This document shows, in pieces, positions 1 to 64,000 of a DNA stretch of 64,000 nt (positions are counted from its first letter, which is position 1; the number at the start of each line of letters is the position of its first letter). Location of the stretch: NCBI GenBank assembly GCA_026027325.1, contig JAMSLZ010000001.1:2914001-2978000 (forward strand). The letters are read 5' to 3'. A model generated the notes under the pieces. The model worked only from the letters and a program-made list of their open reading frames with translations, ran no database searches and was not told where the DNA came from. This DNA comes from Actinomucor elegans (Eukaryota > Mucoromycota > Mucoromycetes > Mucorales > Mucoraceae). The translations under genes and the position numbers were made by a program.

Positions 1-169
1 CGACACTCATTTTGTTATATGAGGAAGCAGAGGGTGAAGCTGGTAATGAGGCCAAGGACATTCGACGACTGGATTCTCGATATTCGCTTTCTAAATCAGA
101 CATGCGACTCAGTTCTTCATCGTCAGTAAAACTGCTTTTTGACTGCTCCCGTTTAAAAGGTGACTCCAT
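1..169 (-). CDS. 5' end of an unidentified protein, truncated by window edge
   Basis: An open frame on the minus strand starts with ATG at 169 and stays open to base 1 (about 56 codons). The translated N-terminus starts MESPFKREQSKSSFTDDEEL and continues Ser/Glu/Arg-rich, with several R-x-x-S sites and an S-L-A-S-L-P-A-S-P-S stretch. This looks like a disordered, phosphorylatable N-terminus. A 24-base T tract at 271-294 lies upstream and may belong to the promoter or 5' UTR. The opposite strand is also open here (12-209) but lacks an ATG and is probably a shadow. The product cannot be identified from this fragment; the rest of the gene lies left of the window. Confidence 0.4.
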   Translation of the reverse strand, partial: MESPFKREQSKSSFTDDEELSRMSDLESEYRESSRRMSLASLPASPSASSYNKMSV

Positions 170-209
170 AATAGTTTGCAAGTATTCAAAGAGAAAAGAG
201 AAGGAGTAG

Positions 210-1165
210 AAACAATAATATTTATATACTTGATTGTTAACAAACCCAAACTCAAACCCAAATCGCCGCCTTTTTTTTTTTTTTTTTTTTTTTTGGAGTC
301 TTTGTAGCCGACTGGAGCTGCTGGTCACACTCAGGTAAGTTACCCTTATCAGATAATCTTCTCACAGTGCGCGCGTTTCAGCCGAGAAGCTTTTCAGATG
401 TTTAACCATACGCTATTTGAGTGCTGCTGAGAATATGTATGCTTTGATTGGATGGAGGAGATTCTCGCTTAAGGGATCTTGATCGTGTGGATGATTCAAT
501 GTCTCAACAATACATATTTTATAATAGGTACAGGAATTGTTAACAAAATATGTCAAAAGATTTATTGTGTATCTGATTATATACAAATAATAAAGGATTG
601 CTTATCTGAGTATGATGCTATTCATGAATAATGTACATTGTTTACTCTTTTAGTTTGCACTGTTAACTAGAACTTTTTTATAAAAAAAAAAAAAAAAAAA
701 TAGTAAACTAACTATTTAAATATTAAAGCATGCTTTTGTATTAGGAACTATGAATAAAAAAAAACTTTTATGTGCTCAATAGAGCGTATTTTGGGAATTA
801 AAAGCTGAGGTACATAAAACTGGTTTGGATTTATGTAATGTTCTTGATTGGCTAGTGAGGACTGGTCAAAACTGTCTGTCTAATATTCGAGAAATATACT
901 CTGGATAACTCTGGCTCTACAAGTTTTTATGTAACGGAAAACGCATAGATACATATACTGCAATGTTAAAATCGAAATTTTATTAAGATCTATCCTTTTT
1001 AAATGAGCTATTACCGTTAAAAAGTGATTCAAAGAAATGCTACTATGGTACTATATCGATTTCTATTGGTTGCCATGTTACTGGTATTCACACAAAAAAT
1101 CATCCGATTTTTGGTAAGTTTTTTTATGCCGTTTTAATGACAAAGAACCGTCAATAGCTATGCAA

Positions 1166-1196
<31 letters not shown>

Positions 1197-1724
1197 TGGT
1201 TTATTTGGACTTGGTAGTGCAAAAGCCTCTCGCTGTTTTCTGCAAATGACCGAATTGCCTCTGATAAAAAGCTGCTCAGAAATATTTAAAAATCCATTCA
1301 TAATTGGAATGTTGTATATATAATAAAATCCACAAGAAATACATTTGGATAGTTTTACATATATAAAACATATGTTGTTAATATACTATGCCTGACAAAA
1401 TACGTCTTTGCATTCTACAAAAAAAAAAATTGAGTTTGGGATGCCTTTGGAATAAATTCTGCAATCGGCTATTTCTTGTTCTCAAGAAATCCTGGCTTAA
1501 TGCCGCATCTAATGATTAGTATATGTTTAGAATGAATTGCTGCGTCTACTAAGATTATTGTTTGACTGATCATAGTTTATTACGCAGCGAAAAGGGTGAA
1601 AGGCTCCAAACATAGATGGAAATTTTATTATATATCAACTGATACTAGTTTTTATTGACAAATATTTGAACTTGATAATTTGGCTTTAAAAGGGTTTTGG
1701 CGAGACGGTTGTCTCAGTAACTAT
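210..1724. other. Intergenic, AT-rich, no gene seen
   Basis: About 1.5 kb between the left partial gene and the 3' end of the mannosidase. It holds a T24 tract (271-294), an A tract (682-700) and an (AAT)n microsatellite at 1166-1194. No open frame with coding character was recognised on either strand. Confidence 0.6.
1166..1194. repeat. (AAT)n microsatellite
   Basis: About ten uninterrupted AAT units in intergenic sequence. Confidence 0.9.
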
Positions 1725-3532
1725 TCATTCAAGTCGATCTTCAATGTCATGATTTGGAAAGCACTCAACGTAACAGCGAAGCCATGGTGTTTACGCTCCA
1801 ACTCTTGATCTGTATCGTCTTCCAAAATATTGGATACTTGAACACGTTTGATATCCAAATGACTAGACAAAAATCAATCAGCTCTTTCTATACAGATTAG
1901 CTCATGCCTTTTTTTTTTGTTACCTTTCCAAAATAGCACTTGATTTACCACCATAAGCTTCATACAAACGCAAAATAACTTGTTTACCTTTTCCATGGTC
2001 ATCCTCTGCAAGTTTGATTGTATCAATAATGATGTGGTGGGGAGGATCCATCTTAAACAAGGAAGGAATCATTTGTCCGCTTTGGATCTCTTTACCCTTG
2101 GCATGACTGAAAGAAAAGAGTTGCTTAGGTGATATGTTAGGTTATCACACTTTTTTTTTTACATACCGAATGGAAAGTGGAGTATTGAACTCTAGTGCCG
2201 ATTGCATGACATTGGAAGAAGTAAAGTTTCCTCTATGAGGATAGACTGCATACTTGAACTTGTGTTTACCTAGATTCATGTTTAGTCAAATAGATGGTAT
2301 GTATTGAACTTATTTTACCCATATCAGCATGCTCATCAGGTCCTTTAGGTGATCGCAAAAGTGACAAACGTTGCGTCTTTCCATAGGTTGCATAACCGTA
2401 TTTACAATCATTCATCAAAGCTATACCATAGTTGGATTCTGACAAATCTGCAAACTTGTGTCCACAAACCTAAAGCGAATAGTTGAATAAAGTGAACTTG
2501 ATTGTCTATGTATATAACATACCTCAAACTTGGCTGAATCAATAGTGGTATTGTAATGCGTAGGTCTTCTAACAACACCATATTGGATATCATAGGTAGC
2601 CTAGACACATCATTCTCGATAAGAAGGTCTTCCTTTATTTTCAATTAGATTACTTACATAGTCAGTAACGATATCCCAATTAAACTCTACTTTCTAAAGA
2701 CATGCATATCAGTAAAACATAATATTAATATGGAGGTGATAGTATTACTAGACACTGGTGGCTTTCGTGCCAATCAACAAGATTAGCAAACTCGAGACGT
2801 TCGCCAATGCATGTAAGGCTGATAGTTTGTTCAATTGAACTGACATCTGATATCTTGTGCTTGAATAAAAGTTCTGCCTTCAAAGGGCCCTCAGAGAGAA
2901 TCTACATATATAATGAATGATGTACTGCTTGTGCATTAAAATCAAGCCTTACCTCCAAGGTCTTTTGGCCCTCCAATTCAACGTATTTTTGCAAATGGTA
3001 GATCTCAACTATAGATATGTTCAAAATTTAATAAAAAACATGAGCACTGGTAATTAATACTTACTATCCCAAGCATCCCAATAAGTGGGCTATTAACCGT
3101 AAACATGTGAGCATCATCTCTTTATTTGCTTGCTTCTACTTACCACGTCCTCATAAAGTTGAAGAACATTGCCTCGCAAGTTTTCAGGAATGAGATTACC
3201 TCTATATGGAGTGTAAGTGGGAAAAAAAAGACGTGAAAAGTAGCTAGTTTTACGTGTACCTGTCAGACTTTTTGTCAATCAGTTCAATCAATTGACCATC
3301 GCTATTGAAAGTAGCTCTTAAGTTGTGATTTTCCAATACGTAGTGTCCAGTTTTTGTAGCATAAGCTATAAATAACGAGTTAGCCATTATTATTGTTCAT
3401 ACAGTTGTAGGTATACCTTGGACCGATTTTTCGCGTGCAACATGCTTGAAGTCATTAGATGATTCAACATAGCCTGATGCGCCCAATCCAGGTACATTTT
3501 CAACTATAGATTACAAATTTAGTATACCTAAT

Positions 3533-3567
<35 letters not shown>

Positions 3568-6020
3568 AAGAGATATTCATAATCTCCCTTATACTGTTGG
3601 TTGGCCCACTTAGTTTTTTTCTCTGGAGAAACAATGACTTCAGAACGTGTCCAAGGAAGCGTATTGAAAACAATTACACCCTGGCTATCATCCGGTAAGA
3701 CCGTGTTTGGGTTCAATTGATGAGCCCTTTCTGAAATCAAAAGTGACTGAGCTGTATGACGCAATAATGAACATTCGGTAATCACCTCGCGATGAAACTG
3801 TAGATACAATATCAGCCTGTTATATGCAATGTAAACGAATTGAAAAGCTCTTATACCTTGTGCACATCGACATAGGCTAAATTAATGGCTGAACCTGGTA
3901 AACAATCATGGAACTGATTAAGACAAAGAAGCTTCCATAAGCGCGTGATTTCATTAGCTGGATAGCTATATAGAGAAAAAAAAAGGTTATTTAATTTGCC
4001 TTCCTATTTGATAGAAATACACTAACCTATATGATTTGGAATAGAGTTTGGCAACTGTAGCAAGTAGCTCTACATCACGAATAATCACTTCTCCCTTTCG
4101 ATTGCCACTTTTGACAAGCGCTTGAGAAGTATAAGTACCACGATGAAACTCGAGATACTAAGGATATATCAGAAAATGTATGTACTGTGTTCATTAATGT
4201 ATAGTTACCAGCTCGCCTTTGTAGGATTGCAATCTTTCAGAATGCTCTGATAAACCCTCAAAAAAGTCCGTGGCACTACCGGGTTTGACAGTAGGAAGGC
4301 CATCCTACAAATGATACCAGACTAAGTCCATCAAGTATGTACCCATATTTGCTTACTTACCACATTTTTCATCCGCTTCAGCCTTTCCAGCATCTCGGGC
4401 GTTGGCCCTCCGCCACCATCCCCGTGTCTATATGCATAAGAGAAACCGTTTAGTAAATGTCAGTTGTCATATGTAATAGACATACCCAAAGACAAGCAAG
4501 CTCTCGTTGGAACTTTCGATGTCTCGATGATTTTTGGCGCTAACAAGAAATTGGTTCAGTATCTAGAGTTTGAGAGCATTTGTGAATTTAAATTATGTAT
4601 ATATACCATTTATACACTTCACTCGCTGTGACTGACGCAGTGTACCTATCATTAAAAAGTCAGAAGTAGCCAATTTTTCATGTTGATAAGAGTTTACGTC
4701 TCGGCAGGTGTCAAATGAGCCAAGATTCTCGTATCATCAATACCAGTCCACCAAAAAGTAGATAAAGGAAATTTGTTAATATTGTTCCATGATAGCTTTT
4801 GAGTAAAAAAGTAATCACAACCAGACTGACGAAGTACTTGTGGAAGTTGAGCAGAGTAGCCTATAAGCAGGGGATATCTCTATTACTACTTTTCTTTTTT
4901 ACATAGGTCTTTTTTTTTTTTTACATACCAAATGAATCAGGAAGCCAAAACACGCGAGTTCTTTTTCCAAAATGCTTTTCATAGAATCTTTGACTAGAGA
5001 AAAGTTATGAGTTATTTTTGCTTCGAAACTAGTATTATGCTTAAATACTTACCCTAGAAGCATCTGTCTGCAAAGAGATTCTCCAGACTATAACATAGTA
5101 AGTATTTAGACTCGATCATGTTAGAGATGCTTGCACTTACTGGCATATTGGTATCTATTTATCAGGACATATAACTTCATGAACATTTGCCTTTTATACA
5201 TATTTTTACTTTGGTTACTTACCATGCTCAACCCAGCTCTATGATATAAACACAAATGATGATGAATTACATTTAGTTCATATTATATTAAAAGAATTAT
5301 ATAGACACTCACTCCACCAATAATTTCCCATTGACCAGTTTTTTCAGCATTTTTAATCTTCTCAAACAGCTTTGGATACAGTTCTTCTAGCCATTCATAC
5401 TGCTGTACTTGAGATCCAGTAAATACGTACCCGGGATATCTCTCAATCAAGTTCAATTGACTGGACCAAGATCTAGCTATTTTGCGCTTGGTCTCATCGT
5501 ACGGCCAGAGCCATGCCGTATCGATATGGCAATTACCTACCGCCGTTACTTGATGCTGACTCGCACCATTCTTGTCACTTAGAAACGTGTGCGTCAGCTT
5601 TAGGCAGGCTTCAATGGCTTCTGGATCATCTCCAATAAAGTGATTAATGACTTCGTTAGCTACCCAAAGCGCCTTGCGAGCACGAGAAGAATCCTGATCT
5701 GTATCGTAGGCAATACCACGGACAATGCTATATATAAAAGAAATAAAGGTTCATATACATATACATTGTATATTATTGATCAATACTTGCGATAAATCAT
5801 GATAAAGTTTTTGGATGGGCTCATTAGGTACTACCAGGTCTGCACGAGAAAGGTTAAAATAACGGTCGGGGTCTGCTACCATTGAATCATTAGCGCCTAC
5901 ACCGAACATGCCGTTACAGGCTGCTTCAATATAAAGCTCGAATGATTCTCCAGCAGATGCCCTGTTTGTGACAATGTATTCATGACGCGATTGATCCGCT
6001 AAAATAAAAAATAGAAGTTA

Positions 6021-6060
<40 letters not shown>

Positions 6061-6657
6061 ATGAAATGCTTATACATACATCCTCCTGTAAGCCCTTGAA
6101 GTGGTACACCATCAGCGCTCCAAACCATGCCTTCACATCCCATATCCCATTGCAATACAACTTGGTGTTTGTCCAAGGCTTTAGGAACTACAATCGAGAC
6201 ATGGAACCAATGCGTTGACCAGCTGGGTCCAAAATTACGTTCACCTAGTTTAAAATCATGAAACTTTTGTGCAACCGCTTCCTTTATGCAAAAGAATTTT
6301 CTGTGAGCTAAGTGCATTGCTGTATTAAAAAAAACGCGTTTTATACCTTGAAGGAGATGCGCTTTTGGATATGTATTAGAATAAGATATCACATCAACTA
6401 TTTGGTTTTATTATTATTCAAATTATTACCTTGAGATCAGGTACACTATACACACAAAGTTGAACGTGCGGTGGGCCACTATGTCTCAGTTTCCATAATC
6501 CACGGTGTATTCCCATACCATGAAACTGGCCTCCGCTTGATAAAAAGTTATCTATTCGTGAGTGCGTAATATTTCTTGGTACCCGTGGTGCGTTATCCAA
6601 CGGCGGTTCAATAGAAGTTATTGCGTGATGATTATGTCGATGCCCGTAGATAGTCAT
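1725..6657 (-). CDS. AMS1: Alpha-mannosidase, glycoside hydrolase family 38 (Ams1-type)
   Basis: Class II alpha-mannosidase that trims alpha-linked mannose from free oligosaccharides; fungal Ams1 acts in cytosol/vacuole and there is no signal peptide here. The ATG is at 6657 and TGA at 1725-1727. Visible landmarks are G-P-S-W-S-T-H-W-F near the N-terminus, the GH38 entry motif [12 protein letters not shown] (H-x-D metal ligands, near 5540-5510), and WLPDSFG near 4945, whose Asp is the expected nucleophile. The C-terminus ends in a beta-rich segment, [17 protein letters not shown] count about 28 introns, giving roughly 1,050-1,100 residues, normal for the family. Three exons are microexons: 15 nt (6347-6361), 16 nt (5223-5238) and 14 nt (5141-5154). 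Several introns carry A tracts just behind the donor, the longest 29 bases at 3535-3563. The 5' end is 130-190 bp from the divergent hydrolase gene. Family assignment is firm; exact exon borders are by eye. Confidence 0.93.
6030..6058. repeat. (AT)n microsatellite inside a mannosidase intron
   Basis: About 14 AT units within the intron that separates the exon ending near 5998 from the exon beginning near 6080 of the minus-strand gene. Confidence 0.85.
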
Positions 6658-6723
6658 ATAACAAGTTAAAGAAAGAAGAGAGAGAAAAAAAAAATGCTTC
6701 TAGTAAGGACGCGTTACTTTTGT

Positions 6724-6730
6724 TATAAAA
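6724..6730 (+). promoter_or_regulatory. TATA box of the secreted hydrolase gene
   Basis: TATAAAA lies 66 bp before the ATG at 6790. The same spacing (about 60-70 bp from TATA to ATG) is seen for the genes at 12320, 16714 and 19453, so it supports 6790 as the original start region. Confidence 0.55.
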
Positions 6731-6845
6731 GCAAAGCATCACATGGTATAAAATTCACGCGACCAGCGATGTGACTAGTAGTGCTTGGGATGCTTAAAGC
6801 GTTCAAACAATCGATTTTTCTAATACTAATAATAATAACAAAAAT

Positions 6846-8707
6846 ATGGCCTATACACTCAATAAAACGTGGCAAATACTTGGTCCTTTCCCGATCGGCA
6901 CTCGAGAACAAGATTTTGGAGCAGATCCCCTTGAGAATTACGGTAATGCTTCAAGATGGATTATATTATTGGTTTTAATTTGAAAACTGGTAGGTGGATT
7001 CAGTCAATTAAAATATTCTACTGGTGCCAAATTCCCTTCCGAGTTGGCTGTAGGAGGCTTTGTCGGGTGGCAAACGGTGAGTACTACAAAAGATAATATA
7101 GTAGGCCCTATAGACTTTCCAAATATTAGGTATAGATATAGCTTGATGGAACAACTTCAAATGCTTATCTCCAATGTTTCTAGGTGGAATGATAACAACA
7201 CACCTTTCAGTTGGTCCATTGAACAATACCAAGCATGGGCAAGAGGTATCCTTATCGTAAATGAGCCTATCCAGCTGACCTTGCAGATTCAAGGTGCTTC
7301 TGAATTCTACGTGAATGATACACGCTACCATGGTGACGCGTATAGTTACGGTACAACAGCCCATTTCTGTCGTTTTGACAAAGGAAAACATACTATCAAT
7401 GTCCGTATGATACACGATGTACGCATCTTTGGAGGGGACAAGACACCGCCACAATGTCAGTTCTCGGTAGTTCTTTATGATGATACTGAAGAAACTTTAG
7501 TCTATCCCGAGAATCTGGTCGTGCCTCGACTGCGTCATAACAAAAGCGAGCTATTGATGCCTGATTACTTAAGCGATATCGGATTTGCAGGGTCCTATGG
7601 TAGCGCGTCGATTCAAAATGCCAGTGACGAATTATTGAAAGTTGAGTCTGTTACGCTGTGTATTGTCGATGAACATACACTGGAATCAAGGGTCAAAAAT
7701 GGGCTGTTCAAAGAGTACAAGACAGATTTGCTAATGAAAGATGATTTGGTTATTGTGCCAGGCCAGATACGCCCAATTGGGTTTCGGTTTCAGAGAGAGA
7801 TAGGATCGCTGCCAGCAGGTGAGATTTTGAGGGCTTGGGTGCGTATTGGGTTGAGGATAGGCGACAAAATAGTAAACTCAAAAGAGTTTGCTATTCGCGT
7901 CACTGCTAAAGTCAATTGTGTGGATTGGACGAAATCAGCCTTTGTATATACGTTCTTGGACTATGATAATACAGTGCATTATGGTAGTGTTATAAATAAG
8001 AAAGCTTTAGCATTAGTGAACCAATGTTTTATGTAGCTGTAGCAAAGAGGCCGCTTATTTTAAACGTGGATGAAAAGAAACCTATTATTGTAGCACTTCA
8101 TGGTGCAGGTGTCGAAGCAGACTCCAAATTTTGGGTTGATTCAGTTCCAGCTCAAAAATTTTGCTGGGTAAATAGTTTCCATTGCACTTGGATTCTGTAA
8201 GATATTGATGCTATTTTGCAAACATTTAGATAATATTTCCAACTGGAAGAACACCATGGTAATTCATCCCTGTACTTTGCACTTGACTCGTATTTAATCG
8301 TTCTTCTTTACTTAAAGGGGATTTGACTGGCATGGTCCTAGTACGTTGAATATGTTTCAATCCATCGAGGGCCTGGCGGAGATACAGGAGTTGCTCCCTC
8401 CCCACATTGACTGCATGGACTCAACAGGTGGTGACTGGGTAAACGGTAATAACTAAAGTAGAGTCTATACAATATGAGACTAAATATGTATTCTAAAGTA
8501 TCTGCACCTCATGAGACCCTGAGAACATTAAAGCTTGAAGACCATCCAGAATGGACTATAGGCGACAAAGATAGACTCATTGTTTTAGGTAGCAGACATT
8601 TACAATAGATGAAATAATGTACATTGACACTGTCTATTCAAGGGCACAGTAATGGGGGTCAAGGTGTTTGGCATTTAGCGGTACATTACCCTGATAAAAT
8701 CGTTGCA

Positions 8708-8757
<50 letters not shown>

Positions 8758-10471
8758 CATGTTCAAATTTAACATAGAACTAATCTTAATGTACCTTAGT
8801 CGTGCCTGCTGCAGGATATACTAAAATACAGGACTATGTATCCTTTTCAAACTGGGTTGGCTATTCTTACGGGGACCCACTATTAAAAGGCGTAATTATA
8901 GAAAGATTTATTCATGCTCTTGGTATTGATTTGATAAATAGATACTAGAATCTTCCATTGCTGAATATAATAACGACCTGCAACTTTCAAATATGGTATA
9001 ATGAAACCACCCAAGGGATTAAACCTTACACTAAACCATCTAATTTATTAGACTAACATGGCAGTATTACCTCGCTTGGGCGTTGAAGATGATAACGTGC
9101 CTCCACTACACACGCGAAAATATGTACGCATCCTAAATGGGTTATTAAAGAACCCGACAACCGTCAAGTAAGTACTTGCATGCCCTAATGGAACTCATTA
9201 TTGATAATACGAAAGAGTATCGGAAGCAGGTGGCCAGGGACATTGGTGGGATACTGTTTTTAGTGACAAAGTCGTGCAAGATTTCTTAAGGCAGCCATCA
9301 AAAGACACTGTAAGCGACGCATTTTGTATCACGCTCATCAATCCAGCTACAAATGGTAGTGTAAACGGTATTCTCGTTGAACAAATGATGATTCCATACA
9401 GGTTTGATTGATCCCAATCTAATATAAGGATATTAACGAGATATATAGATTAGGCAAGATCAAAGGAGTTTATACAGTAACAGATCACGGTAAAACGTTA
9501 TTGACATTGAAAACCACCAATATTTCATCCTTCCGGTTTACAAGGCATTTTAAAGGCTGCCAGAAGCTATTGGTGGATGGAGACAAGTTTTCTAATCTGG
9601 AGAGATATCATACAGCCAAGGGTAGAGTCTCTCTGACTCTGGATAAGAAAAGTCAAAGGTGGAAGGTATATGTTTCATAGTTTGAAACTTTGCAGTATTT
9701 AATCCCTATTTTATTAAGTTGGATCAAGTAAAGGCTTCAGAACGTACAGCATCTAATTATGGGCCTATTCACCGAATGTATGAGTCACCAAAGCCTTTGA
9801 TCGTCGTAGTGCCTCAAACAAAGTCATATGATCATGCTGCACTTCAGATCACACATGACTGGTATTTGTATGGAGGAGGAGATGCCATGATTGTGTATGA
9901 TGATGACGATGATGCAATGCGAGGGCAAAAAGGAGTGTACCGATTGTATTTAGGCTTGGCAACTGAGAATAAGCGGATCGACCAAATCATATCAAATAGG
10001 CCTTGTGGCATTGAATTTGAAAAAAGCGCGTCCACTGTTGTTGCAATCAGAGTGGGAGATAAACTATATAGAAGCCCTGGAACAGGTACAATCATAAATA
10101 ATTATGAACTAGCGTCCCAACGTTCCATCTTGTAGGTATCTTATTTATGCAACCAGGCCTTCAGGAAGGAGAACTAGCTGTCATCATATCTGGAGTTGAT
10201 TCAGTTGGATTTGAATCAGCTTGTCGCCTCCTGCCAAAGAGAACTGGAATGATGGTACCTGAATGGAGTAAGTATGCAATGGTTACTTGTGCCCATAGTA
10301 TACTTATAAACAATATAGTTATCACTAGTGATGAAATGAAAGCTACTGGTATAGGAGGGGTATTGGGTGCAGGGTAAAACTAGCTTTTGTGTCCCATTTA
10401 CATCCAGTATTTACTGACGTTCATGTTCTAGGTATTTTGATAATGAATGGAAGCCATTCGGGTATTTGTAA
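6846..10471 (+). CDS. Secreted alpha/beta-hydrolase (S9 prolyl-oligopeptidase/PHB-depolymerase-like)
   Basis: Multi-exon gene ending with TAA at 10469-10471. The mature N-terminus runs WQILGPFPIGTREQDFGADP, a signature I know from fungal extracellular proteins annotated as peptidase S9 catalytic-domain proteins. A beta-rich domain of about 300 residues follows, then the hydrolase core with an oxyanion-type LHGAG motif (near 8100) and nucleophile elbow GHSNGG (exon starting near 8640). A long C-terminal part ends GVLGAGYFDNEWKPFGYL. The in-frame ATG is at 6846, giving no signal peptide. An upstream ATG at 6790 encodes a hydrophobic leader (MLKAFKQSIFLILIIITK) in another frame, joined if one A is missing from the A5 run at 6840-6844; see findings. 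Introns include 6943-6993 and 8709-8799; the latter opens GT followed by 46 A. Substrate unknown: esterase or peptidase. Confidence 0.8.
8709..8799 (+). other. Intron with A46 tract immediately after the GT donor
   Basis: The exon ends in frame at 8708 (..I-V-A) and resumes at 8800 (V-P-A-A-G-Y). Bases 8711-8756 are all A, directly after GT, so the donor hexamer is GTAAAA and half of the intron is one homopolymer. Confidence 0.85.
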
Positions 10472-12319
10472 ACTGTTCTGAATATTAATAACGTTCAAAG
10501 GAAGTATTACATGCTATAGCTACAGTTAGCTCTCGTGAATATCATTAAATAAAAGGAAAAACTTAAGTGATCATATCAAGTGCTATTACATTTTAATGAC
10601 TACACGTACTTTGTTGTGCACTCCTTCATCTCTAGAACAAGTACATATAGATTGAATTTTATAGCTTCCTTTGGTGAACTGGGCTGGCCTACAGAGCATT
10701 GATTTCGCTGGTCGCCGAGACTATAAAAATTCGTCCGTGGTACACTCGACCAAAACCAATGATTCTAAATATATTAATAAGGAGCATAATATATCAAAAT
10801 GAATTCTGAGTAATACACAGAACTAATTTTGCTTGTTTGAATGAATGTAATGTAATAAGCGTGCATCAGTATACAGACAATCTAGGCGGCAATGGACTCA
10901 TAACACTGTTATCATATGCAGCAACTATTTTATTCGTTTTAACCATCTATTAAAATGTTTCATTCAAAAAGAAGTTTCATTTCTTATAACTTTTTTTTAG
11001 TTTTATATAGCGCATATATGTATTTGTCTCCTTATATATTGTGTTTTCTAATTTTCGGTATAAAATTATGATCTCTGGCCTACAGAAATTACTATGGTAG
11101 TAGTTGCATTTAATTGATGTCGGCTATTGAACATATTTCCCATAGGGGTTCCCTTCGAGAGGATTGCCTAAATCACAAAACTCTTAGTATCTCATTAAAG
11201 AACATACCTATTCAATTAATTTTTGGGAAATATATAGAAAATAATGTGCTTATTTTAATGATGCTTACATTATAGTTAAATACCGAGCTAAGCAGCCTCT
11301 AGAGCGTTCCGACCATATACCTTTTTTTTACTATATGGAGCAAAATCCTTCGTTTTATTTGTCTGTCAAAAGTGCATCATTGGGAAGGAATTTGATTTTA
11401 TATAAAGATTGTTAATGTCACAAAGTGTATACGAGTGTTTGCTGTCTTCTGAGACTATGGTTTCAATTTCAAGGTATAAAATTTCAATTACTGAGCGCGA
11501 AAAAAAATTATAAATACCTGTAAAATTTGCCATGCCACGTTATTCAACACGAGCGACCTCGTCTGATCTCACATTAGATGAATACTCCATATTCAAAATG
11601 GACTATTTCATCTGTAGGAACCTCAATTTGATACTATACTGATGATTTTGCTATTGTGCATTAATCTTCTTTTACCAAACGGTCGTTTTGATCTCACTCG
11701 CGTCTTTGAGTTTCCAGAGAACAGTGTCACACAAAATCTATACATACTACATATTATCACCACGTTTTTATTACTGGGTTCTAATATGTATATCACTTTC
11801 AGTTTTGACAGTAACGCCCAATTGCATCATGGCGTGGATCAATAAGGTCAATCACACCTTGCAGTTGGTCACATTGGTTAAGAAGTCTGCAAGAACAAAC
11901 GTTTTCTTGGAAAACACGAATATCCAAATATAGGGGGACGTCCGTGTAACTTTTAATCAAACCAAGTTAATGTCATTTTTGACTAATAACTGCCCAGCAA
12001 AAAAAAAAAAGGTGAATCTGTTACAAAAAAACGCATCTTTTTACAGTTTAGGCTGGTTTTTTCGTGTGTGCGCATTCAATGATTTGCTCTGTGTGACTAT
12101 GAAAAAAAAATACTTGGGGAAGGTTTTATAGGTGCACCCGCAAAGTTATTTCCCTCTTTCTTCTTCTCTTTTACACAACTTACTATGTCAAAGACAGAAC
12201 CTATATCAATATTAAGGCACTCTAATGTAAAGCCAACAATTTTATTAGTAGCTGTTATAAAAAGAACCGCAAAAACCTCAACTATTTTTTTTCCCTATTA
12301 GAAACTAAGCCCATCTGGC
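10472..12319. other. Intergenic, 1.8 kb, no supported gene
   Basis: Short open frames at 11642-11933 lack coding character or homology that I can see. A minus-strand stretch near 10600-10730 reads open in one frame but has no start and no recognisable domain. Promoter sequence for the next gene includes TATAAAAA at 12256-12263. Confidence 0.5.
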
Positions 12320-13934
12320 ATGTCTACTACAAAAACAGCTCGTATTGTATTAAGTGAAGATGAAGACGACGATAACAATCACACCAGATATTTATCTGAT
12401 GGTGATAATGACGACGATGAAGCCAACGCTGAGCCTATGTCTGCTGAAGCACTTGAGCTTTTACAAACTGAAAAGGTGCTCAAGGCAGGCTACCTGCTGA
12501 AAAAGGGCGAAAAAAGAAGAGTATGTACAACAAATGTAGAATGATTAATAAGCTCATACTGGTTTATTTTTTTAGACTTGGAAGAAACGCTGGTTCGTCT
12601 TGAGGACTACCAAGTTGGCCATGTACAAAGACAAGAAGGTAAACATTACAAAATAGATCTACCTGCTCTACTAATATCTTACAGGAATACAAATTACTGA
12701 GAATTATCGACCTGCACGAGATCCATAGTGTAGTTCAAGTGACGTCCAAAAATAAGTACAAGTATGTATTTGCTTTTGTTACAGCCAAAAGAATGTATTA
12801 TGTCCAAGCAAACGATCAAAAAGATATGGATGAATGGTTTACTTTGGTGAATCAAGCCAAAGAAGAGCAGCGTCTATACGACGCAGATGACGATACTAGC
12901 TCAATGGATCGTGACCAAGAATTTGCTAAAGATGTCATTACATCGTACAAATCAAACCATGCTGCAAATCAGCGACGCCAGTCTGCTGGCCCTTTTGATA
13001 TAGCAAAACCACTGGGTATTTCTCCTCCTTCAACACATGAGATGGCATCCAAGATTAAACCTGTTGATATTCCTAAAAAGAAAGCCAACACTCAATCTCA
13101 CCGTATTTCTCCTAATAACTATACACCACTAAGCGAGTATGCTGTTGGACATACCTATCCACTCTCGCCTTCTTCAGATCAAACTGCGCAAATGAGCATA
13201 ATTGATGGTATTGCCAGTTCGGAAGATGATGAAGAATATAGCGTGGATAAAGCAAATATTCAATCTGAAGAAAGCAGAAACAGAGTATTGATCGAAGGTT
13301 ACCTTTTGAAACTAGGTCGTAACAAGGTAAAAGGAACAGAAATTAAGCTCAAACATATGTTTAAAAAAAAACAAAACTGTTTCATTTTCAGGGCTGGAGA
13401 AAGCGTTGGTTTGTGTTACGGACAGACACCTTGGCTTACTATGAGGATGATAAAGAATACTCACCTCATCGTATTATCCCTCTGCACCATATCATCGATT
13501 CGTTAGAAATCGATCCTATTAGTAAGAGTAAGCAATATTGCTTCAAAATCATTATTCCTAAGCGAAGCTATGTGCTTTGTGCATCAACCGAAACCGATAT
13601 GGATTCATGGTTAAACGCGTTGGTAGTTGCTATTCGTAGAGCAAAGAAAGAAGCTGCTGAATCATCCACACCTTCTACCCCTCAGCCTCAACATCAACAT
13701 CAGTATCAAACCCGTCAACTGTCATTGATACCTGAAAATAGAAGTTATAGTATGCAAAAGGTGCAATCCACTCACTCATCTGCTGATTCTTTTGAAAATG
13801 TCAGCCATATATCGGGTGTCAGCGGTGCTGGTGGAGTTGGAGGGGCTGGCGGTGCTTTAGGTGGTACTCCTACATCAGCTGCTTTATTACAATTACATAC
13901 AAGGGCATCAGAAAGGCTTGCCCGTGCAAAGTAA
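12320..13934 (+). CDS. Protein with two pleckstrin-homology domains
   Basis: Predicted 482-residue cytosolic or membrane-recruited adaptor. Exons 12320-12520, 12576-12638, 12685-13326 and 13392-13934 join in frame. The N-terminal 50 residues are very acidic (D/E runs). PH1 starts LKAGYLLKKGEKR, continues TWKKRWFVLR and ends near D-M-D-E-W-F; PH2 starts EGYLLKLGRNKGWRKRWFVLR and ends with D-M-D-S-W-L-N-A-L. Both keep the K-x-W-K/R-K-R-W-F strand and the C-terminal helix Trp typical of the fold. A Ser/Pro-rich linker separates them and the tail has Q/H-rich and G-G-A-G-G repeats. TATAAAAA lies 57-64 bp upstream of the ATG. By family, PH tandems bind phosphoinositides; the exact ligand and partner are unknown. 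Confidence 0.85.
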
Positions 13935-14170
13935 TAGCCTATGATATCCTTCCAACCCCTATTCTCTTGCCCTTACTTCATTTTTATTTTATTTTATATA
14001 CGTACTATACCTCCTCTTTATTACACACTTTCTTTCTCTTTCCTTTGGCAAGCTATGGAGCCAAAAGGCACAAGACTAATACACCATCCCTTTCCATACA
14101 AACTAACAAAAGAAAAAAGTTACATAATATCATAATATCTAATCGTGCAGTAATAATAAAGGATTAATAA

Positions 14171-14172
<2 letters not shown>

Positions 14173-14214
<42 letters not shown>
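14173..14214. repeat. A42 homopolymer tract
   Basis: 42 consecutive A bases about 240 bp after the stop of the double-PH gene, in its likely 3' UTR or just beyond it. Direction matches that gene. Confidence 0.9.
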
Positions 14215-14215
<1 letters not shown>

Positions 14216-14403
14216 CCTTTTGAGGGCTGTCAGTAAACTTTAAAGGTCATCTGTTGTGTATTCTACTCAGGTACCCGCATTAATGCACAATTTGGAACAT
14301 TTGACACTTTAAAAAAAATCCAAGTTTTGAACTTGTATGCGCGGCACTAGCCGATAAATAAAAAGAATACAGTTAAAAATGAATAAAAAGATAGCTGTTT
14401 TAT

Positions 14404-15609
14404 TTAAGATGATCCATGAAACACTGGACATTTAGGCAAGAACTTTTCAGGACCAAGCTCTTCAACGCGGTATCCATCATGATAAATCGTTGGTTTGCAA
14501 ACAAAGTAGTTAGGGACATACTTTCCCTTGTCATTTGCATAGAAAGGTGTTCTTAAATCAAAAGTAGTACGAGGCAGGCAAAAGTAGCGTATAAATTTTG
14601 AGCGCAAAAAGATAAGAATATTAAAGATAAATAAAGTTAACCCGCTGGCAGTATTGATACCAAATGCTCTACATTCGCTATCTTCCAAAAGACAAGGCAG
14701 GAATTTATATACAAACGGCAACATGATTTTGGATAGAGGCAATCTAGAAGCCAAATACTTGATGGTGGGATCTGCACAGCGCCAATTGGCAGGATGATAG
14801 ACGACAGAAGTTACTTCATACGCTTTCTGTACTTTGTACCATTCATCAAGCGTGTCAGGAATGTGCTTGATATTCATTTGGGTTCCAATCTCGTGCCATA
14901 CTTTGAAAATAGCCTATAGCAGTTGTTAGTGACATTCATAGCATGGGTATTATGCTTACATTCACTTCTCGAATATCCAACTTGCGCCACTCCCAATTAT
15001 TCAGCCAACGGATAGGCTCTGCTACAAACAGAGTGAGCGTATAAAGATAATCTTCATCAGAAATATTGTATTTTCCATGCAGTTCATTTAGCCTTTGAAT
15101 AGAAGCATCACGTCGTTGGTATTGCCTGTGAATTTCTTTTTCAGAGATATGAGGGTTGCGTTTCAGTTCGTTTTGAATGCGAGGATAAGGATCAATAATT
15201 TCAGACAAGATGAGCTCTGTGTCTTCTGCGCGGCGCGGACAACGGTCTAGAAACTCTCTTGTAGATACGAGCAGCTTACTAACAGAAGGTGTAGCGAAAG
15301 GCTTGAATAAAGCAAATTCCAATGAGCACCGGGCAAATACTATAGACGCAAGTTAGTGCGTGATCCTTTACTTGACCCTGATTGATCATTACGTGGAAAC
15401 TCTTTTCTGAATATATCACTATAGATTTCCATGGCAATATCATGGTTTTCAAGTACTATGTTGGGATCTGGATATTTTTTTATCATATTATTCAGTAGTC
15501 GATAGCGGTAATATCGAACATAGGCTAAATAGGAAACCAAAAGCACGCCAAATCCCATAAAAAGAGAATCTTTCAAGCTGACATCCGCCACCAATAGTTC
15601 AAGAATCAT
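14404..15609 (-). CDS. MpaB-like membrane oxygenase (DUF2236/rubber-oxygenase-like)
   Basis: Predicted 368 residues from exons 15609-15393, 15339-14960 and 14913-14404, which join in frame. An N-terminal membrane anchor (about residues 8-32, SLFMGFGVLLVSYLAYVRYY) precedes the conserved block FARCSLEFALFKPFATPSVS, then RAEDTELILSEI, INRLNELHGKY-type helix (here IQRLNELHGKYNISDEDYLY) and EPIRWLNNWEWRKLD. The last third includes a further hydrophobic stretch. This arrangement matches ER-bound oxygenases related to Penicillium MpaB and to latex-clearing proteins, which are heme enzymes that cleave isoprenoid chains oxidatively. No biosynthetic cluster is evident around it, so the substrate is open. 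A short spacer separates it from the downstream A42 tract. Confidence 0.8.
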
Positions 15610-16075
15610 ATTTAAAAAAGAAGGCCGAGAAACACTGAAAAAGTATTAACAAGAGTCGCGTCTATTTATTGTTATTTTTTATTGACGGTTAATGCAACAA
15701 CTCCTTTGTTTGTGCCACCACCTTACACTGCAACCTGTTTATCAACTTGTTTATCTACATAAGCAGCATTAGGCGCGAACTTTACTAATAGTAGTACATT
15801 AGGCAAAAGTTTACTATGAATTTGAATCATCTATAGCCGTGCATACCATGAATAAGACAGAGAACCGCTGCGTATCGTGCTTAGAGTTGAAGTTATGCAT
15901 ATAATTCTGTAAGTATCTCTTCTATATAAGGCTAGATGCGTGAGACAATCCAAATATCTATTGTGCTTAAGTTATTCAAGGACACTTAAACATATGGGCC
16001 ACGAACAAAAATAATATTAATACCCACTTTGATAGTGCAAGGAATACTTTATTATATATAAAAGGTACCGTATGA
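15610..16075. other. Intergenic spacer, no gene seen
   Basis: About 460 bp between the starts of the MpaB-like gene and the 3' end of the next minus-strand gene. It must contain the MpaB-like promoter; no clear TATA element was assigned. Confidence 0.5.
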
Positions 16076-16714
16076 TTAAGCAGAAACCACAGCAAATCTG
16101 CTATTGAGATGCTTAGGCGATTCAATCTCGTCGACAAAAGCAATTGCATAGTCTGCATAACTGATATAACTCTTGTTCTCGCTATTCAAAACCAAGTTGT
16201 CCTTGCCAGTTTTGTACTTGCCAGTTCTTTCTCCAGCAGGATCAAAGATAGCAGCAGGGCTAATAAAAGTCCAGTTTACGTTTTCAGATGCACGCAGGTC
16301 TTCTAAATTCTTGCCTTGATTTTGAGCAATAGGAAGATATTCCTTAGGGAAAGCTTCGGTATCAAGCAAGCGTGTCTTGGTCTTTTCGTCAGCATATAAA
16401 CTTCCGGCGCCGCCAACGACGATCAATCGTGTTTCAGTATTCTCTAATAAATTGATAAGGTGTCGACCAACTTTAACATGCTCAGATTCATGGCCTGGAG
16501 CAGATGCAAACGCGTTTACAACCACATCGAAGGGTTTCAGATCTTCTTGAGTCAATGCATGAACATTCTTTTCGATTACTTGGTGAACAGTTTGGGAAGA
16601 GAGTTTGTTATTGTTTCTTACAATAGCAGTAACTTGATAGCCGCGAGAGGTAGACTCCTTTAAAATAGCTTGACCAGCTTTACCACTGGCACCAATGATT
16701 GCAATTTTGACCAT
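16076..16714 (-). CDS. NAD(P)-binding atypical SDR / NmrA-like protein, bacterial type
   Basis: Intronless, 212 residues, complete from ATG at 16714 to stop at 16076. The N-terminus MVKIAIIGASGKAGQ carries the G-x-x-G-x-x-G nucleotide-binding motif after a beta strand, followed by VTAIVRN and DVVVNAF. Later blocks LIVVGGAGSLY, WTFISPAAIFDP and SYISYADYAIA are characteristic of small NAD(P)H-binding oxidoreductases common in Firmicutes and other bacteria (YwnB-like). A eukaryotic TATAAAAG at 16782-16775 sits about 61-68 bp upstream. Lack of introns in an intron-dense region, plus the bacterial look of the sequence, suggests acquisition by transfer, though intronless native genes also occur nearby. 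Catalytic activity and substrate are unknown. Confidence 0.85.
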   Translation of the reverse strand: MVKIAIIGASGKAGQAILKESTSRGYQVTAIVRNNNKLSSQTVHQVIEKNVHALTQEDLKPFDVVVNAFASAPGHESEHVKVGRHLINLLENTETRLIVVGGAGSLYADEKTKTRLLDTEAFPKEYLPIAQNQGKNLEDLRASENVNWTFISPAAIFDPAGERTGKYKTGKDNLVLNSENKSYISYADYAIAFVDEIESPKHLNSRFAVVSA

Positions 16715-16774
16715 ATTGTTTTGTTTCCGTTTGTAGATGAGACAAAAGGTTATTTCAAGCTAGGAATCCTTTTT

Positions 16775-16782
16775 CTTTTATA
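16775..16782 (-). promoter_or_regulatory. TATA box of the NmrA-like gene
   Basis: TATAAAAG on the minus strand, 61-68 bp before the ATG at 16714. Confidence 0.5.
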
Positions 16783-16799
16783 CTCGTATTCCCAATAGC

Positions 16800-19380
16800 T
16801 AATTGCGCCTTTTTTTTCTTTCATATTCTATTCTTTTGGTTCTTAGTAATCCAAAGGCTTGATGGTATCATGGTAATTCCACTATCTCCCCGCCCTATTA
16901 TTCGTTCTTTTTTAAGTTGAGAATTTCAAAGATAACTTGAATAAGGCGTCAGTTTTCAATGAAACACCAAACTGAATTGAAGTTGCCGAACCAAGTATAT
17001 TGTCTATTGTATATCCTGTATCCAATGTACTGGATATGTAGATAGAATAAAAAACAAACCGCATATGGCATAACAGAATGGTAGATCGGATGATGCTTAC
17101 TAATCCAGGGCGCACTTCCATGCATGGTTTAATTACTTGATAGTGGAGCTTCTGTCTCATTGATTGGATAGACATGGATGAAGGGCTATGGTAAACTAGA
17201 CAATAGCAAAATACCTGCTTGGATTCAAATTGCTTTATCTATGGTTGGAGTATAATCTATACCAAAATTATTTGTAATACGAAGCTGAATTGTTCACTTT
17301 TTTATTTATTTACATGATTTCAGCTGTTAGTGTCGCAACTATTCTCTACGTGATATGAAGGACTTTACAATTTATTCGGTATATCGCGGGAAAATAGAGC
17401 CAGATTTTCAACTTGCCAATAAATCTTTTCATAGTAAACAAAAATCAGAATACAATGTGTTTCTCTAATTGCTTTAACTTTTCGAAATAACAATACTATA
17501 GGTAAAATGTTTGTTTGAAAAAAGGCACAAAGTTTCATGTTAAAAAAACATAGCACAAGTTAACATAATGAAATTTAGTAGCTCGTTATAGAAGTTTGGG
17601 GGGAAAACACTGAGTAACCATAATGAAACAAATTCAGTTATTATTACTTATTCTTGATTAATGGCTGTAATAGATGCGATAGCTCTTTTTGAGCATCGAC
17701 TGCAAGTCAGATGTAATATTAAATTGGGATCAATCGAGCAATGATTGATAGATCATTAGCCAACTAAATTGTATGAATTACATATATGCATTTTACAAAT
17801 GAATTATTGATGAGTACTTTAGTTAAATAAACATTGTAGCCTATATAGCAACATACCCTAAATATATAAATGATACTACTTATTAGTTGCGGCATTAAAC
17901 CTAAACTAATTCATATAGGCAATGGTTTTAGTAGATGTAATATTTTATTATAAACATGTACTAACCATCAAATCAAAAATGGATCAAGAAATTATGAATT
18001 CTAAGATGATTTTTTAGACAGAAAATCGTTTTCGCCTCCAACCGAGAATTTCAATGGGAGTATACCTTCATATCTTTTATTGATAATGCTAAAGGAATTT
18101 TAAAAGTATGGTCTGTAATACAATCTTGTTTTATATAGTCTTAGGCATATAATCGTATTTTTTTAAAAAAAAATCCAAAGAACTGATGTAACTGGAATTA
18201 GCAACTTTACACTTGATACAGAAATCAAAGGGAGCGAGCCAGCTGATGCCAGTTGGTGCCAGAAGGTTAATCAGCTATAGAAGCAGTTATAATTGTCTAT
18301 CTTAATTTTATGATACTTTTTGTCATTGATGATAACCTTCGTACCTGTTTTTGGTCTTGCAGTTCCTCTTGAAGCGTATATAAGTGCTTTATGGACGAAA
18401 AAATAACATCCATCCAGGCAAATCAGTATAGAAGATTGCATCTTTTGAATGATCACGCCTTAACATCTCATTTGAATAGTACCATATACCTAAAGTAAGC
18501 TGCTAAATCTATTGAAACCTCTATTTAGTTGTAATACAATGAATATCTTAATATACGCATCATAAGGATACACTTGTATATCTTGATCTTATCGATTTTT
18601 TTTACTACTATACAACTGTTGTATCGGGCAGATCTGTGTACTGAGTCTGATACATTTTACCATGGACATATTTAATTACATCTCAGGAGCATTTTCGATT
18701 ATCCTGGTTGTCAGAAATGATAGAGCTAATCTATAGTACTAGAAATCATTCTGCTTCTACCATTCTTTTCTATTCTGCATCTTGTCAAAATGGAATTAAA
18801 TACATTAAATTTACCAAGCATAGGTGTATGATCTTTTTACAATCATGAACCTTAGAAGAAACATCTGGATTCAGTTCCGCGAATCGGAGGATTGCGGGAA
18901 ATTACACCATTGTACATGACATCAGGCCGAATATTTACATTTGCGAGCGAGCCAAATTGACAGGTAAACAAGTGTTATCATACTTTCTATACGAGCGCTT
19001 TGATCTGAGGCTGCATCACTAAAGATTTTCTTAAACAAAGTGCAGTAATAAAGCTTGCACTATATATTAAGATTCTACAAATTGAGTTTCAAGTACTTGC
19101 ATATTGACATGTAGAAAGAGTATTAGCGAGTGAAATTACTTACCAACAAAGTTATTCTTGTACCCCACATTCGCTGAGTTTTCTATTAAATCCAAACTAA
19201 AACGCTTCTTAGTGTCTTTACCAACCAATGAGTTGCGTTCTGGTCTCTGAGTTCCTTAAACTTTTTGTTTCTTGGTCCCTGATGATGCCAGGGTGAGCTG
19301 TTTTACCATAACATAGCTTATATCGAGAGTATACATAAAGGGCTTAAGTTTCTATAATCAGAATAGCTTATTCCTTTTTA
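16800..19380. other. Intergenic, 2.6 kb, possible transposon debris
   Basis: Very AT-rich. Short open frames on the minus strand (16912-17175, 17365-17556, 18271-18456) show no firm homology. The one at 18271-18456 has a LDG..FFVHKA..Y..RGTA pattern that faintly recalls a DDE transposase core, too weak to call. The right end is the promoter of the sugar transporter, with TATAAAA at 19385-19391. Confidence 0.4.
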
Positions 19381-19452
19381 AAGGTATAAAATTCTTCCGG
19401 ATCAACTCGCCAACCGCTACTAGTCTTTCTTTCTCTACGGAATCCATAAATC

Positions 19453-21074
19453 ATGATCAAGTTGCAAGGAAAGTCCTTATTCAGAGCATCAACATTACTA
19501 GCGGCGTCAGGATTTCTATTATTCGGTTATGATCAGGTACATATCAGAGAGATAGCTTCGCGTCAAATAACATATTGTTTTTAATCAACTCGTGTTTATA
19601 CAGGGTGTTATGTCTGGTATTGTTCCTAACGAGCATTTCCTAGAACTGATGGGCAGACCTAATTCTGCTGTAGTTGGAGCTATGGTTGCTCTTTATGAAA
19701 TTGGCTGTATGTGTGGCGCACTGGCCACTGGCAGAGTGAGTGATATACTAGGACGAAGGAACACGATCCGATTAGGTTCACTCATCTTGATCATTGGTGC
19801 AATTATCCAAACGGCAACTAATAGCTTAGCCATGACAATTGTCTCTCGAATCATTACGGGTGTAGGCAACGGTATGAATACAGCTACAGTTCCTGTCTAT
19901 CAATCTGAAATTTCTCCACCTAAAAGTCGCGGTGCTCATGTTTGTTTCGAGTGTGCTCTTATTGTTGTTGGTATTGGTATTGCATACTGGCTAGAGTATG
20001 GCCTTCACTTTGTTGGTGGAGAAGTTGCTTGGAGGTTCCCTTTGGCCTTTCAAAACTTTTTTGCTTTGATTTTGATTGCAGGTACCTTTGTATTGCCCGA
20101 GACGCCTCGTTGGTTGGTATCACATGGTAAAGATGAGGAGGCGAAAGATGTACTAGCTAGACTTTGGACCAATGGAGATACTACTCATCCTCGCTGTATA
20201 TCAGAGTATGAAGAAATCAAAGACGGTATTGAGTTGGAACGTCGAGAAGGTGTTTCTTCTTACAAGGCCTTGTTTACAAAAGGCACCTTCAACAATCGTA
20301 AACGGGTCTTAATCGGTATGCTTAGTCAAATCATTCAGCAACTTGGAGGCATTAATGTATGTACATTTGCAGATTTATTTATGTATTACTTACTGATACA
20401 CATCGTAGATCACGACTTATTATCTTGCTGATGTTATGACTCAAGCTGGTATGGATAGCAGTACAGCCATGTTAATGGCAGGCGTTGATTCTATTGTCTA
20501 CTTTATTGGTGCTCTCCTTCCCGTTTTCCTTGTTGAGAGGGTTGGTAGAAGAAAAATCATGTTATGGGGCCTAATCACTCAAGCAGTGACGCTTGCTTGT
20601 ATTGGAGGTTGTCAGAAAGCAAACACAGATAACCGGTCTGATGCAGCTGCGAATGGTGCCGTTGCATTTACGATGCTTTATAACTTTGTGTTTGGTGCTA
20701 GTTGGTTGGGTATGTCATGGCTGTATCCTGCCGAGATTTTTTCCACAGGTCTACGCGCAAAAGGCAATTCTCTATCTACAGCAGCTAACTGGTTGGGCAA
20801 CTTTGTTGTGGCAATGATTGCACCTGTTCTTTTTGAATACATCACTTTCTGGACATACATCCTGTTTGCCTTTATGAATGTGCTCTTCATTCCTATGGTT
20901 TACTTTTGGTTTCCTGAAACAAAAGGCCTCTCACTTGAACAAGTTGAAATACTGTTTGCTGTGGATGATATCAAAAACGATATCAGATCAATAACTTCAG
21001 AGCGTGTTTACCATAATTATGATAACGAAAAGAAAAATGATGTTGAAGGTATTGTTCGACGTGACAGTCGGTAA
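19453..21074 (+). CDS. MFS hexose transporter (sugar porter family)
   Basis: 500-residue plasma-membrane sugar:H+ symporter-type protein. Exons 19453-19536, 19604-20356 and 20409-21074 join in frame. Diagnostic motifs: LLFGYDQGVMSG at the end of TM1, GRxSDxLGRR (loop 2-3), the PETPRWL motif after TM6, QQLGGIN in TM7, ERVGRRK in loop 8-9 and PETKG after TM12. The typical 12 hydrophobic segments are present and length is normal for the family. TATAAAA lies 62-68 bp before the ATG. The short cytosolic C-tail is charged (Asp/Asn/Lys). Which hexose is carried cannot be told from sequence. Confidence 0.93.
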
Positions 21075-21122
21075 CAAAGTTTAGCAAAAACTTTTATCAG
21101 CTGAAATTCATTCGAGCTAATT

Positions 21123-21123
<1 letters not shown>

Positions 21124-21155
<32 letters not shown>
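21124..21155. repeat. A32 homopolymer tract
   Basis: 32 consecutive A bases 50 bp after the stop codon of the sugar transporter, on its coding strand. Confidence 0.9.
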
Positions 21156-21156
<1 letters not shown>

Positions 21157-22834
21157 GTTACGTCCACATGCTCTTTTACTGGATGGCACCTTTCTTTTGA
21201 TACATTATATACTCTTTATACTATCTACTATATACATACAATGCATATACTATTAATGTGCCTCTAATCCCTATTTTCATAATGTACTCTTTAAAAATAA
21301 ATTCATTTTTTTTTTTACGTTTACACTCATTATTTTTATCCAATATAGTTAGTAAGCTAGGTAGAACAGGAAACCTATAGCCCCACTTTGTTAAATATAC
21401 TCACGTGTTGGAAAATGCGTAAAATAGTTGGTTAGACAAACAGCCTCTGGCCTTGCACAGAAACTCAAAGAAATATTATCAAGTGAGAGGAAAGCAGGAA
21501 TAGTTATAAACTAACATACTCATATAGTGCATGTAATGAAGTAAATGTGTTATAACTAAACTCAGCTTCCAATAAATACAACAACTCATCTTGAGTAACA
21601 ATAACTAACCAGGCATAATATTAAAATGAACATGAGTGAAAATTGCTCGCATTAAGTAATACAATTATACCAAGTTTCTAAACGAGGATCTCGATATACT
21701 TTAAAGTCCAGAATTTAGACTTTTATACCAAAAATTGGAAACTATTAAGTAGAAGGCAATGAATATATACTCGAGCTTTACACAATTAATAAAACTTGTA
21801 GAGTATTTTATTCCATTTTGAATAACAGAGATATAATATGGAAGCGATTCTTAAGCTCTTACTTTAGAGCATTATAATGCTAAATCATTGGATTTTAATA
21901 ATATCTCTAAAGAATAACCTACAATTATTCATCTACATTTTAATAAATAGATCTTAAATTATTCTATCTACTTACTTGATTGCAAAGTTTTTGCTTGGTT
22001 TATAGTGGATTTATGTGGCATTCTATCATTTTAAATTTTTTGTCAGGAACCAGGTACACGGTTATATTCAATAACCGTTGGCTCCAATAGTTAACATATT
22101 CGAAACGTTATATTAGGTGTCTAAGACAGAAACAATGAATGAATTGTTAGAATGTGATCACTTCTAAAGATTTTAAAACAGGACTCTACACGACACAATG
22201 AAATTTATTTATTTTTTTTTAAAAAAAAAAGTACTATTACAGAAAATATACGTATAAGATGCAGTAGTTTTATAAAACTGCGATAAATATGCTATAAAAA
22301 TATTAAAAGACATGTTAAAATGAATATTCAGTGTTAATAAGTACTCATTTATTGGCATTGCAAAAGCATTATGTAACACTAGAACCTTGTCCTACTGAAC
22401 CAATGTTATCTTTCATTAATTGAAAGCCGGCTGTACTCCTATATCAGCCGCTTTAATATCTAAAATGTATACTAATTCTCAGTATAGGTAAGTAATAATC
22501 GTAAGTTGAAACTAATTCATGTTTACATAGAATGTTTTTCAAACATTACATAGGCAACTCAAAGGTACCCAGTTATTTATCATAAGACATTTATTCAGTG
22601 CCTTGCTTTAGGTGTAAAAACACCAGTCTATTCTACATCGAATACTACAGATAAGGTTTGAAAACACCTGTAGTACGAAGTGATAGTTACAATCCTAGAA
22701 GTATATGGATGGCCGCGCGTTTTGACTTTTATAGGCAGCAGTGCGGTTAGGGTCTTGCGTAAATATAATCACAGACTTATAACAATACTGTTTCCTTCAA
22801 AAAAATATTTTTCTTTTTCTTTCACAAATACAAC
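21156..22834. other. Intergenic, 1.7 kb, nothing recognised
   Basis: Strongly AT-rich with scattered short A/T tracts. No open frame with coding bias and no RNA gene was recognised. The right end is the promoter of the following dehydrogenase. Confidence 0.55.
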
Positions 22835-23995
22835 ATGTTTGAATCGAAACACTTCGAGTTTTCTGATATACCCGATCTGTCTGGAAAGACTGCAGTTATT
22901 ACTGGTGCTAGCACCGGTGTAAGTAAATAACAAATTTGGAATAAACAAATCTCTAATGTTTATCCTTTTTTATTTATAAAGATCGGCAGGGTTTGTGCCC
23001 TGGAGATGGCCCGTAAAAACTGCCATGTGTAAGTAGATTACTTACAACAACATTAGCATGACCACTAAGCATAATCATAGTATTTTCGCTTGTCGCAATA
23101 AAGAGAAAACGCTTTCCGTCATTGAAGCAATCCAGAATGAAACTGGAAATCAAAACTTGGAATTTATGGAAATCGACCTGATGTCTCTTCAGTCAGTTCA
23201 AAAGTTCATAACCGAATACAAAAATAAGCATAATCGACTGCATATCCTGATGAACAATGCTGGATTGATGGGAGCAACAATTATAACCTCAAAAGACGAC
23301 CTTGATTCTCAATTTGCTACTAATCATCTTGCGCATTTTTATTTAACTACTCAACTATTACCCATCATTAAGCAGTCAGCGCCTAGTCGTATTGTCAATG
23401 TCAGTTCTCTCGCTCATAAAGTCCGATATGGTACCCTAGATTTTGAAGACATCAATAAAAAAGAGAATCATGGCCGAGCAATCAACTATGGAGTAACTAA
23501 GGCAGCTAATATCTTGTTTTCAAACGAGCTAGCCAAGCGATTGGAAGCTGAGGGTACCAATGTAAGCTTAAGGGTTCATACAGCTATCTTTGCATACTAA
23601 ATGTTCTTTCATATAGAACGTTTATGTCAATTCAAATCATCCAGGCATTGTGAAATCTGAATTGATTCGCAATTGGCTAGGCTTGGGCATATTTGCTAAA
23701 ATTTACAACGCATTGATACCTATTACAACAGAGAAAGGTGCTTTAACGCAATTATACCTTGCTACTAGTCCCGAGATCGAAGAAAATAATATTAAAGGGG
23801 AATACTATGTAAGACATACCATACGTGTTAAATCGCTGTCATATATTAAATATTTATGGTGTGTAGGTCCCTTACGCAAAACTTTCAAAAGCCTCAGCTG
23901 ATGCTACTTCTGAGAAAAATGCTATCATACTATGGGATTACAGCGAAAGCTTATTAAAGGAAAAGATATCAGGTTATGAAGGCGCTGGGATTTAA
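22835..23995 (+). CDS. Short-chain dehydrogenase/reductase (retinol dehydrogenase-like)
   Basis: 310 residues. Exons 22835-22918, 22982-23028, 23081-23561, 23617-23808 and 23867-23995 join in frame. The Rossmann motif TGASTGIG is split by the first intron (after STG). NNAG (LMNNAGLMG), the catalytic Ser region RIVNVSS and the Y-x-x-x-K motif (NYGVTKAAN) are all present, followed by NHPGIV. This is the pattern of extended-loop RDH/WWOX-like SDRs that oxidise or reduce lipophilic alcohols or ketones with NADP(H). No transmembrane anchor is evident. The substrate is unknown and the neighbours give no pathway clue. Confidence 0.9.
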
Positions 23996-24201
23996 TCATT
24001 AATGTCCAATTGTCTACCACTAGCACTAAAAGATTCTACAGTAATAAACTGCTATTGATACTACATATATTTACTAAATATTGACAATTTAAGAATTAAA
24101 AAACTATGATAGGGTTACGCTAAGTATTTATGCGCATTAAAAGGGTATTAGAAGTAATGAGTTGGCTAAGTAATAGTGGGTATTTTTCAAGGGGTTGAAA
24201 A

Positions 24202-26058
24202 TTAGAAGCTGTAGTAAGGGATATTACCCATATCAAAAGAGGATTCCTGTATAAATATCGTTATTAAGCCGCATACCCAATGATTGACTATAAAGAAATA
24301 CCTTATAGATGTAGTCTGTTGCTTCATGAATAGGCATAAGCGAGACGGTTCGAATAACTGTTTGTAAAATATCTGTCAGACTAGATTGCGAATCGACTTG
24401 AGTACCAGGCGAAGCAATTGATAATAAATCCATAGCTAATTGGTACGATATACGGTTTTGACTATGCAACTAAGTAAAGGCTCAGCAAAGGAAGCCATCT
24501 GCTTTATCAGAACTTACTGTAATCATCTCTTTTTCAGTGATAGTACGTTGCTTCAATAATGCTTGGCATTTGCTTTGACAAGTTATGTATTTGGTTTCCA
24601 ATGCCTTGATCTTCTCTATTGCTTCAGCCAATCCAGCTTGATTTTGTTTACGTCTTTCTATTTCTTTGCCTAATCGATCTTTCACCACTTCTATTTCGCC
24701 TTGCAATCTTGACATTTTCATCGCTGATTTTGATTTGGCTTTCTCCAGTTTGGATTCCCAATGTGTTTGAATTTCCATGGCGTCCTTTGACATAGAGGCT
24801 TGCAGATCCTCGCTCTTATCCTTCCATTCACGATTCAATTCACGTAATGCTTCTTCCTTTTCAAAATTCAGATCTCTGCGGACTTCGTCAATCAAGGTCT
24901 TTTGCTGGATATGCCAAACTTCTCTTTCTGTATCATGCTGTTCTCGTAATTCACGCATCAGCTCTGTATGTTCAGATTGCATGTTTTGAAGTTGGGCTTG
25001 GTAAGTCATCTCAGATCGTTGGGCTTCAGATATGAATTCCATAATACGTGCGTCGTGGCTCAAGACAGTCTGGTCCAAACGTTTTTTATGTAATTGTGAT
25101 TGTTTATGAGCGGCTGCCAGATCATTTTCCAATTGGTGGACTCGTTGGATATAATCGTTTCGTTGCTGACGATAGTCCATAAGTTGGGATTCTGATGTTT
25201 CAAACTTCTCTTGCAGCTCCTTGCAAAACGCTTGCAGACTACTAAACTCCTCGGACTCATTCTAAATCATGGAATCGAGTTAGTAATGGCATAAGACAAA
25301 ATGGAATACTCTACCTCTTTGAATGTAGCGTTATTGATGGTCTCTTGAAGCTGTGCATTTGCTTCTTTTTGCTTGGCAAGTTCTAATTTTAAATTATCAA
25401 TCAGTTTGTCCTTTTCCTGGTCATGATCCGAGCTCATTTCTGGTAATTTTTCCTTTTCAAAGAGTTCAGCGTATTCTTTCAAGCGTTCCTGAAGACTGGT
25501 TAATCGTCTTTGGTATTTTTTATCTTCAGATTCCAGAACCAACTCATGTTGATGTCTGATACTTTGTATTTCTTCTTGGCGAGATAGCTTTTCGTCGTCT
25601 AGTTTTCGTTGCATTTGCAGTATCTTCACAGAGGAAATTAGTTTATCGTTAGTCGGTAATTGTGGTTGCTTACTTGATCCATCAGCTGCTCTTCAACATC
25701 TTTTAGCTTCTTTTCCATGAAACTTTCTTTTAGTTTAACTTCCCGGAGTAACTATTATTAGACTTTTAGTCTCTTGAACCCTGTTCCTTTTTTTTTTTCA
25801 AAGGCACGCTTACACTAGCAGTGTTTTTTTCATAGGTTTGGCGCTCTTTTTCAAGCCGTTTTTCCAAGCGTTCAGCCTTTTCTCGATGTTCGTTTCTCTC
25901 GACTATTATCTACTCCATGTGTTTAATAAAGTGTCGAATGTTCTATCTTTCAATCACGTTACAGTAGCCCTTTCTACTTCCCAGTCTTGTATCGGAGTCA
26001 TGGGGCCCAAGGTCTCTTGTCTCTTTGGTGGATGTTTAGGTGTAGTTGATAAATTCAT
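24202..26058 (-). CDS. Long coiled-coil protein, function unknown
   Basis: ATG at 26058 opens MNLSTTPKHPPKRQETLGPM, a short basic and Pro-containing head with TP sites, followed by nearly continuous heptad-rich helix (REKAERLEKRLEKERQ; QRKLDDEKLSRQEEI; VVKDRLGKEIERRK) to about 60 residues before the end. Exons are separated by short introns near 25970-25900, 25800-25750, 25670-25630, 25310-25260 and 24525-24475. The final exon depends on a 55-nt intron, 24301-24247: splicing gives a tail ending NIPYYSF with stop at 24202, read-through gives a tail ending DIYTGILF with stop at 24233. Organisation suggests a structural or cytoskeletal scaffold, but no named family could be assigned. It lies 110 bp downstream of the RPC9 stop on the same strand. 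Confidence 0.7.
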
Positions 26059-26168
26059 TATCTTAGTTGTATTAAAAACAGAGAAAAGAAAGATAAAAGA
26101 AAAAGGAAAAACTATTTTATTTTATACAGTAAAAGTAATGTAACGTGGTACATTTATCATGGCTTTAT

Positions 26169-26730
26169 TCACTCTTCACCTTCATCCATTGCTTCCTCTT
26201 CTTGTTCTTCTTCTTCCTCTTCTGGCTCGTAATCGTCATCACGAGGCAGTGTCGTAATGATATTTGTAAGCATTTGTTCCAAGTCTTCTTCTGTAAATCG
26301 CTCTTCACACTCTTCAATAATCTGTGTTTTTGGGTCAGCAAACATCTCAAAATTTCATAGTCATATTTTACTAACCAAATAAATTTCCACTGTGCTTTTG
26401 GGTCTCAAATTCAAAATTTGCAGTTTTTCAGCTTTTGTTAGCTCAAAGACGGATACAGCTTGTAAAAAAGCTTGTACTTGCTCCGTTGTTTGTGTGCCCA
26501 CGGGTGTCTCTTTCAAATAGTTTGTCAACTAAACACAATAGTCATAAGTTTCGGTTGATTATAGCACATGTCAGGATTGTTACCTCAAATTGAATAGTTC
26601 GTAAATGTTCAGGGTATTCTACTGAAGGATCCAATTTTTGAACTTGCTTCTGAGCTTCTTGACTCTCTTCTAACAGTTTTAAAACTTCGAAATTTGAAAT
26701 TAAAGCGGATCGTACTGCCTTGATTTGCAT
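26169..26730 (-). CDS. RPC17: RNA polymerase III subunit RPC9/Rpc17
   Basis: 150 residues from exons 26730-26584, 26528-26376 and 26321-26169, which join in frame. The protein has RSALISNFEVLKLL, LRTIQFE, the block ELTKAEKLQILNLRP and EECEERFTEEDLEQML, diagnostic for the HRDC-like Rpb4/RPC9 (CGRP-RCP) family. With Rpc25 it forms the Pol III stalk needed for initiation at tRNA and 5S genes. A very acidic C-terminal tail (E/D runs) ends the protein, as in yeast. The first intron interrupts after FE. Length is close to yeast Rpc17. The assignment is firm. Confidence 0.9.
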
Positions 26731-27645
26731 GTTTTTTGCTTGATTGCTATGATATTGAGGAAAAGGTTCGCAATATGAAAAATTAGAACTGGAAATTTTT
26801 AGCAGTCAACTCGATGGACGGTTGCACTCCATGAGATCGCGTATCCAAGATAGTCTTTGCTTTAACAATAAATGAGGAGAGTGAGTATTCCTGCTATCCT
26901 TATCCCCACTACTCATTGGGCTGTATGATTCACGATGTCTTTTATAAAAATTCAATACAGATACGCCACAAAGAAGGTTTCGGGTACGATAAGCAGGAGT
27001 TTTGGCTGGATACAGAAGTTTAGGGGAACGGCACTTGGGCTCTAATCAGTTCGAAGGTCTCCTAAATGAAAGTGAACTAAGTCAAAATGCTCGAAGTTGA
27101 TCCTTAATAAACGTTCCAATATATGCAACTGTTCCTTTTGAATGCGGGTTACGAATCAGAAGCGACATTAGATCGAGATTTGTTGAAAGATCTGTAATCA
27201 ATCTTTTAATGAATTTTTTTCCCAATCGCTGTAATATCATATATCTATCCAAAATGTTACACTGTCCAACAAAATGATTACTGGGTGAATTAATTCATTT
27301 TGAATATGTAGATACTAGCCAACAAATGTGGCACTAAATCGATATCGATCTATTAATCCATATGAGATGTATGTCGTTTACTGTCTGTCAATAATATAGG
27401 ATATAGCGTTTTGGTCAAATAATCGTTATAGTGGATGTAGTGGTTTAATTTGAACAGATTCTACATAGTTATCAAATGCAGCATTAAGCTGGAATCAGTC
27501 GAGAAATGTAGAGACATTGGAAACTAGCAGAGTTCATAAGAGATCTACTTAGATCCACATAGATCCAATTTTTGAACCAATTTTTTTATATATATATAGA
27601 TCCCGTAGGCAGCATTTCTGAATAATCATTCACAATGTCAAGCGC

Positions 27646-27681
<36 letters not shown>

Positions 27682-27894
27682 TAATTGCTTTAAATGTACA
27701 ATGGTCAAGATGATTAGATGTTTTAAAATAAAGCAAATAGTTAGCTATTGCCGAGACAATTCAGTTATTTGAAAGTATTTTCAAATTTACTTTGCGTTAT
27801 TAAATAATAAATAAATGCCTGCACTATATTAATTAAATTATGCTTTGTGTATCTATAATGCTTGTCCATTAAAAAGTGGATAAAGCTCATGCTC
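26731..27894. other. Intergenic, AT-rich, T30 tract
   Basis: Contains a T30 run at 27649-27678. A plus-strand stretch near 26880-27050 reads partly open and has slightly higher GC than its surroundings, but no domain was recognised. Confidence 0.45.
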
Positions 27895-28506
27895 TTAAAA
27901 TTTGTGCATGTTCATGTTGAAATTATTAATCTCTAACAGCCAATCAATTTTGCCCAAAGGTGAAACAGTAAAATGATCAAAAAATAAAGCACCGGTTTGA
28001 AGCCAATTCCAATTGGAGGCGGAGGCTAGAAAAAGCCAAATTGGGGAAATAGACCGAAATACTTCCTGTGCCGAAATAAAAACAGCATGCATACTAACAT
28101 TGGTAATCGAAAGTAGAGAAGGTTCTTTATTATGTCGTTTTAAAACGGATTCAAATAGAAGAGCGTGTAATGAAACTGCGAGTGATACTGTACTCAATGC
28201 AAGTAGAACGTTTCCAATGCACAAGTCTTGTTTTTTTTTAACGTTGCCCGAACACTCCTCAGACTTTTTAGCTCAATCTTAGTCCTTATCTGTTATTCAT
28301 ATTACTGATTTTACCCACAATGCTTAAAGTTCTGAAAGGTTTTTCGTAAGTCTTCTGTTATGAACCCATGCCTTGGCTCTTTTGCTATCTAGAGTCATAG
28401 AAGGTAATACAGTATCACACTGCAGATGGACAATGGTCTCTCGCCACTTATGTAGGTTGTTGAGTTTTAGGTTAGGCGCGTGGCTTGAATTCCATATTGA
28501 ATCCAA
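27895..28506 (-). pseudogene. Possible broken two-exon membrane-protein gene
   Basis: A minus-strand open frame from about 28260 to 27895 encodes a K-rich lead-in and hydrophobic segments (IGNVLLALSTVSLAVSLHALL; WLFLASASNWNWLQTGALFF), ending HMHKF-type with TAA. It has no ATG. Upstream, a plausible intron (donor GTAAAA near 28313, branch ACTAAG, acceptor near 28263) would join it to a second open frame, 28506-28324, in the same phase, but a TAA lies 9 nt before the donor and that frame also lacks an ATG. It could be a decayed gene or a mis-modelled real one. No family recognised. It lies 52 bp from the divergent kinase start. Confidence 0.3.
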
Positions 28507-28558
28507 AACCTTTCATTTAAATAGATTCGCTCTTTCTTTCTCTTTTATTTTAATACTG

Positions 28559-30047
<1,489 letters not shown>

Positions 30048-30422
30048 TTTATATTCCATATATGCCCATTTTAATAAATTAATTACAATCCAAAAGTCTA
30101 AGCCACTTTATCAGTTGCAAACCTTTCTTTTTTAAAACCGAACAAGAAAATGAGCACACCCAAAGATTGAGCTCATTTTTTTTTTCATTTTCTTTTATTT
30201 ATAAGCAACCATAAAGGTTGGGTTATCAAAAAATTTGGGTAATCTTCCTTAGTGTTCCGCATCCACGGAAATCTTTAGTAAAAGGCGAAAGATTTATCCG
30301 ATATGAGCACAGAACAGAAGTACAAAGAGTAAGAACAAGACGCGAAATAGAAGGCTTTTTATACCTTTTGGATGGTCAATTCAACAGTCACAATAGAAGA
30401 GATTTTAATTTATTCAACAGTC
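30048..30422. other. Convergent 3' spacer
   Basis: About 375 bp between the tail-to-tail ends of the kinase and the thaumatin-like gene. No gene was seen; it contains T-rich stretches and likely both polyadenylation regions. Confidence 0.5.
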
Positions 30423-31139
30423 TCATATAACAGTCCCATTTCTTGGGCAGAATACAACTTGATATGCATTAGCTCTGCATCCATAAACACTCGTGGCATC
30501 ATCAAACGCATAGCTATAAGAATCCGGGCACTTTTTCTTGATTTCGTCCGCATAGTGATTAGAAGTACACGTTTTGGCTGAACCATGAGCTCCTGTACAG
30601 CAATACTTGTCTTCACGGTATTTAGAGCAGGCGCTTTCACAAGCTATAAACTTGCCAATACTATCCAATAGCTGCAAGTCCAGAGGACAAGTAGGCAAGG
30701 CCGTGCACTCAGATATACTGCAGTGTTTATCGTCTAGTTTAACCAAAGTATCCGTTTCATCCACTATTTGAGGTACAATGCGAACAGGAAAGTTGAAGCC
30801 GTCCACAAAAGACACATCGTAATAATCGATATCGGTATTGAGAGACGAAAGCTTGAACTCTGCTAAAGAAACTGGATGATCTGCGTCAGCTCCATCACAC
30901 ATGTGTGCATCACATAATCCTTTTGCCCAGACACGGCCTGCCCAATCTGATTTTACAGTTAGTTGGTATGATTTATCTGCATCCAGTTGAACTATAGGCC
31001 CTCGGGGGCCATCGTTGGTCTGATGCCCTATCTGAAGCGAATGATCACACTGATTTAGTATGTTGATTTGCTTTACATCACCAAAAGGTGCTGCTTGAAT
31101 GGATAATAAGAACAATGATGCTATGAGTAATGATTTCAT
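30423..31139 (-). CDS. Secreted thaumatin-like protein
   Basis: Intronless, 238 residues. Signal peptide MKSLLIASLFLLSIQAAPFG is followed by INILNQCDHSLQIG, the typical strand after cleavage in thaumatin-like proteins. Later come GRVWAKGLC, YYDVSFVDGFNFPV (thaumatin-family signature with the D/F pair) and an array of Cys residues (CCTG, YGCRANAYQVVFCP) expected for disulfides. Length is typical of non-plant TLPs. Some TLPs bind or hydrolyse beta-1,3-glucan, and fungal members are secreted wall proteins; activity here is unproven. The promoter region holds an alternating TA stretch around 31185. Confidence 0.88.
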   Translation of the reverse strand: MKSLLIASLFLLSIQAAPFGDVKQINILNQCDHSLQIGHQTNDGPRGPIVQLDADKSYQLTVKSDWAGRVWAKGLCDAHMCDGADADHPVSLAEFKLSSLNTDIDYYDVSFVDGFNFPVRIVPQIVDETDTLVKLDDKHCSISECTALPTCPLDLQLLDSIGKFIACESACSKYREDKYCCTGAHGSAKTCTSNHYADEIKKKCPDSYSYAFDDATSVYGCRANAYQVVFCPRNGTVI

Positions 31140-31325
31140 TTGGCTTAATAAATCAAGAAGAAAGACCTTCGAGTCAGGCTTATATATATATGTGTATTTG
31201 AACGATACCCCTATGCTATCTAGACAATACCATCTCCTACATAGCATTCCTCCGCTTTTTCATTAATATATTATAAGTTGAGGTCAATGAACTTAGTTCT
31301 TTATTATTCAATTTAGACATTTCTA

Positions 31326-33579
31326 TTAGTCTTTTTTGACGCTAGCGTCGTCTTCTTTCTTTAGTTCTTCTACTAGGATTTCTTTTGCTTTTGTCAATAC
31401 TTCAATTTCAGCTTGTACATGATCCTCAGTAATTGCTTCTCCAACAATAAAATCAGGAGTCTCAATACCATCCGTCATTTCTTCGTCTTCCTTGTCATCG
31501 TTTAGTTTATCGTGCATATCTTTGTAAGATTCCTTTTTGCCCATATAGACCTGTCGAATCAATGAAGGGTATTTTTGATAAATCAATCTCGAAGCTTGTA
31601 ACAGAGCTCCATTAGCATAATCGAACCGTTGCTGTGGTGGATCCATTGAATCATCCAATTCCGCAATAGCTGAGTCAATGACCTGAATTGGTGTAGCAAT
31701 TTTGGGTCGGTTTCTATATACCAGTAGTTCAATAACGAGTCAAAACACATCTCATCATACTTACAGCATAAACTGTGATAATGGGACAGTAGGTTTGCCA
31801 TAGAGCTTGGATACTTCATGATTGCCATGAGAATAGCGGTATTTAGTGGGGGGAGCATCTAATCTAGGCTTTTTGGCAAGCCAACTCTTTTCCAAATCAG
31901 CCATGCTAACTGTTGGTTTTTCAAAGGAAGGACATCCAGATGCTTTCCATATAATCCAATGACGTTCATGTGCTAGAATGGTCAAGATGATATCTGTAAA
32001 GAGATTGCCGTGTGGCTTTGTGGATCTCAAGAGGGTCAGCATGGCTTCTCTGGCTTGATCAATCCATTCTGTTTGCTCGTTTGAAAGTGTAAAATTAGGT
32101 TGAATTAAAGATTGCTTTGTAGTGCCTCTTGCTGCTAATAACTCCTTTGTTTTTTCTTTTTCAGATTCTGAGAAACCAGATAGGTATTGGAATAGAATCA
32201 AGTACTGTACAATGACATTACGTCTAAATCTCGAGTCTTCCAACTACTATATATTAGTATCATCAATTGGGTACCAGTAAGGCATATGTACCTCTAATCC
32301 TAGCAAGTTTCTGCTACTTAAAAGTCTTGGGAACTGATAATCTCGATTGATTTCGGCCAACATTTCTTCTGCCAAAATAGGGTCTTCTTCCATTCTTGAG
32401 CCTTCCAAAGAAGAAGACTCAGTCCTATTACGCTTCAATGAAGGTCCTTCGTTTTTACGTGCACCCAAGATTTCAGCTTCTTTCTCAGCAATGACTTGGA
32501 ATCTTTGGACAACCTTGTCCGTACCCTATATACTTGCTCAGCCAAAATACGTAAAACAAGCATCTTTCTTATTACCTTGCGTAACTTTTCAAAGTTATCA
32601 TCCGCAAAGATGGTAGGTGGGTCTGAGAAATACACTCGTGTAGACCAAAATAGTTTGTAAAATTCTTTCTGGTCATCTAGTAACCACGTTGAGCCACCTG
32701 GGCTTGTCATATTTGTGTATTCATACCTGTCATGTTAGGATCTGCATTGACTTCCTCGTCTGAATCATAATGAATCATGCTTGTATTGAAATCGCCTCTC
32801 AGATTCACACCTGATCGCTCACCGAGAGGAAACGAATTGGCAAGGAACATGAGGATTCTGCCACAAAAGACATTATTGGTTTCTGCTGATAATCGACGAA
32901 GTAACTTATTGCACAATCTCAATAGAATCAACCCTTTGCCTCTACCAGGTACCATATCCTACAAGTCACTGTAAGCAATTAACCACAAGATGCGCTGATA
33001 CGCTTACCACTGTAATCTTGGCTCTGCGATCTTCAATATAATTGAAGATTTTTTCACATTCGCTAGTTGTATGTTCTTCTATCAGCTCTTCGAGCAAGTT
33101 TAACGGAACTACATTCTCTAATAGGTCCACCTCTAAACAATAATAGGTGAATAAACTGGTATGTCTATTAGTTTTGTCTCCCTCTCTCTTTTTTTTACCA
33201 GTTTCAGAACAGTAGAGTGCAAGATCTAGACAATCAAATATTTGTGTGAGTTGTTCTTGCGATTCCTCGGAGCGCTACATTAACTGATTAGTCTTTGCTT
33301 GATTGATGATATTGATTCAATACATACAACGATATTTAATAGTGATCTACGGAATACAAGTTCGGTTGCACTTCTTCTCCAGTCATGTTTCTCGGTAGCG
33401 GGAACGTTTAATCTGTTTTCTTTTCCAGCAAAAGGAGCAATGTGTTGATTCACCAAGTTTTGAATTATATCTGCTGAAAGTTCAGACACTTGGTGACTAG
33501 TTCGGTATTCTATAGCTGATTTGATACAAGTGCTAATAGCGACTTCAAGCTCTTGTCGATATATTACAAACTTTGACAT
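31326..33579 (-). CDS. THO1/HPR1: THO complex subunit 1 (Hpr1/THOC1)
   Basis: Core subunit of the nuclear THO/TREX complex, coupling Pol II elongation to mRNP assembly and export. ATG at 33579, TAA at 31326. The diagnostic block [20 protein letters not shown] followed by [28 protein letters not shown] matches the THOC1 family closely. Further on, [37 protein letters not shown] and a C-terminal acidic/KE-rich tail are in the usual order. Several short introns interrupt the frame (near 33320-33276, 33200-33135, 33010-32955, 32720, 32530, 32290-32240, 31760-31690). Some translation frames overlap introns without stops. The gene lies 186 bp from the thaumatin-like gene start. Confidence 0.9.
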
Positions 33580-33599
33580 TGTTATACTCTGTTGTGTAG

Positions 33600-34037
33600 G
33601 AAAAAGAAAGCAATTGTGATACACACTTTGAAAAAAAGATCGCGTCTATAGTGGACTAACTTATATCACCGCCTTCTAAGGGTTTGATTGGATGAAGATG
33701 ATTGGGTGTCGAAAATTGAGTGAGTTTACTTCTATAGCTTCATCACCATTTGAATCAAAAACTCACCTTTTTTGGCTTTAATGCAAGCTTCACATAGTAA
33801 AAAAAAAAAAAAAAAAGAAAAGTCTACATACCTATATAGCTCCTTAATATAAATCACGTTGAATTAAATTGAAAATTTGATGATACAATTAGCATGTAAA
33901 GTTCTATATTATATCCTGGAGTTACTCTAGGGCTATATGAATTTTTTTTGACTTTTTAATACGGTATCGAAAGATCCACTATTATATATAAAAACAACAA
34001 AAATATGTACGCGTATATTTAAATGAATACATAAGAA
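33600..34037. other. Intergenic, no supported gene
   Basis: AT-rich, with an A tract near 33799-33816. A minus-strand exon-like stretch near 33790-33680 was considered and not accepted. Confidence 0.45.
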
Positions 34038-34238
34038 TCATACCCTCAAAATAAAGCATAAAATCGAAATTGCAAGATAGGTGATGAATTTTCCTGAAGT
34101 CTCTGGGCTTGAAAATGATTTGGCGGTAATTAGTAGATCATTGAAACGTCTCTCAAAAGGTGTATAAACACGTCTGATCAGCAATAACATTGTTTCTTCA
34201 TTATTATTATTATTATTATTATTCAATTTGATCAGCAT
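34038..34238 (-). CDS. Small single-pass membrane protein, hypothetical
   Basis: ATG at 34238, 66 codons, stop at 34038. It contains an N8 run encoded by the (AAT)n microsatellite at 34200-34223, then YTPFERRFNDLLITAKSF and a hydrophobic C-terminal segment KFITYLAISILCFILR, so it could be a tail-anchored protein. The final GTATGA can serve as a donor; splicing to an AG near 33977 would replace the last residue by a basic tail (RWIFRYRIKK) ending near 33930. The ATG is 138 bp from the divergent POT1 start, a layout that favours a real gene. No homologue is recognised. Confidence 0.35.
   Translation of the reverse strand: MLIKLNNNNNNNNEETMLLLIRRVYTPFERRFNDLLITAKSFSSPETSGKFITYLAISILCFILRV
34200..34223. 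repeat. (ATT/AAT)n microsatellite
   Basis: Eight trinucleotide units, which would encode an Asn run in the small minus-strand gene. Confidence 0.85.
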
Positions 34239-34375
34239 AATCTTCCTCCTCCTAATGACACCAGAAAACTATTCTAAGCTTCTTGAGGTGATCTAGCCTT
34301 TGACTAGGCTTGTGGGCTTCTTACTAATCATTTTGCTATTAGCAATGTGGGATCAAAAGTCTAGCAAGCTTACAA

Positions 34376-36101
34376 ATGAGCGACAAAGGAAAATCACTTG
34401 ATCTATACGCTCGTATCCTTACTTTTAAACCGGCCAGTCGAAGTTTAGGAGGCGCTCGAGGTCTGAACACGCGCGACTAATGACAAGAGCTTACTATATT
34501 AATATGTTTATTCATGGTAGATTATAAAATTTCTTTGGCTTTGACAGATCCAACGCTCAACTATACAATTACGGCCAACATATTTAAATCGCAACAAGAA
34601 TCGCTTCCCAAAGCAAGTGAAGATCGTATTATTGTTTTTAAAGACATCAAATTGAGCACATTCGGAGCACACCTTCAGCTTGTTGGCAATAAAGATACAC
34701 ATTTTACTGTGTTTGATTACAAAACATGTAAAGAGCACCGTACCGAAGATGCCGACCTTAGCTATTACTCGGAAATAGTTGAGGCATTGGCTGACTGGAC
34801 CAAAATCGAGGTAGAAAAGTATTCTACAAAGAATGTCAATACCAATATCAAGAAAAGGAGTCGACCTATTTTGCAGACTGATGAGCTTATACCCAACCCC
34901 GATAAATACCTGGATTATGTAGGCATGGTTGTGGCATTTCATCCCGAAGTTGGAGCACGCAGAACACTTTTAATCTTGACAGACTATACAGAGAATCCAG
35001 AGCCTTTTATAGCGAATTCTGATATAGATGATGCGAAAGAAGGCATTGATCATAAACTGCTACTACAATGTACATTGTTTGATGATCAATCTGATAAATG
35101 TCCAGCGCTCAAATTCGGCGATTTTGTCTATTTAACCAACTGTGATAAAAAACATAAAGTATGCTTGGAAATCGCCATCAGGGGTAAAAAAGACAGCAAG
35201 TCCAATGTTCATATCATAGCCGAACCAGACAAGGAGCCCAAATTGCAAAAGTTGTTAGAAAGAAAGAGAAACTATACACCTATTATCAAAAGAAAAAGAG
35301 TCAGAACACCAGAACCTCTAGAGGTTGCTACTAGTACCTTGCGAACCAGTAAGCTTGTAGAATAGCTGTGTTTTTCTTCATATTTACGTTGATATAGCTG
35401 TCAAGGACTTGAATACATGGACTTCTATACGCAATGTTCTACGAAAAGAGATAGATGTATGTTTCTAAGCAAAAGGATACTATGATTGCTAATATGAGGC
35501 TTTAGGTCAGTGAAAAGTGCTTGATAAGAACTTTCATTTCAGACTATAAGCCAAGAGATATCAAAAAGTGGATTAGAGGCTGGTGCACCGATTGCCAAAG
35601 ATCGTAAATACTTGAATTGATGCAATGCCTTTCTTTTTTTTCTGTTTCTAATATACATACATGATAGATCCGAAATATCTTCAGAATGGTGCCTTAATTG
35701 TAAAAGAAGGCTCAAGCCGGTATATCAATTCTGTTTGATGTTCGAAGACAATGAGGGTATGAAGCTAACTGCCTATGGGTTTGATGAAGATGCGGTAAGT
35801 CGGTCTAAACTATTCTATAAATACCGCTTTAACATGTATTACTATAGGAGGAGCTATTTACTGGAATTTCTGCTTCAGAGTAAGTTCTTTTATTAGATAC
35901 TCCTGTATATATACTAACTTATTTATTAGGGTTCTAAACGACGATACCTTGTTTCAACGGTTTTCACAGATAATCAAGCTGGCAAGTAAAAAAAAATCTA
36001 CAGAGAGCTTTGATTTTGGTATCAAATCTTATATTACTGCATCTGGTGAACGTAAATACAGAGTTTGCAACACGACATTTGTATTAGAAGAAGACTACTA
36101 A
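34376..36101 (+). CDS. POT1: Telomere single-strand-binding protein POT1
   Basis: Predicted 466 residues. Exons 34376-34460, 34521-35348, 35398-35456, 35506-35603, 35668-35794, 35848-35879 and 35930-36101 join in frame. Residues about 1-130 form the first Telo_bind OB fold (YARILTFKPASRSLGGARDY; LALTDPTLNYTITANIF; RIIVFKDIKLSTF). A second OB-like domain follows (YLDYVGMVVAF, LTDYTENPEPF, FGDFVYLTNC). The C-terminal part begins VKDLNTWTSIRNVL and carries two Cys pairs, WCTDC and WCLNC, resembling the zinc-holding OB3 of animal POT1. It caps the 3' overhang and regulates telomerase by family knowledge. The first donor, GTCTGA, is weak, but the join is forced by frame and motif. 3' end is 56 bp from the convergent ENGase stop. 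Shorter than human POT1 (634). Confidence 0.85.
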
Positions 36102-36157
36102 AAGCTTGGCTTGCTAATTTTAAAGTAACAATAAATTGATTTGCTGTGCTTTATTCA

Positions 36158-38646
36158 CTAGGGGATAATTATTTCCAAGCTTGCAATACTAGATATATAG
36201 CCTTCTCTATTCACTGCCTGTACAATGATTCGATGATTCAGTAACCTATTTATACAATCCAAACCAGATACTCGGTATTGACTACAGAAGCTTGTGCCTA
36301 AAAAAAGACGCGTATCTACATTACTATCAATTTCGTATGAAATCATATAGTAATCAGTTTCTTTCCATGGTTTATCTGTATAGTTGGTATCCTTCCAGCT
36401 GAGTGTGCCAAATAAACGAAATGCCTCCTCTTGTTCATTTGACAAAGGACTTACTTTCTCTATAAATGTGTCTTTCCATGAAAGGCCTGTCAATTTTTGC
36501 TCATCTATCATGGAACAAGAAGAAAAAGGAATGACACTTAAATAACCCAAGCAAGCTATGACGTGAGGTTTGATTCCCACCAAACTTGAAGTATTCACAA
36601 TGACATTCATCTCTATACGATTGATATGCAACGTATCACCTTGTTTACAAGCAGGAATTTCAATGGTTTTGGTAATCCAGTCGTTTTCACCAGTAATTTC
36701 CTGGGTTGCAGACAGTGAAAGGCATCTACTACTTTCATCAGAGTGAATAGTGGCTCGGAATACATCCTCCTTATCTACTGAATTCGTTTTTTGTCGAAAT
36801 GTCCACAGGTCATCTTCTGTCGAGGTTTTGTTTGAAGTTTTTAATGAAAAGTGACACGACATGACAAGTTTAACGTCCTCTCCGAGTAATGTACGATAAA
36901 TGTAGCGTAGTGAACATCCTCGACTCGCGTCAATGCTGAGGTGGTAAAGTGGTACACTGATTTCAGCTTCCAAATCGCGTGATTCTCGGTGTGTGAGACG
37001 CTGGCCTTGGAAGACTAAAGAAGTACCGCTAAGAAAAGCGCCATAGTTGGATTGCAAGGAGCAACTAATATCAACGTTCGTATCGTTTTGATGGTTAGTA
37101 ACATTTCTGTAGTTGAGATTGGGCAATATGGCTTGATGAGATAGGTGAGACCAAGGTTGATCCAATAGTTTCTACGTATAGACATGATAAATACATGATG
37201 GGTGATAATTGGACATGTACCTTTCCTCTGTAGTAGAACCTGGAACCAAATCCTCTATCAAATGTAGTGACTAACCAGTTTCCACCAGGCGCTGCATTGG
37301 TTGGAGCTATATCCGCTATCCCTTTTCTATGTCCATACATTAACTCATCTTCGCTATAGTATCAATGCGTTTAGTTTAAACAGGTAATTTCTCGTTCGAT
37401 ATATCTTAATTTACCTATCGTCACTTTCTATGGTTATCTCCTTGGGGTCCTTGGGTGGTGGATACTCTGAATACGCGCCACCATACCAAAACAACCGATC
37501 CATCTTTTCAAACTCTGATGTTTCAAAATTTTCATACGTCCAAGCCATACCGAATAGCGCTGAAGAAGTCTGTGCTGAACTAGCTGCTTTAACGCCTTTG
37601 TAGGACTTGAATCCACCGCCACCATACGTGTGTCTTCCCCATACATCTGTTCCAAAATATACTTCCAAGCCCGATTTACCATGACGCTCTGCCAATCTAC
37701 GCGTCATTTCAGGATACTCTCTCTTCCACCAATAGTTTAAAAAAATACCATCAGTTTTCTCAAAAAAGATCTCGTTTAGATGCGTCAATTGGTTCTGCCA
37801 CTTGATTTCACCAGCTATGGTCATACTATCATACCAAATGATTTGAGAGCCTGGTATTTCTGCATGCATTTTCTTGGTCAAATAGTCAATGAACCTAATT
37901 AAGTATGAGTTGATAAGATGGCTTTACTTTTTTTTTTTTTTACTTACTTGGCTAATTCTCGTGCTTTAAAACGAGAGTTTGTTGGGAAAGGGAAAAACTC
38001 ACATTCAATATTGATAAGCCAGCCATCAAATCCATAGTGCTTTGCAATAGCAACTAATCCAACTTCAGTATCTGGCCAAATTTCGTTTGTGGGACGCGCT
38101 TACCTAACTTGTCTGCATAAAAAGGACTCCAAAGTCTCATGGGATTGTCGCTGTCATGGGCGGCCAATGGAGGTCCTTGAAGCAAAGCCTCCATTTCGTG
38201 CATTTGGTCGCCTTCGGTCAAAAAAGTACCCAAACACTTGACACCATTTCTATGACAGGCATTGGTCCAGTTGACAGGAGGAATGGAGACGCGTTCGTGA
38301 GAAAAGCTAGGTGTAATCTCGATAAGTATGATAGTACTTGATCTTTTTTTTTTCTTCTTCTCTCAAGTTCTTACTATATAAACATATCTACAAAATGCAA
38401 GTATTGGCAGTTGTAGATTGTGGCATAGTCGTTGCCTTGGATGTATTTATCTTCCTTGTATCCTCCCGCCATATCGTGGCATAGAATCAAACGAGGTTTC
38501 AGGGCGTATGTTTTACGTGGCTGTAAAGCGATAGAAGGTATATTAAAAGAATCCTTAGAAGGTGTCCAGTCACGCAACTGGTTCATGGATTTGAGCGCAT
38601 AGGACTGAGGCAGTAACTCATCCTTTTGTAACGTACGAGAAGGCAT
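36158..38646 (-). CDS. ENG1: Endo-beta-N-acetylglucosaminidase, GH85 (ENGase, Endo-M-like)
   Basis: Cleaves the chitobiose core of N-glycans, leaving one GlcNAc on the protein; cytosolic by family since no signal peptide is seen (MPSRTLQKDELLPQSYALKS). ATG 38646, TAG 36158. The catalytic stretch GFDGWLINIECEF (near 38040-38000) holds the Asn and Glu that act in Endo-M (Asn175/Glu177), and IIWYDSM carries the conserved Tyr. HDMAGGY, GTFLTEG, GLEVYFGTDVWGR and FGMAWTYENF complete the TIM-barrel signature. Beta-rich C-terminal domains follow to LEIIIP. An intron interrupts directly before the catalytic block (D-K-L-V-A-I-A-K), and another near 37900-37945 carries an A tract after its GTAAGT donor. 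Size, about 770 residues, fits Endo-M (744). Confidence 0.92.
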
Positions 38647-38699
38647 GATATGAAAAAGAATGATAAGAAAAGACGAAACGTACCTAATAAAAATTAGGC

Positions 38700-39611
38700 T
38701 GTACTCAATTACAAATTAGAGTTACAGATCCATGCAATAGGCAGATGACCACTACTAGTAGCATGTTGTTGGTGAGTAAAGTGATAAACTAGACTTTGGT
38801 CTACCAAACATCATGTCAAACATCTTCTAGCGGTATTTGAAGACCAAGCGTGATACAGTGATTGCTGTAGACTTGAGTCTTTCTTTTATCCGGCTTTTTG
38901 AATATCTTGATATGCAAAAAAGTTCAATAACAGCGCTTATAAAGAACTGAGATACACGTTTAATGATGCAAAGCTCATGTCATATTATCCTAGAAGCTTT
39001 GTAATATTCCTTGATAAAGTGCCGTTAAACGTTTTATTTTTGTTTTACAAAAAAAATCCCTTTTTTTATATGGTTAAAAAACACAACTAAGCTGTAAAAA
39101 AAAAGCTGATACAACGATATAACGCTATATAATGTAATCGACTTTTATTGATCAGTAGTAACTTAAGCAATTCTTGATGAGGCTAACTTATAAAACAACT
39201 GTCGATATGCAAAAACTGGATTAAAAATTCGAGTAAAAACTGTATCCATTAACAACTGGCCAAGTTATTGGATAAAAGACTGTTTATTGGATTATGTATA
39301 AATGCATCTACAATTGCATAATCCCATACATATTAAACTTATTATAGTTGACTCAATCTGACTAAGAAATAAATAGTGACGCTTCTGTATAAAAGTAATA
39401 GAGGCGTTTCTTAGTTCAGTAAGTTAAATATGATTTGTAAAGCATATAGATCCACTCTTTGCTCTAGAATCGGTGTATATACTCGTACTTATGTAGTGAC
39501 GCTTAAATCACATACAACGTTTGGTTGGTATGATAGACAGCAAATCATTCTATACAGGTTTATTATTAAATCTAGCTATTATCAACGGAAGTCAAATGAT
39601 ATTCAGAGTCA
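38700..39611. other. Intergenic, no gene seen
   Basis: AT-rich spacer between the ENGase start and the 3' end of the UBL-WLM gene. A plus-strand open stretch at 39430-39726 is mostly the shadow of the following minus-strand coding exon. Confidence 0.5.
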
Positions 39612-40692
39612 TTACTTTGAAGTTGAACCACAGGCATCATCCATTTCCTTTTCTTGTTTCGTTAATCGCATTAGAGCTGCTGCAGCTCTCTGCTGCCTTT
39701 TAGCTTCAGGTGTATCATCCACATGATTCGATTTGGATCCTGCACCGAGTCTATAAGTACCCGCTTCATAGGTAATGTCATTTTCCATTTCATCCTCTTC
39801 ATCCTCTTCTGGATTGTAATACTCGCCACTACCTAGTGTCTTGGCGCCATGCGCAGTCCAATCCAAACTAATCACATCTTTGTTGAGTTGTCTGTTAAGG
39901 GCATGAAAGTTATCATCGTGAGCTCCCCACACCTATGACCATTTTCGTTAATCATCTTGGCTTTAATGTAACCTAATTACCACTTACATTATGAGTCAAT
40001 TCATGCAGTAGCACTTTTCTTATTGAATTGTAATTTCGAAAACCAGTAAGATCATCTGTTCTCAGACGCAAAGCAATAAGCTGACCTGCATTGCGATTAT
40101 AACCCAAAATACTCGCTTCAAAAGGCGTTAATTCGATCAACTCGCCTACAGACCATTTCCTATCTGCCATAATGGCTCGTATCTATATGTATCATTAAGT
40201 CAGTATATAAATTACAAGTAGTTTGGTCGTATAGCTTACCCCGCGATCGTCCCTTAATCTCTCTAGTAGGCTATTTGCCTTATGAGGTTCAGGAAACTCT
40301 TCAATAACTGATATTTTGTGAAACGTATAATTGGCATTAGGATCTGGTAAACGTTTTTGCTGCTGTAGTAACTTCTTTTTATTTAATCGAATAGTAGGTG
40401 CTAATCGTCGTCGCTCATCAATCTTTTTATCCATTTCGTTGACTTGCTCGATCTGGGTTGGTAAACTGCCCATTAACATCAGTTTAGCACCTTCTTGTAT
40501 TGACAGTTCACTCAAATGTGTAGTAGAGTCTTTAAGAATGCGGCCTTTCCATAAAAGCTTTTGACTTTCGGTTGGCAATGAGGTTTCTTTGTAAAGATGG
40601 TGTTTAATATCGTCAATCGTAGCATCAAGGGGCCAATTATCGAAAGAAATGATTTGTGATTTAAAGCCAACTTTGAAATTGATATGAGGCAT
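39612..40692 (-). CDS. Ubiquitin-like/WLM-domain metalloprotease
   Basis: 322 residues from exons 40692-40240, 40182-39988 and 39932-39612, which join in frame. Residues 1-80 are a ubiquitin-like domain (KLLWKGRILKD, LSELSIQEGAKLMLMG). The WLM (Wss1p-like metalloprotease) domain follows: WSVGELIELTP, NAGQLIALRLRT and the zinc motif HELTHN joined to VWGAHDDNFHALNRQ across the second intron. The C-terminal tail is acidic, then has a KRQQRAAAALMRL helix. This UBL-WLM architecture is known in fungi and plants and is related to Wss1/SPRTN, which act on DNA-protein crosslinks and SUMO/ubiquitin conjugates; the specific role here is inferred. The HExxH core is intact, so it is probably active. Confidence 0.88.
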
Positions 40693-41276
40693 GTAGAGAA
40701 AATAAAGGTATATAAAGATAGGAAAAGAAAAAAAAAATGGCAGACCTTTTCTTATATGTAAATCTATTAGTAATGCATTTTTGGGACTGGAATCTTCCAG
40801 ACTTCATGCCTCAAAACAGAAAGTGCTACTGCGCACGCTCGCGGCTCTTACCCCCCAGGTGATTTTGAAGGCTTCAATAAGTTTGTTAAGAGCATCTACA
40901 ACTAACTACCATTATTTTATAGAGTTACATAGTGAGAAAACCCAATTGCATCTTTAAAGAGTTTAGATTCTTAAATTAGACAAGAAAAAAGCTAAATGAT
41001 TCTGCTAATTAAAGACAGAAAAAAAAAGTAATCATAAGCATGATGTTTAATGTAATGGTGATCTTTAACTTTAGATGATATTGTAACCATTACTGCTACC
41101 CAATATGAGCATGCATACTAATCAAAAGCTGCTTTTGATAAAGACTGACCGAGAGATATATCACTAGTTTTCCAAGTTGAAGTTATCATGGTTGCTGGGA
41201 CAAAAATGAAATTACAAATGCCGACCGGTTTCCTGTTAAAACTAAGTATGAGGCTATTTCAATCCCATTTTAAAAC

Positions 41277-42000
41277 ATGAGCAAGCTATATAAGTCTATC
41301 TTTAAGACGGTTAGTGAATTGCTTGAAGGCATTACAAACGCTGAATAAGAAATAATTAAGCTCAATGATCACGTGCATGGTATAATTGTGATAGGAATCA
41401 AAGCGTACATCACCAAGGAAGACCCTGAAACTGATCAGCGCAAATGAGAATACTGTGGAAACTTCCAAGACTAAATAACTCAAAAGTACTTCAGTCATTG
41501 TTGGCCATCTTGGGAGACCAATTGGGTTGATTTTGGAGTACCAAGGGCTCTTGATCAAAAGTGTTATAAGAGAACCAATGGCGCTTTTTAGTTACCATTA
41601 ATCAATTTGGAACATGCAGTACAAAGGCCTTTACTCAAACTGTAACAAAATGCTTGAATAATAACCATTTCCAACCGCACAAAGCTGCTCACAAATCTGA
41701 ATAAAAACCAGATCACATCCAAAAAAAAGGCTTTTCTAGACTCTATATAAGATCTATCAGATCAATGGCGATTGTGAGCGCGTTATTTGGCTAGATGTAC
41801 CGAAACTAACACCTCAAGGGCAATGTTGATGGTATTGGTACCATATATAAAATAGATGAGAGGTATAAATAGAAGCATATTGTACCTACGAACAAGTTTA
41901 GTGATGGTTCAATTATGTTTTGAGGTTGTTTCTAGGCGTGGTGGAGTAAATCCTCCGGTTAGCGGCCTTGATTGCTGAGTAAATCAGAGAGATTATACCT
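41277..42000 (+). pseudogene. Degenerate Tc1/mariner transposase
   Basis: Fragments recognisable across frames with stops and shifts. Near 41500-41570 the sequence reads VGHLGRPI then EYQGLLIKSVIREPMA, as in the GRP..LT...-linker of Tc1 DNA-binding domains. Near 41660-41800 it reads LNNNHFQPHKAAHK and RVIWLDVP, matching the L..K.GL...A..K and K.V.WSDES blocks with the Asp still present. Near 41890-41940 it reads VPTNKFSDGSIMF-x-GCF, the classic GGSVM.WGCF motif. Multiple stops make it clearly dead. Terminal inverted repeats could not be located by eye. Confidence 0.6.
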
Positions 42001-43109
42001 AGTACTTATGGGATGATTCTTTTCCTTAGTACCGCTAGTTTGACTGAAAAGAAAAATGGAATTTTATTTTCTAAAATGACGCTTTCTGTCATTCTGGCAA
42101 GCTTTCACGCCGATGAAAGGATGATCAAAGCACCATTAAAGGGCTCAATTTTTGGTCAGTCTAAAACCTGGATCCGAATTGAATAGAGTTCCTCTGAGAA
42201 TATTCGAAAAAAAAAAAATTTGTTGGAGCTCAGAAAGCACCATATAAAAAACATGGTGCAGTTAGTGAACAAGTTAAAGAAAAAATAGTACGAGATACCA
42301 ATTGATCTGGTAAAGAGGCCTCCGTACAGTATGTCTTCCTGATGCAATGAGATCTTCGCTATTAAAAGTGAAAGTATGCATGATCAATTATTTAATAAAC
42401 TATCCTACCAGTACCATAATACCTCAAGTCGGAATCAATCTTCCAATACTTTATTATACACAATGACCAAGTTGTTAAAAGCATCGTGGAGGTCCAGACT
42501 AAATTTGGATGTTCTACAGGTCGTATCTAACTTTACAAAGCTGGGAGGGTAAATGAAACTCATGCTTACAAGGGCCGTTGATGCCAGTGCTCAAGGCCCA
42601 ACTGTATGTGGTATCCTAGTAAAGGCGAGGAAAAAGACTATATTGTAGTTATCCCAAGAGACAATCACTATAAGTTTTGCTTTCTAAGATTCAAACCTTC
42701 TATCTTTTTATCATAAATCTTTAAAATATGAAACCATTTATAAAGTGGTCAGACTTGCAGCGTTCAAGTTTGTAGAAAGCAGTTTTAATCTAACATCACT
42801 ACCAAGTGCATCATTTGTCAATTAATGCAGCTATGGGTAAGTAAATCATTATTAGTGAATGTCAAATATTTCATACTAGGAATTTATGATCGCTATGGTA
42901 ATAGCTGCCGAGCAATCTGGCAGGTTGGGTTAAATCTTCACGCGGCAAATTCAAGTGAACTAATAATCATCTTGAAATCAACGTACTATTTTTTTTTAAT
43001 CTTTATATCTTATAATCAAAAATATATATCCCCTTTTGTGCCATGTCATTCGAGTGTAGTATGATGTAAATGTATCTTTTTCTTTTACTCTTTCTCTTTA
43101 TTTTTATTT

Positions 43110-43360
43110 GCGTTTTCTATCTTTCACAAATATGTTATTAATGTGAACATATGCAGACAACTGCTGTTTTGACGCTTCTAAAAAAATGCTGTCGGTAGGG
43201 TCCTTTTTAAACTGCCCCTTTCATTATTGCACTGTACAAGCGCGTATCTCTGACTACTTTGCAGCAGCTGGTGCATTCACTCCTCTCTCAAACATCAGCC
43301 TGAGGAATCTCACTTTATTCTAATCCATGTAGAACGGCATAGTTTCTTTCATGTAAACAT
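43110..43360 (-). pseudogene. N-terminal fragment of a second transposase (helix-turn-helix)
   Basis: On the minus strand a frame reads KETMPFYMD-x-NKVRFLRLMF, then ERGVNAPAAAK-x-SEIRACTVQ and KKDPTDSIF, with internal stops. The MF..G.SA..AAK..GI...TAQ pattern is that of transposase N-terminal HTH domains of a type I associate with Mucorales genomes. No catalytic part was found downstream on this strand, so only a remnant remains. The family is uncertain. Confidence 0.4.
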
Positions 43361-43666
43361 CTTTGTTATTGGTTCGACTATATGCGTAGCAACAGATTCA
43401 TAATTTCACTAAGGACAGAGTGCGCAAATAACCAATATGGAAATTAATAGTTTCGAGAGTATATTTCTAATAATATAACTCGATGGCCTTATTTATCAAC
43501 AAAATACGGCCCCGCTCATTTTCATAATAAAATTGACTGTGACAATTTTTCCGTATATATGATATTAGATTTGTCATCATGCGCAAGGGTTTCTAGGCAA
43601 ATACGATGTTTACTTTTGTTAATATGTGGCATTAGCATTGGTGTAATGCGATTTTGCTTTTGGAAA

Positions 43667-43669
<3 letters not shown>

Positions 43670-43698
<29 letters not shown>
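43670..43698. repeat. A29 homopolymer tract
   Basis: 29 consecutive A bases, preceded by GTT, about 170 bp before the transporter ATG. Confidence 0.9.
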
Positions 43699-43700
<2 letters not shown>

Positions 43701-43866
43701 GTACATTGTACATCCCTATTCAGGGTCAACAAAGAAGAAGTACTAAGAGGATACTTAGATTATCATCTACCAATCAAACTGGTTGTTTCCTCCCGACAAA
43801 TCGATCCTGCAAATTTCGCCATACTTGAACCTTTCTTTCTCTTTTCTTTTTTGTTCAAATAATATC

Positions 43867-45015
43867 ATGAATCATACAGAAAAAAGAGGTCAGACGGCTG
43901 AAAGAAAGCGTAAGAACCCTATTGAAATTATCCGACACTTTACACCTTCCTGGTTCAGTGTCAATATGGGCACAGGTATCATTTCCATCCTCTTATACAA
44001 CTTCCCTTTCCAATTCACGGGTCTGCATACCATCGCGTTCGTCATATTCCTCATCAACGTCGTCATATTCTGCCTTTTCTTTGTCATGACTGTGGCCCGT
44101 TATGTTTTCTTTCCGGACGTGATTCAAAAGATGCTTAAACACTCGTCTCAAAGTCTGTTTCTGGGCACCATGCCGATGGGCCTTACAACTATCACCAACT
44201 TTACCATTATTGCGTTAATTGATAAGGTGAATTGGGGCCACGACTTGGCTTTTGTGCTTTGGTGTATCGAATTTGGTATGACGGTGATAAGCTGTATAGT
44301 TGTACCTTACTATATCTTTGTACACCACAACCATCAAATCGAGTCTATGAACGGGACATGGTTACTGCCTATTGTACCTGCTATTGTTACTTCTGCTTCT
44401 GGCGGTTTACTGGCACAGCATATGCATCACGATGAACACGCATTTATCGTGTTGATCACCTCTTATGTCATGATGGGTATGGGCTTATTGTTGGCACTAT
44501 CGATTACAGTAATTTACGTTTACAGATTGGCTATCCATAAATTACCACCAAGGGAAGTGATTATCAGTTCCTTTTTACCGCTGGGCCCATTGGGACAAGG
44601 GTCGTACGGTATGATTCAGCTGGGCATAGCTGCACAAACCGTGTTTGGTGATCGTTATATTGTAGGACTAGGCACCGTTGCTCAAGGAACTGGATTTATA
44701 TCTGCCCTATTTCTCTGGGGTTATGGTGCCTGGTATTTATGCGTAGCTACATTTTCTGTCGGTATCACTGTGAAGCAAAAGATACCGTTCAACTTGGGCT
44801 GGTGGGGATTGATCTTTCCTTCGGGCGTGTTTACAGCTGCTACGCTCAGTATTGGCACCATTTTGGGTTCCAACTTCTTTTTGGTATTGGCAGCTATTTT
44901 TACATGTATCTTGGTGATTATATGGTTAGCTGTGATCACCAAGACTTTGATTGGAGCGTTTACTGGAGAAATGTTTTATGCGCCCTGTTTGACGCCCGTT
45001 GTGATAAACAGTTAA
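43867..45015 (+). CDS. TDT-family transporter (SSU1 sulfite pump / malate transporter type)
   Basis: Intronless, 382 residues, about ten transmembrane helices. The opening RHFTPSWFSVNMGTGIISILL is the SSU1/Mae1 (tellurite-resistance/dicarboxylate transporter) signature. Later SLFLGTMPMG, WLLPIVPAIVTSASGGLLA, PLGPLGQGSYGM and LGWWGLIFPSGVFTAA match the fungal SSU1 branch more than the SpMae1 branch. Likely a plasma-membrane exporter of sulfite or related anions; the exact anion cannot be fixed from sequence. The N-terminus is basic (KRGQTAERKRKN). It converges on the large scaffold gene with 92 bp between stops. Confidence 0.88.
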   Translation: MNHTEKRGQTAERKRKNPIEIIRHFTPSWFSVNMGTGIISILLYNFPFQFTGLHTIAFVIFLINVVIFCLFFVMTVARYVFFPDVIQKMLKHSSQSLFLGTMPMGLTTITNFTIIALIDKVNWGHDLAFVLWCIEFGMTVISCIVVPYYIFVHHNHQIESMNGTWLLPIVPAIVTSASGGLLAQHMHHDEHAFIVLITSYVMMGMGLLLALSITVIYVYRLAIHKLPPREVIISSFLPLGPLGQGSYGMIQLGIAAQTVFGDRYIVGLGTVAQGTGFISALFLWGYGAWYLCVATFSVGITVKQKIPFNLGWWGLIFPSGVFTAATLSIGTILGSNFFLVLAAIFTCILVIIWLAVITKTLIGAFTGEMFYAPCLTPVVINS

Positions 45016-45107
45016 CGATTTAATAGATATAGATTAGATTATAATAGTTTGTAATGGTAGGATAGTAATAAGTAGAAAGTATGTATAATAAATGGTAAGC
45101 ATATAGT

Positions 45108-46827
45108 CTAAGATTGATGTTCTAATTCTCGCAATTTACATTGATCGTCTTCTCCAAAAGTACCACCGCTTGCCATCTTTTTACCGCTGGCTTGATTTGT
45201 GGTCCTCTTTATCCAATACTCTACAGCATCAAGCATGTACATGATCTTGGTTTCATTTCCATTCAAGACATCTATAATTAACCTGGCATTAGTAACTCTA
45301 CATGTCTTACTGTTCGCGCTACTTACCTCGTATAGTGCATGATCCATCCAGATCAACACCTTCAAGACTCATAAATTTAAAAGCAGCAATCACAAGGTCC
45401 ATACGCTGTGCATTTGCAGACTGTGTAGGCATTGTCACTGGCCTCGTAATCTCTTTACTGCTCGCATTCTCCAAGAACTCTATCAGTACTTCTCCATTAC
45501 TTAATTCAGACAGTAATAATATCTTGTTTTGTACATGGGTATTGATCCAATTAATATACATTTGTTGTTTGGCATTCACAGGCTCTCGTTTAGAAAGCTC
45601 TTCTTGTCGGTAATGGCGATTGGATTCAATCACACTCATATGTTCAGGATCGATCAAATCCTCATCTTCTTCATCAGGAAAGTAAATAGCCATATTATCA
45701 TTTTGAGGTTGACGCATAGAATGTATCGAGATACTTTGCCGACCTGAAGAGCTATGATTACTGCTAGTTTCTGTATGTGTATGACCTCCATGAGTGCTAT
45801 TGAACCCCGAATCTTTGAGTCGGTTATTGTTTTGGCTGGCTATAGAATAGTCGGATGCGTTATCGCGTTTGGGCTCTGATAGAGGCAGACGCGTGCTCAT
45901 GACAGAAGGCGCTCTGGAATCAGACTGCTGTGAATAAGATAGGATAGGCTGCGCTCTTTCATCGAAAGATGTCAAGGAGAAATGTTGGTTTAAATGTGTG
46001 TTGGGTGTAGGTGATCTCAATTGCTGCTGTTGGAAGATAGTGGAAGGTGGACGAGGACGCATTCTACGCGCCATTTCTAAAGAAACAGTGGGAATTGTGC
46101 TTGATGACATGACAGGTGCTATAATAGAAACTGATAAGTACTCGTAAGCTTTGACTCTATGTTAAACTTACTAGCGTAATCTCGAGCAATTGTCGCTTTC
46201 ATTAATGCCTTCAGCCATTCTTTCATATGCTTTTCAAAATCAGTATAAAAGTAAAAAGTACGTTCTTTGGGATGATGTGCCATGAAGCAGTATTTTCCAA
46301 CGTGAATGGTTTCATCCACTTCAATACGATAACCTTTAAGATTGATAATGCCTTTCATACGTACTGCGGAAGGGCTTTTAAAATAGAACAAATTGTTGGC
46401 TTTCAGGACGAACCAACGTTTGTTCCAAGTCTTGTATTTATCGCCTTGCTTATATAACCATCCTTCCATGTCTGGCGCAGCAGATGGATCATTGGTGAAA
46501 CTAGGTACATCTTCAGATCTTCGTACCATTTGTGCATTGGGTATTATAGACTGGAGCTTGCTTGTACTGAGAGAATTTTTCATAAAACTATAACGTGTCG
46601 ACGTAGATATTCTACCATTACCGTCCTGTAAGGGAATCTATGTAATCTATATAAATATAAAGCAGGTTTGTAGAGCAATGTAATGATTACCTCTTGAGCA
46701 GTTTTCATATTATTCATTGTATTGCGCTTCCATTCAGCTGATAATGAGGTAGTGATAGGACTAGGTGCGATTTGATGAGACACTGGACGTTGCTGTTGTT
46801 GATGTTGCTGCTTCAAGTATTGCATAC

Positions 46828-46899
<72 letters not shown>

Positions 46900-46905
46900 G
46901 CTGCT

Positions 46906-46937
<32 letters not shown>

Positions 46938-48032
46938 TGTTGTTGTTGTTGTTGACGCTGCTGTTGTTGGCGTTCATATACAAGATCAGAAGAAGTTGAA
47001 CGTTCCACCAAGGTAGATAACCTTGGGGAAGAAGCAATTAAGTCCATATCTAATGGAATGGAAGGCCTAGTTATAATCTGGGAAGGTTTTTCATGAATAG
47101 AAGGCGACTTTGCTTGAATCTGAGAGTTGCGAATAATGGTACTGTAATCAGATACCATATCATCTTCTGGGTACGCTTGTTTGTTAAGGTTATAATAGGA
47201 TGCTAGTGCCTGATGATTCACACTAGCGTCTGGATAAGGCGAAGCAACCCGTGCTTCAAGATTATTATGAATAGTGCCGTTAGTCTTTAGATGATACTAT
47301 TAGTAAATGATCAGTAAGAATTTCACTTTAGATATTATTGAGCACACCTTTTGCCTTTTATTTTCTTGTCTAAGGGCATTAATGGCATTATGGATCTTGA
47401 ACCGCTTGCCAAAGGTAGTAACTTGAAGTTCTTTCAGAGAATCTAGAGTCAACTCCAAGAGAATATCACCACTTATTTCTTGATCTATAAAATATAAGTT
47501 AATATCTACTCCGCGTACTTGAAACACATAAACAAATCACCTCGAAAGGTATCAGCAAGTTCTTTATCAAATCCAATGCTCATTAGCCATGTAGCTACTT
47601 GTTCTGAAGTCCATTCTTCTACTAATTTGCCTAGCTCTTGATTGTTTAATGATTGGCTGACGGTGGATTGAATGTTTTTGGAGGATATTGATGATATGGA
47701 AGCCTTCTTTTGTATTGGTCCAATCTTCATTTTCGATATAGCTGTTTCCAAAGTCTCGATCTTGTTTTCGAGAGCTAATGAAGGTGGTGGGTGTTTCACT
47801 GTATAAGTAATTGGAAAAAGGCCAATTTCACCTCGAACATTTCGACCCTAAACCAACGCATAAGTTTTGTTTATTGGTGTATTAACAGAGTACGCGTTAC
47901 CTGCCACCAACCGTCGTTGAAGCCTTCGTCTTTTTCTAATACAATGACTTGTTCTCCAACATTGATCGAGATTTCGTCTACATTTTCAGCTTCAAACTTG
48001 TGTACAGCATATACTATTTCTAGCCCAGACAT
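45108..48032 (-). CDS. SH3-SAM-PH-CH-like polarity scaffold (Boi1/Boi2-like)
   Basis: ATG at 48032, TAG at 45108, several short introns, roughly 850-900 residues. Order of domains: SH3 near the N-terminus (YAVHKFEAENVDEIS, DGWWQGRNVRGEIGLFP); SAM (WTSEQVATWLMSIGF, TFGKRFKIHNAINAL); disordered region with 42 consecutive Gln (46829-46954); PH (MEGWLYKQGDKYKTWNKRWF, WLKALMKATI); Ser/Gln-rich disorder; and a C-terminal helical domain (MYINWINTHVQNKILLLSEL, VLIEFLENAS) that looks like a calponin-homology fold. Yeast Boi1/Boi2 have SH3-SAM-PH and act at sites of polarised growth with Cdc42 and Bem1; the role is inferred from that. The CH-like end is not in yeast Boi proteins. Called by motif, no database check. 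Confidence 0.85.
46829..46954 (-). repeat. Polyglutamine tract, 42 codons (CAG/CAA mixed)
   Basis: 126 bases in frame with the scaffold CDS encode 42 uninterrupted Gln. CAG and CAA codons occur in alternating blocks. The run is flanked by shorter Q-rich stretches on both sides. Confidence 0.93.
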
Positions 48033-48512
48033 TATGAGTAAAGAAAAGAAAGAAAGATAAGCAAGTGAAAAGGGATTAGAAGAAAAGGGGATATTTCCAA
48101 GGGCAATCCAGTTACACCGTACGAGTAATTAGGTATGTTTCATTTCATTTCTATCAATATTCGGACAATCAACATTCAACGTGTACTTATTGCTGGACTT
48201 GTGTTACTATTGTACAGATCCAAGCTCATTATTCGGTCTAATTAACTTCATTAATATTGGGTTTCTTAATAACCTTAGTAATGGGCAAGTGGCAATACTA
48301 AACTCTTTCGTTGCCACTCTTCCCTAGGGGAAAAAGGGATTTCATTGATGGAAAAAGACGGGTACGGACCCTTTGAAATTCCAAAAGAGCCCATCATCAG
48401 TTCTGAGTAACAATCAATGATCGGCAATCCACGTTTCTCATTGGATATGAACTAAAAAGAACGTTTTCTGCCTCGTTTTTTGAAATCTGTGCGTTTGTTC
48501 AAACTATATAGC

Positions 48513-48823
48513 ATGCCCACACCACCTACTGAAGTATACATACTAATTAAATGATATCATCTAGTTATTCACTCTTTCTCAACATAGGTGCCTCTTTGCC
48601 AAAAATTCGGTAAACAAAAATAAAGTAAATCTCACATAGGGCAGTAGTAATCTCAACTTGATTTATAATAATAGCATGCGCAATTCAAGACTGTTTAACC
48701 AAAAATGACTATCAAGAATCCCGTTGTACCAAGGAATTAGAAAATTTGCACAAATGCTGTAAAGAATTACTGGCCAATGGTGGCAAAAGTGTATGCTGTC
48801 CCGAGAAAAAATATAAAAAATAA
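48513..48823 (+). CDS. CMC4: Cmc4-like twin CX9C mitochondrial protein
   Basis: A tiny three-exon gene of 63 residues, exons 48513-48533, 48588-48609 and 48675-48823, which join in frame. The protein starts MPTPPTEVPLCQKFACAIQD and continues DCLTKN, ESRCTKELENLHKCCKEL and KSVCCPEKK. The CAIQDCL, C-x9-C and CC...CC spacing matches yeast Cmc4 and human CMC4/p8MTCP1. Such proteins are imported into the intermembrane space by Mia40 and are small disulfide-bonded factors; Cmc4's exact function is not settled. The two 5' exons are only 21 and 22 nt, so simple frame scans miss the gene. Convincing because three splices restore the whole family motif. Confidence 0.85.
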
Positions 48824-49883
48824 ACAACCCCTTCCAGTGCAAAGGATCCGTTTACGATTACCTTTAAATCTGATCAAAATTATAGTTTCATTGCAAATAC
48901 ACGTAGATTACAAGTATCAGACGCGTCATGATCAGATTTCTGAATCTTTGTGCACACAAGTCATTCATGTTTATATACAAAAGCAGCCAAGATTACTTAT
49001 GTTCTGAGTGAAATTCAAAAAAATCATTACACTCGAGTATGTATATGCTAATATGAGATACGTCAAGATTTCAGTGACATTTCCTGTTTCCGGAGTGCAT
49101 AAGCTAGAATACGAAATTAAACTTGTATCTATCGAAATATATTAGCCCTTGTTCACTACTGATAAATAGAGTAATTAAAGAATCGGTAGTTAAACCATGA
49201 TTATTATATACCTAGTAACTTATTCTGAGTATGCACTAATAATAAAATGCAACACTGAATTAAAATCGGTCGAATATCTATATAAAATGTATATAGTTTG
49301 CCACCAACTATTGAAGTCGAATGCACTCATTATACCTCACTACAGTAAAAATTCTAGAGGGTACAGCGATTCATACTGAATGCACACTAGTCTTTAAATG
49401 TGATATTAAACTAGAATTGGTTGGGCAATGTAGAGAGACTAAAGTAGGCTGATATAAGAAAAAAAATGCTCTAGAATAAGTAGTCTTCGGGCCTAAACTT
49501 TCATTTTTTTTTACGCCACTTGATAAGCCATTTCAATCATATATAAATTACGCTAGTATACTCTTTATATAAGAGAGATGCTTTGCTATTAAAAACAATA
49601 TTAGAGTCCATAAAAATCGATAAAATCTTATAGTAAGATATTTTTAATTTTGAGCAATATTGAAGGCATTTAAAGTTTATATTGACGACTTGTTGGTTGA
49701 CCACTCTTCCGAAATTATTGGTATACTTTTGAGAAAATAACATGCCAAAAAAAAAAATGCATAAATGAATGTTAGTAGACAAGATATCGAAATATTTAAA
49801 TTCAATGATAATATATCGATAATTGTATTGGGTATTTGAGTGAATTTTGGGTAAAACTCCCCTTGCTCATGTTCTCCAGATTT
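48824..49883. other. Intergenic, about 1.1 kb, AT-rich
   Basis: No gene recognised. Around 49060 there is a 25-base match (ACGTCAAGATTTCAGTGACA and following) to the degenerate repeat at 51714-52015, indicating old dispersed repeat sequence. Confidence 0.45.
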
Positions 49884-50850
49884 TCATCTTTTTCGTCTTG
49901 TTGGATCTATTCTTTGCGCCCCAGCACACTGAAACCTCTCAGGTATTTTTTTATCCAAGCGGTGGTTGCGTACAATATGAATTGTATTTAGGTATGCTGC
50001 TAAATTCCGATTACATAAATGCTTGCAAACTCCTTCAACGCTTGAACTAGTTCTCGTGGTCACTTTATAATCTTAATTTGTGCATCTAAGGGATAAAAAA
50101 AAAGTTAGCAAACAATTCTAATAGTTATTAATTAGAATATTTGATTATCTAAGTAAACCATAGCAGATAACATTAGGATTATTTTGTATTTGATGTGGTC
50201 GTGGATTCGGTGTTCTTTTGAAAGTTATAAGACTATGCTATTCGCAAGAGGAGCAGCACTAATTTGCTGTAAACTAGTCAATCAAATACGCTAAAAATAT
50301 ATGTCTCCTCAGCAACCAGCTGAATCCGATGCCTCGCACGGGTTCTTGTTACTTGGTATTTGGCGCGGAATAGTTGCCCATAACAAAAACAATACTGTTT
50401 CCAAAATTCCTTTTCAGTATGGCGGCCATGTCTTCGCTGGCTTTTTGTCTTCTAGTGTACATTGACAGCTTCAATTTTCAATGAAGGAGATGCATAATCA
50501 AATGATTAGATGTAGCTTCAGTATAGTATTTTTTTAGCAACCCAGTGGCCAATATTTTTTCCACGTTGCTGAGCATTAAGAACCGTTATATAAGGCGCGA
50601 GTTTTTTGGAAATAGTATCTTGAAGATCAGTGTATCGATGTTTCCTATCTTGTCTTTTTTTGAGCATTATGACATCCATACCATTCGTTTGGATTATTCC
50701 ACGAAACGAGAGCATACTGAGCTTTTGAGGTCTCAAAACTGCAGAATTGATGTTAACCACCTCGTCCCAGAGTTCCATTTTATCGACACCATTAATCCAT
50801 TCGCGGTCAAGGATATTTTGATAGAGAATTCACTGTGAATTGTTGCATAG
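49884..50850 (-). pseudogene. Decayed Fanzor (TnpB-like, OMEGA) nuclease
   Basis: Read on the minus strand, from high to low coordinates. NILDREWINGVDKMELWDEV then NINSAVLRPQKL and FRGIIQTNGMDV (50815-50650) correspond to the conserved Fanzor block before the RuvC domain (..S.IQTDG.). After an internal deletion follow NFGNSIVFVMGNYSAPNTK and EPVRGIGFSWLLRRH (about 50415-50295; typically GNWS....K..P..G...LL), then YLID-x-FTAN-x-CCSSC (50290-50235; zinc-finger region after the L-x-D-E motif), and KHLCNRNLAAYLNTIHIV (50040-49990), where the last RuvC motif NRDxNA reads NRN, losing the Asp. It ends PERFQCAGAQRIDPTRRKR with TGA at 49884-49886. In-frame stops, at least two frame changes and loss of RuvC-I/II show it is inactive. 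Confidence 0.75.
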
Positions 50851-50879
50851 CCAGGTACATGTGATATTGGATCTTGGAT

Positions 50880-51240
50880 TAAAAAAGAGGTACATAGTTT
50901 GAGGAGCGTTTGAAGACAGTATAACGCATATTGTTTAGAGAGGTGATGGTATTGGCAATGGCATTGTCGAGGGGACCCTCCAGATAGCCAACCCAGCCGC
51001 CAGTGAATGCAGCAGCTGCGCTCAATGAGTGCCATTGGTAACCAGGGTATTGGACCGATACATAAAGTTGGTTAGCAAAAGGAGAGGAGAGAGTATCACC
51101 TTGATTTCTTTAGCCAGCAACACTCATGAAAGCTACAGCACGGGTATAATTTGGAGGAGAATTCAATTGATATTCCAATGTCATTATTACTACATCAAGA
51201 CCATATATTTGTTTATAGTATTCCATCTAATTACTATCAA
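50880..51240 (-). pseudogene. Unidentified coding fragment upstream of the Fanzor relic
   Basis: A minus-strand frame reads MEYYKQIYGLDVV, NSPPNYTRAVAFMSVAG, one stop, then SSPFANQLYVSVQYPGYQWH, SLSAAAAFTGGWVGYLEGPL and DNAIANTITSLNNMRYTVFK before a stop near 50880. Codon use and GC are higher than the surrounding sequence, so it was recently or is partly under coding constraint. No family is recognised, and it is not a block I know from Fanzor proteins. It may be a host gene piece next to or carried by the element. Confidence 0.35.
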
Positions 51241-51713
51241 TAGCTGCGCCATATGCATTTTTTTTTTTCATTTTATTATATTTTGAAAAGATAAGAGAAA
51301 ACAAATAATAATAAAAAAGTTAAAAACCAAAGTGAGTTTGTATGAGAGATAAGTTTAATTCATATTACAATCCACTACTATGGAAAAAAGAATGTATGTT
51401 CTTCAAGTTAAGCTTATACTATGTTTTTTAACCCTACCTGAAGAAACGTTCTTCTCTTGATTTCTATCGTTCTTAAAATGTGTTGCTGGACCCTTTTGGA
51501 GCTTTTTTTTTTAGCTGCAGTACAATGAATGCGTTGCGCTTAAGCCTGATTAAAAGTAAACTGTGTATATATTCTACAGTAATATTTCTATAAATTCTGT
51601 ATACAACTAAAACATTAAGTTAAATTACGTCTATTACGCTTGGGATCTTTTTTTGTATCTGTAATTAGACCCAATTTGAAACGATTATGACATGAAGAGC
51701 AATCATCTAACCA

Positions 51714-52015
51714 AACAAGTCAAAATCTCGGTGGAATTATCAAATTTACCTGTACATAAGCTGCTGTTCTCCAATTACAAAGGAGTCTATCGAAACAAAG
51801 CTTATTCTAACCGAGATTCTAAAGATGATTAAAGCAAAAGTAATCATTACACCCGACACGTCAAGATCTCGGTGGAATTCCCAAATCTCCGTGTAAAAAA
51901 AAAGGCCTCTGCAATCCAAATTCAAAAAGCTGCCTTCATTCTGTCCGAAATTATAAAAAGATCCTCTAGCCAGAATTGACAATTAGTATCAGTCAAGTAA
52001 AGATCCCGGTTGGAT
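51714..52015. repeat. Degenerate direct repeat, three copies about 140 bp apart
   Basis: Copies begin near 51716, 51858 and 51995 and share a core like GTCAAGATCTCGGTGGAATT followed by CCCAAATCTCC-like sequence. Copy spacing is about 135-145 bp. A fourth diverged copy lies near 49058. Confidence 0.5.
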
Positions 52016-52172
52016 TTCTAAATCTCAAACTTTAAAGCTATCAAACAGTTGATTATGAAAGGACTTTTTTATTGGTCTCGCCCAAATTTAAATCGGTTAT
52101 GATCTCTTTTAAATAGGCTTTGTTTCTTGTTTGCTCTCTTTTTTTTTTCTTTATATTTCAAACATAAACAAA

Positions 52173-53855
52173 ATGATGGATCCACAATCTAATTTCAAAA
52201 CTAATCACGGTCAATTTCCGACAGAACTGTTGCTCTCTATATTCATTTACATCGACGGGCTCACCTTGACTTCCTGCAAACAAGTCTGTCGACATTGGTC
52301 CCAAGTCATTACACACTATGACGATTTGATTTGGTCCAATGCTTGCCACCGAGATTTTGAGCCAAAAAGCCGTCGATTCTGGTCTTTGCAGTTCCCACCA
52401 CCTGTTCGCAAGCGGCAATGGCAAGACATGTACCGTATTACCAAGAACTGGTACAATGGTTATGCTAAAGGCAACTACATTACTGTGAAACCTACCTCTG
52501 ATTTAGAAGCATGCACTGTCATTGGTACACCGCAAGAGCAAGGCTTATACACAACGTTAACATTGGCTCATGATGGCCGAGTGATACGATCCAATCCAAA
52601 CTATAACAGTAGGATACAACAGCATCAGCAGCAGCAGCAGCGCCAGCAGCGTCAGAGCTTAATGGTTCAATCTCCGTTATCACCACAGCAAAAATTCTTT
52701 TTAGATGCATCAAGCAATCACCTTGCCAGGTGGACAGCTGATGATGCCACCAATTCGCTTTCTATCGTGTGTCATTATACAGATCCATCTTCCAAATGGT
52801 TAGTGACGGGTGGATTGAATGGTGCTGTATCCGTATGGGATTTAGAAACAAAAACATTGGTGAGGGTGTGGCATGGACACCGAGGAAGAGTTTTATGTAT
52901 CAATATGAATAATGAAGGCAAGTCCATAGTATTAAAAAGACTATACTAGTCAACTGAACGTATATTAGTGGTAGTAAGTGGCGGCTCAGATAGTATGATT
53001 CGCGTCTGGGATCTAGACAAAGGCTCAGATGTTCATGCTCGTAAATCTAGAAGACGTGGTATGATAGATATTTCGGTTTATTTATCAGGAAGAAGCGACT
53101 GGTATCAAGGTGTGGGTGAAATTGCAGTAAATGGTCATTTAGTTGCTTGTGCTCCAGATGCCTCTGGTCCTATTCTCGTATTCTCACTCTTAACAGGTTC
53201 ACTTGTCTATGAACTACGTATTCCCGAAGATCCTTTACCAGTCAATGGCAGTGAATGGATGGCAGAGGAAATGACAGCGTTCACACATTTACGTTTAACA
53301 CCCTTCTTTCTACTGACAAAAGGCAAAGTTCATAACAACAACAAATCCATAAAACTCGTGCCTTCTACGCATAATATTGTGATGCAACGACGTCAAGAGC
53401 GCAAGCAAGCTGGCTATATAGCTCACTCAGATGATTACACTGTCAGCGCACCACCACAAGCTGTAGCCCAAATGACACCGTATCAACTATACCAATATTA
53501 CCAAACTGTAAACGCATCTCGTGAAGAACCTCCTGCCATGGTGCCTGAATCAAGTGCTTGTATTCACGTCTGGGACCTGCAAACAGGAAAAATCGCGTAC
53601 AGTCTCGTACCTACCTTAGAAAAGCCTTACCAGCATTATACCATTACGGATGTACGTGTAACACCTGATTACTCTAAAGTATTCGCATCAATTGAAATGC
53701 GTGGACAAAGAGAATATGGAGAAACACTGTATTGCTGGGATTTTGCTTCAAGAAGCACTGATGAAGTTTCTAAAGACGAATTTGATATCGTGCAGTTGGA
53801 TGATGTCGACTCTGACTTGAGAAAGTTGGGCAGATCCTGGGTTTGTTTCATGTAG
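52173..53855 (+). CDS. F-box/WD40-repeat protein
   Basis: 543 residues from exons 52173-52917 and 52969-53855. The F-box is at residues about 13-55 (FPTELLLSIFIYIDGLTLTS, CKQVCRHWSQV), followed by Q-rich disorder (QQHQQQQQRQQRQ) and WD repeats (WLVTGGLNGAVSVWDLETK; VVSGGSDSMIRVWDLDKG; CIHVWDLQTGKI; LYCWDF). This layout is that of SCF ubiquitin-ligase substrate receptors (Skp1-binding F-box, substrate-binding propeller). Only four or five blades are clear, so some are divergent. The single intron (52918-52968) starts GCAAGT and ends AG; the GC-AG form is required by reading frame. Start is the first of two adjacent ATGs. Confidence 0.88.
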
Positions 53856-54859
53856 TTGTACTCGAAACCATTATCTACAAATAAACAATGCCCTGCTTTT
53901 TTTAATTTCCCGAAGCAAATGACTTCTTTGCTTATAAAAAGAACCAATGGAAATAGGCTAATGACCTGCAAGAAGCTTCTGAAAAGTCGACTATTGATCC
54001 TCGGTTGACCGGCCTAAATTAGCAATGATGGGCGGGAAAACACAATGGTGCGCATTATCTCATTTACATTACAACATCCATAATGTATTGCATTCGTCCT
54101 CCTATAAGGTGCCTCTATAAAATCTCTGTTGGTATATGAATGGGCTCATCTGTTTAATGCCACATAAATCAATAAATTGCCGGACATAAACTTCATTGGA
54201 TGGCGGGGAATCAACCTGATTTACACCATGTGCCCTCAACAAAAATCCCAAAATCAAGTAGTTTCTATTCAGTTCAGTAACAGTTGCAAGTAATACTCTG
54301 AAGCTTTTAATATAAGATAGAGAAAAATAATAAGGGTACACTTTTAATGACTTGAATTTTATTCCTATAAATACATTTAAAAATAAGATATAAAGCTTTA
54401 ACAATATTGTTTTTATCCTTTAAAGCAAGTTTTTTTGTCTTTTACTTTCCTAGAAAACTATATTATTCGAGGTAAAGTCAAATTTGTCAAGTTTAAATAA
54501 TGCTAAAACACTTTCACCACTTTTTGTATTATTTTGTCTGTTTATTGATGTAAGGAAATTGGATGCACTGCAAGCGATATCAACCGTTCTCGACCAAATG
54601 TCGCGTTTTATTAGTAGTTCATAGTCTAAACGAGTTACTGAGTCTAGTTGAAACCCTATTTCTCTTGTTTAATGAAGTGACATGCCCACATTTGTTAAAA
54701 TTATTCCTTTCAATAGTAAAATACCGACAAAATCGAAAATAACATGAAATCAAATATCACCAAATTGAGAGTGAAGGTATTTTATCATGTTGCTTATATT
54801 ATAAAGGTATTTAGTGCATATACTAAACGAAACGAGTATTAAATGTAGTTCTATAGATA
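53856..54859. other. Convergent intergenic region, no supported gene
   Basis: 1.0 kb between the F-box gene and the second kinase, tail to tail. A minus-strand open stretch at 54102-54404 looks partly protein-like but lacks ATG and homology. Confidence 0.45.
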
Positions 54860-56279
<1,420 letters not shown>

Positions 56280-57311
56280 TGTGCTGTATAACCAGAAGAA
56301 AAAGAAAGTGCGCTGTACCTCGAAATAAACAAATAAGAATGCTCTTTTGAACAGATGGATACATACACGTGACTATATTACTTTATATCAAAACAGTGCA
56401 TTAGTATTGATCCTACTGTTGAAACATATTACATAATAGTAGATCATTTGATAATGAATTGCTGGGCATGTATGACAAAGTGTATTGATAGATAATAGAG
56501 TGTAGTTTATTCCAAATTTCGGCATAAAGTTATTGAAAACACTTGCTACTGGCTGATTAGTATAGATTCCTTCAGAACGAGAGTAAAGTAAATTCAGTTA
56601 CCATTTTGTAAAAATGAAAAAAAAAAAGTTTGAATAGATGTAATAATTTATTCTGTAATGAGTGACCATTCAGGTGCGGTATTGGACCTGGATTAGTTGA
56701 AAAAGATGAGTGGATGTAGGGCATTAAAAATTGCATACAATTTACAGGCGATCACTAGAATGTAGCATACTTATTGAATTTTAGTTAAATAATGATTAAA
56801 ATAGATGCAATGCAAGTTTAGTGTAAAAATGGACAACTAATCATGTGTACCATTACATCGACATTGATCTTGTTAAAAATGTGTCCAAAATAGACTAAAC
56901 ACGCACACTGTTTATTAAATCATAATTTCAATTCAGCGACATGTTTCAATTTATTGATTAAATGTAGGTCAAACTCCAATAACTTTTGAATGAACTGCGA
57001 TTACGCTTGATCCAAAGTAGGATAAATAATATAATCAATACTTCTATTTAATCCATAGCTTACAACTCAAAGAGTACTCAGCTACAAAGTTCGCTTAAGA
57101 AAGCAACATGATTGGCTTGTATCGGCCAATAGGAATTGTACTGAGCTCACAATTAAGGGTGAGAAAGAATTCAAGCCAAAAGATATATCTTTTGACCTGG
57201 ATTAGCCAATTTTACTAGTTTGTGACTGCGGAGTAGCCCATGGAAGAATTACACTAACGATGAGCCATTACTAATTCTCTCGCTTATTCTTCTTCCTTAT
57301 ATTTATCCAGA
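56280..57311. other. Divergent intergenic region, no gene seen
   Basis: Head-to-head region between the second kinase and NFU1. The phrase GACCTGGATTAG occurs twice (near 56686 and 57195), once close to the NFU1 start; no known element could be assigned. Confidence 0.45.
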
Positions 57312-58173
57312 ATGACTTCTCGTATTATCTTATCACAAATCAAAAGAGTCAGTGCGCTGCGTGCTGCTATCATTCCTCAAATTAACAACAATGTTGCCAA
57401 GAGAAGCTTAATGACCAAGAGCCACATTTGGTCTAATCGTATGAAGCCTCAACAATTTGGTTCTTTACTAGGAAGTCAACAAGGTAAAGGAAACAAATAT
57501 CGTTTTTATTCTATATGCTCATGTTTCTCTTTATATCCTAGTCCGTACAATGTTCATTCAAACTGAACAAACACCCAACGAAGACTCCCTCAAGTTTATT
57601 CCCGGCACACCTGTCTTGGGCAGCGGTTCAGCAGAGTTCTTAGATGTTCGATCATCTATGAAATCACCACTTGCCAAGCAACTTTTCCATATTGATGGCA
57701 TTTCCGGTGTCTTTTTCGGTCCTGATTTCATCACAATTTCAAAAGACGAGAATGCAGAATGGCAATTGATGAAACCTGATATCTATGCAGCTATCATGGA
57801 TCATTTTGCTTCAGGTCAACCCATTGTATACGATGCTGATGATTTAGCTGCCAATGATACAGCTATTCATCCAGACGATTCTGAGGAAGTACAAATGATT
57901 AAAGAGTTACTTGATACGCGTATCCGTCCTTCAATCCAAGAAGATGGTGGTGATATTGAATACTGTGGATTTGAAAATGGTATTGTTCAGCTCAAGTTAA
58001 AGGGTAGTTGCAGAGGCTGTGATAGTTCAACGATTACACTCAAGAACGGTATCGAGAACATGCTGATGCATTATATCCCAGAAGTACAAGGTGTCGAGCA
58101 AATCATTGATGAAAATGAAACCATTGCACTTCAAGAATTTGATAAGCTCGAGAAAAAGTTGGGCGAGAAATAG
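57312..58173 (+). CDS. NFU1: Mitochondrial iron-sulfur scaffold NFU1
   Basis: 267 residues, exons 57312-57483 and 57542-58173 in frame. The N-terminus ([20 protein letters not shown], Arg/Ser-rich with few acids) is a mitochondrial presequence. The Nfu_N domain begins [19 protein letters not shown] and contains [12 protein letters not shown]. The NifU C-terminal domain has [13 protein letters not shown] and the cluster-binding CRGCDSS. The protein carries 4Fe-4S clusters to lipoate synthase and respiratory enzymes. Conserved start, length and Cys-x-x-Cys are all normal. It converges on the prefoldin gene with 49 bp between stops. Confidence 0.95.
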
Positions 58174-58222
58174 ATATACTACCAATAAATCATATAAAAC
58201 GCTTTGTTTATTATCATACATT

Positions 58223-58759
58223 CTATTCTTTTTCCAAGTTGATGGCATTACCAAACTTGGCGTATAATTCTTTCTTCAATTCTTCCATCTTTTCTTGAAC
58301 ATTGTCAATTTGTTGCTTGATTTCCTCGAGCGCTAAACCGAGCTTTTCAGAATCCTTTTCGACCTTTTCAATAGCTTCTGATGCACTGACATGAACAAAT
58401 GCATCCCCAATTTTATATCTGACAGCCTCATCTTCATCCGCCAACTCGAGTTCCATTGCGACATCGTCCAGATATTCCTTTTCTTGCTATTGGAACCATT
58501 TGCAATAGGAGTTAGGATATGTTATACCATAAAAGCACTCCTATATTTACTTACCTTGAGCTTCTGGTATTGATCTTCGAGATCATCAATTTTAGCATTG
58601 TATTTACTAAACTCATTGATACGCTGTTGATCAACCCAAGAAACCTCGACATCACCGCCGGCTTCTTCCTTTTCATTTAACTATAATTACAAACATTACT
58701 AAGCTCCTTCGCCTTCTATATGATTCCTTGTAAACATCTACCATTCTAATATTGGACAT
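58223..58759 (-). CDS. PFD4/GIM3: Prefoldin subunit 4
   Basis: 135 residues from exons 58759-58742 (18 nt), 58680-58555 and 58486-58223, joined in frame. The start MSNIRM is followed by EVSWVDQQRINEFSKYNAKI and DDLEDQYQKLK, then DDVAMELELADE and KIGDAFVHVSASEA, typical of the beta-class prefoldin PFD4/Gim3. Two long coiled-coil helices flank the beta hairpin. It is part of the hexameric cytosolic chaperone that passes actin and tubulin to CCT. The first exon encodes only six residues. Confidence 0.93.
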
Positions 58760-58984
58760 TGTGTTGGTATCTGTTGATGATGAACTTGATTATAGCAAAA
58801 ACGCGTGTTAAACTGAAAAAATCGTCTCGGTCCTGAACTTCTCAATCTTAAATTTCAATGGCCGCTCATCTGTCAGTCACGGTTACTATGATCATTCGCA
58901 ACAAGATATCAAAAAGCCGTTTGTAAACGCCATGTTCTGTGTTTGATTTTAATATTAGACCTATATCTTTCCAACGATAAAATA

Positions 58985-60235
58985 AGGTGCTATTGAAGCT
59001 TTGTGGCTTCCATCATTTCTTCAAAAGGCGCTATGTCGAAATGCTAAAACAGGTTCGCTAGGGCTATATGCATTTCTTGCAAAGCTTTGACCAACGCAGC
59101 TTCTTGAGCCATTCGTCCAAGAAATTAAGTCCCAGGATACATTAAGAACCGCTGCTATAATTTACCTTTTACAGAATAGTACAAATGTGCTAGAATGGTT
59201 GAGTTTATCATGAGCTGGCTCCCCAAAAGGCCCACCTTTCGAACAAGAATGCAGTAGGTCCGCGTCAATATTTTTCATTGAGTTATATATGATAGGTCTG
59301 GAATTAACAATCACTTTAAGTAATAAAAATGTTTAGTGGAACTGACAGAGAGTGATATCTATCTATACTTACATTTTTGGGGGGAAATTATTTGATGACC
59401 AAGTATTATATCTTAAACTACATATTTCGGGAACCCACTTGCTGCAACAGGGTTTAACCTGACAGCCTTGATAATCTCTACATCGAGATATGGTAGTTAT
59501 TCTAAAGGTCCATGGCTGGAAGCAATACTCTTATACTCCAATAGAATTGTATCAATTTTTGGATATAGCTTCCTCAACGTATCCAGATTTCATAATAGCT
59601 TAACTAGAACAAAGCCAATTGAGCTGCTGGTTGTTTCTAATCCAGCATTCATATACATGATTGTTTCTTTTAAAAAGACTTCTGCTGGCGTAAGGTCTTT
59701 GAGATTTCCTGCACTCTGCATAGGAATAAGCACTTGCAAGGTATCATCTCCTTTAAAACTATCGTTTTGTATTTTTGATAAATCTGAATTACAGAATACC
59801 TGTAGACAATAATTTAACTTGGAGTTCCTTTTTTTTTTGTTGACTTATATTTACAATTTCTTGAGAATACTTTCCAGTAAAAACGCAAACTGGTAATAAT
59901 CAGTCATGATGTAATAAAAGACATGCACTTCATTCTTGTTGCAATACTTTTTGCCATAACGTTATCTCCATCTTTTACCATATAGCATGCTTCTGCAAAA
60001 GGTGTTTCAATGATCACATTTAAAGCAAAACGTTGTATCAGATTCCAAGCATCATTAATGGTCCCATAGCCATATCTCCCATGTATATGCTTCATCCTCA
60101 ATAATCTTTATGTCAAAATAAATGAGTTGAAGAGAGTTCCTTTGATTGATTACGGTCATTACAAAATGCCTAAAGGTATATCATAAATAATGCTAAACCG
60201 TCCAAAGAAATCATCATAAACTTTTTGGAACCCAA
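58985..60235 (-). pseudogene. Cytochrome P450 pseudogene, paralogue of the adjacent gene
   Basis: Fragments of a P450 in the order expected on the minus strand: a KVYDDFFGRF piece (about 60225-60180; compare KLYDAFLGP), NDAWNLIQRFALNVIIETPF (about 60065-60000; compare IWKLMQCLALDVIGETAF), helix I as MNAGLETTSSSIGFVLVKLL (about 59665-59600), LPYLDVEIIKAVRLNPVAAS, and GSRSCVGQSFA with LQEMHIALANLF-x-HFDIA (about 59115-59020). The pieces need frame shifts and contain stops, so the gene is dead, but the heme Cys and AG-x-ET-T motif still show. It lies about 400 bp downstream of the intact copy in the same orientation, a tandem duplicate. Confidence 0.8.
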
Positions 60236-60635
60236 TGTACAATATCAAATACACTGATGTTACTTTACATGCACTTCTTAAATGCAACGCATTCTTTGAG
60301 TAAAATCACCAGATCAATTGATAAATTAAACTTATTCTACCAAGTTGAAATGCACATTGGTGTTTCATGCCATATAGGATTATTTAAAAAGAAATGGAAA
60401 TGAAACGAAAATTCCGTGGGAGATTTAGCCCTTTCAGTAAAAACATAGGGTGCAGTTATGCATCCACACCGCTAGAACAAGGAACATTGATCTGCTATAC
60501 TATAATGCTAGATGTAAAAATTGTACATGTAATATATTTATTGTATAAATAGATAACTGAGAGGTAAATAGAGGAATGGAAACTCATGGCAAGGATTCAT
60601 ATCCTAACAAAGAATAAGTAAAATGGCTATACAAG

Positions 60636-62598
60636 TTATGTTCTACGCTTGACTTTGATTTTGAAACTGTTCTTTTCAACTGTGAGCGTAATGAAATGTC
60701 TACGATCCTTGGAATCTTCCATCTCTTGGGGAATAGCAGCAATATCAAAGTGCTTTAGGAAAGATGCCAAAGAAACACGCATCTCTTGAAGTGCAAAGTT
60801 CTTTCCAATACAGTTTCTAGATCTGGTGTGGCGTAAGCCATGAGTGCATACACAAAAGAAATGACACTAAAATAACTTACCCTGCGCTAAATGGGAAAAA
60901 GGCTTCCAAATCATTTGTACAATCTTCATTTTCGATCCATCTTTCAGGCTTGAACTCGTATGGGTTGGGCCAATATTTGCTAGCCGTCTGAGTATAGTAT
61001 AAGTTACAGAAAACTTTGATCTATCATAAAGTTTAGTCATTTCATGTTTGAAAAGCAGTATCCTACTTACACCTTTGGGTAAAACTAATTGACCCAGTAT
61101 AGTAGGCTTATCAGTAATACGCTCTAAACCACTAGCCGCGACAGCATCAATACGCAAAGTTTCGTTGATGACAGCATTCAAATAAGGGAGATGCTTGAGC
61201 TGTTCATGACGGAAGATTGTCTGATTCTCTTCCAGTTCAATACTATCAATTTCTTGACGAAGCTTTTCAAGTTTTTCGGGATTACTTAAGAGTTCGATGA
61301 TGGCAAAGCCAATAGAGTTGCTCGTAGTTTCGGAACCAGCGATCAAGAAGAGAATCGTTTCCGACATGATGGCCTCAGAAGTCAGTCTATCATCGTCAAC
61401 TTCCGATTCTGAACAGTTAATAAGGAACTGAAGAATATCTTTACGTTTCTCTTCTTTGCTTCTTAAACGATCATTAATGACGCCAGTCAAAAACTATAGT
61501 TCATGTTAGTACTCTTTTTTTTTTTTTTTTTAGCTATGGACGTATAGCAGTTACTTTTGTTAATTTTGGATTTGTTTTATCACTATCCTTAATAAACAAC
61601 TTGGACAGAATAGGATACGTGACACTGATTGCGGTTGTTCTCATATCCTCACTAATGGCGACCGGCACAAAGTGGCTATTGTTTTCGATCATATTGAATG
61701 TTTGGCCAAAAGCAGTTTCGCCAATAACATCAAGAGCTAGGCACTGCATTAATTTCCAAATATCAACTGTTCCGTAGTTGTTGTCGTCATGTTCCTTTGT
61801 AATTTCATTATCAACCTTTTTGATCAAAGATTCAGTAACAGTAGCCATAAATGGCTCGAGAGAATTAAGATATTTAATGGAAAAGGCAGGCGAAACGATT
61901 CTTCTCTAGAAAAAGGAAAATCAGTTTGTTAGCAAGGCTTGGTATATCTCTCTCTTTCTCTCAAAGTATCTCACTCTTTGCTTGTGCCAAACAGCATCAG
62001 TAGAACTAAATAAAGTAGACTGTTTGTTCTCTGATATAAAATATAAAGTCAATAGTCTAATATGATAGTTCATGGTGGGAATACTCACTTTGAAAAATCT
62101 TATAGATTGGACCCTTAGGCAGATCTTGGGTGACAAGGGCTTGCTTAAGCATTTCTTTTTCAGCAATACTGACAGCTTTAGGTCCAAGACGGACGATATC
62201 ACCATAATCCTCATGCATTCTTCTTAGTGTCTTGTACCTAAACGCAGTTATGTTAGCTTTTTATTTAAATGACTGCCATTCTTTATATTACATTGTACCA
62301 CTGGGTCTATCGTATATGAATTTGGGTAAATCGATAAATCTAGTCAAGAAAGGGCCTTTCAATGAAGAAAGGGGTCCCAAGAATGCATCATATAGTTTCT
62401 AAATATAAGAGAAAATCGAAATTTAGTCATATGGAAACCATGTTTATGTAGGTTGCAATTTACGTTTACTACAACATAGACCGCAACGGAAATGGCTGTC
62501 ACTTTTCCTAACTTCTCCAAGTTTCCTCTGTCAGAAAGATACTCAATTGATTGCTGAGAGAGTTGCTCTACTTGCGCCAAGGCTTTTTCGTAATCCAT
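60636..62598 (-). CDS. Cytochrome P450 monooxygenase
   Basis: ATG 62598, TAA 60636, seven or so short introns. A hydrophobic stretch near residue 35 (VTAISVAVYVVV) suggests ER anchoring. Conserved parts: HKQRRIVSPAF (helix C), the helix-I oxygen motif AGSETTSNS, E-x-x-R as NETLR, the PERW motif region (KPERWIEN) and heme loop FFPFSAGSRNCIGKNFALQE with the proximal Cys near 60818. The heme loop is split by an intron just before SRNC. Length about 510-530 is typical. The subfamily may be one of the Mucorales-type P450s (CYP509-like), not verified. Substrate unknown; the neighbouring pseudogene shows local duplication. Confidence 0.9.
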
Positions 62599-62619
62599 GG
62601 TATTCAATACAATATAGTT

Positions 62620-64000
62620 TATGAATGAAATAGGAGTGTTACATTAATCACTACAAATCCTCGGTCATTTATATTTTTTAGCTTCCTTTTTTTTTTCCAA
62701 CAAAAGACAGGCATTATACAAAATCTGCTAAATATGGTTATTTAGTGATTTGATAATCATAACTGACAGGTACTTTCCACCAATAAGGATAGCCGGCAAA
62801 ACCATTTTTTCGTATTAAAACAGGCGGTAAAACCGAATCTGACGTCTGTTTATGAGAGAAGCATTTTCATTGAAAGATCATCTCTACAGCCCCTGCACTT
62901 CAGAAACAAAATTTGGCACTTGTCATGTTCTTACAATCAGTAATAACTAGCTAATTGAACTCGTTATAGGAAGTTTATCGCTCTAGTGAGCCTTTTAACC
63001 TAATTATATGTAGTGAATGATCGGTATGTAACTGGAGGGCAACCGCAATACTTACGATGGGTCACTCAAATGTTTAATTAACATACAAGTCTCCTATTTT
63101 CAATTCTATTCTTTGCAGAGATTGTACTAGCAGAAATAAACTGACCAAATCAGATTTAAGTCTCAGTTCTTCTTTATTCGACTCTAATTTAATATATAGA
63201 AGCATCGATACACAAAAACATATTAACATTTATAAAGCCCGTTCGTGTATCAAATAGCAGCGTAAAGATCTTTAAGATTATAGTATTCTTTGGCAAAACA
63301 TAGATAGGTGTTCTACTTTTATTTTACAACAATAGACCAAATTTTATACATATAAATAATACAATAGAGAAGCAGACGGGTACTTTAAATTAGTAACATA
63401 ATCCCTTTATGAGTAATGCCTCTAAAGTATCTTTTTTTTAATACCCTATTTCCGGAATTTATTTGTTCACAAAAAAAGATACAAAGTTAGTATGATACCA
63501 ACTATTAGTACCACCATTATGTCATTACTTCTATCTTCATTGGATATTGAGAATTAAATCGAATTCCACCACAGATTGTACGATAATCAGTCTATATTGA
63601 AAAACATTGTTCGTATTTAATGCTAGATATACAGTAATTCCAGTAAAATATATACATATACTCTTGACTGTGTATAGTTTACTTTATTGACGTGCTTTAG
63701 AAAATTTATATTTATACTCCAAAAGAAAAAGACCGATTTGCCAACTTGGGTTTAGGAGTAACTCCTTAAGGATATTTCAAAACGAGGCCATTTTTAACAT
63801 CTGTATTTTTCTCAAATGGTTCCAATTTAATGTCGCATCTGAAGGCCCATCCATGTTTAGCGTGAACTACTGCGCTCACTAGAACTACTAGTTAGCTAAA
63901 ATATTATAATTTTATTAAAGCTAAGCGGTTTGCTGCAAAATGTATACATTATAAGTATATAAGTTAATTCTAACGTCTGAATTTGATCAATGGTTTAATG
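62620..64000. other. AT-rich right end, no gene recognised
   Basis: 1.4 kb with many short A/T runs and no open frame of coding character on either strand. It likely contains the P450 promoter on the left. Confidence 0.55.

Follow-up and report, generated by a model that had tools for sequence, protein, structure and literature searches.

Remains of a Fanzor1 gene, very probably from close to the right-hand end of a non-autonomous DNA transposon, and its broken relatives in the same genome

Five short protein blocks lie close together on the minus strand of the window, by which we mean the whole 64,000-nucleotide stretch of DNA analysed here, and they raise the question of which gene left them, how it died, and what had carried it. 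The original prediction read them as a decayed Fanzor. With high confidence, we take the locus to be a dead, 5'-truncated Fanzor1 gene, nearest to PpFz1 of Parasitella parasitica, which belonged to a non-autonomous DNA transposon and lay close to its right end. Fanzor1, a transposon-carried RNA-guided DNA cutter, is already known from other fungi, and the window on its own is an ordinary transposon fossil. What the comparison of copies adds is a graveyard of 14 broken Fanzor1 copies in one genome and, new from that comparison, right ends that are alike across three groups of copies. The features of the window copy are as follows.

50518 to 50829, minus strand: Fanzor1 relic before RuvC-I, open over 103 amino acids (PpFz1 residues 801-857, E 0.15; C21 locus, E 3.8e-13); at its end it runs over the deletion junction near 50555
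50537 to 50560, minus strand: place of the absent RuvC-I segment, about 240 bp short compared with the C21 locus (L024), the flanking blocks being contiguous, by eye
50326 to 50551, minus strand: RuvC part of the Fanzor1 relic, with NFGNSIVFVMGNYSAPNTK (PpFz1 residues 1114-1139, E 0.043; 74% DNA identity to L026 over 226 bp; C21 locus, E 4.8e-11)
50274 to 50276, minus strand: TAG in place of the Glu of YLIDEF, which is Glu in PpFz1, L056 and L026
50160 to 50273, minus strand: initial half of the TNB zinc ribbon together with the sequence after it (CCSSC to NPRPHQIQNNPNVICYGLLR), with two more stops, from by-eye comparison with PpFz1 alignments
50086 to 50159, minus strand: probable intron remnant, limits approximate, from an alignment of eight copies (AG acceptor kept, donor AT)
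49884 to 50085, minus strand: putative last exon with CTN-stop-DY, NRN and the C-terminus (68% DNA identity to L026 over 475 bp spanning 50290-49817)
49703 to 49883, minus strand: 3' non-coding stretch reaching the element's right end (CCAATAATTTCGGAAGAGT), where the homology to L026 stops; the end motif ranks first of 14,958

All five blocks were located on the minus strand in the TnpB-type order that had been claimed for them. FRGIIQTNGMDV falls inside the 103-residue open stretch, NFGNSIVFVMGNYSAPNTK inside an open piece of 42 residues (50477-50352), and QEPVRGIGFSWLLRRHIFLAYLID in 50348-50274, after which comes a stop; CCSSC follows two stops, and LCNRNLAAYLN lies within 50072-49884. When the pieces were compared with the PDB (177,635 sequences), the best match of the 103-residue piece (50829-50518) was PpFz1 (9cf0) at construct residues 801-857, and 9cf0 was again at the top for the 42-residue piece, at residues 1114-1139, with E-values (0.15 and 0.043) that are weak taken alone. 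PpFz1 ranked first for two of the four Fanzor pieces of the window compared in this way, with the same block order, while 49884-50072 and 50277-50348 returned unrelated chains only (E 1.5 and E 2.6). None of seven window pieces reached a Pfam cut-off, one of them having two weak unrelated matches (E 0.022 and 0.085), and a genome-wide search with the PF07282 profile at a threshold of 0.001 gave nothing, the same profile being positive in 6 of 14 control genomes. The 103-residue piece had no match among 5.8 billion proteins, and the sole match of a piece of locus L002 in a large protein database was a 110-residue protein identical to part of that piece.

The firm link is provided by better-kept relatives in the same genome. 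The 103-residue piece matches the C21 locus at E 3.8e-13 and the C24 locus at E 1.3e-7. A 165-residue open piece of the C21 locus, which carries VTIDPGRRN and VFVMGNYSAPN, matches PpFz1 in the PDB at E 1.5e-13, and in the reverse search it recovers 50298-50531 of the window at E 4.8e-11. Other relic pieces reach PpFz1 as well, from C21 (E 9.8e-5), C11 (E 2.3e-11) and C24 (E 8.7e-9). Because these relatives bridge the two, the window copy is firmly tied to PpFz1, and the Fanzor reading of the original prediction was right; homology to Fanzor1 is present in order across the RuvC and TNB parts, and by its nearest match the copy is a Fanzor1.

The window copy is dead, as had been said of it: the RuvC-I segment is gone, a Glu codon has become TAG, there are further stops, and the 5' half is lost. 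The RuvC-I segment, with its IDPG-type motif, was correctly described as missing. It is absent at about 50555, where the window runs directly into the next block; in L024, VTIDPGRRN sits between two blocks that are contiguous in the window, which is some 240 bp shorter at this point, the size and the place of the gap being by-eye estimates. The IDPG motif is kept in the C21, C24 and C2 relics (L024, L025 and L063), and from 50551 onward the window can be aligned with its nearest copy, L026. RuvC-II, on the other hand, had been called missing and is not, since its place exists and its Glu position aligns to the TAG at 50276-50274 (minus strand), which occupies the Glu place of YLIDEF; the Glu is kept in PpFz1, in the C11 copy (L056) and in L026. 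We take this Glu to be the catalytic one on the description given in the available text of PMC11423790. Further in-frame stops start at 50351, 50261 and 50240. The zinc ribbon, of C4 type in Fanzor1, retains its first CxxC after the stops, and its second pair reads CTN-stop-DY, with one Cys lost.

Two other grounds for calling the element dead need to be qualified. The last catalytic Asp does read Asn, as noted originally, the third catalytic place being NRN in the window and in the C11 copy, and NRD, NCD or N-stop-D in L041, L027 and L026. However, the Asn is no sign of death, because GtFz1 cuts DNA with Asn at its last catalytic position and SpuFz1 D606N is more active than the unmutated protein, both according to the available text of PMC11423790. 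Similarly, the stops and changes of frame are present, but one apparent frameshift is probably the remnant of an intron, so that the gene would once have been spliced. In the stretch between VICYGLLR and CTN, aligned over eight copies, an acceptor AG directly ahead of the CTN-type codons is kept in six and the donor GTAT in four; the window keeps its acceptor AG and reads AT at the donor position. The decay is old, since the window and L026 are 68-74% identical in DNA, at a Jukes-Cantor distance of 0.32-0.42.

Are there living copies elsewhere? The original prediction proposed a search of the same genome for intact copies, and none was found in protein searches of its 36.5 Mb and 27 contigs, in which only the best candidates are scored and introns split the matches; 14 broken relics, the window included, were found instead. 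They lie on C1 at 2.96, 1.89, 4.38, 4.68, 1.72 and 2.09 Mb, on C2, twice on C4, and on C5, C11, C21, C24 and C25. Each of the 13 further loci is tied to another relic by DNA similarity, which was the rule for counting it; several are weak by protein search alone (E up to 0.588 and 0.284), and L026 was detected through its DNA match only. Three groups can be distinguished: group A consists of the window and L026, with L024, L055 and L034 more distant; group B of L027, L057, L025, L059, L062 and L058; and group C of L056, L060 and L063. Within group A, L026 gives two DNA matches to the window in the same order (E 8.9e-32 and 1.8e-14). Against the size yardstick of the PpFz1-MBP fusion, 1259 residues, the longest open stretch in the 14 relic spans as set is at most 165 amino acids, and the open-frame figures of the genome search go up to 206. 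A locus on C3 (L061, E 0.126) was dropped because no other relic matched it at the DNA level; C12:739056 (E 0.0999) was left out of the count, as were L028-L033, which share the upstream repeat only.

The upstream repeat abuts the relic at 50858-51089 on the minus strand and is dispersed, with 70-77% identity to places on C12, C4, C1 and C3 and with copies at L028, L029, L030 and L032. Its open reading frame pieces, such as FTGGWVGYLEG, were considered as the N-terminus of the Fanzor and rejected, since the stretch acts as a separate repeat; it matches nothing in Pfam, and nothing in the PDB at an E-value under 3.5. A phospholipase B-like gene was also considered at this place and dropped for want of a match, although the control genomes were silent too, so little is shown by it. 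By eye only, a SKIQY stretch of the repeat resembles the SKI.NY of PpFz1, and on that likeness the upstream stretch may hold a Fanzor N-terminus. Other repeats are seen in the vicinity: 51081-51198 (minus strand) is 82% identical to a place on C22, and a 60-bp direct repeat at 77% identity lies upstream of the relic (51695-51754 and 51836-51895, minus strand). L029 and L027 carry inverted repeats. The open frame adjoining the relic, 52113-52949 on the plus strand, carries an F-box-like domain at E 2.2e-9, and WD40-type domains match it less strongly.

On its other side, the similarity between the window and L026 extends beyond the reading frame and ends at 49703, on CCAATAATTTCGGAAGAGT. The pairs L027/L057, L057/L059, L027/L059 and L056/L060 end at the same kind of motif, and the L025 pairs end close to it, not on it. 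Judged from these alignments, a right end of similar kind is found in all three groups, that of the window copy being at 49703; aligning copies does locate an element end, as originally suggested. With a profile built without the tested group, the true end site ranked first of 14,958 positions in six of seven loci and second in L056, the seven sites having been picked after the homology ends were known. Per 100 Markov resamples of 1.7 kb, the score was reached 3 times for the window, 6 for L026, 4 for L027, 18 for L056, and never for L057, L059 or L060. In the other seven of the 14 relic loci, no site at the expected position was among the three best places; in L025 a diverged motif can be made out by eye. 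The right end of the window copy is not followed by a clean TA, and a search for the left end of this copy found none. Beyond both right ends, 57 bp (49380-49436, minus strand) are 81% identical to the flank of L027 (L027 5136-5190); 49460-49180, searched in the genome, gave just one other short match.

The flanks had also been expected to hold the old omegaRNA scaffold along with the ends, and here only the right end came to light. The predicted fold of the 181 nt after the reading frame (49883-49703) is no more stable than that of shuffled sequence (z +0.58; 143 of 200 shuffles equal or exceed its stability), and the seven aligned right ends have no consensus base pair. In SpuFz1, according to the available text of PMC10432273, the scaffold is about 75 nt long, extends across the 3' inverted repeat and is similar to the region from the stop codon to the repeat. 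Since neither fold nor consensus pairs give a signal, a scaffold at 49883-49703 is a position by analogy, not a finding. As is established for Fanzor1, the live protein would have bound an omegaRNA that came from the element's 3' part, cutting guide-matching DNA beside a short motif; its gene, spliced and situated towards the right-hand side of a non-autonomous DNA transposon, would have been followed by an omegaRNA ending at that right end.

What kind of transposon was it? A pattern taken from the Fanzor right ends and allowed at most two mismatches finds 19 places, versus 5 for a reversed control, with the limits that three group B ends fit without mismatch by construction and that eight places have one identical word. 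Among these places, two pairs are the ends of a 1714-bp element, L064 (C12:1340960-1342673), which is intact, with inverted repeats of about 134 bp at 94% and a 450-residue stop-to-stop frame that matches DDE_3 at 7e-28. From its DDE_3 match and the TA at its ends, we take L064 to be Tc1/mariner-like. A second full-length copy lies at C22:2057525-2059238 (100%, rounded), the remaining matches being partial (68-100%), and the two full-length DDE_3 transposons are apparently recent.

The first 28 bases of L064 are matched at 24 positions by the left end of L057, at 23 by its right end, at 23 by the right end of L027 and at 25 by that of L059; the highest-scoring places of six control loci come to 17-19. 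These are four ends in three of the six group B loci, and L057 is so far alone in having both mariner-like ends; the left end of L025 reaches 19 of 28, and L058 and L062 have none at the expected place. Because these ends match the L064 terminal repeat above controls, part of group B can be regarded as non-autonomous mariner-type passengers, and mariner-type transposons probably carried these Fanzors. The window copy's right end (18 of 28) and the ends of L056 and L060 (17 of 28) are at background level; in L026 the four best places do not include the end, and a 20 of 28 match in L055 lies where no end would be expected. The L064 transposase gives one match only in the relic stretches searched, in L062, outside the Fanzor part. 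Mariner-type ends on the window's own copy would follow from the shared end motif only, and it is by this route that a mariner-type, DDE_3-like transposase may have moved its element. Elsewhere in the window, position 63442 (plus strand) matches the left terminal repeat of L064 at 23 of 28; in the 2.4 kb beyond it the transposase finds no match and no right end rises above background.

A wider proposal can be offered tentatively, and we consider it doubtful as a whole: that all three Fanzor1 groups sat on mariner-type transposons, that the terminal inverted repeat served both as transposase site and as omegaRNA end, and that every Fanzor died, a mariner-like element with comparable ends remaining intact. 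If true, this would be a genome where the carrier outlived its RNA-guided passenger, and it opens the question of whether Fanzor1 was dependent on, or outlived by, its mariner-type carrier.

The rival that survives best, improbable in our view, has a MuDR-type element with long inverted repeats as the carrier, not Tc1/mariner. It draws on L026, the nearest copy, which lies between inverted repeats about 430 bp long (2680-3111 and 4952-5370) with 73% identity, and on three MuDr-type Fanzor1 families described in the available text of PMC3627910 from Mucor, Rhizopus and Phycomyces. However, the right-hand repeat of L026 begins about 400 bp outside the right end common to it and the window, the repeats have no match in window 49000-52500 and just two, both short, in the rest of the genome, and inspection of L026 by eye shows no 9-bp duplication. 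Lying outside the right end, these repeats possibly belong to a second, nested carrier.

The identity of the protein leaves less room for doubt. A relic of TnpB, of a Cas12f-like protein, of Fanzor2 or of another RuvC protein is very unlikely: Fanzor and TnpB do share the zinc ribbon and the RD motif, and a zinc piece of the C24 copy has a weak Cas12f1-like_TNB match (E 0.0035, below cut-off), but PpFz1 comes first for all four relic pieces having a significant PDB match, and SpuFz1, also a Fanzor1, appears once, for the C21 piece, at just 0.67. Chance resemblance in AT-rich non-coding DNA, for which weak single-piece E-values and the many stops might speak, has practically no probability left and is refuted by the reciprocal C21 matches and the two ordered DNA matches to L026.

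The comparison with known systems begins with PpFz1 (PDB 9cf0-9cf3), which has the same block order from before RuvC-I to the zinc ribbon and whose YLIDEF Glu motif and NPRPH stretch align via the C11 and C24 relatives. Unlike PpFz1, the window copy is without RuvC-I, the N-terminal half and the Glu, and the C21 relative is without most of construct residues 972 to 1114, a segment which presumably holds the FRI insertion. The families of Mucor circinelloides, Rhizopus oryzae and Phycomyces blakesleeanus (Bao and Jurka 2013, PMC3627910, in its available text) are likewise Fanzor1 in fungal DNA transposons; compared by description, MCi-4, ROr-4 and PBl-3 are MuDr-type, whereas group B here has mariner-type ends. 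The same text also places Fanzor1 in Mariner elements (PGv-1, PUl-1, PUl-4, HMa-1) and describes Fanzor1-only elements with Mariner TIRs and TA duplications (PUl-4); by prefix, the hosts of these are Pythium, Hydra and, on our reading of PGv, a virus, in contrast to the presumed fungus here, where no intact copy was found. No other mariner-type Fanzor1 in such fungi appeared among the matches listed in open-licence literature, by title and start of abstract. In Spizellomyces punctatus, the available text of PMC10432273 reports 19 full-length genes among 42 Spu-1 loci and demonstrated omegaRNAs, as against no intact copy found here; in SpuFz1, as in the window, the Fanzor1 gene is followed by a short non-coding part that runs to the right end.
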